From positions 24,761,501 to 24,825,500 of the forward strand of contig NC_079878.1 in assembly GCF_029227915.1 (NCBI RefSeq): DNA of 64,000 nt, written 5' to 3'. Source of the DNA: Hydractinia symbiolongicarpus. Its lineage: Eukaryota > Cnidaria > Hydrozoa > Anthoathecata > Hydractiniidae. The notes beneath the pieces were generated by a model. The model did not search any database. It saw only the letters and a program-made list of their open reading frames with translations, and was not told the DNA's origin. Position numbers and translations under genes: made by a program. Each line of letters begins with the position of its first letter. The first letter of the stretch is position 1. Below are positions 1 through 64,000 of the stretch, piece after piece.

Positions 1-391
1 CATCTCACCATTGCCTCAACAATTAAAATTAAACGCGCAAAAAGACGCGTCTTATTGTCGAATTTCCGCATTTTCAAAAGCCATGCATACAGCATTTATT
101 GTTTTATACGGCGAAACGGCTATTTACAATATTTAGAACAAGGAATAAAATTTCGGAACTATAAACGCTCCTTCAAGGTTGGTGATGTTGTGTTGGTATC
201 GGAGATTGGAAGATTACATGGTATCTTTTCTTACGATAATTGTACAAACCATAATGATGAAAAATTGTAATGGGCAACGAACACTCTACTTCAAATTGGT
301 TTTACTTGTTGACGTTAGTGAAGGAACATGCCCCACCGAACCAAGAAAAATAGTCTTCTTTAATTTTTTATGCATTAATTCTATGCAGTAG
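1..391 (+). pseudogene. possible BEL/Pao-type retroelement polyprotein tail (decayed)
   Basis: The frame open to base 270 contains a stretch resembling the C-terminal integrase-adjacent region of BEL/Pao polyproteins: residues KFRNYKRSFKVGDVVLV, then an RLHG in place of the usual R-x-W. A second frame (about 179-391) continues with a leucine/valine-rich segment, so at least one frameshift separates them. The frame is already open at base 1, so more may lie to the left. The family call rests only on the 'F-K-V-G-D-V-V-L-V' signature and is weak; a chance resemblance is possible. Confidence 0.3.
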
Positions 392-760
392 TTCATGTTT
401 CTTAGATGCACAGAAGACATTTCGAAGGAAGCCATAATGTTATTGCTGTTCCTAGGCAACACATTGGAGGGAGTATTGGGATCCCTTCCCAGTTGTGATT
501 TATTGTAGTAAGTTGTTTTCTTGCTGAGAACACCACACTTTTCACTAATTGGACCAGTGCCTAGTGTCGTAAAAGAGGGAGTATTTTTATTTTGTGCTGT
601 TTATGGTAGCTTTGGTGAGTGGTTTGTAGTCCTTCAGCTCTACGTGTTTCTATTTTGCACACTTCCTGGTTTAATTTTCTGACATTGTGTAATAAAACCA
701 TAATTTTTACACAAAGTCAGAAATTATATGTATGGTTAATTTGTCAGATGTGTCAGAAAT
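392..760. other. no recognised feature
   Basis: AT-rich sequence without a convincing reading frame or RNA gene. It could contain the non-coding 3' end of the putative retroelement to its left, but no terminal repeat was identified. Confidence 0.4.
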
Positions 761-3700
761 AATAGGCACAAAAATGGAGCATTTGGTAGACAATCAGAGA
801 AAAATTACAACATGCGGTATTATCTAACATTTTTGAATTTCCGCGCCCGAAGGCGTAGGAAATTCTTTAAAACCGTCGTTTTTTTCTTTCGGAGCATTTT
901 TTGAGAAAAAGTCGACCCTGGGATTTCACGTTCATCTGAGAGGAGGATAGTATTGATGGTATAACTGACTAACTAACCCTGTCCCAAATGGTCAATTAAC
1001 GTCACAGATTAAAACTTCGTACCCAAGCTCCCTAAGTACTGGGAAATCATCTAAATGATGTTTCAGGCCAAAATTGGACAAAAGTTGGCACACTTAACAA
1101 AAAAGGTATGCTGAACATAATGGCGACATGTTGGTCATCAAATTTTTGATTTTTTGTCAACTAATGCCGTTTAAGACCATAAACGTCTCAACCGCAAGAC
1201 TTTCAACCATGAATGATAGGCTGTATTTTTTGTTAGCAATTTCTTTTAAAATGTGAGTTTATTATGACACATTGCGTTTTGTTTGCGGTTGTTATAAGAT
1301 ATAATGTCACTTGTGTGCTTTATCTTCAGAGCTTTATGCACCAAAACTCTTCGAGTGTTTGGCACGATAACACAACGAATTAGTAGATTGTCATCAAATA
1401 TTTTGGTAGCGAGCGAAAATTCTTAGAGCCCCCAGGGCTTCTTGTTTAAAATTGATATGAACAAACATGCAGCATTTGGTGGACACTAAGTGAAAAAATG
1501 TGGTTTTATTACACAAGTTCCGAAATCATATGCACAAAAATGAAGCATTTGGTAGACAATCTGAAGAAAATTACATTTGGTGGTATAATCTAACATTTGA
1601 AAATTTGTATAAACAAAAAATGCAGCATTTGGTGGACAATAAGTGAAATAGTGTACTTTGCCACCATTTTTTTATCTTTAAAACGTCTATATGCACAAAA
1701 ATGGACCATTTGGTGGACAATAAGTGAAATAATGTGCTTTTAATACATAATGAGGCATTTCGTAAAAAATCTGAAGAAATCTACATTTTGCGGCACTATC
1801 TAATATTTTGAAATTTATATGAACAAAAATGCAGCATTTGGTGGACAATTGGGGCGTTATAACACAATTTTAAAAACTATAGACACAAAGAAGCAGCATG
1901 TGATGGATAATCAGATGAAAATTGCACGTTGCAGTATAATCTAATATTTCAAAATATATATATAAACAAAAATGCAGCATTTGGTGAACATTAAGTGAAA
2001 TAATGCACTTTGCCGGGATTTTTTTATATTTAAAACATCCATATGTACAAAAAATGAGCATTTGATGGACAATAAGTGAAATAATATGCTTTTATTATGC
2101 AATATCAAATATTATAGGCTCAAAAATGGAGCATTTGGTAGACATTCAGAGAAAAATTATATTATGCGGTATTATCTAACATTTTAAAATTTATATTAAC
2201 AAAAATGCAGCATTTGGTGGCCACTAAGTGAAAAAATGGGGTTTTACTACATAGAATCAAAAATTAAAGGCACAAAAATGAAACATTTGGTAGACAATCT
2301 GAGGAAAATTACATTTTGCAGTCCAATCTAATAATTTAAAAATTATATGACAAAAATGCAGAATTTGGTGGACAATGGGTGATAGATTGCGGCGTTATAA
2401 GAAAATTTTAAAAATTATATCAGACAAAAATTGCATGTTGCGGTATAATCTAAAATTTCAAAATATATATAAACGAAAATGGAGCATTTGGTCGACAATA
2501 AGTGAAGTAGTGTACCTTGCCGGGATTGTTTTATATTTAAAACGTCCATATATATAAAAATGGAGTATTTGGTGAACAATAAGTGAAATAATATGCTTTT
2601 ATTACATAATGAAGCATTTGGTACACAATCTGAGCAAAATTATATTTTGCGGTACTATCTAATAATTTAAAATTTATATAAACAAAAATGCAGCATTTGG
2701 TGGACAATGGGTAATAGATTGCGGCGTTATAAGACGATTTTAAAAATTATAGGCGCAAAAATGCAGCACTTGGTGGACAATCAGACAAAAATTGCATGTT
2801 GCAGAATAATGTAACATTTCAAAATTAATATAAACAAAAATAGAGCATTTGGTCGACAGTAAGTGAAATAGTGTGCTTTTATTACATAATAAAGCATTTG
2901 GTAGACAATCTGAGGAAAATTTCATTTTGCCGTACTATCTAATATCATAAAATTTGTATGAGCGAAAATGCAGCATTTGGTAGACACTAAGTGAAATAGT
3001 GGACGTTACCGGAATTTATTTATATTTAAAACATCTCTGTATAAGAAATTGAGCATTTCGTGGGCAATGACGAAAAAACAAGATTTTATTACGCAATATC
3101 GAATATTATAGGCTAAAAAATGGAGCATTTGGTAGACAATCAGAGAAAAAATATATTATGCCGTATTATCTAACATTTTAAAATTTATATGAACAAAAAT
3201 GAAGCATTTGGTGGACACTAAGTGAAAAAATGAGGTTTTATTACATAGAATCAAAAATTATAGGCACAAAAATGAAGCGTTTAGTAGACAATCTGAGGAA
3301 AATTACATTTTGCGGTATTATGTCGTAATTTAAAACTTATTTGAACAAAAATTCAGCATCTCGTGGACAATCAGACAAAAATTGCATGTGGCGATATAAT
3401 CTAACATTTCAAAATTTATATAAACAAGAATGCAGCATTTGATGGACACTAAGTGAAATAGTTACTTTACCGGAATTTTTTTATATTTAAAACATCTTTA
3501 TACACAAAATTGAGCATTTGGTGGATAATAAGTGAAATAATATGCTTTTATTACGCAATATCAAATATTATAGGCTCAAAAATGGAGCATTTGGTAGACA
3601 ATCAGAGGAAAATTACATTATGCAGTATTATCTAACATTTTGAAATTTATATTCACTGAAATGCAGCATTTGGTGGACACTAAGCCAGATATTGCAGTTT

Positions 3701-3845
3701 GTGGGTTTTTTTATGTATTTATAACGTCTATATGTAAAAAAAAGCATCATTGACAAGCATTGTGGACAATAAGTAAAATATTGTGGATTTATTACAAAAT
3801 TTCATTAAATATATGGCTCATTTGATGCACAATCAGGGAAATTAA
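760..3845. repeat. degenerate satellite array, CATTTGGTRGACAAT box
   Basis: Dozens of imperfect units follow one another, each carrying a version of 'AAAATGCAGCATTTGGTGGAC' followed by AATAAGTGAAA or AATCTGAGGAAAATTACATTTTGCG. Neighbouring units are about 60-120 bp apart and alternate between two types (GGTGGAC...AAGTGAAA and GGTAGAC...CTGAGGAAAATTAC), so a longer higher-order unit is likely. Drift is substantial, with unit-to-unit mismatches and length changes, so the array is old. The same box reappears at about 21.06-21.26 kb, partly inverted. No coding potential; the small reading frames here are by-products of the repeat. Confidence 0.85.
843..1445. other. non-satellite insert within the satellite array
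   Basis: Satellite units stop after '...TCTAACATTTTTGAA' and resume at '...AAAATTGATATGAACAAACATGCAGC', which together approximate one satellite junction. The roughly 600 bases between have no CATTTGGT box and a less extreme composition (GCGCCCGAAGGCG near the left end, GAGCCCCCAGGGC near the right). This looks like an insertion into the array, but no clear terminal repeats or target duplication were found. Confidence 0.5.
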
Positions 3846-5640
3846 ATGATCGACATTAAAAATAATATGCGATAATAAATAGCGATGAAGGTCTCATCAT
3901 GTTGATGGCAGAAAGAGGGATCTCTCGGCAAACTAATACCCATAGTCACGTGATCTGAGACAAGAAATTTAAGAATGACAGCATGCTATAAACAACGACA
4001 GAGCTGGAAGGAAATCAATTACGCAGCCTTCATCTTGGTTCTCAATAAACTATTTTTTTTTGTACCACAGTTTCACAACTGTCACTGTTACGACTAAATC
4101 AAAAACACGTGCTGTTCACCAAAAGTTAAAACTTTTATTGGAAACCAAGCAATATTTATTTATCAATGACACTTAAAATATTAATGCAACGCATTATCAA
4201 TGTAACATAACTATGCATATGAAATATACTTACAATAAACGAAGAGTTAATCGTCCAGCTTCAAAGTTTCGAAATATTTTATTAGGTAGCTCTCCAGTTA
4301 GTGCCATGTTTTACTTTGGAAAATTATCATAGGATTGCTGTTTCATGACTTTTTCACAGACAGAATGCAACTATTATTATATAGCTTTACTTATGACTAA
4401 ATAAAAGTTTACAATGACTAAATTTGTATCTCCCTTATAAATAGAGCTAGTCTGCTTCATGGTTTGCTCTCCTGTAACTGTAAATTTGCTTCTTCTTGAC
4501 GGGGATTGCTGTTGTTGTGTGTAGCGCACATTGTTTAGTAAAAAAAGTTGTGAACATTTTCTGGAGAAATAGCGGAGTCATAAAATCATCTTTGAGTTAC
4601 TGTTATTCACGTGGAAACGTCTTCTTTGTCGATTAAAATTTGAGACATGTATTTCTTGAAAACTTCAAAGGAAAAAGAACACTTTCACTTTGCCTGTCAC
4701 AGACAGATAAACAATTTTTTTTACCTTTGTATTTTTTTTTCAAATTTGAGCAATTTTGAGAAAAAAACCATCTCTTTTGTAAGGTTGGATTTTGGTCTAG
4801 TTCGGTATTTCCAGTCATAACTTGGAGGAAAGATAACAGGCAAACGTTGTGTATTAATATAAGACATTTTCCATTAAATACACGCAGTTCCAGTCAAAGG
4901 AATATTGAATGTTTTATGTAAGAAACTTACGCGGAAATAGAGATCAAAATAAGGCAATTACAAATATGTCCCCTGAGCGTATAGAAAACCTTCCACCTAG
5001 TGTGAATAATGAATTCATCATGTATTAGTTTGTGTCTGACCTCGTATCTCCGAAAGAAGCCAAAACATTTTATTAAAAATTAAATTTTCTCATCACATGT
5101 CCACGCTTTTTTGAAAACGTTGCCTTTAAAATGGCGGAGTTGATAATGTAATGCAAGTTTATCAACAGTAGATGTTTAATAATAATCACAATATTCCCAC
5201 ATGGTACGTAAGAGATGCAAGAAATGAGTACTATTTTTGTGCAATAATTCGATATATTGTTATTCCTCGATTACATTTCAAGAGGAATTTCCTTTTAAAA
5301 ATCATTGTAAAGAAACTCATATCCTGGAATGTCCTAATTTCATGGCAAAATTTAGACTCGGGTTGTTTCAGTTTTAGAATCAATATTTAGAGATTGAGAC
5401 TTTTTTTATTTTGGTTAATCAGAAAACATCCGAGGCTTGTGTTTTTATAAAAAAGTGTGTATTCCGTGTAGTTTTAAAATTATCGTCACCGTATCTATTA
5501 TTTTGCGTTACTCTCTCCTCTATGCCTCGTTGTCTTTAAAAGAATAGCACTGGACACGAGAGGGCAATCACTATTTTAAGCCGCAATGTTGCTTCATCCC
5601 TGGACCTACATAACATTTAAGTGATCAATTATGACTTTCC
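3846..5640. other. no recognised gene
   Basis: AT-rich sequence; the longest frames are about 60-70 codons, have no recognisable motif, and are not linked by plausible splice sites. Nothing supportable was seen. Confidence 0.5.
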
Positions 5641-5643
5641 TAA

Positions 5644-6459
5644 GAGGCCGCTTACACGTTAAATTTCATCCCACGTGTTTTGTCCCCGGATGAGTTCATC
5701 TCTGTGTGTACTGAAAGTCTTCACAACGCTTACACGTTTAAGGCGGAATAAAATTTTATTCCGGGATGATATTAAGAAAAAGAAATGAGTGTAAACACCT
5801 ATTCCATTCCGGGATGAGAATGCTGAATGTACACTTTTCACACTTTTTGCGAAAATGATGTTGTCTGTTTAAATTGTCAATTATTCATTTTTATAGGAAA
5901 ATGACGTACAATGAGATGTTAAAAAATTAAGGAGTGTACTGATTGATAGCGACGCAAAAAAATGAAGTGGCGGAAACTTTGCTGAATGAAAATAATGAGG
6001 ATCACACGGCCAACGGCAAGCCAGCAACCTCAATGTTGTCGACATCTAGCCAATGCTTAGTTTCTACCAAACAGCTTCCCTCAGAAGAATTACATTGTTT
6101 CTATATTACTCTGCTAGTTGTATTAATAATACTATATGCAACTGTAACAGAAGGGATGCTATAGTTAAAATTGTCGATATATTTGTGATCAACAATATTA
6201 CACTTCTTCTCTCAGGCGCCATCGTTCTACGTTTCTCGTTTGACCTTTCTACTCACAAATTAAAAAATATCACATCGAATTATCATACGCAAAGTTAGCA
6301 AAGTTAATGTTTCATCCCGGGATTTGATTATTCATCCCAAGATGGAAATATACTGATTTCATCCCTGGATGACGCCCACGTGTAAACACTTTTTGTTTCA
6401 CCCCGGGGCGAGTTTCATCCCGGGTTGAGATTTTATCACGTATGCGTATAAACGTGGTC
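5644..6459. mobile_element. Harbinger-like MITE with TAA target duplication
   Basis: An 816-bp segment starts GAGGCCGCTTACACG and ends, read on the other strand, GACCACGTTTATACG (11 of 15 matching). It is flanked by TAA at 5641-5643 and 6460-6462, the target type of PIF/Harbinger elements. Both sub-terminal regions are crowded with versions of the palindrome TCATCCCGGGATGA in both orientations. No transposase is encoded; two short central frames have no recognised motif. A relic Harbinger transposase exists at about 25 kb, though no specific link is shown. Confidence 0.65.
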
Positions 6460-6651
6460 TAAGTTTCATGGACAATGTAATGCTTGATTGGTTAATCTGT
6501 GCTTACAAAATTATCGTTATCAACGTGCGATACTCTAACTTCTCACTGAAAATTATTATTGGGATGGTTTATCTAGCTTTCCAGATATGAAAGAAGACAA
6601 CAGGCTCTGGGGTCGAGGTCAGCCTACAGTAGTGCAATTAATTGATCTTAG

Positions 6652-6660
6652 ATTACTTTT
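6652..6660. repeat. left 9-bp target-site duplication (ATTACTTTT)
   Basis: ATTACTTTT lies immediately outside the left terminal inverted repeat and is repeated exactly at 13182-13190, outside the right one. If the outermost T/A pair is counted in the repeat, the duplication would be 7 bp (TTACTTT). Confidence 0.85.
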
Positions 6661-6776
6661 ATGGAGTCATGTACTGGACAAAAGTCACGCTATAGAGTGT
6701 CGTGTTGCGTAGTAGAGTGTCGAGGTTCAATATAGATCCCAAGGTCGCGAGGCGTAGTATAGGTGGACGCGAGGCG
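6661..6776. repeat. left terminal inverted repeat (116 bp)
   Basis: Matches the reverse complement of 13066-13181 at 115 of 116 positions; the single difference is T at about 6727 versus G in the other copy. Beyond 6776 the similarity continues but is offset by one extra 20-bp unit in the right arm. Confidence 0.93.
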
Positions 6777-6990
6777 TAATAGTGAGACGCGTATGTAATA
6801 ATAGAGAGACGCGAGGCGTAATAGAAGGACGCGAGGCGTAATAGAGAGACGCGAGGCGTAATAGAGAGACGCGAGGCGTAATAGAAGGACGCGAGGCGTA
6901 ATAGAGAGACGCGAGGCGTAATAGAGAGACGCGAGGCGTAATAGAAGGACGCGAGGCGTAATAGAAATACGTGTAAAGTCGGAGCGTAAT
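6777..6990. repeat. left sub-terminal 20-bp repeat array
   Basis: About ten head-to-tail units of GACGCGAGGCGTAATAGARR. The last bases cycle GAAG, GAGA, GAGA, so the array also has a 60-bp higher-order period repeated three times between about 6810 and 6960. The array gives an open frame of 119 codons on the minus strand, which is a repeat by-product rather than a gene. Arrays of this kind often hold transposase-binding sites; that is inference here. Confidence 0.9.
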
Positions 6991-7475
6991 AAGATGTGTG
7001 ATGGGAGGATCCGTGTCAGAGAAAGAACTACGCTTACATACATCTTCACTTTTTTCTTGTCATGAATACTTTAAAAGGAAAAAATGAAAAAAAAAGATTC
7101 CATACTTGGTGTACAAGGGCTACTAGTTCATCATAACCTCTCGTGTATATTATATGCCTATTAGAGGGGAGTTATGATAAGCAGAATAACAACCTCGATC
7201 AGGGCATAATACAACTTTTCGACGTTGGGACGGGGAAACAAAAAAGAGCGCGCTCTATAATTAGGCACGGGAAGAACTTATTAAATGACTACTGCTGTGG
7301 CTATTTTTTCGCGTGGTTAGAAGAACTGAAGGAGCTTTATTTTACCTAAGCATAATATCTAGTACGTATATAGTGAACAAAATGTTTGAATTTCTTCTTT
7401 GTAATGTATCTAATGTAACTAATGTCAAGTTAAGCAATTCAATCAAAAGTTCTGTGAGTGAACTAATAGTGGTGT

Positions 7476-8918
7476 TCATAACAATGTACTTTCTACGACC
7501 TGAACAGTTCGAAGAAACACTTCGATACCGAAGTTATCGCAATTTGCCATTGGATCGTTAGATCTACAAAATTCCAGGTATAAGTCATTACTTTGAAATG
7601 GATGATTTATCTCGGGAACCACAATAGCATCGTCACGGGTTTCGATATAATGACTCGGTACACTCCAATCTATACCATATGAATCGCAGTCATCGACAAT
7701 ATCATCTTCTGACGGTCTCCTTTGCAACAACAAACCTCTTTCCCATAATTGAAGAGGAGAAAGGTTTCTCTCTGTTCGGATAGGATGGTGATCATAGCCC
7801 AGGATAAATCTTTGAAAATGTGCATTTATTCTTGGAATAAAAACATAATGAAGGCAAAACAAATGCAACTCATTCGATATATCCAAGGCTCCTATCTCTT
7901 CCAAGTAAGTGAATATGTTGTGGTATATGTATGTGCAGCCGTGGAATAGATCTCTCCAGAACCTCTCTATCCTTTGGTTATGGCAACTTTTCCCAGCGAT
8001 AAAGCTACCACGATTACTTCCTCGTCTTGATATCATAAACCAAGCAACGTCTACATTTTCCACCCCATGATCTCCTCTTACACGCGACGGCAAGCCAAAA
8101 TTTTGTACTGCGGTCAGAAATAAATCGAGTACTACAGTAGCCTTGTTACTTGATCCGCACGACAGAAACATTAGACGCCTAGAATACCCATCTATGCCGC
8201 CATGAATGACTATCGACCATCTTATCAATTTGTGATTGCCGTCTATATGCCACAATGACCTTGGCGCTGCAACACTATATTTTCTTCTTCGAACTACATT
8301 ACGTTGCAACGAGCGCATCAATAGCCCTGATGGATCAACCCGCCACATACTATCACGAACAACTTTCCAAGGAATGTGATAACCATGAGACAGTAAAAAA
8401 CCTTTCATTCTACGTATGCCACAGTTAGGAAAATCTGAAATAATTTTTTTGACATGTTCATCAAGTTCCTCGTCACCAATCATAGTGTGCGATTTAGGTT
8501 CAATATCAAACTCTTTAAATCTTCTTTGAATAGTTTTTGCACTTACTCCGAACATTTCAGCTATTGCCGTCTGCGAAAAATTCAACCTCACTAAAGTTTT
8601 TAGAGTTTCCTCAGGTATATCGAAAGAAGGCCTGCCTATCTTGTGCCGTACAGTTTCCGCGTTACTAGTTTTGTTCACTGATTGAATTATCACTGATGCT
8701 TGATGAATACTACTCAGTACATTTTCGGTTATAACATCTGGATACTCTAAAGCTGCTCTAGAGCAGAAGCTGTAAAGTTCATCAAGTCTATAGACAGGAT
8801 AATCCAAATCTGCTGTATTCGCGTCAACAAAGGATGACAATAACGACTGGATTAGTTTCAATGTATCAACAACAGAATTCTTAATAAAATCAACTGGACT
8901 CAATTGTTGTATATTCAT
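7476..8918 (-). CDS. HTH + rve (integrase-type DDE) transposase
   Basis: A 480-codon intact frame. The frame extends 19 codons further upstream, but a splice acceptor (TTTTATTTTTCAG) ends eight bases before the chosen ATG (MNIQQLSP), so the upstream part is probably intron and the gene likely has a 5' non-coding exon. Around residues 106-136 a helix-turn-helix is visible ([19 protein letters not shown]), preceded by [12 protein letters not shown]. The catalytic core has D226 in [11 protein letters not shown]283 in [10 protein letters not shown] and E318 in [10 protein letters not shown], with 34 residues between the second D and the E (D,D34E), the spacing of retroviral-type integrases and IS3-type transposases. 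After the core comes a conserved-looking segment ([34 protein letters not shown]) and an acidic tail. It should bind the terminal or sub-terminal repeats and catalyse cut-and-paste movement in the nucleus. Lies downstream of, and on the same strand as, the HECT gene, 714 bp away. Confidence 0.9.
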
Positions 8919-9632
8919 GTTATATTCTGAAAAATAAAAGTACTGCATAAGTACACGAAATGTCAACAAAACCACTTGTTTGTTTAATCATACAATAAAT
9001 CCTAAAAATGCCAGACGAAATTCCCTCCAAAATGTTCGAAATATGTTTAAAAGTTACTTAACGATAACAGTTCTGTTTTTAAATAACTTTCTCTGAGTGA
9101 GTCGACCGTATATAAGTAGAACATTTTTTCACATAAAGAACAAAATAACAAACATAACCCTTGTGAAATAAAAAGAAAAGAAAAATATCTTCTTGGTTAG
9201 CACAGCTGAATGATAATGCAATGCGTAACTTGATCACGACTATAACCATACATCTTTTCCATATAAAAGTTAGAAAACAAACAAAATAGAACAACAAAAA
9301 GACGAACTTATAAATGCATGTGCAGTATATATAGACTTCAAGGAGCGTACAAGTCAGTCATAAATTCGAGACTAATCATAATCAATCTGATCATTAAAAG
9401 TATGTATATCACTGGAAGAATTCTTGCATAGGACTGACAGGATTTTTATATTCCCCCCCACCAGAAAAAAAATCAGTTTTATAGAAGTGAGGCATATTTT
9501 GGAAGAAAAAGAAAAAAAATCGGCATTTTTTCTCAATGACAACATAATAAGAACAATGACAACATAAGCTAAAAATCGATCACCTTGAAGGAAAAAAATA
9601 AACTCGTTAGTGCCCCTAAAAATTTACAATTA
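8919..9632. other. intergenic spacer inside the transposon
   Basis: AT-rich spacer between the stop of the ligase gene and the start of the transposase gene (both minus strand). It should hold the 3' non-coding end of the ligase gene and the promoter and 5' intron of the transposase gene; the acceptor at about 8927 is the only element I could place. Confidence 0.5.
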
Positions 9633-11995
9633 TCATGGATTTGCGAATCCCTTTGATTCACATGCTAAAGCTGTTGCCAACATATTGTGAAACGCCTTTT
9701 CTACAGAATGAACTGTAGGTAGGTAGATTATTTTTAAACATGCAGAGGATTTGCACATACTGTTTTTTTCATCATCCGACATGTATTTCACTCTGATTTC
9801 ATTTTTCATACCATCCAGTGGAACAACTGTATGACTAGTACAGAAGGCAAGTACTTTACTCAATGTCATACTGTCACTTTTTTCAATAAACGACAGAAAA
9901 AATTTCTTTGCCTGTGTCTCCACGAAGGAAGTTGGTTCGTCAAAACTAAAACATTTGATAAATTCTTTACTCTCAATCATGCGATAACCAGCACAAAATA
10001 TTTGATCCATAACTTTCCAATGACACCGAATCGTATTCAAGAAATTGCACGAGCTCAAACCTTCGAATAACATGTCTGAAGAGTTTCGGCGTGACAATAT
10101 CACATCATTCAAAATGAGTTGTTGAACCAGTAATGGGACATTTTCTTTGTTAATATTCTTGTCGGCAGGCCAATGCGCAGAATTAATAAGTGACCAAAAC
10201 ACATCTTGCTTCTGATTGTCCTTGTAAAGCAGTTTGTCTATATCGTCCTTTGTTTTACATTGATCAAGTGATTCAATCAATTCAATCAAATTTTCAGTTG
10301 TTGCATTTGCTGGTATGTGGCTTTTATTCAAACTTTCAATCAAACTGTCGGTATCTCTACCACACATGTGTAAAAAGTATGGTTTTGCTAATACTGGGAA
10401 GCCGGTGTCAACACCAGCAATCAATGAATGTACGATAATCATACCAGCAACTTTGAAAAGCACAGCTTTTGTGATGTCTTTCACAGGCAACAAACTGTTA
10501 TTTTCACCTTCAAATAGACGATTTTTAACTTCTTCTAACAAAAGGTTGAAATATTCGGTTTTCATTGCCCCACCATCAAGGCCGTCCTCTCCTTTAAACT
10601 CAATGATCAATTTTTTGGTCATAACTTGAGAATTCACAAGGTTCCTTTTGTAAAATCTCAAGGATTCCATCCAAAGATTGTCACGTTCAATTTCCAAAGT
10701 GATTGTATCATTTTCTGAAGCAAGAGATGTAATTTGATTGAGAATTTCTTTTAAAGACATGTCCTTATCTACACATTTAATTTGCAGCATGTCAGACATA
10801 TTTTCACTTGCACTTTTCTCACTCAAAATATTGGCTGCCACATCGATAGATTTGGTATTCCGTAAAATGTCCTGAATTGTGGCTTTAGAGATTCGAGGAA
10901 ACATTGCCGACAAAGTATCGATATGGGGAGAAGTACTTCCTACTTCTTTTTCATTCGATGGCCCAGCTTCATCGTCTATCATCTCTGGAAAAATGTCATC
11001 ATCAAGTTGACAATAAGCTTGATGGAATCTTAAATCATTTAACGGATATTTCTGATTACATCGTACACAGTTAACTTCAATACCTGAATCCATAGTTGGT
11101 TCCTCCATTGGTAAGTCGCTCTGCACTGGTCTGATGTATATTACAGCGTGACCGGGTACTAAATTTTTTAAATAGCTGATAGAATAACCATCTTTTCTTG
11201 GTGGTATCAACACCAATGGTCGGTTTATTCCACCACTCTCAGCCCTCAGAAGTTCAATGCCACCACTCTGTGATGATAATTTTGGATAAGCTTTTGTTAA
11301 CTCTTCCAGAAGCATAGCATGTGTTCCAGTTTTGGAAGGAAAAACAACTTTTTCAATTCCGAGACCAACTTGGTTTAGCTCCATTAATTCACGTGTATTA
11401 GGTGAAACTGATGTATCTTTGTAGCTCAGTGCACAGAATTTATGGGTCCATGTGTCCTTAATGAAGTTATTAGAGAGACGTGGTTTCTTTGCTTGTGGGC
11501 GATATCGGCTACCACCAGCATTCAACGCTGGAAATTGCTTACTGAAACAGAACAAGAATTAAAATAAAAATCTGTCTCAAACATAATAATCTTTCTACTC
11601 AGTGTATACAGAAAAAAATTAAAGTTGAACAAAATCAAAAAAATGAAAAATGTTATAAAAAGGTACAAAGGCACGAAAAAATTCAATAGTCACAATCAGC
11701 ATAATGCCTGTGAGCAGTACTCCTGGAGAGATGATTATTGAAACTTATCGAAAAGATACAAAGGAGGCAATGATCATGCTGGGAGCAGAAATTCACAACT
11801 CTTAAAAATATCAACCTACTTGAAATCTTGTAGAATTCTCTGATGTTGTGGACTTGGATGTAAGTTTGGACTTGGATGTGAGTTTGGACTCTGGAAGATG
11901 TTCTGATTTGGATTATTTTGAGTACTTGTTGTTGATGATGACAGACCATCCAATGCATTATTCAGTCTGTCTATAGCGTCTTTCACTTTCTGCAT
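9633..11995 (-). CDS. transposon-borne HECT E3 ubiquitin ligase with UBZ-like finger and CUE-like segment
   Basis: Two exons: 11820-11995 (58 codons plus 2 nt; donor CAA|GTAGGT) and 9633-11541 (acceptor TTCTGTTTCAG), phase-compatible, giving about 694 residues. Exon 1 is a Ser/Gln/Asn/Pro-rich leader; a further upstream exon is possible because TTGATTCAG precedes its ATG. Domains in order: a leader with ELLRAESGG and AVIYIRPVQ segments; a C2HC finger around 217-236 (C-x2-C-x11-H-x3-C, UBZ-like); a CUE-like helical segment around 265-300 with the diagnostic MFP; and a HECT domain around 364-694. The HECT N-lobe shows EFKGEDGLDGG, and the catalytic cysteine lies in SSACLKIIYLP (Cys660). Expected activity is transfer of ubiquitin from E2 via that cysteine to a substrate; the finger and CUE would bind ubiquitin. 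Resembles animal proteins annotated as G2/M phase-specific E3 ligases. Substrate unknown; the transposase or a host factor are guesses. Confidence 0.85.
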
Positions 11996-12896
11996 GCTGA
12001 ATCAATTTTTAATTCCTAAAACATCACATACAATTTAGCTTGAAAGTTTTGAAAATTACAACCATGCCGATAAATATTCACGATAGTAAGACAAAAATTT
12101 AAAAATGTCTTAAGAATATCCTTAAAGGAAAATCGAATAAGAACATTGTACATATTTGCTGCATTATTTAAAATTCTTGAAAATGGGTGCAGTGTCACTT
12201 GAAGAAAACCAAAACTTGAGAAATTTGCCATCATTACAATACACCTGTTGACAGTGTTGTTGTACACATGCATATGCACCGCACAGTTCCATTTAACTAC
12301 CAGTCGTAGTCCTACGTTCTGTTTTATAAGCTGCCCTGTTTACCTATCAAAACATTGTAATCACATGGTGATACAAAACACAATATTAATACAAAAACAG
12401 CACATTGCTTATAACAGAATAGCATGCAAGCAGTGTAATAACATTTTTCGGCTTATCGGCACCCTCCTCGTTGCAGGGGGAGGGGGGTTGATTGGTGGTG
12501 TATACAAGGGAAGGAAAAAAGGAAGTAAAAGTTGCTAGGGCAAATAATATAATCCATTATTTATAGCAATAGTATAGCTAGCCCATTACAAATTTTAATG
12601 AGAAAATATATATGAGGAGGGGGGGGGGTGCCAGCTATACCTGTGTTGACAAATGTCGTCGTTGCCCTACATTGCTTCCCTTCACTACTACACATACTTA
12701 TGAATTAGCAACTTCTCACAATTTATCAGAATATAACTATAATACAGCAGAAATTAAAAAAACAGGAGAGAAAAAATCAGAGAGAACGGTCAGCCCAGCT
12801 GCTACAAAAACTTACTTTTTCTTTCGTGTTTTGTCTTGATTAATTTGCCAGTCAATTGAAAAAATTCGAAATTTATTCACGGGTAACCAAGGCAAA
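11996..12896. other. right internal non-coding part of the transposon
   Basis: No convincing coding exon. Holds two G-rich runs (about 12474-12487 and 12617-12628) and probably the promoter and any 5' non-coding exon of the ligase gene. The 80-100 codon frames here lack motifs. Confidence 0.45.
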
Positions 12897-13065
12897 TGGC
12901 GCGAAAGTACGCGTCCCCTCTTCCTACACGCCGCGTCGCCCTTGTTTGCGCGTCTTTCCATCACGCAACGCGTCCTTCTGTTACGCATCGCGTCCTTCTA
13001 TTACGCCTCGCATCTCTCTATTATTACATACGCGTCTCACTATTACGCCTCGCGACTCTCTATTT
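12897..13065. repeat. right sub-terminal 20-bp repeat array (inverted)
   Basis: Units of the form CGCGTCCTTCTRTTACGCCT, the reverse complement of the left array, with more divergence toward the inside (TTACGCATCGCG, TCACGCAACGCG). Lacks the 60-bp higher-order expansion seen on the left, so the two arms have evolved copy number independently. Confidence 0.88.
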
Positions 13066-13181
13066 CGCCTCGCGTCCACCTATACTACGCCTCGCGACCT
13101 TGGGATCTATATTGCACCTCGACACTCTACTACGCAACACGACACTCTATAGCGTGACTTTTGTCCAGTACATGACTCCAT
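13066..13181. repeat. right terminal inverted repeat (116 bp)
   Basis: Ends ...GTACATGACTCCAT, followed at once by the ATTACTTTT duplication. Mirror image of 6661-6776 with one mismatch. Confidence 0.93.
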
Positions 13182-13190
13182 ATTACTTTT
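13182..13190. repeat. right 9-bp target-site duplication (ATTACTTTT)
   Basis: Exact copy of 6652-6660, directly abutting the right terminal inverted repeat. Confidence 0.85.
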
Positions 13191-13950
13191 AACCGTAAAA
13201 TGAAACAAACGAACAGGAAAACAAATTTCTCATGTGGAGAAACTTGTAAAATTCGCAAATCAACTATTTATGAAAAAGGAAAAGGAAAACGAACTTAATT
13301 CCAATATCGTGGACTGTTTCTTTTCCTTAAATTTTATTCAGTTACAGCTAACAACGTCTTACTTTTCTGTTTCTTACGTTTTCCTATCAACAGAGACACA
13401 ATTAAATTAGGATACTGTTTGGGGCCGTTTAATAATTACTTCATGCTAGCGGGTAGATGGATCTTCCCGTTTTTCATGACGCAGCGTAACATTAAATTAG
13501 GGGGTCGATAGGGAAAAGTAATAATTAGTGTCTTAGTTTCGAATTCGAACGTTTGTAAACATACTTTTCAGTATAGTTTTGGCTTTGAACATACTGTTTT
13601 CTCGGGAGTGAAAAATGGCGACTTTATTTGCCTTCATTTTCCACAGCGTAAAAAGAGAGATTTGCTTGTCAAAACAAACACGCTGTTATTGCAAAGTGTG
13701 TGGCAAAACATGAGAAAGGAGTCTTTCCCTGAGCTGATATCTCAAGTCTTTGCTCTAATTAAAAACATGGAGGCATGAAAGAAATGATGCTTTGCCTATA
13801 AAAGGCACTATTCTATCGCTTTGGAAACACTCTTCAAAGAAAAGTAAGCGAATTTCATTTGTATTCAACAATGAATTAAATTAAAATGTCAAATCTGCTT
13901 TGCTATGCAGCCTGTAGTCTATAGATGGTATAGAACTGTTTAACGATCTT
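13191..13950. other. no recognised gene
   Basis: AT-rich; two short similar stretches (TTAAATTAGG followed later by TAATAATTA, at about 13405-13440 and 13490-13530) suggest an old duplication. A frame from 13615 (MATLFAF..., containing a C-x2-C pair) stops after about 32 codons. Confidence 0.4.
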
Positions 13951-13959
13951 TCATAAGGA

Positions 13960-14640
13960 TAATAATATTATTTAGACCCCTTTTCTTTGCTTTTTTAGGT
14001 GCAGCGTATTCATCAAAAACTCCGGTTCCGGCTACCACCTCTTCTCCAACGTTAAGGACACTTTCACAATTGATGAGGGAGAGGATTAAGATTTGTTGGC
14101 AGAAAAAACTCAGTCCGAACGTAACAAAAATCAGCTGAACATACAAATTACCATAGAAAATGAGATCTTGGTTGTATTGTATCAGAAGAACGAACTCAAT
14201 CAGTTGACCAAATAGCTTGAAGTAGAACAAAAACACGTAAAGGAAACCTTGACATCTTGAAAAGGAAACTGAGAGAACTAAAGTTAAACCGACAACGCCA
14301 AAAAAAATACTGAAATGAACGGAAACGCAAAATTAATGCATTAGGTGAAGTAACAAGGAAAAAATCAACTGAGAAAGTATATAGTCTCACAATCCGTGTT
14401 TGCGGACACTGCCATTTATATTTTGAAAGTATCAAATCGATGCAAAACTATTTATCATATCGCCGAACAAAAGAATCGCGTGCAGTTGCCAAAAGCTTTG
14501 ATACATAAAAAGTGCGACCCCAAAAAGTTGTAGCCCGCCGCCATAAAGAATTGCTATATGCAATGGCGTTTCAGGAGCTTGAAGAAAAAGAAAGAAGGGT
14601 GGTTCTAACTCTAACTAACGCGATTTAATTATTGAATAGC
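13960..14640 (+). pseudogene. decayed coding-like stretch, coiled-coil character, unrecognised
   Basis: Following an acceptor-like TTTTTTAG at about 13998, one frame reads GAAYSSKTPVPATTSSPTLR before a stop about 47 codons in. A neighbouring frame reads through Lys/Glu/Gln/Asn-rich text (LYQKNELNQLTK, LEVEQKHVKET) broken by several stops, and ends in AVAKSFDT. The amino-acid pattern looks like former coiled-coil protein rather than random AT-rich DNA, but the frames switch and are interrupted. No family recognised; the call as a relic is tentative. Confidence 0.3.
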
Positions 14641-17365
14641 CTCTTTTTTGATATGTTAATGTTTTGCATATATGAAATCAGCCTGCACTGATTTATTTCA
14701 TTTTTTCTTGATTTAAAAAAAGAAGCTGAAAGCCAGGTTTTAAACATTATGCCGCGGAGATCGCTTGAATTGTGTCCATTAAGAAAAACTATCGCAGCGA
14801 GAGCTATCCGATAGATGCTATACGGTTTTCAGAAACGGAGCGTAGATACGTATTTTATGCCGACGTTGTAGCGTTGTATATAAAAATCTCATCCTCACAT
14901 TATGTAGGGTTTTTTTTATATTTTCCTCGCATCCCCTTACGCCATTACTGTCAAAGGTTGCACATTCGATAAAGATTGCACGTCAATAATGTACTATTTC
15001 AAAACCCAACAGTGGGGCTGCGTTTTTTTCTGCGCTATTACTAAAAGTAGGAACCAGCAGTAACCAACAGTATTTTGAAGTAACCAACAGAAAACCAGCA
15101 GTTTTTTAAGTAACCACATGAGAACGACCAGTTAAATAGATAAAACGAAATAAACGCAACTACCACTTTGAAAATGAAACATTTTATAATGTACACAACA
15201 GTTCATGACCCATTTTTCTGAAATGTTTATGTCAAAAGGCTTTTAAAAAACCACGCGCGAGAATTAACAAAAACAAAATTAATATTTTAAATAACGAACT
15301 AATATCTGAATTGTAAACAAAATATAAAGAAAAATAATATACGGAGGAGAGTCCAAAACGAGACATTTTTTTCCTCTGGTACACAAAGTTAAAGTTCGAA
15401 TGAATTGAATGAATTAATAAACTAGACAGTTTGAAGTCATCGAGCGTGAGAGATACCTCTACTGCCATTGTATTCACTGTTGAAGAATCCATGTCAAATT
15501 TTAGTTTATTTTTCGCAGCAATTACACACTTCCTTCAACGCTTTCTAAAAAATTATTTCGCTTAATCAGATTATGTATTTGACCAAAGGGTTTTCATTTT
15601 GCAATTCATCTCTTATAAACCAAATATAACGCTAACGGAGGAGGGTCCGAACGACACATTTTTTTCTTTTGGTAGACAAAGTAAGTTCGAATCAATAGAA
15701 TGAATTAATGAAATGTTGTGGAGAAACATCGTGGCATCGGACAGAAAATATACGTTTGCTTTTCTCACATGGTTTTTGTTCAAGTTAAAATTTATGCTTT
15801 CGATATGAACGTTTTTTCCTTGAGACGTGTCACATTTTATTTCAAAGAATGAGCTCTAATCCTGAAAACACTATTTTCGTTCTGTTCTTTTTGTTTCCAT
15901 TATTGCCTTCAGGCGAAATAAATAACTTAAGTTGATTAATTATCGCGAATTCCGCGATTTTTATTCAAATTTTCGAAAATTAACCTTCGCGGAATGCATT
16001 TATTGGACCTAGTGAAAACAACTTAAAAGTAGCTAGTTAGCAAGAGCATAAAGTACCAGAAAACTAGGTGCCCTTTTATTTATCATATTTGGTAGTTTTA
16101 AGGTGATGAAGTGTTGTGCATTTACTTTTAGTATCTATGTTTTTTCTGCAAGATTCTTGGGTAGTATCCATCCAACGCTGTTAAAATTAAAATACTTTGA
16201 ATATTCTGCAGAAATTTTCATACTTACATGATTGAAAATCGTGAAAAGCAAATTTCCATAGAACAACGAAAATATTGTAAGATTGGGCTCTCGCAGTGTA
16301 ATATAAAGATCGTAAGAATTCATGCCTATTGTACCATCTTTGTTGTTATCTTTTCTTCATGAAAAGTGGTGGCGTTGCCATAAAAATATAATCTTTAGTT
16401 GAAATTTTTCTCCGTAAGGTTAACATCGCACCCAACGTGCAATAAGAAAAGAAAGGGGTCCCGTCCACCCTATTTGAGCATTAGAATGCCATAAAACCGA
16501 CTCTCTTAGACACACGATCAATGTTAAGAATTCTGAACAATTCATCGAAAAAGATGCGCGTAACTCTTGAGCGTTTCATTACGTGACGGGCGATGAGATT
16601 CTCCAGAAAATGCCGTCAACGTTATCAATAATGTTTTTTCAAGCTTGCCGTAAACCTGTGGCTCTACAGACTTTATGCGAAAGGTGGGGTTTGAGTTCCT
16701 TCATCCTTTAACGGTGTGCAGCCTTCAATTTTGTGTGCATATTATATACAGCTACTTTAATTTCTCTCAACAATCAATATCTATTATAATAACAATTGAA
16801 GGTGTAATACGGGTACCAATTATAATTACCCATACATCCACGTGACTATTGTTTCTCTTTCAAGATTCGCCTCGCTATTTTGTTAACTAAAACCGTTAAG
16901 CATGGCCAACAAACAAATTGAAAAAGAATTATAAAGAGGTAACCTATTTTGCATAAGTATACCCTTAATAATGAATAACCGCTAGCACCAGGTCGGATAA
17001 TTTTGACTTTATTACAGTTGAATTTAACTATCCGAGCAGAAAGCGGTATAAAAATGAATATCTGTGAGTCTGTTGAACCTCTTTTTCCTTAGGTCATCCA
17101 TTTTCCCAGACAAAATCCTTTCTCTACCTACGAAGCCTACAACTGGATGATTTTGTAAGGCAAGAAACCCCGCCAGGCGAAGCAGCAAGGATTAAAGACA
17201 AGTAAAGTTGATTTCAAAATAAATTGTTGTAAAGGAATTTGAACTACTTGACAGAAAAAATTACGGTTTTGTGAGTTAACAAAGAAACCTGGCACTGTCA
17301 AGAGCATACTTTAAGATTTTTATATGCAATGGTTACTGCAATCAATAATCACAAACATTGGTAAC
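14641..17365. other. no recognised gene; one internal duplicated segment
   Basis: AT-rich and without supportable exons. A short run of 'AACCAGCAGT / AACCAACAGT / AAGTAACCA' units lies at about 15050-15115. A duplicated segment at 15340-15715 is listed separately. Confidence 0.45.
15340..15715. repeat. direct duplication about 295 bp apart
   Basis: ACGGAGGAGAGTCC...GAGACATTTTTTTCC...GTACACAAAGTTAAAG...GAATGAATTAAT at about 15340-15420 recurs as ACGGAGGAGGGTCC...CGACACATTTTTTTC...GTAGACAAAGTAAG...GAATGAATTAAT at about 15636-15712. Divergence is moderate. No function apparent. Confidence 0.6.
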
Positions 17366-17370
17366 ATCAG

Positions 17371-17691
17371 GACGATGCCCAATTCACTGCAGAGATGTAT
17401 AAAGGAAGTGACCATATTTTTCCATCAGTAAGAAATAAATTGGATGGGATATACAAAAACGACGTCAATGCTAAGCTTTTCCTAGCTGGATTAGAACACC
17501 ATGTCTTAATCCATGGTAAAGGAAGTGAAAGTTCAAATTTAAATGCCAACTTTTCTAAATAGATAGAATGTGGTAAAGTAACTTTGACCGTCATCAGATA
17601 TAGGAAAGCCCACGACAATTTCCGCAATACTCTGATATCCAACTGCGAGACAAAGTCCGATATGTCATCACAATTAAAAAATGTAATACAG
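17371..17691 (+). pseudogene. exon-like relic with one in-frame stop, unrecognised
   Basis: A 107-codon stretch bounded by an acceptor (GGTAACATCAG) and a strong donor (CAG|GTTAGT), in one frame and broken only by a TAG after about 64 codons. The text is protein-like: AEMYKGSDHIFPSVRNKLDG and LFLAGLEHHVLIHGKG before the stop, KVTLTVIRYRKAHDNFRNTL after it. The single stop with preserved splice sites suggests a recently dead exon, or that the stop is a sequence error. Family unknown. A possible companion is the short frame at 18004-18217. Confidence 0.4.
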
Positions 17692-18003
17692 GTTAGTGAC
17701 CACTAAAATAAAATTGTAAGCTCTTAATTCTTCCCTTTTATTTGGTAAACGCTCCCTTGTTCGTTTTTTAGATTCCTTTTTTTTCACATTTTTAAAATAA
17801 TAATTGTAATTAAGGCGCAGTTTTGTCTAACAGAAATTTAAATACCCTCTTTTTAGTAACTTGTGCCTTGGACTCTCTTTGTAACTTTGTCGCTAGTTTT
17901 TATATTTGACACCGGAAATCTACATAATTTAGACACAAGGGAAGCTGAGCTAAATAAAGTGCTGTTTAAAGGCGTTTATTTCTATAATCCAGAAGACTAG
18001 AAT

Positions 18004-18217
18004 ATGGAACTTTCTGAAAAAGAAGAATGGAGTGACAATGAAAACTGTCACTCTAGTTGGCCATGAAAGTAAAAAGAAAGTGTCCCAAGAATATTTGAGG
18101 AAGCTAATGGTTAATTTCAAACATTTAATTGAAGCGGGTGATGTTTATAACGTGACGCAAAATGTTTTTTCAGCAGTGTTAGAGAAAGGAGAGGTGAAAG
18201 ACCTTGTAAAGCGATAA
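18004..18217 (+). pseudogene. short helical coding relic, unrecognised
   Basis: Two overlapping frames: an ATG at 18004 opens MELSEKEEWSDNENC and stops after 20 codons, while a second frame from 18032 reads on for 61 codons with amphipathic helix-like text (VSQEYLRKLMVNFKHLIEAG, VFSAVLEKGEVKDLV). Together they look like one coding region with a frameshift. The helical part has the flavour of a death-fold/CARD-like segment, but no signature residue settles it. Lies 310 bp after the exon relic at 17371-17691, on the same strand, and may belong to the same dead gene. Confidence 0.3.
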
Positions 18218-21050
18218 GAAGAGTATTGATTGTTATTATATATCCGGAAAAAAGGGAAAGTTCTCTAAAATTGTCTAAACGAAGAAAGTAAACGTTTTGT
18301 GCTCACCTAAAGCTTTTAAAATTCAACGCCATCAGTGAAGTCAGGTGTCTCCACTTCAATTTAATCTTTTTTCTTATCTTAGTACAATATCAAGTTCACT
18401 TCTTTGAAATAACACCTAAATAAGAATGGTGGTCAAAAACTTAGCTTTGTGTTATGTCACTCTTCGCAGAATTTCAGTGTCGCTTTACACATATTAATTT
18501 TGCGTAAGAAGAAAAATTGTAGTTTAGTTATATAGATAGTTTTACTTCATCTTTGGCTTCCTACTATCTAGCAAATCACCTTTTCAAATGCTATTCTGAA
18601 TCCCAGTAAAGGTTATTCCCTAAACATTTTATAAGAATCTCCCTGTTACACAACAGTCATATTTCATTGTAAAAATATGTTGTTTCTCTCAACAGAGTTA
18701 TGGTATTATCTTATTCTTGACACGGTTTTAGGTACATGTAGCTATATTTTTATTTTTCTAGCTGATTGTTACATATCTATTTTTATTCTGACAAAACTGT
18801 GATCTTTTCTATTTGTAAACTCGTCGATGGGTTTACTTCTAAATTTTCGCTTTGTATTAAGTTGAACAACCTTTTTAAGGTCATTGCTCACAATGACGAA
18901 CTCAAATATTGAAATTATCAAAAAGTTAATTTTTTCACTCCGGTGAAATTAATCCGTGAAAATAAAGTCCCTCAAAAATTGGCCCCGCAAGAATTTACCG
19001 TTTAGATTTTTAACAATAAAGTACCGCATTTTCTTTACTGATTGTAGCGTCTTTCTAATTAACGGACACTACAAAAGCCGGGCGCTCTTCATGGATAGAC
19101 TTGGTTACGCCAGCGAAACTCTGGTCAACGTCTCAAAGAAAATTTTGTAAAAGAGCACACTATTATCCGTACATTTTTATTCACCAAATGGAGTTCTTCA
19201 AGTTTGTTTTCATTTATCAGACACATTTTTTAAATCTATCTATAATATCCCCAACTAATGTTCAATCTATCTAATTAATGGAACTAAAGATTAAATTTCA
19301 ATTCATTTCAACACAAGCATAAAGTTATTTCACAGCTACTATACCAAACACCTTAATTTTTAGCTTATGTCCCTCATAGTGGCTTACCCTTTTATTGACT
19401 TTAAAATGAGGTTTGAGGTATAGTTGGGAACTTAATGATTTAACAAAAAAAATGTCCTGAAAATAATATACTTTCTAAAAGAGGAAACCTCTAATTAGTG
19501 GAAAAAGCCTTTTGCACCAGTGATCTTTGCTAATTTTGGGGATTACTATGGGGTTTTACAATCCTTTGGCGCTGATTCCACAATTCGGCTCGATTCTTCG
19601 GCTTAATTCGGCTGATGGCTTACAAACACAAAGAAGAACATTTTAACATTTCCATTTTATTTTGTAAGAGTGAAATAATTTCCACTAAGAACATTATTAC
19701 GATAAAGGTTCAACCTTTTACCTTATCAGGAAAAAAAAGTCGGCAAAAAAATTAGTCAGCAAAAATTTTGGACTTTTCGTCATATTGGCCCATTCAATAA
19801 CGCGATTATGAACTAGCGTAAATAAGTGTCAAAGTATTTAAATATTAGATTCAGATATTTTTATGCCGAACTAACAACAATGCTAATAAATATATATATT
19901 TGGAAACTGAAATGTTAACAAAATATGGTGACGTTCACAACGCAGGGTAGCAGGATTATTTACACCATCCTTTTTCTTTCTTTCTCTCGTAGGCTATAGG
20001 TATGTGGGAAATGGCACACCATAGTTTAGAATGATTAAAACGCTTTTAACAATAAGATAAGGAAGTCAAATAGACAACAGGGAAAAATTGAAGTAAATAT
20101 CTCCCTATATCAAAACAGGATAAATGTTGATTCCTTTTCTTTGTTCCATAATATATAGATTAGATATTCCCCTTGTTATTGCTACAATACAAAATAATGA
20201 GGCATTTGTATTCTATTACATATACCACCAAAATTGAAATTTCTTTTTGCTCCATGAGTTAAAAAAGTAACTCCACAAGCAAACACAAAAAGAACAATCC
20301 GTAATTCCTTATGTTTCAATTTTTTTTAAATGGTATTAATATGCTTCTTCAGATAACAATTCTTTTTTAGTAACAAAAAATGCCAGAAATGGCTTAAAGG
20401 TGTTCAAATGTGATTTTATTATGATAATTTGATTCATATTCACACGATAAGGCTGAAAGGTCAAGCAGTTAGTTATATTTGCTCGAGAATTTTGAGAACA
20501 CAAAGAAACTGTATTTTTCTGGATGGATAAGTAAAAGAGCCGGTGAAATATCATGAAATTCCTTAATTTTCATCTTTAAACTGACCCCTTTCCACGCCTC
20601 TTTGCATTAGCTACAAGAATAAACTTGCTCTCTAAAGTAAAACACAAACATAATTTTAAAAATAACAAAAATTTCTTACTATAGAAGAATGTTATTACTA
20701 GCAAGAAACATCATAAAAGAACATGTTTGGACTAGAATAAATGTACAAAAACGTATCAAACTTGAATTACGCATATTTGTTATAAGTTCCCTGTGTTTCA
20801 ATTTAGGGAGATTTCTACAAAAATAGATAAATTTACAAAAACATAAATAAAAAGTTAGTTAATTAATTAATTAAATAATAACCTTGCAAGGGTTTTGAAA
20901 TTTTCACAGTAAAACACCTAAATCTCGTTAAGTTAAATGAAGTAGCTGACAAAATGCAAAAAATGCTGACGTGTGCAATAAAAAGCCTGGTTGACATAAA
21001 AAGAATTAAATTTGACACAACTTATGCAAAATATATACATTTACTACAAT
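18218..21050. other. no recognised gene
   Basis: AT-rich, low-complexity in places; the best frames are 60-70 codons without motifs. Nothing supportable. Confidence 0.5.
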
Positions 21051-21262
21051 AGAGGCATTTGGTAGACGCTATAAGTGATAATATATATGGTCGTGTCTAC
21101 CAAATGAGCCTCTTAGGAAAGGCAACGTTATTTGGTGGACATGACAATGTTTTTTTCATCTCAAAATAAAAGTTTTTGAGGTGATGCGCGAAATTATTTA
21201 CTCATAAGTGACGTAAATATTTAGAAATATGTATTGTCTACCAAATGCTTTATTTTTTGACT
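21050..21262. repeat. outlying copies of the CATTTGGTAGAC box, both orientations
   Basis: GAGGCATTTGGTAGAC is followed after about 25 bases by its inverted form GTGTCTACCAAATGAGCCTC. Then come TTATTTGGTGGACATG and, inverted, ATTGTCTACCAAATGCTTTA, which is the exact reverse complement of a box in the 0.76-3.85 kb satellite. Here the boxes face each other as hairpins instead of running in one direction. Confidence 0.65.
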
Positions 21263-21295
21263 TTGCGACCAAATGATGCTATTAGTATATATATA

Positions 21296-21677
21296 ATATA
21301 TATTCCAATGTGGAGAGTAATTGTGAGTGCATATCATATTAACAGGATACCATTACAAAGTTGCAGGATAATCGCGAAATCCCTTTGCCTCGGCAGCCCA
21401 GGGACTCGAACCCGGGATCGGCGCATCAGATGCACCGCGGGCTCTTATCCACTGAGCCACGTCTTCGGCAAAAGGATTCGTGAGAGTACAGACAACTTTG
21501 GTATTTCGGCTAACAAGCCTTCGTCAGCGGATACCAGAGCCAGTATTGAGCACTGCAGGAACTCTGGGGCAGCTCAAGCTATATATATTCCAATGTGGAG
21601 AGCAATTGTGAGTGCATATCATATTAACAGGATACTATACAAAGTTGCAGGATAATCGCGAAATCCCTTTGCCTCGG
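21296..21677 (-). mobile_element. tRNA-derived SINE, composite of two copies
   Basis: Read on the minus strand, 21393-21469 has a tRNA-like head with A box (TGGCTCAGTGGATAAGAGC), an anticodon arm with loop ATCTGAT (Gln-CTG-like) and B box (GGGTTCGAGTCC). The acceptor stem does not pair, so it is not a functional tRNA. The head is followed by a body (GGCAAAGGGATTTCGCGA...CTCTCCACATTGGAATATATA) at about 21296-21395. The same body occurs again at 21581-21677 without its head. A linking segment between them contains GACGAAGGCTTGTTAGCCGAAAT. The arrangement is two head-to-tail copies, the upstream one 5'-truncated. Confidence 0.7.
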
Positions 21678-21689
21678 TCTTCATTAGAT

Positions 21690-23430
21690 GTTACACCACG
21701 CGTATGGAATAATAGCATACGTAAATAAAAAGCTCACCTGCGCGAGGACTTATACTATACATTCTAGAGACAATTTTAGGGTTAGAGTTTTGCCTGGGTG
21801 TCCAAACTTTCCTGTCGTTATTGATAACGAAATGAAGAGGAATGTCTGGATTCAAATATGGCGAGCATTGCGATTCTCTCCATTCAACACAAACCAAGCT
21901 GTTAATTTTGTGGCTTGTTTGCTGAAAATAAACAATATGGTTATTAGGCAAGTGTATGGACAACATGAGATTTTCTGATGCATTTTAAATTCATAAAAAG
22001 CCATACTGCTTCTTCGTCTAAAAACGTCTAGACCTCATCGTGATGAATACGTTCATTGACCTCAATGTTGGCACAATTATGACCTTTATAAATATATTTA
22101 TAGAGGTACTTTACAGATTTAACAGACATGCAAGCCTCCAAGTTTATATTGGCTTTGTATTTCCTGGAGAGTCGTGGATTGTAGGGAACAACCCAGCGGT
22201 TATCAACATCAATCTTACTGCCGTTAATACAGATTTCATTATCACGAGGCCTATACATCAAAGTCAGCAACGGTAGATGCTAAAAATTTCTTTGAAAAAC
22301 TTTTTGTGCAAACACCATCCTCCATACACCTGAAATTAGGATTCATATGGCCGCATGGTCCATGAATCATACAGACCAAACAATCTCAAACAGCTCAGGT
22401 TGTTCCTGTTGATTGGAAATTTCGGCTGAAATAACATCTATGTCATCTCCATCCGAAATGGCGCCGTAGATTAGTGGTTATAGCTCTCGTACTCTGTGCA
22501 GGAGACCGGGGTTCCATTCCTCTTGACGGCGATTCAACATGGGTGAGTGAATGTTACCATAGCCCCGAGTTTACGCAAGTCATGTGAAGGAAATTGGGAA
22601 GATGGCACACTGTGTAGGCCGTTGGGTGTTGCCGGGAGTTGTCTAGTAGAGCGCGGGTAACGTCTTTTAGGAGTTCATTAATTTTTAATTTAAAAACTCA
22701 AGAAACTAAATCAAGCCAATCATGTGCATGTTGACCTGCAAACAAATTTTCCGTAATCTCACACCGTTTTGGATTGCAGCTAAAAGCTAGAAAGAAAATC
22801 TGGTTTTTTAAATTTACCAATGACAGCCATAGCATCTTGATAGTTCTGAGCCATGACACGTGGACTTCCTTGAAAACTTGAAGAAAGGACAACAATACGT
22901 CCTGATTGAAGGCCTCGCTCTTAGGCTCGTACATTCAAGTGGTCAGCTAAACCCTTATAACTATCAACACACAGGTTTATTTGATTCGCACGGATCTAAT
23001 TTGAATTGTTACCTTCAATTTTAACATAAGAATCAACACATTATTGTTGAAATAATTTTTACCACAATGAATCGGGCTACACGGTAAGTATAATACTGCA
23101 ACATGGTAGTAGTATTTCGAGTACGGCTGCACATTCGGCAACAAGGGGTATCTCATAATACCAACCTGGTTCAGCCGTTGGAAAAAATAGAGGATAAACC
23201 ATTGGCTCTGAATTTGCAGATAACGTAAAAATATTTTGCAAATTGCCTCCACGTTGGTAGGCAACAATATCCATAAATTTCCCATCTTGGCCAACAAAAA
23301 CCGCCGTCATGGTGTGGCAAGTTATATCGTCTTCGATCACTGCCAATTCTCATGTACATGCGTACTTCTGTCGGACGCGGTTTTTAACTTCAGCCATGTA
23401 CATGTATGCAGATACCGAAGCATGGTAATC
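21690..23430 (-). pseudogene. Helitron Rep/helicase relic
   Basis: Minus-strand fragments in the right order for the N-terminal part of a Helitron protein. High coordinates: AVFVGQDGKFMDIVAYQRGG followed by PMVYPLFFPTAEPGWYYEIP. About 22698-22934: FLAFSCNPKRCEITENLFAG and GQHAHDWLDLV. About 22270-22430: MIHGPCGHMNPN. About 22028-22270: RWVVPYNPRLSRKYKANIN and YLYKYIYKGHNCAN. About 21691-21966: LPNNHIVYFQ and SRMYSISPRAGE. Numerous stops and frameshifts, a missing stretch after the CNP motif, and a SINE inserted at 22457-22690. Not functional. The helicase C-terminal part is absent. Confidence 0.82.
22457..22690 (+). mobile_element. tRNA-derived SINE nested in the Helitron relic
   Basis: Starts GGCGCCGTAGATTAGTGGTT (A-box-like) with a B box GGGGTTCCATTCC about 35 bases on, then a unique body (GGGAAGATGGCACACTGTG, CCGTTGGGTGTTGCCGGGAG) and a short T/A-rich tail. 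Head and body differ from the SINE at 21.3-21.7 kb, so it is another family. It interrupts the Helitron reading order and is therefore younger than the Helitron. Confidence 0.6.
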
Positions 23431-24950
23431 CACGGCCAGGTGGAGGACGTAGATTTGCTTTTAATGAAGCAAACGAAACTGCACTTTTAACTTACGTATA
23501 TTTAGGCATTTAGCTCATATTGAGACCAACCAACCTCCAGGTCGTTGCCAGGCAAACCTACCAGCATTATTGAAAAGCCTGAAATCACGTACAGGGTTGT
23601 TACCATTATTATTATTACTCTCTAATGGGTTTGACATAGGAGAAAAATACACAACCTAGTAGCTAGATACCATAAATTCTTAAAAATAAGTAAAAAATAA
23701 GTAAAAAGCTTGTAAACTTTGCTGAGCAGCTATTACCAAATATTCTACTGTGAATTGGGAAACAAATTAATGCAGGATTAAATATTTTCACAGATTCAGA
23801 AGTTTGATTATTTTCTGAATTAAAAAAGGAAGTAAACAGAGTGAATTTATTAAAATCAATGAAGCTAAATTTGGAATTAGAAATTCAACGTATCGTAAAA
23901 TGCAACAGTTTTATGTCAAGGAATTGTATAAATTTTCTTTTCAAAATTATTTACCAAAAAGTGCTCCACTTTTTATCATGATCAGAGCCCTCTTAATTCA
24001 TAACAGTTTACCTAATTTTCGAATTCTCAATAGGAGCTTTGTAATAAAAGAAACAAAGCTGTGAACTCGTTTATTCTCCAAAAAAACTAAGCATTGAGCA
24101 GGAACATTTTGTTTATTAAGGTTTGACTTGCTTATTGTTTCCTTGATAATGAAATTCGGCAATCAAGTCAAAGCCAGCCTCCTTTCTCTTCTCCTTTGAT
24201 CATGAATCCGCTTTTTGTTCAAACGTAAACAATAACGGAAAAAATAGTTTTGTTTTGTCAATTTCGTGCGCGAATAGTATCATTGTCAAGTTAAAAGATA
24301 TATTTGAAATTTCTTACTTTTTATACCCTGCTGTCTTAGCTAAACTTGTAGCTCACTGACCTTTATAAAAGAATATGTAATATTTTCGGCTAGAAAATGA
24401 ACACATCCACTCTGCCTGTTACAGGGACACAGTCTCCGTATTATTATAGATATTATCCTCATGACATGGCAAAACTTTATAACTTTCCTCGGCAGTTTTT
24501 ATTGTTTACGTTTTTTTCCTTTTTTCTTCTTTGAAAGAAGAAATTTTGAACGTCGTAATCGATTTCTAATTTTGATTTGCACATTTCGCGTTACAAATTC
24601 AATTTAGACGTACGCAAAAAATATCTTCTTTGAAATACGCTGGTAGGTAAAATATTTTTTAATCTGGAGGTCATAAGCAGAACCAGACACCTGATAAACT
24701 TTTTAAAATAGTTCCTTGGTAAGAAATATTTTCGCCCGCTTCAAGGGTAAATGGGCTTCGCTTGCACTCAGCTTGCTTCGCTCGCTAGCTTAGTTCCGCA
24801 ATAACAGTAATGTTTAAGCACACTCGAAGGAGAAAACCAATTCGTAGGAAAAGGATGTGGATGCGAAGACTTTTTAACGAACGTAAATCCAAAGGAGATT
24901 TTTAAGTGTTGGTGAAATATTTATTTCTTGTTTGACTACCATTATTTTTC
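23431..24950. other. no recognised gene
   Basis: AT-rich; contains a short GC-richer palindromic patch (GGGCTTCGCTTGC ... GCTTCGCTCGC) at about 24745-24790, probably a repeat fragment. Otherwise nothing supportable. Confidence 0.45.
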
Positions 24951-24954
24951 AGAA

Positions 24955-25410
24955 CAAAGCCAACAAGGTTTGAAGAACTTCTCTCTAGATTTGCACTATC
25001 CATATTTAAGAGTTCCAGAACTCGAGAAGGGGCTACACCCAGTGAACGACTTTGTATTACGTTAAGATATCTAGCTACTGGTGATGCACAAGGAAAAATT
25101 GCTAATTGTTATTGAGTAAGTCCTTCAGTTGTAATAATCCGAGAGACGTATTCGGTAATATGGAAAATTCTTCTAACAGTTGGGGAATGGATAAAGATTT
25201 CTCATGAATTTGGAGAATAATGAAATTTTCCACATTGCCTTGGTGCTATAGATGGTAAGCATGTGGTCATGCAAGCTCCAGCTAGATCTGGGCCGAATAT
25301 TATAATTATAAAAAACTCACAGCATTGTGTTATGCTAGATATGAGTTTACGTTAGTAGATATTAATGATGCTGGTCGCCAGAGTAACGGTGGAGTTTATA
25401 AAGGCAGCCA
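24955..25410 (+). pseudogene. PIF/Harbinger transposase (DDE_Tnp_4) relic
   Basis: After TTTTTCAG at about 24952, the plus strand reads KPTRFEELLSRFALSIFKSS, REGATPSERLCITLRYLATG and (after a stop) VIWKILLTVGEWIKISHEFG. Next come HCLGAIDGKHVVMQAPARSG (the GAIDGKH motif holding the first catalytic Asp), then DINDAGRQSNGGVYK, the degenerate second-Asp motif. At least two stops and small frame changes. The C-terminal part with the catalytic Glu is not found. Non-functional. Confidence 0.82.
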
Positions 25411-28400
25411 TTTTGGATATGTATGGTTGCCGTGGCGTGCCATACGAAAAAACAAAACAAAATGATAAAAAATATATATTTTTTAAAACAAATATTTTTT
25501 TTTGTAAAAGAAAAATAAATCTGAAATCATACGTCGTGGCCGTGGAGTGCCATAAACCGAGGCTTTCAAACAACCTTGACAAATGGCGAAATCACACCCT
25601 TAAAAGGTGGCGATTGACTAGATACGCTTTGATTATGTCCCAAATCAGTTGAAGGAACGCTGTTTGGCCGAATATATTTAAAAAAATATCATCTTATCTT
25701 TCAAAATGCATGCGTGCAAAGACAATATAGTTAATACCCCATAAATTCATTGACTCGTCAACCAGGTACACCCTTTTTTACAAGACTATATTTTCTAATT
25801 AATAGCCTAAAAATGTGACCAAGCTCAACTTAAATTGATTAAAAGTTGTTTAAAAGTTCAATTTCTCATTGCATATTAAGTTTAAAAAATGGGTAGCCAG
25901 TCTTGTACTAAGAGCAACTTTTAAAGATTTGAGCTCTCAAAATTGTATATTAACAAAAATAACATACATAAAAAATATAAATTAACTAATTAAACTTTCT
26001 TATTTTTTAAAATAAATAGTAAGTCTATAAAGTTTTTAAGTCTACGTAAATTGAAGATATGTTTCATCTTTCATTGTTACGTAAAAATTATAATATAGGC
26101 TGAGAAGCATCAATTTTTTGATGTATACCTGCCTAGGTAAAAAAAGAAAGTAAAAATAAAAAGAGTTTATATATATAGATATAATATTTCTACGATAAGA
26201 ATCCCATCTAGGTGATTGAGTTGAATGCCGAGATCGTAAAACAATGAACGAGCCGCGTGACTTTTTTTTGAGTCAATTTACTTTTGTGGTTAATTATTGA
26301 CTTGTCATATAAAAAAAAGATGTTTGTTTTTCTTCCGAGTTAAGTTCCATCTCAGTTTCTTTTTACTTATCTGCTGCGCAGGGATGTTATTTTTAAACAC
26401 ATGATAGATCAGACAGTTTCGATACCTATAGATAGTGTAGCGGTTATGAAAAGTATGAAAATAATAGCAAATAATTACATTTCTTGTGCGCAAAAAACTT
26501 GTTTTTTGCTATGACTTATAACCGTTTCTAGAAGAAGCACTTTTTAATTGAAGTAACGACGTAAGCAGACGCTGTTACGTGAGAAGATATCGTGTTTCTT
26601 TGAGATGAACGCAGAGTTACCTTATACTGTTATGACGCACTGTCGATCAAATAGTTGTTGTTTATTTCCTTAATTCGTTTAGTTAATCAACAATGTTCTT
26701 TATCAACTGAACTTAAAACGACGATGCATTACACTTAATATCCAGGAGTTGTATTAAAAAATGTATTTATTTGCTTATCGCACATTAAGTACTTCGGATG
26801 TTAAGACAGAACATACTGGCGCAAAAGTTTAATAGGTCTTGCAGTGACAGATTACTATTGTCTGTAGTAGAAATTGTTGTAATCAGAAAATCTAGCATAA
26901 CCTTTGTGTTATCATGTGTTCTGTGAATGGATATTAAAAAAAGTACTACATCGCAGTTAATAAAGCAACGCATATGGGCACTACAAGTAATTCCTTATTG
27001 TAATGTTTTTTTACTAACTTTTAAAAGGAAAGTTTACCTAAATATTATTTTTTGATATTTCATAGAACGAAAGTCAATAACTTTAAAATTTGTAGTGTCG
27101 ATTTATATTTCTGATTGGAAAGGCGAAAAAACAATTTCTCAGAAAATTTCGATTAGAATCTCGAACCCTTTGAAAGTAAAAAAAGCTGTATTGAGTGCGA
27201 TTTATGACGTCGAAGTGTTCGACGAAAATTGTCCCCGTGAAGACAAAACTGCAAATTTCAGTCTAAACAAAGACAAATTCAAGACCTCTTCCTCCATCTA
27301 TGTTCAATGATCGTTCTCAGAAGCTTATTTTAACCTTTGATTGACAGTTTTAATATATCCCAATCATGCTTGTTTATTATGTAATCAGATAGTACTCAAA
27401 TATTTCTTGTTTGTCACTATCATTGTTTCAGAAAGAAGCTAGAAATACCTACAGGGATTTAGTGAAAAAAAACTCGATAAAACAATAAATTTTAGAGAAT
27501 GGGACATATAAAAAGCAAGTTTTTGCTAATAACAAAACAAGCGTTACGAGGTACACCGCAGCGATTTTGTTGCACGGAACTGACTGGTCGTCGCTCTGTC
27601 ATGCAGCAAAATGCATGCAACAATAATTTCTCTATAAAAGAGCAAGAATTATATGGCTTTTTGATACGCCTGTTCGAGGAGAAGTCTAGATATAAATTTT
27701 ATAAAACATAGCATTGTATATAATGTTTTCGTAATTTCGTTAAATAAAAAAGCGGGGCAAAAGAGAATTGTCAATCCGCTCATTAAGACATTGACGGAAT
27801 TGTGTGTATTTTTCAATTTATTTATTTATTTATTTATTTTTACAAACTTAAAAGATCATTTTCACAAAATATAAAATAATTAATCCAACTCGTGTTTTCT
27901 GTATCAGCGAAACAGCGTTATTAATTATTTTGCCAAAGGGGATTATGTCTTAACTCAAATTACCTCACGCAAACACCTAACACTTAAAAAAGCTTACGTG
28001 CACACATTCAAGTCTGTTTTATTAACACTTGCATTCTGTCTGTTTAAAATGCCATTGCGCAGCTTTATTTCAAAACTCCATCTTAACTCCATCTCCATCT
28101 TAGCTGACAAAGAAAAATGCACGACATAATAAATGCAAGTAATACCTACAACGGGCAAATTCTTCGGCACTTTAATGCGCATGCGTAATAATGTTCTTTT
28201 TCCGTGCTAAGTATCTTTGAGAACATAGGTCGTGATGGGACAAAAAATGTCATATCAAAATAGATATAAAGGGAAATTAAAGTTGACGCTGTGCGCTGCA
28301 TTGGATCCATTCTGAATTCATTGTGGCAACGTGTTTTTGTTGTGTGTTTCTAGCAGCACTAACAGAGTTTAATGAACCCTTTATTTCAAGCATGCAATTC

Positions 28401-28930
28401 TTTACCGCGTTGGTAGAAACTAAGGAAGCAATAATACCTTTGATAACCACAGTTTCTATAAAAAAATTCCTCAATGTGGTTTTTATTCCAGCCTGTGTTT
28501 TTGAATAACTATAGCAACGATGACGGCTGACATCAGCGACGAAAGCAGCGACAACAATAACCTGTATTTTTATTATGGAATCGAAGGAAATATTCATAGC
28601 AAAAAAAAGCTTCCTTTATTCTCCTTGACAGTCTGGTTAGTTATTAAGCGTATCTTATTATCGATCAAAAAGCAATTATATCAAATTGCGAAACAAATGT
28701 TCCTCTTTTTGGTCCTTAATCTGTTCAGATTTTAATCTCAACTTTAATCCGTTTATATTATACTCGACAATTACCTGCTTTGTTGATATTGCATTTTCTT
28801 ATTAGATACCATTCTGAGGTTAAAACATTGCTGTAAGCGCATTCATTCGTTGATTGTTTGAAAATGAAGACTTCTGATTGGTTCTCACTAATTGATTTTT
28901 TTTATCAAAATTCGTGATTGGTTCAACTGA
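25411..28930. other. no recognised gene; one (TTTA)n microsatellite
   Basis: AT-rich. GCCGTGGCGTGCCATA at about 25430 and GCCGTGGAGTGCCATA at about 25540 form a short direct repeat. A (TTTA)n run lies at 27816-27840. Small frames at 27095-27310 and 27499-27711 have mildly protein-like text but no start, splice or family support. Confidence 0.45.
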
Positions 28931-28931
28931 G

Positions 28932-28939
28932 TATAAATA
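28932..28939 (+). promoter_or_regulatory. TATA box of the CAP+ShKT gene
   Basis: TATAAATA lies 60 bases before the ATG at 28999, leaving room for a start site near 28962-28968 (CTTCATTGCACAG). Assignment is by position only. Confidence 0.6.
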
Positions 28940-28998
28940 CACCCCTTAGAAAAAAGAACTTCATTGCACAGTCTGACAGGCACTTGTTGATATTCATC

Positions 28999-31900
28999 AT
29001 GGTTATTTATATGCTTGCATTTTTTCTCCTGTTGGAAGGTTAGTTTTGTTTCATTGATTTATTTCCTTTTTTAAATACTACAATGAATCGCTCTTCTTAT
29101 TCAGACGTTATTTTGATTCTCTAGAGTTACTAGCTATTTGGGCTAAGCGAGGCGCTTTTTTAAAGCAGGCGAATGATTGAGAGAAAGAAGGGTGTGATTA
29201 TTCACTTTCAAGGAAAAAGTACAACAAGAAAAATATATTAAACGAAATATCTGATAGTTTCCACAGGGTATCTTTGTATACAGGCCAACTCAAAAACTAC
29301 GTGTTTCACTGAGAATGTGTCAGTCAGTCGCAAAAATATTGCAGCTTAAATTTTAATATTATGAGGAAAATATAATGAAAGATTTTGACTTCTCTAAAGT
29401 GTATAAACTGTTTCGTGTTTTATTTTTAGGACAAGGTATAAACTCCTGAAAACATATGTTAAATGAAACAATCCAAAAAATACCTCCAACAACAAAAAAT
29501 AACAACGCATAAATTTATATGGTCAAATGCCCCGGTTCCTTAATGCTAAATGCTCAAAATGAGGTTAAAGGTCGAAAAAATTTTCATTAAAACTCCATTG
29601 CGTACCATGTCTGACCTTAGATAAGTGCTCATGTGAGAAAGAAAAATGACCTAGCCTTGCTTTGCATCTGACTTTAATCCGCGTAATTTTGAGTAAATTT
29701 TGAACACCTTAATAAAAAATTGAGTATATTAGGTGTGCAAAAGCTGTTTCTACGAGCTGGTAATATTCTCATTATTTCTCTGGTTTTACAAAAATTTCAC
29801 AGATCTAATATCCTGCTTTTTTTATTTTTTTTATTTTTCCTTCTTCTTTTAGTTCGGCTCACGAAATTCCATAATCAAATATTAGACATCTTTCGTTAAT
29901 GAAATGAACTCAGTCAGTGTTAATGTTATTTGTAATGAAAACGCCCTGCTCTAAATGCCGAATAAAAATAATTAAGGTCAGAAATTAGCGTGGAAAATAA
30001 CAAGCTTGATAATGCTCGGTATCAATTTGGCAATCAGTTAAATTAAGAATCATGCCCAAAGAATCATGCATTTTGATTGCAGTTCCCGACAAAGATGAAG
30101 GCATCATTACTTTAATTAACATTTGATATCAAACTAATCTAACTTTTGCAACGTTTTAGTTGTAAAAGTCAGGGTGAAGGGTTAAGGTGCAAAGTCATTT
30201 GAATATTGGAGAAAATTGTTTTAATGATTCAGCACCCTTATTAATTAAATAAGTTTTCTTAACAAAAGAGACCACCTCTACAATAATTTTGAAAAAATCA
30301 AAAAAAAGAAATGGCATATCTCTTTTGGACCACCAAAACAGAAAATTTTACAAGTGTTTAGCCTCTCTAGGTCAGCGATGCTAGCCTGTAAACACCTTTT
30401 CGCTTCTTTTTTGTTAACTAACACAGAAGTGAGAAAAATTTTTAAAGTAGTTCTGGTATCTACATGTGAAACTTGCGTGTTGGTGCTATAAATCATCCTT
30501 ATAATGTGTTGCTAAGCACTGTTGACTGAAGATGACAAAAACACAGTATGGAATGCACCGGATAGTAACCAAGAATAATTAAATGATCAACAAAAAAGAA
30601 AATTATCAACCTCCGTTTGATAATAAAACACATATCAATAACGCACCGCCTTTATATAAAGCGTTTATTATACCTATTTAAGTTTTTCATCAGAGATGAT
30701 ATTACTATCTATAGCAACTAGCCTTTGACTATTTAGTTATATTCCGTTAGGTGGTCAAAACCAAAGAGAATGCAACACTAAACAAGGAAACTATTTGTTC
30801 TCATTAAGTGATATAAGTCTATAAGTTCTGTAAGTCCATTTTATTTACTCAAATAAAACTGGTTTTACAGTCATGATGTTGTTTAGTACAGTCAAGTATA
30901 TTGATAACAATCCTAGAACCGCAAAAATATTTACACCATTACTAAAAATTCTTGCAGTTCCTAAATCCTATGAATTCTTAAGACTTACTTCGTGTTCTCT
31001 TACCTGTGAGATTTCTCTTCTTTCACGCTGGGCCAAAATTCATAATAGGTCAAAATCTCTTCTTATAATAAAAACAGCCTGTTCTTTTTATTTAAAGCCA
31101 TTTTTCACTTGCTCTCGCTATTGCAAAAACTAAACAATATAAAGATAATGCTAAAGAAATTCCAGACCCGCAGACCTGGTTTTTAAAATTAACTTATTAT
31201 TGTAAAGAAACACATTAATTACGTGCCAAAGAATATACTTGTTATATTATTGTCCTGCGTCAAGGGTAGTACTGTTATAAAAAGAGCGTGGCAAATATAG
31301 CTAGTAACCACAATTTACATGTTCACCATTTAAAAGAGTTGGTCAATTATCAATGAGTATCTGAAGCTTCCGATTAATTTGTTCGTTTTATATCTAGGTG
31401 CTCGTGGAGAGGTCATACCAGTTAATCAAGGTGAGTTACTTATTTTCTCTTTTTACTAAAACTTAGTGTCACCACTTAAACTTGTATCACTTGTACGACT
31501 ATGTATTAGCGATCTTCAAACGCTATAGTAACTCATAAAAACGTTGAGCATTTCGGTGGAATTGTCTTTCTAGAGGAGTGTATTCGTGTAAACAACGTTC
31601 TCAGAAACCTACACAACGGCACCAAACCAGTAACATGGAGTAGCACATTGGCAACACACGCGCAAGAATGGGCTAACCACCTTGCGTTGGTCGGAAATTT
31701 GCAGCATGCTAAAAATATAAACGAAGGAGAAAATCTTTACTGGACTTCTGGGACGGGTACATGTGCTGATGCAACGTTGAGTTGGTACGTAGATAGGTTT
31801 TTGTGTGTATATTTCCCTGAGCAACTCAAGTAATTTTTAGTATCCGAGGTATTCTTTTTTGAACTTTTATTAATTAGATGCATGTGTTTACTTATTCGTA

Positions 31901-32744
31901 GAAAATAACATTTTACTTTTTGACGCCTCTAAATATCATTTTGTATGCTCTTTGCAAAAAGTTACCTTTTTTTCATTTTCATGAATATGCTGAAATTTAT
32001 TTTGATTTCACGTTTTTCTTTTCCCTGGCTATCCATTGAGGGTAGGTATATCCTAAGTTTGTTTTATAGATATAAAATAAAAAAAAAATTTGGTGTTGAC
32101 CTTACCTAATAGCAATTATTATCACGTTAGCAATATTTTGAACATCCAGACTAACCAGCCAATAATAATGTATTGTTAACTTGACTTTGATACAACTCCC
32201 CTGCAGCTTAGAAGTAGAAATGTTATAGGTATAACGAATTTATAGGTATGACGAATATAAGGACTACGACTATAGCACTACAAAATCCGCAGGTGGAGCA
32301 ATTGGTCATTTCACACAAGTAGTGTGGAAACCTACAACCCATATTGGCGTTGGGATTGCTAAGAGTAGCAGTGGCACATATATAGTGGCGCGATATTCTC
32401 CTCAAGGAAATTTTGTTATGATAAATTATGGGGAAGACTATACTACTGCTAGACTACGTGTTTACACTAAAGAAGTTGCACAAAGAACAGAAGGAGGTAC
32501 GTGATATATAAAAGACTTTGCAGAGATGGAAACTATTTAATCAAATGCGACATTTTAGTCTTATAAATGTACTTTCTTTATTTTAGCAAAAACTCCTTCA
32601 ATCTACGAATTGATACCTTCACGATGTGTTGATGGTTTGGATGGACGTTGCGTTGACTACAAGAGCTATTTCAGTTGTGATCACAGCTACGTTAAGTTTC
32701 ACTGTCCATTACTCTGCAAACAGTGCTCAGTAGCTTCTGGATAA
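28999..32744 (+). CDS. secreted CAP-domain protein with C-terminal ShKT domain (CRISP-like)
   Basis: Five exons: 28999-29038, 31398-31430, 31574-31784, 32246-32496 and 32587-32744. All introns have GT/AG borders and the phases agree throughout (230 residues). Exon 1 encodes a hydrophobic signal peptide (MVIYMLAFFLLLE). The CAP domain spans about 25-178, with GENLYW and the CAP signatures GHFTQVVWK and YSPQGNF. The last exon encodes a ShKT domain with six cysteines spaced C-x7-C-x8-C-x8-C-x3-C-x2-C. The protein is therefore extracellular with disulfides. CAP+ShKT proteins in cnidarians occur in venom, mucus, immunity and development, and the sequence does not decide between these. Weak points are the very short exons 1-2 and the 2.4-kb first intron; the three downstream exons are secure. 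Confidence 0.85.
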
Positions 32745-32917
32745 AAAATTACCATTGCAATTCTGCAGAAATTCGCTGTTGTTTTTTGAGTTGTAATGAT
32801 TTGGTTTGGAAATACGATATGCTTTTTTTTGGAAATATGATACATAATTACGTGCGATAATTTGATTTACTTTCAATTTCCTATCCATACAAAACAAGGA
32901 GACATACAAGGGTTTGA

Positions 32918-32923
32918 AATAAA
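32918..32923 (+). promoter_or_regulatory. candidate polyadenylation signal AATAAA
   Basis: AATAAA 174 bases after the stop codon of the CAP+ShKT gene, on the same strand. Such hexamers are frequent by chance in AT-rich DNA. Confidence 0.35.
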
Positions 32924-35394
32924 ATACAGATCAGATTTAAAGGTCATGACCATCCGCCGAAATGACGGCAATTTTGATCTCAGTGACGTCGTTATGTTGT
33001 TTTCTTTACCGGGGCCATTTTAAAATTTGTATTGTACAGATATAGAGATTGCTATTTCTGGAAAAACGAGTCTTGTTATCATTATCGTTAAAATAAGAAA
33101 CTTATTTTGGCCGCAATGATGTTGTCAAATTACAGTAGAACTTCGGACGCAGATACATAGTCCCGATTGGATATTCCTAGCAAAAATTACCTCTCAGTAG
33201 CGGACAGGCTAGAAAAACAAAACGAAAACCACAAGTTTGAGATAAAATATTTAAATTTCTATTTTAAACATCTTCCAACTTTCTTTTTACATTTGAATCG
33301 ATGTTATTTAAGTTTTTCTTTGCCTATTGAAGGGCTTTCTCGTTGTCTTTGGATACATATTCAACAGGGATTTCTAAGCTAATTCCTGCACCTTTGTTAA
33401 TTCTCGTTTCCGTAGCCAACACCATTATTGTATGATTGGGTAAAGAAAGAAACCTTTTAAACGTTAAAAATACATAAATGGAACGTGCCAACTACATGAG
33501 GTTCAATATGATTAGCATGTATTACAACCACTGCATTTTTTTGTATATGTTATCGTCTTCTTGTTTACAACGAAGGCTGTCATCTCCTATTAGTAGCTTC
33601 GAAATGTCCATATATCCACAGTAACCCCGATCATACGAGTTGTGTTTCAGAACCGAGAAGCTGTTGTCAACATTGAAAGGGATCTTCATTTTGTCTTTTT
33701 GATCATTGATCATTACTGCACTTTGTTTACAATTTTGCTTTGCGGATCGATTCCTGAATCTAACCAAATAATTCGAATCGAAATATTCGATTTGTGATTC
33801 GAACGCCTTTATCAACACAAGTTGTAACAAATCACATCGTTTTTCTCCTTACTTAGATATTCTGACAACATTTGTGACAAGCCTGTTGTTCTCGAGACGT
33901 TGGGACGAAGTTGTTTTATTGTAAAGGAAACCAAATTTGTCATTAATAGCTGGGCCACAAGAAGAATATATAAAAATATTCTCAGTTTCCTAATAAGAAT
34001 AATTCTGAATGGCCTGTCTGTAAAATGCACAATTTATTGTCTTTTAAAACAACGGCCACCGTTTTATGTTTAAGGCATTTTCACCTCAGGTTACCGAAGA
34101 TTCGGAGTCGGTGAATAGTTAAGGCCATCTACATGGGTGAGGGGAGGGGGGAGGTTGAAAAGGGTAGGATTTTTTATTTTCTTGGTTTACTTTGCGTAGG
34201 AAACGGATTCTGCTATTTTGCTTCGTTTGCCAAGTTCATTTGCTGCATAATAAAGATAGCATTCATAAAATGCACTTATACCAAATCTTGGAGAAAAAAA
34301 ACCTTAGCAAAATATCCATATTAATTTTGTGTATGTATGTATTTTGTGTATGTAAAATAAAACATTCGTGGAAAGAGACACAAGAATTTTGTAGTACAAA
34401 CGAAATAACAAATGCGATATAATGCACTCTTTTTTATATAAAAATACAGTTACCTCCTAGCAACTAGATTAATTATCCTCGGTCCATTTGGGTTAATGGT
34501 TCATTTTTGCACCAGTGAGCATTCACAGATCTTTTAATCTTGACTGAACTGAGTATACTAAGAATATATCAGGATGAAAATAGGATGTGTTGTTTTTAAA
34601 AGAGACTATTAATTTATGAACTTTAGCGAAAACTTATATTGCGCAAAATAACATTGTTGGGTTGTTGGACAGAGTAGCGCCAGACTGCTTTTATGTAAAC
34701 CGAAGTTGCCTGCAAGTTATTTGTCGATGAGAACATTACGCCTAAGACAGCGCACCGCCGCGGATTTGTAAAATAGTTTACCTGTAATAGTCGCTTAACC
34801 TTGTTTCATTTACGACTAACTTTTGAGCTATCAGGTAAACTTATTGTGGAAAAGAGAAAAAGTGACTGCTTTACTACAAGCAGATAACGAAAGCTCGTAT
34901 TTTTATTTCAGCCAAGTTGCAAAAAAGTCATTTTTAAAAAAAGACTTTACATCGAAAATGCCTTAGCGTTGCACTCCACCTAAATGGATCAACTACACAT
35001 CGTGCACCTGCATGTAAATGTGCAGCACGGTCTACTTGCACTTAAGTAATAAACCTGGGGTTCTACACCTGACCTTATAGCAAGTGACTAACAATCGCTA
35101 ATGAGAGACTACAATCTACAGCTATAATAGGTAATAAAACATTTTGCAAAAATCATCAACTCGTCAATACTTTTTCATATGAGTAGCTTAGGTAAGTGGC
35201 TGATATTGCAGTTGGCGCAAACTTCTAAACGCGTATGCTTCGACGGCCCCGAAATGTAAATAAGGGACGGTAACATCAAACAACAAGCATCACATTTATT
35301 CCGAATATTTATACAGGATAAAACCACTTCATTGTTGGAAACACTTTTATCAATGTGGGTCCTGTTTTCGAAATGTATACATTAGGTATACACC
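32924..35394. other. no supportable gene
   Basis: A minus-strand frame at 33522-33830 ends with fairly protein-like, charged text (SVLKHNSYDRGYCGYMDISK) and may be a fragment of an unrecognised coding region, but no exon borders or family support it. A G-rich run at 34135-34154 is listed separately. The remainder is AT-rich and unremarkable. Confidence 0.4.
34135..34154 (+). other. G-quadruplex-type sequence
   Basis: GGGTGAGGGGAGGGGGGAGG offers four G3 runs with 1-3-base loops in an otherwise AT-rich region. No gene start is recognised nearby. Confidence 0.5.
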
Positions 35395-35545
35395 GGTAAT
35401 ACCTACCCAATTTGCCTCACATGGCATGGGTTGATCCGTAGTTGTGGTAAAGGCACTGCTCAACATGCCCGCACTGTAGACCGAACCACGGACCTTGTGA
35501 TTGCAAAGCGAACCCCGTAACCACAAGGCCGCGCGCCTAGTAGGT
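35395..35545 (-). mobile_element. tRNA-derived SINE, family also at 44.35 kb
   Basis: On the minus strand: A-box-like GGCCTTGTGGTTACGGGG, B-box-like GTGGTTCGGTC, then a body containing AGCAGTGCCTTTACCACAAC. The same order of blocks with clear similarity is found on the plus strand at 44345-44480. Confidence 0.6.
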
Positions 35546-36880
35546 TAAGAGGCTAAGTCCTAAGTAACTTGGCTGTAAACATTGACAAGTTCAAATTGTG
35601 TACATATCTTTTTATGACATTTATAAGCATCTGTAGGCTTAAATTTGGTCATTTTTTAGGCATATGCTAAGTATTGTGTGAAGCATAAGGAAATATTGTG
35701 AAGTTTTTATGTTTTTTGTTTCGTGAGCAGTTTTTCTTTTTATTTTTTATGTCTGAATTAACCAGCATGTAGTGAGATTTAAGTTGTAATTTACTGATGT
35801 TCAAAATTCAAATGCAATTTTCTTTTTTAATTAAGCATATTTTGAACCTGATCATGTGTTTTTCATAAGCATTAAAAACAAATCTTTTTGACATTAAGCA
35901 TCACCTAAGTATATCAAAAGCACATTTCATAACCACCCCTGAGCCTCATTTTGGAATTTCAAATACTTATAAAAAATACAAGTAAATGAAATACAGAAAT
36001 AGCTTGAATCACTAGTTATGGGGATGGAGCCCGACATTTGCGGAAACCGTTAGTTACAAAAGTCGCTTGGTAGGTTCAAAATTACGCAAAACAATAATAA
36101 TCCAAGGTCAGCCAGTAACTCTTATCCAAATCAGCCAAAAAAACTCGAAAGTACGTTTAAATACAGGCTTTCTTTGCTTATTTCGGCCCCCGTGCGTCAT
36201 GGCATCATAAGATTTAGAAAAAAAGTCACAAAATAGTTCATTTTGTTTCTTCCTTAACAGAATGTAGTTTACTTAATGTGAGGCTGAAGTCAATTGCAAC
36301 TGGAACAAAACCATTTTTTGCAATAAATCCTTTCAAAAACATAGTTTGATATGTCTTCCCATTTTCTGTGGAACCTTTCCAATTACTTGTTACATTCCAC
36401 CATATCCTTGTTTTCATTTTTAATATATTCGCAGTATGGCATTCTACAGGAGCAAATTAATTCAACCGTTGTAGATTTTTTTCGGCAACGCAACGTTTTA
36501 CTTTTAACGGTTGGAAAAGTTTCCATTTTTTCTTGCTCGAAGCATTTCACAAAATAGCTACGTAGCGATGCGTCTTTGTAATTCTGTTTCCTCGAATCTT
36601 TGCCGAAAGCAATACTTGTCGCAAATGTGAGGGCAAAAATTTCACAATCGACGTAATTGAGCTGCTGCTAAACCTGTTTGATCTCAACATTTAACCATGC
36701 TCTTTGCAGTTGCTCATGTCCACCATTTGGGATGCTACAAAAGGCATTAAATGTACCCAAATTTAAACTGTTTTAAACACACACCTGTTTGTTTTAGGAG
36801 GGTGTTTCACATTAGTTATATGCTTTGATTTTATTATTTAAGCAGTTATTTAAGCAGTAGATTTTGTGCCATGTGGATAG
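35546..36880. other. no recognised gene
   Basis: AT-rich; short frames only. Nothing supportable. Confidence 0.5.
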
Positions 36881-36881
36881 T

Positions 36882-37229
36882 TTATCGGTAAGCATTTCGT
36901 TTCCCGATATGACATCTTTCTCCTCTATGTTCTTTTCGGTCCTTTTGTGGGACTTTTTGGCTAATGATTCGTACTTCGTCATTTTCCAAACAGTCTACAT
37001 GCGCATCACAATCTTTTGGTAATGAATCCCTCTCCCCCTCTACAACATTTGTGTTTTCATCGTCTTCAACATTCTCATTTTTAATCTCACTTAAAATTCC
37101 TTTGTTTCGACCCGTATTGACCTCTTGCCTCGTATTGACGAATTTTGGCCCCGACCCGTTTTGATGGGAGTTGACCCGTATTGACGGAGTTAGCAAAGTA
37201 ATATTTTTCTGCAGACGCAGAAAAAGCAC
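36882..37229 (-). pseudogene. charged coding-like fragment, unrecognised
   Basis: A 115-codon minus-strand frame. Its middle and end are highly charged and non-repetitive (IKNENVEDDENTNVVEGERD, DEVRIISQKVPQKDRKEHRG), unlike chance frames in this AT-rich DNA. Its first third overlaps a short-unit repeat (GACCCGTATTGAC at about 37110-37185), so the true start is unclear. No ATG context, splice sites or family identified. It could be a relic exon of a retroelement gag-like or other acidic protein. Confidence 0.25.
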
Positions 37230-37326
37230 ATTAAAAAGCCAACTTCAAAATGCAAATAAACTACATTCATCTGTATTTTTCAACTTGCAGATATAATAGA
37301 ATAAAATTTCAGCATAAATAAAGACT

Positions 37327-37475
37327 CAAGTTGACCAAACACCCTCTAGTCACTATGGCGCAACATTTATTGCTGACCAAAGTTGACCAAACACCTTCTA
37401 GTCACTATGACACAGTATTTATTGTTGACCCAAGTAGACCAAACACTGTCCAGAAACTTTGGTCAACTTGGGTCA
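37327..37475. repeat. 54-bp tandem repeat around AGTTGACCAAACACC
   Basis: AGTTGACCAAACACCCTCTAG...TTTATTGCTGACCA is followed by a near copy (CACCTTCTAG...TTTATTGTTGACCC) and a shorter third start (AGTAGACCAAACACTG). It closes with the inverted form TTTGGTCAACTTGGGTCAG, so the block can fold back on itself. Confidence 0.7.
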
Positions 37476-37589
37476 GTAATAAAGGTTGCCCTATAGAAAA
37501 TAACAAGCAGAAACATGGTAAGACTTATACACTTAAAAACACGTATATATTGCCTAAATAAACACTGGTTTGATAAAAACTAAATAGAA

Positions 37590-37659
37590 GATCCAGACAG
37601 GATTTGCACCTGTATATTCGTGTCTTCAAATTGACAGAATACCAACTGAAAGCTGGATC
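37590..37659 (-). tRNA. tRNA-like 70-mer with perfect acceptor and T stems (probably not functional)
   Basis: The ends pair perfectly (GATCCAG with CTGGATC, 7 bp). Next to the 3' arm is a perfect 5-bp stem ACAGG/CCTGT with a 7-base loop TGCAAAT, as in a T arm. The D region has CAGTTGGTA. The anticodon stem is only about 4 bp (TGTC/GACA) and shares bases with the D-arm closing stem, so the cloverleaf is not canonical. It may be a degraded tRNA, a mitochondrial-type tRNA copy, or a fortuitous hairpin. Confidence 0.3.
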
Positions 37660-38565
37660 GTAAACACTTTATAAAGTTCTGAGCTCTTCAAGAAAACAAA
37701 ACAAAAACACTGAATAGTATTCCAGCCTTGTGCATTAAAACAGGCCTATCCATAAGATATCTTATCGGCACCCTCGTTGATATAATTACACAGGGCAGGA
37801 TAAAAGTTTTTTGTTGCTGGTGACTTCTGAAAAAAAGGGACTCTAATGAAAGCACTATTTTGTGCAGTTCTAGCTTGATAGCTGTAGTACAAGTGAGAGT
37901 AGTTTTACGACTATTAACTTATAAAATGCAAGAATTTAAAAATAAGTATTTAGCTCCCTAGCTACATCAGTAAAGCTATTACGACAAGCCAGACCATCGG
38001 GAAGGGAAGACCAACAAAATGTAAGCAGTTTTAGTCATGGCCATACACGCAATGTTCTGTTCTTGTTTGACTTTAAATTGTGATGCATTTATAAATTGCG
38101 GCCTTTGGATCAACGCCATAAACCGTTCTGGGTTTAATTTCATATAAAATATAAGTAATCCTTCTACTTACTTGCTGTTAACAAGTTTGGCAACAACGTG
38201 GTCAAACAAAAACAAATCTTTTCTTGAAGATAAATTCACGTGGGCTGCAGCGACATTTAAACACATTAAACGAGACAATATTACAAAGCTTCAAATTAAC
38301 ATAACAAAAGAATCTCGATTAACATTCTTTATGGCAGTCAAATCTTCAGAGACAACAAGAAAACCGAGTCAAGATAACTTTTGCTCGATCAGTGTTTGTT
38401 TTGTCTTGATGGTACCAAACACACAGGTTGGGTTATATCAACAAAAGCTAAAATACAGAGTTTACAAACCGTTGTTACTCTGTTATAGCAACAACAATCC
38501 AGTAACATTATCTTATTTTTGTGGAAAAAGTTTCAGTAAATATTAGGAAATTAATTGTGACACTG
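37660..38565. other. no supportable gene
   Basis: A 124-codon plus-strand frame at 38172-38546 lacks an ATG start and family motifs and is probably chance. Otherwise nothing seen. Confidence 0.4.
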
Positions 38566-39010
38566 GACTGGGCGCTGGACTGAATTCTTAGTACAGTTAA
38601 ACGGTGTTGCACAGGCGTATAGGCATAATGCCATTTTAAAAAAAGTTTCTTGCAGACTGTGCTTAAATAAAAACACAAGAAGAAGTTCTTTACTAACACA
38701 GGGCTGAGCCGTTAGTCCAGGTAAACAGTGTTGCACATCCATACAGGCGTACTTCCCGAGAAAGTTAAAAAATTAATTGTCACAGTGGTCTGACCCCTTA
38801 GCACAGGTAAACCACGTCGCACATGCGCCTAGGCGTAACAGCCTTTGCCAAAAAAACAGTCCGTTTTCTACATGAGCTTAGGGCTTAGTACAGGTAAACT
38901 GTGTCGCACATCCCTGTAAACATAAACAGCTTAAATAAAAACACAGGAAACAGACCGTCGTTTAACAACAGGATAGGCACCTAGCACAGGTACTCCGTGT
39001 CTCATTAATA
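38566..39010. repeat. about 90-125-bp degenerate tandem repeat
   Basis: Five units centred on 'TTAGYACAGGTAAACNGTGT' followed by GCACATNCNTATAGGCGTA, beginning at about 38590, 38710, 38795, 38884 and 38972. Spacing varies, and AAATAAAAACACA occurs between some units. Confidence 0.7.
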
Positions 39011-39599
39011 AACTTTTGACTTTTGCTAAAGTTTATATTACAGTAAAGCGGTAACTAACTACTTAATTGCATTTAGTATGAAAAGGTTTACTTAAAAATT
39101 CTGTTACAGCCAACTGTATTTGGTTACTTTTACATTTTACCTATAGGTAAACCCCAGTCACAACCAAGTAAAAATCAGATTGGCTAAAATAACACAAAAA
39201 TCAGAAATGTTAGCTAACATCTACGTTGGTAGCCAGAATTCTAAAATTGTTTTTTTTTTAAGAATTATATATGGCTAGCGAACATGACAGTAAGGACAAA
39301 TAAAAGTAACATGTACAAAGCTTCAGGTGGCTGAATAACTAGCTTAGCTAACTATAAAGCATAAGTGAATAAACATGTAAGCAAATAGAAAAAATTCCCT
39401 AAAAATAGTTTTAAAAGAAACTGCAATCCTGTTAGAACACAAATAGAAGTATCAGAAAGAAAAAAGAAAGCATACAGTTAGAAAATTTTCTTTCTCCAGC
39501 AATGACTTGGTCAGATCTGCTTGCCAAGTTTTGGATTGATATTAGAGGAAAGTAAAAATCGTTGTTAAGGAATATAAAAAAACCTTAGTTTCTGTTTGG

Positions 39600-39960
39600 C
39601 CTTTTTGTAAAACTCCGCTCCTGATTGGACCAGCGGGAACCCGTCCCCGTGCCAGAGCGGGTCCGACGGGTTTTCGTCTCGGCGCTAGCGGGCTAGTATT
39701 TCGTGCGCTGTTAACACAAGTCGCTTTTGACGCACAAACAGACAGACGGACGACGGCTATTATTATAAAGACTAGTCGTTAGTCCGTGGAAAAATATACG
39801 GGGTCGCCCGTCCTTTAAATTAATGCGTCGCAACAAAGTGGACAAAAATACATCGCATTTGGTATAGGTGCACATCACATTTTAAAAATTTCGTGTTTCC
39901 GTTACGGGACGCGGCTTTTGCGGACACACAGGCAAAATACGGGTATTATTAAAGAGATAA
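39600..39960 (+). mobile_element. dispersed hairpin-start repeat, two head-to-tail copies
   Basis: A 3' end (ACAGACAGACGGACGACGG, CTATTATTATAAAG) at about 39735-39770 abuts the start of another copy (ACTAGTCGTTAGTCCGTGG, AAAAATATACGGGGTCGCCC) that runs to about 39960 (ACGGGTATTATTAAAGAGAT). The start can form a stem (CCGTGGAAAAATNNACGGG). Related copies lie at 46284-46460 (minus) and 59236-59393 (plus). No coding capacity; class not recognised. Confidence 0.65.
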
Positions 39961-40217
39961 GATGAAAATAATAACCAAGAGAAACCAAGCCTTGGTTATT
40001 CTTACAAAAAAAATTCCTCAAACACTACGAGAGCAAAATATACACTACTCTTAATGTTATTTTTAAAATATTTTCAACACCTAAAAAATATTTTATGCTA
40101 AGATGAATTTTGAAGATGAATATCTATCGTTTCCATAAACGATGGAGAATATGCACTTTCCTCCCTTGTGGATCAGCATTTTGAAGATGAATTTCTAGAA
40201 AATAGAAACTACAATTC

Positions 40218-41699
40218 TTGCCAATCTTCCACTTCTTCTGCTGTACGGATGCAAAAGTAGAATTATTTATGGAAGCGAGTGAGGAGTTAGATGAAGGTGC
40301 AGTGGAAGCTTGTATAAATGTAATGGGTTTATGTCTGAAAGAATTTCTCGGAATAGTTAAAAGCGAGCATCTAAAAGATTTATCTATTGCGCTATATGGA
40401 AACACAGTAACGCCACAAATAGTCCCTTTTCTTATAAAGAGAATATGCTGGCATCGTGGGTCATGTTGCTGCGTTCTTGCTTTTAATTCACCAACTGATT
40501 TCGATAACCAGAGCTTAGAATCGATGTTGGCGAAGACAGCAATAAATGATAAGAAAAGCTTACGGACTGACTTGGTGTTTCTTGTGTTTCCATATGGTAT
40601 TCTTTGATATCAACAAAGTCAAAATTTGCAACATTGGCAATAAAACGTTTTTGAATTCAAGCTAGCTTTATTGTTACTTCACTGCTATTTTGTAGTGTTT
40701 TTAAACTTTTTAAATGTAATGAAGTTATAAGGCTAAAAGTGTTCTTAAAGCGTTCTTTAAAGTTGTTTTAGGGACGTAATTTAAAGCAGTGTAGGAGATG
40801 TTTTTTGAAAAGCATAAATATAATTCCTTCCTTTTTTTAATTTCAGGTGTGACATTTGTAAAACTCATTCATTTTGCAAATGTTCTTTATTTACCAAGGA
40901 AAAGGATCTATCCAAAAGATACATTTTCTATTGTTAAATTGAAAAAACGGGAAATGAAACATCTCAATCTTATCAAACACACGCTATTCGATTCGATCAT
41001 ACTATTCGATCTTCTTAACAAGAGAAATCTCCTGACTTATCCGCACAAATTTCGGCATTTGCTTTTTGTAGCTCAATGTGTGATTGCAATCAAGTTAGAG
41101 AATACGGATGGTTGTTGACGAAAGATTAAGGTTTTTATAAAGTCCCGTTTCTCATATTGAAAGCTAATTAGGCTGGACAGCCATCCCAGCTCGCATTTTT
41201 GTGTCTTGCTGCATCAGACGAAACACTTTTTGTAAAGAAGATTGCAACAAACAAAGTAGTTAAAGACATGCAACGTTTTTTTAAAAATGATATTTCATAT
41301 CAACTTTCTAAAAATATATGTAAGCATGTTTTGAAATTTATTTGTTCTCACTGTTGTGCAACAATCAATGATGAAACCTTCGATAAATACATAGCCACTA
41401 TCATCAGAAGTCGACAATATCGAAGTAACATGCAGAGAATATCTTTAACAGCGTCAAGAAAGGAAGCCCTGGCCAAGTTCTTACCCAGTATTTTTTTAAA
41501 TTATTTGGCAATTGGCCTAAGAGTCACAGTGAGTGACTATAAACAGAACTGGCCTGTATCTATCTTTCTTTTACAGTTGTTAGCGTTTCGATATATTGCA
41601 TCAAGATCAGACAGATCTGTTACACATTTGGTCCTAGAAATGGAAACGGAAAGTTTAAACGGACCGTTTAAATGTAAGATAAAAAAACTTACCGTGTAA
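40218..41699 (+). CDS. unrecognised gene in three coding segments, possibly decayed
   Basis: Segment 1 (about 40218-40592) reads EASEELDEGAVEACINVMG, LKDLSIALYGNTVTPQIVPF and SCCCVLAFNSP, and ends at a donor (CATATG|GTATTC). Segment 2 starts after TTTTTAATTTCAG at 40846, is phase-compatible, and reads GVTFVKLIHFANVLYLPRKR up to a TGA at 41116-41118. Segment 3 (about 41185-41699) reads QLAFLCLAASDETLFVKKIA, FICSHCCATINDETFDKYIA and NYLAIGLRVTVSDYKQNWPV. The frames are protein-like and co-oriented, but the TGA after segment 2 and the lack of a clear acceptor for segment 3 leave the joins uncertain. Upstream, 40100-40230 has fragments (FEDEFLENRN) broken by a stop. It may be a host gene of unknown family or a transposon gene; I cannot name it. 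Confidence 0.4.
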
Positions 41700-42065
41700 A
41701 CAGCAAAGATGTACAACTTTTTTCGGTTTTATAAGTTTTTTTAAAAGTTGGAAATGTTCAACTTTTGCTAAGTTTTTTCTCTTGAAATTAACAGAATGAT
41801 TAATGAGCTATTGTTTAAACTAAAGATTTGAGCATATTTTTTCAATTTCTATTCATAACCGCTTTTTTTCTTTAAACATTTATCCTGCTGCTGCTATAAC
41901 AATACCCGCCACGGAATATTTACGTGTTTTCCTTTGGTATTTATTGTAAAAAGAGAAAAACTTATACAATTTATCTTAACGTGTAGACAGGTATATTACT
42001 GCAATGAAACTTTTAAGTTTTTTTCTTACAACTAAACGGTCCGTTTAAATTTACCGTGTATTTTA
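41650..42065. repeat. segment bounded by near-identical palindromic ends
   Basis: GTTTAAACGGACCGTTTAAA near 41655, followed by ACTTACCGTGTAAAC, resembles CTAAACGGTCCGTTTAAAT near 42033, followed by TTACCGTGTATTTTAA. The ends are themselves palindromic. About 400 bp lie between. It overlaps the end of the unrecognised gene's last frame, which would thus have been altered by it. Possibly a small non-autonomous element. Confidence 0.45.
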
Positions 42066-44340
42066 ACCCTTAGAGAATGTAAGCAATCAATCTGACACTG
42101 ATAGTGATATTTATTAAAATATAGTCATATATTATCCTGTTTGTATTTGTTAAAACATCTCGTTTCTTAGTTAATATTTTTTATATTTTCAGCTATACAA
42201 TTTATTTTACTTTAAATAGATGTGCAGCCGTACTTTAATTAGGATCAATGCTGGCCATACCTAACTTAATTTCGTTTTTATTAAAAGTACTTTAGCATTT
42301 GAAGATGTTTCTTATATGATAGGACCCAGCCGTACCTTAATATTGTCCAGCCGTACCTTATTTTAGCTAGCCGTACCTGTATTGTTTTCTCTCAATAAGT
42401 TTATAACCTCAGTGACTATTGTTTGAAAAAATCAATGGGAAATGGCATTTGTAGAAAGTGTAGCTCAGTAGCATCTTTTTTTACATGCCAGGAACATGCT
42501 AGAAGAGCCCTTAGTTAAAATGTAAACAAAGAAATCTATCTGTAGCAAGCTTAAGTACTCTAGTAAAATAAGTCACTAGCTATCTAGCTACAGACAAAAA
42601 TACAACGTTAGCCAATCAGGTAGGTGGAACAATCAATCGCTGCTGAAAAAACTGCCTTAAAAATACTGTACAAATAACAAGACAACACAAGATAACGGAT
42701 ACTACTTGCATCGTGGCGCCATAGCTAGCGGTAACTGCATTCGCAGAAAGCAGGACGAAAAGAAGTGCCTGATCCGACCCGCGGTGGTAGAAGCCGACCC
42801 GTTTTGACCATTCTCACCATGACCATTCAATTATTCAAAACCTCAGTCAATTTGGGGCAACAGATACGACGGGTCGGATCACCTTCATCATTTAGGAATA
42901 TATGCATACCATGACAACAATCCATGTATTTTGCGTCCAAGATTAAAAACGGGATTCCGTTGAATGTCAGCTGTTTACCTTTTCCGTTTTCCATGTCTTC
43001 AAATTGGATCTTGTGAATTGTGATGTTTTTTTTTGTGAGATAAATATAAAACAATATACCTAATACCTATACCTAAAATATACCTAGTAAAGTAAAAAAA
43101 ATTATTTTTATCAGGAATATACTTAAAGTATAAACGTTGTACTCACTCTATGTATAGAAATACTCGCGCTACGCGTTTAGCAGAAAGTAAATTACTTGCT
43201 TTTATCATGTTCCATTTTATTAATTAATTCATTTGCGATAGCTTTTTCAAATTCTTTATTCTTTAATCTAAAAAAAGAAGTTTTATAGGACCATTTTTTT
43301 ATTGCCACATAAGAACAAGCAATTTCTTTACAGTTCTAAACTTACCTAACGAGATTGGATTATATTTAACCTCTGCCATCTGGTAATGAAAACATTTAGT
43401 TGGTAAAAAACATTCAATCAGTGAAAATGGAAACCAAAACAAGTAATAACAATAACAGATAATAACAAAAACTGTACTTTCATTAAGTTTTATTAATTAG
43501 CCATATATCTTCTTCTTGTCCTTTCCAATCTGTTTTGCTCCTACGCGAAAATGAAGGCGATTGCGAAACGTTTTTAAATGATCAATTTTATATAAAAAAA
43601 AATTTTACATAAATAGCAAATCTTACATTTTTCTACTATAGAAAAAGCACGTGCGCAAAATTTTATGTTGATGTTTTGCTTTGTTCGGTATTTTTCCAAG
43701 TTTTCTTTATGTTTGGCATTTCTCCAGTGCAAGTGCGACATGATAAAAAAAAACGAACTACCAATCGAATCTTGTAACTAATGTTTTCCGACATTTGCGG
43801 ACATGTGCCAACGGTTTTTGTCGTCGATTGTATTTTCTCATCATGGTTACCTGCTGTATGTTAGGTAACATAAATGTTAAAAAATTTTATGGTTATAAAA
43901 TGTGATGACATTTTAGCAGAAAAATAAACATTAGCACTGCAATTCTACAATGGCAGACTAGCCCTTTAGTTTTGATAAACCGCTTCCGAGATACGCAATT
44001 CTTGAATTACATCGCAGAAAATCAGAACCTTTTAGCCGAAAGTTTAAACTGTGTATTCCACACCTAATTCAATTTACAAACGATTTTAAAAAAATGGTCA
44101 GTTTAAAAAGTATATTTTTATTAAAAAGGACTTCTTTTTGAAAAAAAATAAGGGCAAAAATAATGCGCTCAAATTTAGACATGTGCGAATTATTAACCCA
44201 ACGAGTTTCAGTATAAGCAGTATAAGCAAGATAGCTTATAAGTTAATGGCATGTTACAGCCCTTTCTCCAACAAATGCAATGTCACGTAGCATCGTGTAG
44301 TGTATCAACTAGTGATCACATACTGTATCGCCTTGTGTAT
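42066..44340. other. no supportable gene; short CAGCCGTACCTTA repeats
   Basis: Three to four copies of CAGCCGTACCTTAATATT-like units lie at about 42225-42380. GACCCG-containing fragments at about 42775-42880 resemble the GACCCGT repeat at 37.1 kb. A minus-strand frame at 42827-43054 has protein-like text (KQLTFNGIPFLILDAKYMDC) with Cys/His residues but no support from splice sites or a family I recognise. Confidence 0.4.
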
Positions 44341-44344
44341 CACC

Positions 44345-44480
44345 TGTCAGTGGTGACCTAGCGGTTATGAGGTACGCTTCGTAATCACATTTTAGTGGTT
44401 CGGTCCTCAGCGCTGGCAAGTTTAGCAAGTGCCTTTACCTCAGCTACGCCTTAAAACACTTGGCAAGGTTCGTCCGGTTT
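44345..44480 (+). mobile_element. tRNA-derived SINE, same family as 35.4 kb
   Basis: A box TGACCTAGCGGTTATGAGG, B box TAGTGGTTCGGTCC, and body GCAAGTGCCTTTACCTCAGC. Its proximity upstream of the sphingomyelinase-D-like gene (330 bp) is probably incidental. Confidence 0.62.
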
Positions 44481-44812
44481 GATTTTAATTAACTGATAAT
44501 TTGGTAATCTTTTCCTATATCATGACTCTGTGTTCTGATTAACCTTTATGTGACCTTTTTAACTAGGAAAGGAAAAAACAAGATAGCAGCGTAGTTTCTG
44601 CCGTATTTATGTATTGTTTTTTCCTTTGTAGCACATTTTTCACGTACGTATGCACGAAAGTATGACAAATTACTACTTTAAACTTAATGTTTTTTTGTTT
44701 TGTTAGATCACTTTAACAAGACATTGGAAGTTGTTGGATGGTTGAATACGAAATAAACTAAATCTCCCATTGCCACATTTATACAGTTTTAATTTACGCG
44801 AAGAAAATTAAA

Positions 44813-47451
44813 ATGAAAATAGCAATACTTGCATTCGTGGCATGTACACTTCTTAGAAAAGCTATGGGAGGTAAGATAGCGAAATAACTGATTTTAGTGT
44901 ATTTACTTAGTGTACTTTTAGCAACCTAACACAAAGATTTGGTTTACTGTACCTTTTTTTGCAGCTTCTGAAGGATTCTACATTATTGCTCACATGTGCA
45001 ACAATGTGGAAGCTATCAATTGGGCAGTCAGAGAAGGCGCTAATGCGCTTGAGATGGATTTAAAATTTGACATGGATGGCAACCCAGTTAAATTTAGCCA
45101 TGGCTTTCCCTGTGATTGTACCTGCAAATGCTCCTTGTAAGATTTTTTTTGTTACTTTTACTGAAATTTTTAAATTGTTTGCTCCCTTTCTTTAAAAGTT
45201 TTGCCACGTCACTTTATTTGTTGGTTTTCACCATTATTTTCTAATAATTAGATTAAGTTAACCTTAAGTATTCGTTTAAATGTTCATCCATTTAAAAGTT
45301 AAACCTGGCAATAACTTCTTTCGAAACTAATTAGAATTCGTATAAACATATTAAAAATTGTTGTTAGCCATTTACTTCCTTTCGCGTACTTGGAAACAAC
45401 GGTCTTATTTTAGCATTATAAAAAGGTGAAACAAAATTGCACAGTGTCAACAGGAAAGGTCCAGGAATTGTCTTTATAAAAAAAAAACAGAATTTAGTTA
45501 AAAAAGATATAGTTAAAAATGTTTTGCATTTGACAGACTTCCTATGATTAGGCGAGAAGGTCAACTGTCAACAAACAGTTGAACTTTATCCATTGCTATG
45601 TGCTAATAACTGAACTTAGCCATAGCAAAGTAACAGTTTTACGCAACAAACTAAGGATACCCCTCGCATCTTTCCCTTAACAAACTTGTTAATGATCGAT
45701 CATTTTATTTCTTCCAATAGTTGTGGCAACAATGTGTGTGCACAACTAAGAAAAACATCCTGGCTCGTACCATGCAACGCTGGAGGCTTGCCAAAGACAT
45801 TATTGAATGTAGCAGGTCAGTTCTTATTTATTACATCCGCTCAATCTTTTTTTTTTCATTCATTGTTTTGTTTTGTTTATGTTTATGTTTTAAATATAGC
45901 AAAAAAATATGTAGCGATGGTAATGATAGACAGCAAACTTGGAAAACTCACAGAAAGTGCTCAGAACAATGCTGCAGAAAAGGTACCCTTTTATCTAGCT
46001 TAGATTTATCAATTCTTCCATCGCTTTGACGCTGGTAGGTTTACCAGTTCATGCTCTTTTTATCTAAATTTTGCTAAAATGAAATAAGGAGCGGTAATAT
46101 TATTTTAGCTTCGCAGTCTTTAAAAATCGAAGACCAAGCCAGCTAAAAGGACTTTCCCATTTAATTTGATTTTACCTTTTCGTCTTTCTAAATTAAATAA
46201 CCATTTTGGTAAAAATCTTACATTCGTGAAACTTAGAGAAACTAATTCGTTTGGTCCGCTAAAGTAAAAACCCGAAACATTGGATCTCTATAATAATAGC
46301 CCGCGTCTGTCTGTCTCTGCGCAGACCCCCCACTGAGTTAGAAAATGATGTTACGGAAACACGAATATCAAATGCGATATATCTTTATCCACTTTGTTGC
46401 GACGGTTAAATTTAAAGGACGGGCGACTCCGAGGATTTTTCCACTGGCTAACAGCTAGTAATATATATTGTCAGAACAAACCCAATCAAATATATTATGT
46501 TTCTTTAAGATGATACACTTATTAGAAAATGAATTGTTTGGGAAAGGTTACGTAGGCCAAGTTATCATTGGAGCTGGAAAATTTTCTTCGTTGCCTTACA
46601 TCACGAAGATATCTGAAACAACATCAATTTACAGGGACAAAATCCACTTCACAATTGATGAAGAAGACATGGTATCCACAAAGAAAACTTTAGATAGATT
46701 ATCAAATAAGAACGTCGTATACAATGTTGGTGTGACACATTGTTCACTGAAAAAAGCCGCAAGTACTAAGTTCTCCAAGTTAGCAGCAATAAACAAGGTT
46801 AAGGGTAAGTGTTTTGGGAAGATTATTTTGTTTAGTGGAGTCAGTGGTAAAAATTACATAAATTTTGTCTTTCGTATGCTCTTTCCGAACTTAAAGCCTA
46901 AAGCAATAAGTACAGGGATTTTACCTTAACTGTTACACAGTTCTGTTCTATTTATTTTACTTCGAAATTTTCCCGCAATAATATCTACAAAAATGCATGC
47001 AAGCTCTTATGATCACTACAAAATATTTTTCTCTGTAGGAGTTTGGGGAATGACCTACGTATGGACAATTGATTGGCCAAGCTCCTTAGCCAATTACATT
47101 AATTATTTCAACGGAATCATCACTAATCATCCAGGAAGACTGGCAAAGATTGTAAGAGAGAAAAACATCCGCCTAGCTACCCCCAATGACGTCATCCCAC
47201 CAGCAACTTCGGAAAGTGTTGTAACGTCGACAGCAGGTTACGAGTCATGTGATTGCGACTACACTTCTGGTGGATGCAAGATTACCAAGCCAGCTCCTAA
47301 AGGCTTAGCATGTCAGTGTGCTAGACGTTTCTGGTGGTCTTGCAGGGGATATGTTGTCCTCTGTAGCGATAATAACAGCTATTACTGTTCAAAAAGTCAA
47401 ACAAGAAAACATGCTTGCCAACTTGGACGAGGAAATTGTAATGGGTATTAA
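44813..47451 (+). CDS. secreted sphingomyelinase D / GDPD-like phospholipase with Cys-rich tail
   Basis: Six exons: 44813-44870, 44965-45136, 45721-45815, 45900-45982, 46510-46804 and 47039-47451. All have GT/AG borders and consistent phases (371 residues). Exon 1 is a signal peptide (MKIAILAFVACTLL). The catalytic set of the spider sphingomyelinase-D family is visible: His in IIAHMCNN, Glu and Asp in ALEMDLKFD, a second His in KFSHGFPCDC, and a third metal-site Asp in AMVIDSKLG. The last exon opens with YVWTIDWPSS and GIITNHPGRL, the TIM-barrel end typical of the GDPD/SMase-D fold. Residues about 303-371 form a separate domain with ten cysteines. Known relatives cleave choline head groups from sphingolipids or lysophospholipids using Mg2+. 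Secretion and all key residues suggest an active enzyme, but a venom role is inference; digestive or defensive roles are possible. Intron 4 contains a dispersed repeat. Confidence 0.88.
46284..46460 (-). mobile_element. dispersed hairpin-start repeat inside intron 4
   Basis: Reverse orientation copy of the family at 39.77 kb: on the minus strand it starts ACTAGCTGTTAGCCAGTGG, passes GGAGTCGCCCGTCCTTTAAA and GTTTCCGTAAC, and ends CAGACAGACGCGGGCTATTA. Confidence 0.65.
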
Positions 47452-48785
47452 AGAAGGCGTGTGGGCGATAAACATTTTCGGCTTCTTATTCAGTACTTAA
47501 GGAACTTTTAGTGTGTTTTTGTAAGCTTGTTCTGTAATGAAATGATTTTTTTATCAACATCTCTTTATTTAATTTAAATGAAATCCAATAAGACTATTAG
47601 GGAAAAAAATGTTTCTGCACTCATTCGAAAGCTGCTGACGAAATGAAAATAATCTGAATTAACTTCTACAAGACCTTGCAAATTCCCTTTCCCTGCCTAG
47701 AAGTGTGTAAGAACATGGTGTACTAAATCTGCTTCTAACCCCAGAACCCCAGGTCAAGTCTATCTCAAACCTCGACCCCGGGGCCTGTTCTTTTCTTTTG
47801 CATATCGGACGGCGAGCAATGAGTGCAGCGCCAGTAAGAGATAAAGAGCCCTGGGTACGAGGTTTGTTTGATGAGGAAAAAAAGTTTTAAGTAGCTAAAG
47901 AAATGATTTTTAAACCTACTTGTCCAGTGGTTAGTTTTATCCTATTCCAATAAAAATTTCAATAAATGACAAAGTAATATAAAGCATTGGAAGAAAGGTT
48001 TTACCCAGATTAATAGGGTTAAAACGAATTTCTCATATAATGATATTTGCTGATAGTTGCTGGTATAATATTTCAATAATGGAAAACCATAGGTAGTAAT
48101 GCTTGTCCTGTTTTTAGGAGCAGTATAACTATAACTCATATATAAAGCAATTAAATTTTACTTCAAAATTATTTTTTGCTAATTTCATCAAAGTGACAAA
48201 ACTGTTTCTCAGTTTGTTGATGACATTTGATGCATATTAACTCCTTTCCAAGGACCTGCTGTGACAACTAGCACATACCAGCCGGTTTTTACTAGTAGAA
48301 AATTGTCCGAAAAGATCGTCTGGCATCTTAATCACGGCCAGTAGTGTTGGTTTTAAAGCTAGTTTCATTATCTGACAAGTATGGAACCATCACACAAAAT
48401 ATTTACCACTGTGGTGTCTCCCAATATAGTGAGAATTCACAGTTAACCATGACGTTCAATCTTGAATGTTAGTTAAATATTGTTGAAAGGGCATTGTTTC
48501 GACAATATAAGTGTTAATAAAGATCGCTACATAAACTAAAAAATTAAAGGTGTGGGAGGGTAAAATCTACATAAGATCTTCCAGGAAACTCGCAAATACA
48601 CAGCAATTTTTAAGCTTATATATAAGTGTATATAAACAAGGCCGTAATTACTATCTTAAGTCTAACATCAACTTTAATCCCAGTACCAGTTGTCTGTTTT
48701 TGCATACCGGACGGTGAGCAATAAGCGCACCGTCAAAAGGGCCCTGGATACGAGGTTTGTTTAACCTGATTAATGTAAGTACAAG
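47452..48785. repeat. intergenic stretch with two copies of a CGGACGGYGAGCAAT repeat
   Basis: About 47735-47872 and 48665-48770 share TTGCATAYCGGACGGYGAGC, then AAGAGCCCTGGGTACGAGG or AGGGCCCTGGATACGAGG, and GTTTGTTT, in the same orientation. Between them is AT-rich sequence without a gene. Confidence 0.55.
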
Positions 48786-48789
48786 ACGT

Positions 48790-49880
48790 TGCGATATATA
48801 GTGTCAGCTGCTTTGATCGTTGATTATTTTACCGTAGAACGAGTTTCTTTGAGCTTTGTTGCATCTCCAGTTGTCTCATAGTCAGTGTCTGTATCTATTA
48901 GTCTTTTTAGCAATCTCCTCAAAGCCCTGCAAACGGTTTACCACACTAGTACTTGAGGAACTGTTAAAAATCTGTCAGTTTCGCCCCTTACGTGTACTCC
49001 TTGCTGCTTTCAAGTACCCGTGCATGTGCTTAGGGATTTGACCGTTAGGTATGTTTGTTACCACAAATAGCGGTGCCATTTCGCTGAATTTCTCATAAAG
49101 ATTTTTGGGTTTGCACAGGTCGATGTCGTGCTATCAGGAATATTTACTCGTTATCCTTCTTCGCCACTGTGATCTTCTTGTTGTCATCTTTCACAATACC
49201 GCTAAATTATGTTTAGGTCAATCACAGGTACATAATTTGTCCATTCTACCCACCTCTACTGGAAACAGGCAGAAGTCCAGAGGCCTAGGATACATTCTCT
49301 ATGCGCCTTCCATGATGAAGGCCAATTTCTTTTCTAGTTTCTTAACCGTAAAGGCTGCCGTGGATGTTAACGCTTACTGGCAATTGATTTACTCGTGGGG
49401 GTTTCTCACATTACTAAGCCGTGCCCCTTAAAACTGTAATGTAGACTGTCTTGGTAGTAGGCACATACCTGTGTAATTTGAATTCCTTTCTTTTCTTTGG
49501 ATATGATGCGTTTTTCTTAATGCCTGCACAGTGACTGGTGTGTTTGTCTCCCACTCTCCATAGTAAAGCACTCTATCGATTGAGATTCCGAATTGCTGAA
49601 GTTTTTACCCTTAAACACCTTCTCCAACTTGCTAGGCGTACGCTTTACTTTCTCTCCTTTGCAAATGATGGTCGTTTGGTGACCGTTGTATTTTTGTTGC
49701 TTCAAATGGCATGCTTGTATAAAGACTTGCTAGCAGTCAGCACATTCCCAGCACTTCGTCAAAACATCAATCTTCATGATTATTATATAACCATTCCTTG
49801 CGTTGGTTCTGTCCATAGACGAGTCTCCATGGTGTTTTTTTGTTGTTTGTCTTTGGTTCGTACACTTTGATGTTGAGGAT
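48790..49880 (-). pseudogene. decayed minus-strand coding DNA, possibly Maverick/Polinton-type
   Basis: The composition is less AT-rich than its surroundings. The minus strand has several protein-like runs separated by stops: TNNKKTPWRLVYGQNQRKEW near 49800, FKGKNFSNSESQSIECFTME near 49600, VKKLEKKLAFIMEGA near 49350, and KNLYEKFSEMAPLFVVTNIP followed by HMHGYLKAARST near 49050. The last has the flavour of viral or Polinton family B DNA polymerases, but no polymerase catalytic motif was seen, so this is a guess. Plus-strand frames of 60-110 codons here are shadows. Confidence 0.35.
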
Positions 49881-50630
49881 GAAGTGCTTGAAGATGAATC
49901 CATAAGCTTTGTACAGCGTACATCTTTTTTATTTTGTATCCGATTACGCTGTTTTCGTCTTGTATGGTAGTAGTTCTCTTGTGCTTTTTGCTCTATCTAC
50001 TCGTGCAGTGTTGTACCCGAGCGAATGTGCTCCTTTGCTCCGTTGTAATAAAGAGTAACAGTATCTTGCACACTCTTCAGTCGATTGGCAAGAGCGTCGC
50101 GCGCAGCTGCTACTGGTACAGATACTGCGTTGTATAGTTTGGTCATTGCATTCTTAAACCAAATTATTTTTCTTTATTGTATACAGAGTTCGCCTATAAA
50201 ACAACGATCGTAATTTATTGTAATACTATTTGACTTTTTGCGTAATTTTACACATGCGTAAATTTTTGTGACATCTGCGATTTTATCTGATTTATCACTC
50301 ATTTGCTGTATGATGAATGTATTCACAGGTTTTAAAGGGTTTAGCGGTATTGATTCTAAGGGGCATTCAATAATTACGTAACACCCAAATTTGCCATTTT
50401 TCAACATTTGCATTAGCGCATCACAACAAATCTAGTATCACCCATCCACCCACCTTGTTAGGTCCAATTTCGAATTCTAAGACCTCATCTGACATTTTAC
50501 ATTTTTGGTACTTTCGCGTAAATCCAGAGGCAAAAAACAAATTTAAGATGTAGATCATACACTAAAATAACCAAAAATATCCGTAATACATTATTCTTAT
50601 TTCAAATTTTCTGTTACATAACAAAAGATC
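49881..50630. other. no recognised gene
   Basis: Short frames only; 50,100-50,630 is AT-rich and plain. Confidence 0.45.
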
Positions 50631-50631
50631 T

Positions 50632-51865
50632 CTGCCCCAGTATAACGTCTTTCCTCAAATCTAACAGCTTTAAGACTTTTACTGTGTCATTTGCGAGAGA
50701 GTATTTGCCCAGAATATGGCTTGTATTGGTGCATAGATGTGCATCCAACGTCACTGCTTGTTTAATTTAAAGTGAAAAGTCTCACCTTTGATTGGTCTGC
50801 TTTAGGACTTTTGATGTGTCATTTTCTTGGAGGATATTTGGCCCAAAAATCATTTTTATTGGTGCATAGATGTGTGTCCAACCTCAACTTTTGTTCAATT
50901 ATAGTGTAAAGTCTTCATATTGGTTAGTCTACTTTAGAATTTTTGATGTGTTATATCGCGGGAGGGTATTTGTTCAAAATATAGTGTCGGTTTGTGTATT
51001 GACGTGTATCCAACATCAGTGTTTGTTTAGTTTATAGTGTAAGGTCTTCCCTTTGATTGGTCTGTTGCAGGACTTTTGATGTGTAATTTCGCAGGAAATT
51101 TTTTTGCAATAACATTTGCCATAATATTATTTATATTGGTAAATAGATGTGTACCCAACATCAAAGGTAGTTTTTTACTATGTAAAGTCTTGATTGGTCT
51201 ACTTTAGGACTTTTGAAATGTCATATTTTCCGCAAGGATACTTGTTTCAACTGTTGTGTGGATAAGTGCAGAGCACTACGGCCTGTTAATTTTATAGTAT
51301 AACGTCTTGTCTCAGATTGACATACTTTACGTGGTTTCGCGGGAATGTAATACTCCAAAATATCTATTCTATTAGCTATCGGTGAGCATAGAACACTACC
51401 GCCTGTTCAATATACAGTACAAAAGAGTCTCTTTGCTTAGCCTGCAATAGGGCTGGTCATATGTCCTTTTGCAAAAGGGTATTTGAACAAAATCTCGTTT
51501 CTGTATGTGTTTGGATATGTGTCCAGCCTCAAACCTTGTCTATTTTATAGAACAGCGCGATTCCTTAGATTAGCTGATATTAGGACTTGAATATGTCTTT
51601 TCGCGGAACGCCATTTATCCAAATTATCATTTTTATTTTTGTATGGATGTGTATCCTACCTCAATGTTTGTCTATTCTATAGTACAACGTGTTCCCTCAG
51701 GTTGGCTGATATTACGACTTTCCAAAGTCTCTTTGCGACAGTGTATTGTGCAAAATATCGTTTCTGCTTGTGTATGGATATGTATCCAACATTAAATCTT
51801 GTCTTCCTTATAAAACAACGTTTTTCTCAGATTGGCGAGCATTAGGACTTTCGCCTGTTTATATT
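50632..51865. repeat. about 125-bp tandem repeat, ten degenerate units
   Basis: Each unit contains, in order, GATTGGTCTRCTTTAGGACT, TTTGATGTGTCATTTTCGCG, GAGGATATTTGNCCAAAATA, GGTGCATAGATGTGTRTCC and AACCTCANTTTTTGTTYAAT. Units start at about 50660, 50800, 50930, 51060, 51200, 51320, 51440, 51575, 51705 and 51840. Divergence is high; orientation is constant. Confidence 0.8.
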
Positions 51866-52080
51866 TGGTTAAGGCGATGAAGAGTATTATTACAGTTATG
51901 CGAAATATTGTGGCATATTACGTTGGTTATGGCCTATCTTCAGGGAGAATGTGCATTTGTTATGTAGCGATAGAGAGTATTATGAACGTTTTATGCATTA
52001 TTTTGCGATATTACGTTAGTTATGGCCATCGACAGAAAATATATGTATTTGTTATGTAGCGATAGAGAGAATGTCGGATA
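51866..52080. repeat. two-unit tandem repeat of about 95 bp
   Basis: GCGATGAAGAGTATTATTAC...TATTACGTTGGTTATGGCC...GCATTTGTTATGTA is followed by GCGATAGAGAGTATTATG...TATTACGTTAGTTATGGCC...GTATTTGTTATGTA, with the first bases of a third unit. Confidence 0.75.
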
Positions 52081-52536
52081 ATGAGGGTTCATCTGTCGGG
52101 TCTATTTGGTTGGAGTATTGTCAATGAACGTCTCTCGGACTTTTTATGTCGATAAAGTGTGAAGGGGTGCTAATTATGTTGTACGTCGTGTGGCGGGACC
52201 ACTTAGCCCGGTGCTAAATGAAGTCAAAGCCGTTCGTAGCTCCTTTAACGTTTTTGAACGGAAAAGATGTTGCATATGTGCAGTCCGAGCCAGATTGACA
52301 ATAATAATAAGTCAGACGAAAATGGCGGAGTTCAAGAGGTGTATGATTCACTGTTTGTTATTATTGTATTTGACTTTTAAACAGTTCAAAACAGGTACTT
52401 ATGCGTTTTAATTTAATCTGTTTTATATATTTAAGGGTGTTATAGACCTATTTTTACCTTATATATCAGTAATGAATGTTTTCAGATAGTATAACATGTT
52501 TGACTTCGCAAACCCTCTTTTTTTCCTCATTGAGTC

Positions 52537-52574
52537 GAATGAATGAATGAATGAATGAATAAAAATGAATGAAT
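52537..52574. repeat. (GAAT)n microsatellite
   Basis: Six GAAT units, a short A-rich break, then two more. Confidence 0.9.
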
Positions 52575-52919
52575 AGTGTTTGTAGCGAAATAAGTACGAT
52601 TTTATGGTATAAATATAAATACATACTATGGTCTTAATGCAGTAGGATAGACATAGCTCAGGCTGAGGAAATAAAACCACAGTTTTAGGGTGCCAATAAG
52701 CCGCAAACGGTCTCATATATAAGGGCGAGTTTGGCCAACTTTCTAATTAAATTGGTGGTTGCACTCTGAAACTGCCCATACTCGACCGCAGCATCTCGAA
52801 ATTTCTGGTAACATACTATGTGGAATACAGGAAAGAAGGTGCTTTTTAGGGCATGTTTGGGTATTTGCAGGCTTTTTTGGGAGAATACTTTTTTTTGTTA
52901 AAACGCTGAACTTGCCCTT

Positions 52920-55881
52920 GCGTTGGTAATTTTCATGATGGCGGCAGGAGCAGTTGCTGTTGCTTCTCAAAAATTTATTCTATTTTTTGTATTGATTTTT
53001 TGTATTCTCTCTTGTGGAAATGGCGAAGCTTGTTTTGTTGTGTCGAAATCACTTACTAAAGATGAATTTAAACAAACTCTCTCGCGTAGGGGTTTGAAAA
53101 TAGCTCATCAAAACATTCGTGGGCTGGAAAACAACATTACTGAAGTTTAAGAATTTATATCTACACATAATGAGATGGATATATTTAGTCTTTCTGAGAC
53201 ACATTTACAAAATGATAGTTGTGTTGATGCAGTTTTTATTGATGGTTTGAGAAAATCTCGCTTGGAGGGATTAGACGGCGGAGTTGGATTATACATCAAA
53301 AACAACATTATGTACACACACACAGAAAAGGTCTTAAAAACGCTTCACTTGAAATAATTTGGAGAAAAAAGATTACAATCACGAAAGTTAACAAAGAACA
53401 AAAGGAGACTATTATAATGGGTGATTTCAACGTTGATTATAGTCACAGTAACGTCTCAAAGGATTTCAAAAGCCAAATGTCTTCCTATGGATTCAAACAG
53501 CTCGTCAAAACTGCTACAAGAATTACAAAAGACACGTCATCGTTAATTGACTTGATTTTTGTCAACAAACCAAACTCCTATCCAACAGTTAATGTCGTCA
53601 GCACAAGTCTCAGTGATCACAATTTGATTTGCCTTACACGTAAAATTAACACACAGAAATATCTAGCGCGTGTAATCAAATGCTAGGCTACTCTAATTAT
53701 AATCCTGAGCTACTTGTAAATGACAATCGCCAAATTGACTGCTACAATTCCAATCAGGTAAACAAATCCGTTGAATACCTCTCTACCCAGCAGAAAAATG
53801 CGTTTCGCAAACATGCACCACTGATTGAGAAACGAGTCCGAGGAAAACCCTGTCCATGGATCGACGAGCCCCTTAAACGACAAATGAAAGCGAGGGACTG
53901 ATTGCTACGTAGAGCAAGAGCAAGCAACGATGAAGCATGCTGGAATGAGTATAAAGTTCAGCGTAATCAGTGTACCAGTGCTGTGCGGAAAGCCAAAGCA
54001 TCGTACAATCAAAGAATGCTCAATGATAACCGCCTGAACCCACGCAAGTTCTGGAATACTATCAAGTTAATCTTTCCAACCAAACCCAAAGTATCTTCTC
54101 CAAGAACTGATGATGCAAAGCACCACGTAAATTACTTTGATGAGTATTTTTCGACCCTTGTTTCTGTTTTGAAAAAACAGCTTATCCCTTGATCGACTTT
54201 TTATAAATTTTTATATTTATTTATACTATTTATAAATTTTTTATAAATTTTTTATAAATTTTCTTATATATCGTCCGTCTCCATTGAAAAAGAACTTCGA
54301 AATCTCAAAAGGAACAAGGCTGCTGGAGTTGATTGTCTTCCACAGAATCTCCTGCAGAACATGTTGAAAACTACCGACCGATCTCTGTACTCCCTGTTTT
54401 GTCGAAGCTTCTGGAGAAAGTTGTACACAAGCAAATGTATGAGTATCTTGAGACAAACAACCTTCTTAGTGACTGTCAATATGGATTCCCTAAAAAACGT
54501 TCCACTAAACTCGCCACCACCTTGTTTTGTGACACAATTTGCAAAAACGTTGATAATGGCTCCATGGTCGATAGTTTGTTTCTTGACCTATCTAAAGCCT
54601 TTGACACCATCGGTCACAGTATTCTACTCGAAAAGTTAATGTTGTATGGAATCAGTGGACCTGATCTGTCATAGTTTACTGACTACTTGTTCAACAGATC
54701 CCAACATGTTGAGCTAAATGGTTTACTTTCAAATAACTGTTTTGTTACTTTTGGTGTACCACAAGGATCAATCTTGGGTCCCCTCCTATTCATCACGATC
54801 TTCAATGATATAAAAGAAAGTATCAGCAAGTGTGATATCTTTCAGTACGCGGATGACACTGTTCTCTTGTTTGCTGGTAAAGACATTCAAACCATTGAAA
54901 ACACCTTGAACGAGGATATGACAAGTGTGGGTAGATACTGTGAACAAAATGAACTGTTGCTGAACTTTAAAAAAGGGAAGACGGAAGTTATGCTGTTTGG
55001 AACTTCCCAACGTCTGAAAAGAAACAGAAGGGAGCTCAATATCGTTAACAACAACACCCGTATTAACTTCGTTACTGAGTATGTCTATCTTGGTAACCTG
55101 CTCGATAACCACCTGTCTTTAACAGCCAACTTTGATCGAGCCGTCAAGAAAGCATGTGGTTGATTGAGAATCCTGTCCAACGTACGAATGAGCCTGACCA
55201 TCGAGGCTGCCACTCTCATCTACAAGATGATGATCTTGCCATCATAACCTACAGCTCAACTATCAAGACCTGCTTCACCGAAACCCAATGACGGAAGTTC
55301 TCTTCGATTAAACGCCGTGCTGAAAGGATAGTTGGAACACCAGTTCAGCCTATCGTATAGGTTATTGGACAACAAGTCCGTTCTCCGGTTATAAAATGTC
55401 TAAACAAAGAGTTATGTGACGAAACCTTTGCCAGCATTGAAGCTTGAATTCGCAAGATCTGGTTTTTTTATGGTGGTACTAAATTATTTAATAATTTATC
55501 TTTAACAGAACGAAAATCGCTTCTACAATAATTATTCTGGTCTTATTTTAACACTATTCTATTTCGATTTCTATGTATGCTGAACAGACTTTTATCTTTT
55601 ATCTTATGTTTGTCATAATTTATTTTTATTGAGTTTATCTGGAGTTAATTTTCACAATTCACTGTCTTTTTCCAGATCTTATTCGTAATGTTTTTTCAGT
55701 ATTCTTACCTATTTTACCCTTTAATTTTCTGCCTTTATGCTGTTTATGTTTTAAATGTAAGCTTATAACAGAACAAACACTGATAACAGTTTCTTTATAT
55801 AAAATATTTTGAAAATATTGTATTTAGAAACTGAAGTTTTTTATCCTGTATAAATATTCGCGAATAAATAAATAAATAAAA
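52920..55881 (+). pseudogene. CR1/L2-like non-LTR retrotransposon (EN + RT), inactivated
   Basis: The apurinic-like endonuclease is present in pieces: LKIAHQNIRGLENN, IFSLSETHLQND, GDFNVDYSHS and SLSDHNLICL. A linker follows (53680-54190: RKAKASYNQRMLNDNRLNPR). The reverse transcriptase then reads YRPISVLPVLSKLLEKVVH, SLFLDLSKAFDTIGHSILLE, FGVPQGSILGPLLF and YADDTVLLF (catalytic Asp residues kept). There are stops at about 53148, 53355, 53899, 54190 and 54672, and an AT-rich TATAAATTTT expansion at about 54200-54270 that replaces part of the linker. The element ends in a (AATA)n tail at 55863-55881, the short microsatellite tail typical of CR1/L2-group elements. Non-functional as read. Confidence 0.88.
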
Positions 55882-56350
55882 TGGACGCAATTTTTCAGGC
55901 GTATCCGGCTAATCGACACCCTTTCCCATGACAGTTTCTCGTCATAGACACATTTAAAGCATATGACAAGGGTGCTGACTCGCTGAAAACGCCTCAAACA
56001 CCACAGGACTGCCGGATGATTTCCAGGATTTAAAAAAAAACTTTAAATTTTGCCCAGAGAAGTCCGAATCAGCCCGAAACAACATTTTTTTAAACATTTA
56101 CTACCATGTTTACAGAAACGCCAACTTACTACTTCCTAATGCGTGACAAATTTTATTGTTACTATCTCCTGGAGGCGCTGTACGGAGAATTTTTAAAATT
56201 GGACGCTTTAGATCGTTGGAAAATGCACTTCCGCACACCTATACCGCCATTTAACTATTTGACAAATATATTGAATTGGTGTTACTTTTGGACGGTTATT
56301 TAACCCGCCATTTTTGAATGCCGCGGGACGAGAAAAACACGGGACGAATT
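55882..56350. other. no recognised gene
   Basis: Unremarkable sequence between the LINE tail and the MITE; short frames without motifs. Confidence 0.45.
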
Positions 56351-56351
56351 T

Positions 56352-56592
56352 AGACTATGTTCACACATTGCGGATACATGTCGTTCCGAAATAATTTTTG
56401 TTGCAGGTAGGCCTCGCGTTCACACGGTTTCGAAGCTATCTGATATGCGAAACGGGATGATTCTGTTTTGCTATAAATAATGAAATGATTCCGCTCCTCT
56501 GTTTTTCGAAAATCATGTACCCACGTCATTCCGGAACAAAACAATTCCGAAATGAAACCTATCTGCAATGTGTGAACATACAGTACAGTCTG
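56352..56592. mobile_element. small inverted-repeat element (MITE-like)
   Basis: Left ACTATGTTCACACATTGC and right GCAATGTGTGAACATA face each other. The inner parts remain complementary at lower identity (GTCGTTCCGAAATAATT versus AATTCCGAAATGAAAC), giving a ~235-bp foldback. No coding capacity. Target duplication not clear. Confidence 0.6.
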
Positions 56593-57668
56593 AATGTAAT
56601 CTACCGCGGACGCAAAAATTGCATAAATAGTTACACAGAACAATAACATTGCGATAGCTATTGTTTTCTTAAGAAAAAAATTGCCTCGTTGATAAACAAT
56701 GACCCCTCGCGATCGATTGTTTAATCACAATAGGTTGCAAGATCAATTTTAGCAATCTTTTTTGGGCGAACTCTTTTGAAATTTTTAATTGCGGTAATTA
56801 AGCGTTTAGATCGCATTTTAAAAATTTATAAACGTAAAGCGGCGATAGAAATGTTTTTTTAGATCACATTTTAAAAGTTTAAAATCGAAAAGCGGCGATA
56901 GAAATGTTTTTTAAATCGCATTTTAAAATTTTATAAACGAAAAGCGGCGATAGAAATGTTTTTTAAGATCTCATTTTAAAAGTTTATAAACGCAAAGCGG
57001 CAATAGAAATGTTTTTTAAGATCGCATTTTAAAAGTTTAAAATCGAAAAGCGGCGATGGAAATGTTTTTTAAGATCGCATTTTAAAAGTTTATAAACGAA
57101 AAGCGGCGATAGAAATGTTTTTTTAAATCGCATTTTAAAAGTTTTTTAGATCGCATTTTAAAAGTTTAAAAACGAATAGCAGCGATAGAAATATTTTTTT
57201 AGGTTCGCATTTTAAAAGTTCATAAACAAAAAGCGGCGATAGAAATGTTTTTTTTAGATCGCATTTTAAAAATATATAAACATAAAGCAACATTTAATAG
57301 TTGTGAACAATGCTTCTCGTATGTTTCTTAAATTAAATGCGCTGGAATCTTTTTAAGTAATTAAATCAACAATACATTCTCACGAAATGTATTATAAAAC
57401 TCCGCCAAAGGATTTTTATTATTTAATTACTTCATGCTAATACTTAAGGGAATAGCTTATCAATACATTTACACAATGCATCTCGCTATTACAAGAAATA
57501 TAATTGCTTCGATATATCTTCGCGAGCGCATTGTTTTTTAACACGCAAATATAAACTCGCAAAACCCTTAAGGGATTTAATTATAACAAAAGAGAAACGA
57601 CTGTCATCCTCCACGCAAAGGTGTGATATTAGCATGTACGCGGTAGATTACATTCAGACTGTACTGTA
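56579..57668. mobile_element. element with perfect 30-bp inverted ends enclosing a minisatellite
   Basis: Bases 56579-56608 are the exact reverse complement of 57639-57668 (30 of 30; core CAGTCTGAATGTAATCTACC). The 1,030 bp between hold a ~53-bp minisatellite and AT-rich sequence, without a transposase. The left end overlaps the right end of the MITE at 56352-56592, so either the two were inserted side by side or they form one compound element. A Helitron-derived or foldback element are alternatives. Confidence 0.6.
56790..57295. repeat. ~53-bp minisatellite, eight to nine units
   Basis: Units of AGATCGCATTTTAAAAGTTT, ATAAACGAAAAGCGGCGATA, GAAATGTTTTTT repeat with few mismatches; GCGGCGATAG-type cores lie near 56840, 56890, 56945, 56998, 57048, 57100, 57180 and 57232. 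One unit has an extra partial copy near 57135. Lies entirely inside the inverted-end element. Confidence 0.85.
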
Positions 57669-58325
57669 GTCTTAGTATGCTTGTAACTGGTGTACATAGA
57701 AAAAAAGATCTGAGAAAAAGTGTGAAATCGATTTGATGAGTGGTACAAAGGGTAAATTGGAAGAGAAGAGACAAAATCGATTTTCTTTATCATATAAAGA
57801 GACTCGAGATGAAGAAATTTGCGAAAATAGAGGTTCTTGCTTTTTTAAAAGAAATTATGTGACTTTAACAATATTCTTTCAGTGTGTGAGGTAAAGAAAA
57901 TGTGTGTGTTATACACGCTTAATGCTTGTGAGTTGACATGTCTGTGTCTAATTTATTCTTTTAATGTCGAGCAGTGGTAGTGGAAGAGTGCTGAAAAAAA
58001 CTCTTTTTTATATCATTTTTTTGATAAATAGCTGTAATAAAATCCCACAAATAGTAAACTATGAGTACGACAACAAAATAGCACCTTCCTTCTTCTCCAC
58101 AAAATTTAAATGACAACAATGATCTCGTGCAAGTTGCATTTCAGGCGGTTTGGACAGGTCCAGGCTTTCTGGGCGATTACAGACAAAAAGCTTGAAAAAA
58201 CCCACAGCCGCCCTCACATATACGACGCTTTTGGCGAGTCGGCACCCTCTTAACACATGCTGTAAGAGTATATTATATTTCCCACCAAAATTTGTGCAAT
58301 CAGGTAGCTAGGGGAATAGAACAAG
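57669..58325. other. no recognised gene
   Basis: AT-rich; a 65-codon minus-strand frame at 58059-58256 has no motif. Nothing supportable. Confidence 0.45.
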
Positions 58326-58329
58326 TAAT

Positions 58330-58803
58330 TACATATGCTTAAGGGACTAGAAGAAAAAGGGCTAAGGGTGAACACAGCAAAGTCTAAAGTCATGATTAGT
58401 AGCATTGAAGCCAAGTGTGACGTTGTAGTTGGAAAGTGGCCTTTTGGGTTTCACAGGAAAGGGGTTGGTAGTAACTCAATTTTTTGTCAGACTTGCAAGC
58501 ATTGAGTACATAAAGTCAGTAGTATTGGTGGAAGGTTATAGAGAATGAAGTATTTCCAGCTTTAATGATGTACAACAGTGGCTCGTTAGAGATATTTGAG
58601 AACTTCTGTTACTTAGATGATATGTTGGGCAGTGAAGGGGGTGTTGGAAGAAGTGTTACTTGCAGGATAGGTTCTGCTTAGAAAAAGTTCAGAGAATTAC
58701 TTCCTTTGTTGACTAGCAGAGTCTCGTCAATTGAGTGTAGGTTGTATGAGGCCTGTGCAAGAAGTGTTATGGTAGTGAGACATGGGCAGTGAAGCAGGAA
58801 GAA
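58330..58803 (+). pseudogene. LINE reverse-transcriptase C-terminal fragment
   Basis: The plus strand reads GLEEKGLRVNTAKSKVMISS, RKGVGSNSIFCQTCK, EIFENFCYLDDMLGSEGG, KKFRELLPLLTSRVSS and RLYEACARSVMV across shifting frames with stops. This is the typical end of a LINE RT protein (thumb region, Cys-rich knuckle, 'F-C-Y-L-G-D' motif). It is a different family from the LINE at 52.9-55.9 kb. 5'-truncated. Confidence 0.7.
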
Positions 58804-58911
58804 GTGGTGGTGGTGGTGGTGCTGATGATGATGATGATGATGGTGATGGTGATGGTGATGGTGATGGTGATGGTGATGGTGATGGTGATGGTGATGGTGA
58901 TGATATGATGA
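58804..58911. repeat. (GTG)n/(GATGAT)n/(GATGGT)n microsatellite
   Basis: GGT units, then GAT units, then about twelve GATGGT units. Follows the LINE fragment directly and may have grown from its tail. Gives a spurious Ser-Pro repeat frame on the minus strand. Confidence 0.9.
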
Positions 58912-59235
58912 TTAAAGTTATAAAATAAATTTTTGTGAAAAAATTGTATCTCCAGCTATGTTTGATAAATAAGGTTAAATCATGGAAATTAGGCATTCAA
59001 AATTGTTGGAAAATGCATTTTCAGTATTCTTTCTATTTTTCTGCACTTTGTAGATTGTTCTGGAAATGTCTTCCTGAATTTTTAATCTGTTAGTTTGGTC
59101 GAAGAAACACTATTTTCATGCAAAAACCTACATAATAGCAGGTGCAATGTGATGTAGTTGTTTGAGTTCTTTAACTTGTCAAACATTTTTTATTTTTTTA
59201 TCTGCAACAAGTTAAAGAATTGAAAAAATATAAAG

Positions 59236-59393
59236 TATAGTTGTTAGCCCATGAAAAACTCCACGGGTTCGTCCGTCCTTTTTATACTGCATTGCGTGTG
59301 TCTCGCTACCTGCGCAGCTAAGCTACCATTTCGCGTGACAGATGGACAGACAGACAGACGTATACGGGTATTATAATATAGATATTGCACAAA
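59236..59393 (+). mobile_element. dispersed hairpin-start repeat
   Basis: Starts GTTGTTAGCCCATGAAAAAC, TCCACGGGTTCGTCCGTCCT; ends CAGACAGACAGACGTATACG, GGTATTATAATATAGATA. Third locus of the family at 39.77 and 46.3 kb. Confidence 0.65.
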
Positions 59394-59742
59394 CAGTTGC
59401 TTTCACTTTTTAGCCCAAGCAAATAGGCACTGATGTATACCTCGAACAAGACAAATTTTCATCGTAGTGTTTAGGTCACATAGAATTTCTGAATTCAAGT
59501 GTGTTTTTAGGCTAACTATAAATAGTCTTGCATATTAGGTTTCTAGATAAAAGAAAATCCAACTTCTTCCCCTTGTGCAAGTAAATTTTGAAAGTTGATA
59601 AGGAGCTATTAAAATCTACTTCACGAAATGTATAAAAGGGGAGAATGTAAAATCTATATGTCACATTTACAATTAACATTACAGCTTATTAAATGTTGAA
59701 ACTTTAAAAATATGCCCTTTACTTTTACATATATTTTTGTAG

Positions 59743-62700
59743 TTTTTGGTAATGGAGGGGTTGGTAATGGACAATGTTATTGTAATAACGAAAATACAAA
59801 GTTGCGAGGGGTGGATGGTGGTACCTGTATAAACAATGTCTGTCCACGCAATCCCAAACTTCACGAATGTTATACAGTGTTGCACAAAAATGGTCATATG
59901 GAAAAAGGGTGCATTAGATTGACTCATTGTTTTGAGATCAAAAATGCACACAAACATGAAAGATTGATTAATTGCTGTAAAGGTGACATGTGTAACAAAA
60001 ATGTAGGAAAAGATGATCTGGAATTTATCGAAGGTATGTCATGTACATTTGCATACGATATACATATGTTATATTTTTACTGAAACAGCCTTTTTCATTT
60101 CTCTCAGCTCTTAACTGCTGATATGTTAACAAAGATTGCAGCCAAATGCCATTATATGCTGCCCACAATTTCTTGTAGTGGTCAAAAAAAGGCAACCATG
60201 ATTTGTGCTCTTCCTAATAGAAGTACAGAGTTACCCAGATTACTAAAATACTTCAGGCTGATAGCAATTGTTCAAAAAATGATGCAATTAGCTCATGCCT
60301 CTAATAATTAAAAAAAAAGTGACTGTTAAAATCTCTTTTTCAACATTTTTTATATTCAGCGTATTTATTTTTCATTAATAAATTTAGTAGATTTATGTTT
60401 CAAGGAAATCATTTTTTTCTTGATTTAGTGACAATATTTTGTAAAAAAAAACTTTTTGTCATTGCCACTACAAAACTTACCTGTCGACTTTTTGTTTGCA
60501 TAATTGTTATAGGTGGCATACTACCATTCACAGGAAACCAAAAAAAAAAAAAATATGTTTGTACAAGGAAGGAGGTTTGCTCATAAATGATTCTCTTTCT
60601 TTTTTGAAACAAACAAATTATGCTAACCATATTTTCACAGTCTATTAATTGAAATGAAAGATTAATGAAAAGTGATAATCGGGGAGGGATTAAGATCTGA
60701 TATAGAACCCATGGTAATTGCATTATTAAAAATATCATTAAAATCAAAATGATATTTTTTTAAAAATTTGCCCTTCTATTCTAGATCCATTTGTAATTGC
60801 CTTGTTTTGTTTCCATTAAACCTTGATTTTAAGTGACATCTATGTCTGTTTGTGTTTTAATAGATCATCATTTACTAGAAGGAACGTCATTGCCACCAAC
60901 AAAGAGTAAAGAGATCATATCTATACCTACTGCAGCTGCGATTGCCGTTCCAGCTTCGCTCATATTTTTACTTGCAACTTTGTTCGTGTTGTACAAAGAT
61001 AGAAGAAAGAAGAGATTAATGCGGAGGATAGCTGAAGAAAATCACTTGTTGACACAAAGACTTGACGAAATCAATGGTATTAACCTTGTTGATTGCACCA
61101 CGTCAGGTAATGCTTTCTGCTTTTGCAAGATGGAAAAATCAGGAAGTTTGACAACAGTGGCAAGAAGTTTGGGAAAATCAGCAAAACTTGTTTTATGCGG
61201 CATGTTAAGAGTTTGTTAATTAAAACTGTTAGTCATTGGCGTCTTTAACAAACAGAATGGGGTTGTAAAAATCATGTGAACCAATGACGTTGCTATAAAG
61301 TTTATTGCAACTCAAAAAGCACCTGCGACTGGTCAAAAAATAATGCAGAATTCATGGACGAAAGCATCTGTTCGAATTGCATCAGTATTCAAATTGAAGG
61401 ATGTTAGATCTTCTAACCTTATTCTTCATGAAAATGACACTCATAGTTGAGAATGACTTTGCGAAACTTTTTCTTGATTTTGCATTAAAAATTAAAACAA
61501 TCTGTTAAGCGTTTCCTACTTAAAACTTATGTCCTAGATGAAGCAAGTCTCGTATTGTTCTTAATTTAAATCTTGTTTCTTTTTTCAATGAGTTTGATTT
61601 TGTACAGAAAAAACATGCTCTGTATTTCGCATTGCATGACTAAGGCTAGCTTATCAAGAGACAAAACAAACTTTCCATTTAAATAAGTTTTCGAATTATA
61701 TGACACCGAATTATAGAAGTTTTTTTATATAATAATTTAAGTCCTGGCGAGACCAACGGAATTGTTTCATCTGAATGATTTTTTTTTTTGACTTACACAA
61801 TCACACGAGTTTTGCTTTATCTTGCTCATCGTTCGACTTTTAACATTATAGGAAGCGGAGCCGGCTTGACTTTGCTGGTGCAACGCACTATCGCACGGCA
61901 AGTCCTCCTGCATGAGCGAATCGGCGCTGGTAGATTCGGTTCGGTCCATCGAGGAACTTGGCACGGTCAGGAAGTGGCTGTGAAAATATTTTCGTCCAAT
62001 GAAGAAGCGTCGTGGTTTAGGGAAGCACAAATTTACCAAACAACAATGTTACGTCATGAAAATGTTTTAGGTAGGAATGTAATAATTCAATTGGTTGTTT
62101 GAATGTCAAAAACTGCATTGCAAAGGTGTTTATCCTGTTACATAAAAACAGCTAAATATTTTCTGTATCGCGGTTGACCACAAAAAATCTGGAGAAATAC
62201 TTATTTTGCGTTCGAGTAAAAATGCTTTATTAGATTAAGATAAATATGAAAACAGATATCATTTTGAACATAAAAAATTGCAGAATAAGATATGGCATGC
62301 GAAACCTTGATTCAAATTTCGTGGTTTACAAAAAATACGACACTGCATTTATTATTTTTTTCCGAAAAATATCTGACAGTGTTGTTTTGGAGAATTTTAT
62401 TCACCCGCACTTTCATAAAGTTAAAACATAACTTTGTGAATGATATCTATCCAAAAATTACTGCCTTAATTTAACTGAAGCCAGTCAAAATACAACAAGT
62501 AAAATTGTAGCAGCTATTTCTACGACGTCTTATTAAATGGAACAAAAAAAACCCAGCCCTTTTACCTGTTGCATTGTATTTGATTTGCTGTTTATAGGTT
62601 TCATTGCTGCAGATAATAAAGACACTGGTTCTTGTACGCAACTTTGGTTAGTCACTGAATATTATCCGTTCGGGTCATTGTATGACTTCCTCCAAGAACA

Positions 62701-64000
62701 GTATTTGACACCACGCGAAACATTAAAGATGGTGTACAGCATGATCAACGGGTTGTGCCATCTACACATGGAAGTGATCGGCACGGAGGGGAAACCTGCA
62801 ATGGCTCATCGTGATATGAAAACCAAAAATATTTTAGTAAAAAATAATAGTAAGTGAACTAATCTAGTAAAGTTCTACTGTGAAAGCTATGATGATGTTA
62901 GGTGTTATTTTGTAGGCCACTTGTTAAGTCTACTACGCTACTACTGCGATAGTGTGCAAAATATTAATGGAAAATAGGTCAAATGAAAAAGATTGTCCCA
63001 CTAGAAATCATTTACGCCCTTTTTGTATTAGATGTGCATTTTGAACTGGTCAAGCTTTACTTGTCAATATTTCACGCAGGTTGGCGTAGGTAATTTAAGT
63101 AGATGCAAAACTAAAATTTTGCGAAATGAAGATGACATAGCAGTTGTTCTAAAGCGTAGTGTCAATTAATGTTGCTTCGAGCGATTTCTAAAAAACTGTC
63201 ACTTTTAAAAGTATCATGCACATATATTTTTTAGCATTCTTTCAGCAATGTATACAAAATTTCTAGTGTTTATGTTAAACTTCTTTTTATTGTATTTGTT
63301 TATGTAAATTTTGTATTTACTCTTTAGAAACCTGTGCTATTGCTGACTTAGGATTGACCGTGTTACATACTTCCATCAATGACAAAGTAGACATGCCTAC
63401 CGGTACACGCACGGGAACAACTCGTTACCAGGCCCCAGAATTACTAAGTGAAATTGTGAACTTTTCGTATTTCGATTCCTATCGAAGAGCAGATGTTTAT
63501 GCATTCGGGTTATGTGCGTGGGAGGTCTGTCGTCGAACTGAGATAGATGGTAGGAATAGAGTTCATATATGAGTTTGGGTTTTAGATCCATTTGCCTAGC
63601 GATCATTTATTAACCTGAATCTGAATTTCCCCTCTTCTTTTAGGAACATTAGGGAAATTTGTGCAGTATTTGGCCCTTTTTATACATATGTATCATTTTA
63701 TTCTCGTTCTTAAATTCCATCAATATATATTGTTCTTCACTGTTAAGTAACGTGTGGAGTCTTTTAGGGAAGTCAATAGGTAATGTCTTTTCAACATAGT
63801 TCCATAGGATTATAGAGTAAACCAGGAAGATTGGAGCAGAATTTGTTGTCAAAAATTAGGAAAAATCAATGAAATTTGAGCAAAATTTGGTTTCAAAAAT
63901 CAGGGAATTTATTTGACAAAAGATGTTCAAACCGCAACCTTTCTTTCAGGTCATGTCGATGAGTACCAGTTACCGTATTACGATTGCGTTCAACCGGATC
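59743..64000 (+). CDS. TGFBR1-like: TGF-beta/activin type I receptor serine/threonine kinase (ALK4/5/7 type), 3' end outside window
   Basis: Exons 59743-60033, 60864-61106, 61852-62070, 62598-62849, 63328-63549 and 63950-64000 onward; all borders are GT/AG and each intron splits a codon after base 1. Exon 1 here encodes the Cys-rich activin-receptor ectodomain (starts CYCNNENTK, ends [11 protein letters not shown]). The next encodes one transmembrane helix ([20 protein letters not shown]). A GS region follows across the splice ([20 protein letters not shown]), then the kinase: [33 protein letters not shown] and APELL. The L45 loop ([12 protein letters not shown]) matches the activin/TGF-beta class, not the BMP class, predicting Smad2/3 signalling. 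The 5' end is uncertain: the ectodomain may be preceded by an unseen signal-peptide exon, or translation may begin at an ATG at 59712 that gives a short hydrophobic start. The kinase C-terminus lies beyond base 64000. Confidence 0.9.

Follow-up and report, generated by a model that had tools for sequence, protein, structure and literature searches.

The window analysed here is a 64,000-nucleotide stretch of the genome of the hydroid Hydractinia symbiolongicarpus, and at positions 6660-13182 it contains an IS3EU-type element of 6,523 bp. On its minus strand the element carries two genes, one for a HECT protein (11995-9633) and one for a transposase (8948-7476); arrays of 20-bp repeats sit just inside both element ends. 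Its features, in forward-strand order, are:

6653-6659, no strand: left target-site duplication, TTACTTT, 7 bp; identical 7-mer outside the TATGGA..TCCATA ends
6660-6791, plus strand: left terminal inverted repeat (TIR), starting TATGGAGTCATG; 132 nt, 97% complementary to the right arm
6746-6965, no strand: left subterminal array, about 10.8 copies of a 20-bp repeat
7476-8948, minus strand: transposase ORF, 490 aa; D236, D293, E328
about 7722-8279, minus strand: rve/rva_4 core of the transposase (Pfam)
about 8508-8591, minus strand: helix-turn-helix of the transposase, a match below the Pfam cut-off
9633-11541, minus strand: HECT gene exon 2, stop codon included; Cys660 codon at 9738-9740
9654-10772, minus strand: both lobes of the HECT domain (P0001 model residues 262-634)
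10818-10931, minus strand: CUE ubiquitin-binding domain, PF02845, 8.7e-6, above the curated cut-off
11010-11069, minus strand: C2HC finger of UBZ type, CVRCNQKYPLNDLRFHQAYC, by pattern
11542-11819, minus strand: predicted intron of the HECT gene, GTAGG..TTTCAG, in frame
11820-11995, minus strand: predicted exon 1 of the HECT gene, ATG at 11995
12949-13101, no strand: right subterminal array of 20-bp repeats
13051-13182, minus strand: right TIR, ending TCCATA
13183-13189, no strand: right target-site duplication, TTACTTT, 7 bp

The two ends, TATGGA..TCCATA, were fixed by comparison with other copies of the family. The long TIRs of a first-pass annotation (116 bp, 115/116 matching) proved real, with arms measured at about 132 nt each (6660-6791 and 13051-13182) and 97% complementary. 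The 9-bp flanking duplication in the same annotation was shortened to 7 bp (TTACTTT) once other copies had set the ends, the longer count having taken in the terminal T/A plus a chance match. A search for the end motif TATGGA..TCCATA gave 19 paired ends, at which the duplication measures 6 bp in 14 cases and 7 bp in three, the window included, and is absent in two. Since the flanks of L046 and L047 are identical, we count these as one insertion, such that the 14 six-bp cases represent 13 independent ones; the two pairs without a duplication, L037 and L038, are explained by the tandem or rearranged state of the copies in the C10 cluster. The left subterminal 20-bp repeats are probable binding sites for the transposase.

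The transposase had been described as a helix-turn-helix protein with a D,D34E rve core, a description that our analysis upholds. Pfam assigns it to rva_4 (PF24764) at 3e-78, with rve and helix-turn-helix matches that both stay below their curated cut-offs; the helix-turn-helix matches lie upstream of the core, and no zinc domain appears in the Pfam listing. The DD34E triad consists of D236, D293 and E328, with 34 residues separating the last two, and is kept among the aligned transposases in 14/14, 14/14 and 13/14 sequences, respectively, P0018 carrying a K at the third position. A Foldseek search with a structural model of the protein (mean pLDDT 75.1) returned Mu transposase, retroviral integrases, IstA and TnsB at E values of 4e-5 to 1e-3, which supports the predicted fold class rather than a close relative. 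A sequence search of the PDB gave one weak match, to a helix-turn-helix.

Both genes had been annotated as uninterrupted, which holds for the transposase ORF; the HECT gene, however, has one predicted intron. Its ORF at 9633-11384 on the minus strand matches HECT (PF00632, 4e-14) and CUE (PF02845, 9e-6) in Pfam, and a predicted 176-nt exon 1 (11995-11820), for which we found no Pfam match, would together with a 278-bp GT..AG intron extend the gene in frame to 694 aa. The predicted protein comprises, in this order, a conserved N-terminal part, the C2HC finger, the CUE domain and the HECT domain. Its structural model (mean pLDDT 79.5) matches HECT domains across both lobes, as in a two-lobed HECT fold, and Cys660 aligns with the catalytic cysteine of SMURF2. 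This cysteine is present in all 19 C-lobes examined, among them that of the window (16 by pattern, L053 and L056 by alignment, L058 by its identity to L053), in a check that took in a named subset of 31 HECT protein matches; fish proteins account for four of the 19, and their sources label two of these as HECT domain-containing and the other two as uncharacterised. The catalytic residues are in place in both transposase and ligase.

As to the claimed UBZ/CUE/HECT architecture, the HECT and CUE domains were recovered by Pfam and the finger by pattern, while the finger and CUE modules are not general among the relatives. The UBZ-type C2HC pattern occurs in all 15 HECT proteins scanned, including that of the window, in whose Pfam listing there is no finger; among the relatives, P0136 alone passes the Pfam cut-off. 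That these modules are not general follows from the CUE domain, called by Pfam in the window protein alone among ten sequences, and from the HECT gene of L056, where no C2HC finger was seen by eye. In a viral fold library, the HECT protein matched general HECT proteins of giant viruses, and no relative was confirmed when viral contigs were scanned with alignments of the transposase and of the HECT protein.

Copies of the window family

With the left 140 bp as the query, the 480.9-Mb genome yielded at least 21 left and at least 20 right ends (40 of 62 candidates scored), and a full-length identical match to the transposase occurs at 10 or more places, the window's own included. Twenty fetched regions resolved into 18 loci, window included, with the C10 cluster and L046/L047 each counted once. 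Near-full-length copies share 99.6-99.97% identity with the window copy and sit at different sites with their own duplications; the high identity of the longest copies marks the family as young and recently active, in agreement with the original reading of a young DNA transposon.

For copies outside the window, intactness was judged on the transposase ORF and HECT exon 2. Both are intact in 8/18 loci, namely the window, L031, L032, L043, L044, L045, L048 and L049, the last with an in-frame gap of 7 residues in its transposase. The transposase ORF alone is intact in four loci (L034, L039, L040 and L046/L047), HECT exon 2 alone in one (L050, which has one element end only) and neither gene in five (L033, L035, the C10 cluster, L041 and L042). 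The 4/18 loci that combine an intact transposase with a broken HECT gene speak against a lasting partnership. Part of one or both genes is missing from 10/18 loci, each through its own deletion or truncation, and the internal deletions differ between loci, as would be expected of in-situ loss after excision.

The first-pass annotation had also proposed that the two genes travel together. This gains support from the eight of 18 loci that keep both reading frames between the same ends and from the recurrence of the pair in other families (see below). A check of same-terminus copies for a missing HECT gene gave a mostly favorable picture, with both genes intact in eight loci and individual losses in the other ten.

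The transposase-HECT pair in other families and organisms

The pair recurs in at least six families of the Hydractinia genome. A genome search with the HECT protein gave at least 51 matches (75 of 92 candidates scored), 22 in the window family and 29 outside, and a search with the transposase gave at least 96 (87 of 616 candidates scored). Seventeen of the 29 other-family HECT matches have an IS3EU transposase match from outside the window family within 6 kb, a pairing limit of our choosing. In 11 cases the two are convergent and in 6 they are on the same strand; two of these 17 HECT matches are one locus (C12) and at least six represent one family. By comparison, 2,000 trials of random placement, uniform along contigs without repeat clustering and with a guessed length for contig C15 (24 Mb), produced a mean of 0.06 near pairs and a maximum of 1. 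For 12/29 other-family HECT matches, there is no transposase within 6 kb among those listed from the 87/616 scored candidates, one having its nearest at 7.6 kb; these matches, too, count against a lasting partnership. Seen from the transposase side, at least 16/62 matches have a listed HECT match within 6 kb, a lower bound since the searches miss copies that have decayed and HECT exons that have diverged.

Ten loci (L051-L060), picked from the transposase matches regardless of HECT, were then read by hand. HECT-like sequence adjoins the transposase in eight of these, representing five families beyond that of the window. L051, L052 and L054 form one family with convergent transposase and HECT genes; L053 and L058 form another, with both genes on the same strand and the transposase first; and L056, L059 and L060 each show a convergent pair. 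In the window family, the genes lie on the same strand with HECT first. The HECT-like sequences of L059 and L060 were found with other HECT queries, and both are outside the 51 listed matches. No HECT gene was detected in L055, which is decayed, or in L057. The latter represents a divergent IS3EU family: its ends read TACGG..CCGTA, its target-site duplication is 6 bp long and it contains an ORF of unknown kind; an IS3EU with matching ends and no detectable HECT is a further observation against a lasting partnership. TAYGG..CCRTA ends with 6-bp duplications are found in L051, L053, L054, L056 and L057 (no exact duplication was seen at L055), and L051, L053, L054 and L056 combine TATGG..CCATA ends and a 6-bp duplication with both genes or clear parts of them.

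In projected alignments, the transposase of the window family is 38-49% identical to those of the five other HECT-bearing families, which are 34-42% identical to one another; global alignment gives lower values (32-39% for the window against L051, L053 and L056). For six pairs, one of which joins HECT pieces from L054 to the transposase of L051 from the same family, the identity matrices of transposase and HECT protein are strongly correlated (Mantel r 0.91), with 6/720 permutations as high. In a sample tree of 24 sequences (the window, the 10 loci and 13 of 120 proteins listed from 1,321 matches), for which fragments were projected on the window transposase, the HECT-bearing loci are spread among transposases of a coral, sponges, a fish and a mollusc, with several nodes weakly supported.

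The L053 family stands out by a SAM-like domain at the N-terminus of both its transposase and its HECT protein. The HECT protein matches SAM_1 just at the cut-off (E 1.1e-4), the match in the transposase is weak and below the Pfam cut-off (E 0.0037), and the score of their mutual alignment was reached by 0/2,000 shuffles. We take these paired domains as a hint that ligase and transposase may be in physical contact.

The pair also seems to be present in two other data sets, as suggested by equal contig sizes. P0011 (transposase) and P0132 (HECT), 51% and 42% identical to the window proteins, are both on 10,225-bp contigs, and P0032 (transposase) and P0003 (HECT) are both on 750,594-bp contigs.

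Possible roles of the ligase

Recurrence in distantly related families points to a lasting partnership rather than an accident. On balance we lean, with due caution, toward the view that the window contains an autonomous cut-and-paste IS3EU transposon, belonging to an old and diverse two-gene set in which the HECT E3 ligase would serve the element. An animal IS3EU would then probably have a long-maintained ubiquitin-ligase partner that acts on the transposase complex. We envisage that the transposase would bind the subterminal repeat arrays, cut the ends and join them to the target with a 6-bp stagger. The HECT ligase, recruited to the transposition complex or to ubiquitin already placed there, might ubiquitylate the transposase or neighboring chromatin or repair proteins, and this modification could help to take the complex apart, direct repair or curb silencing, promoting persistence of the element. 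A bolder proposal, that the ligase is an ancestral and widespread partner of animal IS3EU transposases acting directly on the transposition complex, is one that we offer only tentatively. Gene order and strand vary between families, such that repeated acquisition or rearrangement is possible.

A passive passenger would also travel with the transposase, if IS3EU elements captured host HECT genes once or more without any help to transposition. The varying gene order and orientation would suit such a history, as would the broken HECT gene in 9/18 loci of the young window family and the exchange of accessory genes by transposons reported for fungal TET genes (PMC12730594). Yet the pair recurs across transposases that are 34-49% identical, the two proteins diverge in a correlated manner and the catalytic cysteine is kept in every C-lobe examined, which together point to selection on the ligase. 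Moreover, among the loci fetched, we saw no HECT-deleted form that had spread by transposition, each deletion being limited to a single locus or its local duplicate, and we consider a mere passenger unlikely. That the neighborhood is due to chance, transposons having invaded a host HECT gene cluster, is very improbable: the 12/29 HECT matches with no listed transposase nearby might suggest it, but HECT genes lie between the TIRs in full-length copies that occupy different chromosomal sites and each have their own duplication, and 17 near pairs compare with 0.06 expected. We rejected this explanation as contradicted by copies at unrelated sites.

Alternatively, the target of the ligase might not be the transposition complex but host defense, namely piRNA, chromatin or DNA-repair factors. 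The TET dioxygenases of fungal IS3EU and other transposons, proposed to escape silencing (PMC12730594), provide an analogy, and finger and CUE could bind ubiquitylated host proteins. However, the present data identify no host target, and the SAM-like domains present on both proteins of the L053 family favor contact with the transposase, making a defense-directed ligase somewhat unlikely in our view. With these domains and the ubiquitin-binding modules of the window ligase as clues, we place the transposition complex slightly ahead of host defense as the target.

If the bolder proposal of an ancestral, directly acting partner holds, many of the repetitive HECT genes in annotations of cnidarian and fish genomes would be transposon genes, and the life cycle of eukaryotic transposons would include a ubiquitin step that they encode themselves. 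A recurrent transposase-HECT pair would also be a warning to annotators that some multi-copy animal HECT genes belong to mobile elements. In our literature searches joining HECT with transposon terms, no paper came up in which a ubiquitin ligase encoded by the element takes part in DNA transposition. As a recently mobile, compact pair with intact reading frames in a laboratory hydroid, the element offers a system for asking whether ubiquitylation controls complex disassembly, repair or silencing.

Relation to described transposons and HECT ligases

The first-pass annotation had suggested an undescribed class of transposon. In printed descriptions, IS3EU elements have TA..TA ends and usually 6-bp duplications (PMC10045372), and those of fungi have TAYGG..CCRTA ends and genes for a transposase, TET/JBP and an alpha-kinase (PMC12730594); a criterion for the superfamily is an integrase-type DDE transposase with no HHCC zinc domain upstream. 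The window element shares the ends, the usual duplication length and an integrase-type DDE transposase with these descriptions. With TAYGG..CCRTA ends, 6-bp duplications and an rve-type transposase, the element appears by its sequence to match this known superfamily, and a new one was rejected. Ginger1 and Ginger2 were also rejected, as their duplications are 4 bp and 4-5 bp, respectively (PMC10045372), versus 6-7 bp here. GingerRoot, which PMC10045372 does not separate from IS3EU in the account it gives, resembles the window element in its 6-bp duplications and mostly TA..TA ends; that account mentions no HECT gene for it. Indeed, the term HECT has 0 occurrences in the main text of either IS3EU paper (PMC10045372, PMC12730594), which sets the window element apart.

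The fungal TET-bearing IS3EU elements are alike in superfamily and in having a second enzyme gene, and their transposase and alpha-kinase genes lie in opposite orientation, like transposase and HECT in L051/L052/L054, L056, L059 and L060; they differ in encoding a kinase and a dioxygenase, in fungi, where the hydroid element encodes an E3 ligase, in a cnidarian (PMC12730594). With the cellular HECT ligases SMURF2, HUWE1 and UBR5, the window protein shares the two-lobe HECT fold and catalytic cysteine, at an identity of only 13-19% in the structure matches shown. Its N-terminal part is unlike theirs, with a conserved domain of its own, the C2HC finger and CUE. Literature searches combining HECT with transposon or IS3EU terms returned no description of the pair, which may be described in Repbase only. 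IS3EU itself is known, as are accessory enzymes in DNA transposons, for instance in Kolobok lineages (PMC9587614); what appears to be new here is the HECT partner of IS3EU.

IS3EU elements with and without a detected HECT gene

Ten loci of the same genome were chosen from transposase matches and read for an adjoining HECT gene; two of them carried these elements:

L053, 3124-9203: IS3EU element with a HECT gene; its inverted repeats match perfectly over 201 bp or more, and the target-site duplication is GTAGAC (6 bp)
L057, 3095-7649: IS3EU family element; ends matching IS3EU, 6-bp duplication
L057, 5339-5986, minus strand: second ORF of that element

The L053 element represents another young IS3EU family bearing HECT, which with the window family makes two. 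Both its proteins, HECT and transposase, start at the N terminus with SAM-like domains (E 1.1e-4, at the cut-off, and E 0.0037, below the Pfam cut-off, respectively). No HECT gene was detectable in the L057 element, and a Pfam search matched its second ORF to no family.

Surroundings of the copies

One window-family copy (L049) ends 29 bp from an other-family IS3EU transposase match at C9:26494733-26495503, found in the genome transposase search; its insertion site may therefore have been an IS3EU element already present there. At a further locus (L056, 1406-2392), IS3EU-type transposase-like ORFs, 24% to the L053 transposase, adjoin the element.

Deleted window-family copies are clustered on contig C10:

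C10:7938187-7954828 (L036-L038): deleted copies

Their three left ends are spaced by exactly 3,744 bp, right ends are partly missing and duplications are absent. The cluster arose by local amplification and rearrangement.

Other features of the window

46510-47451, plus strand: two adjacent ORFs, 139 and 152 aa
2050-3684: tandem array, unit ~152 bp
56805-57289: tandem array, unit ~53 bp

Pfam gave nothing above cut-off for either ORF; the second is cysteine-rich.
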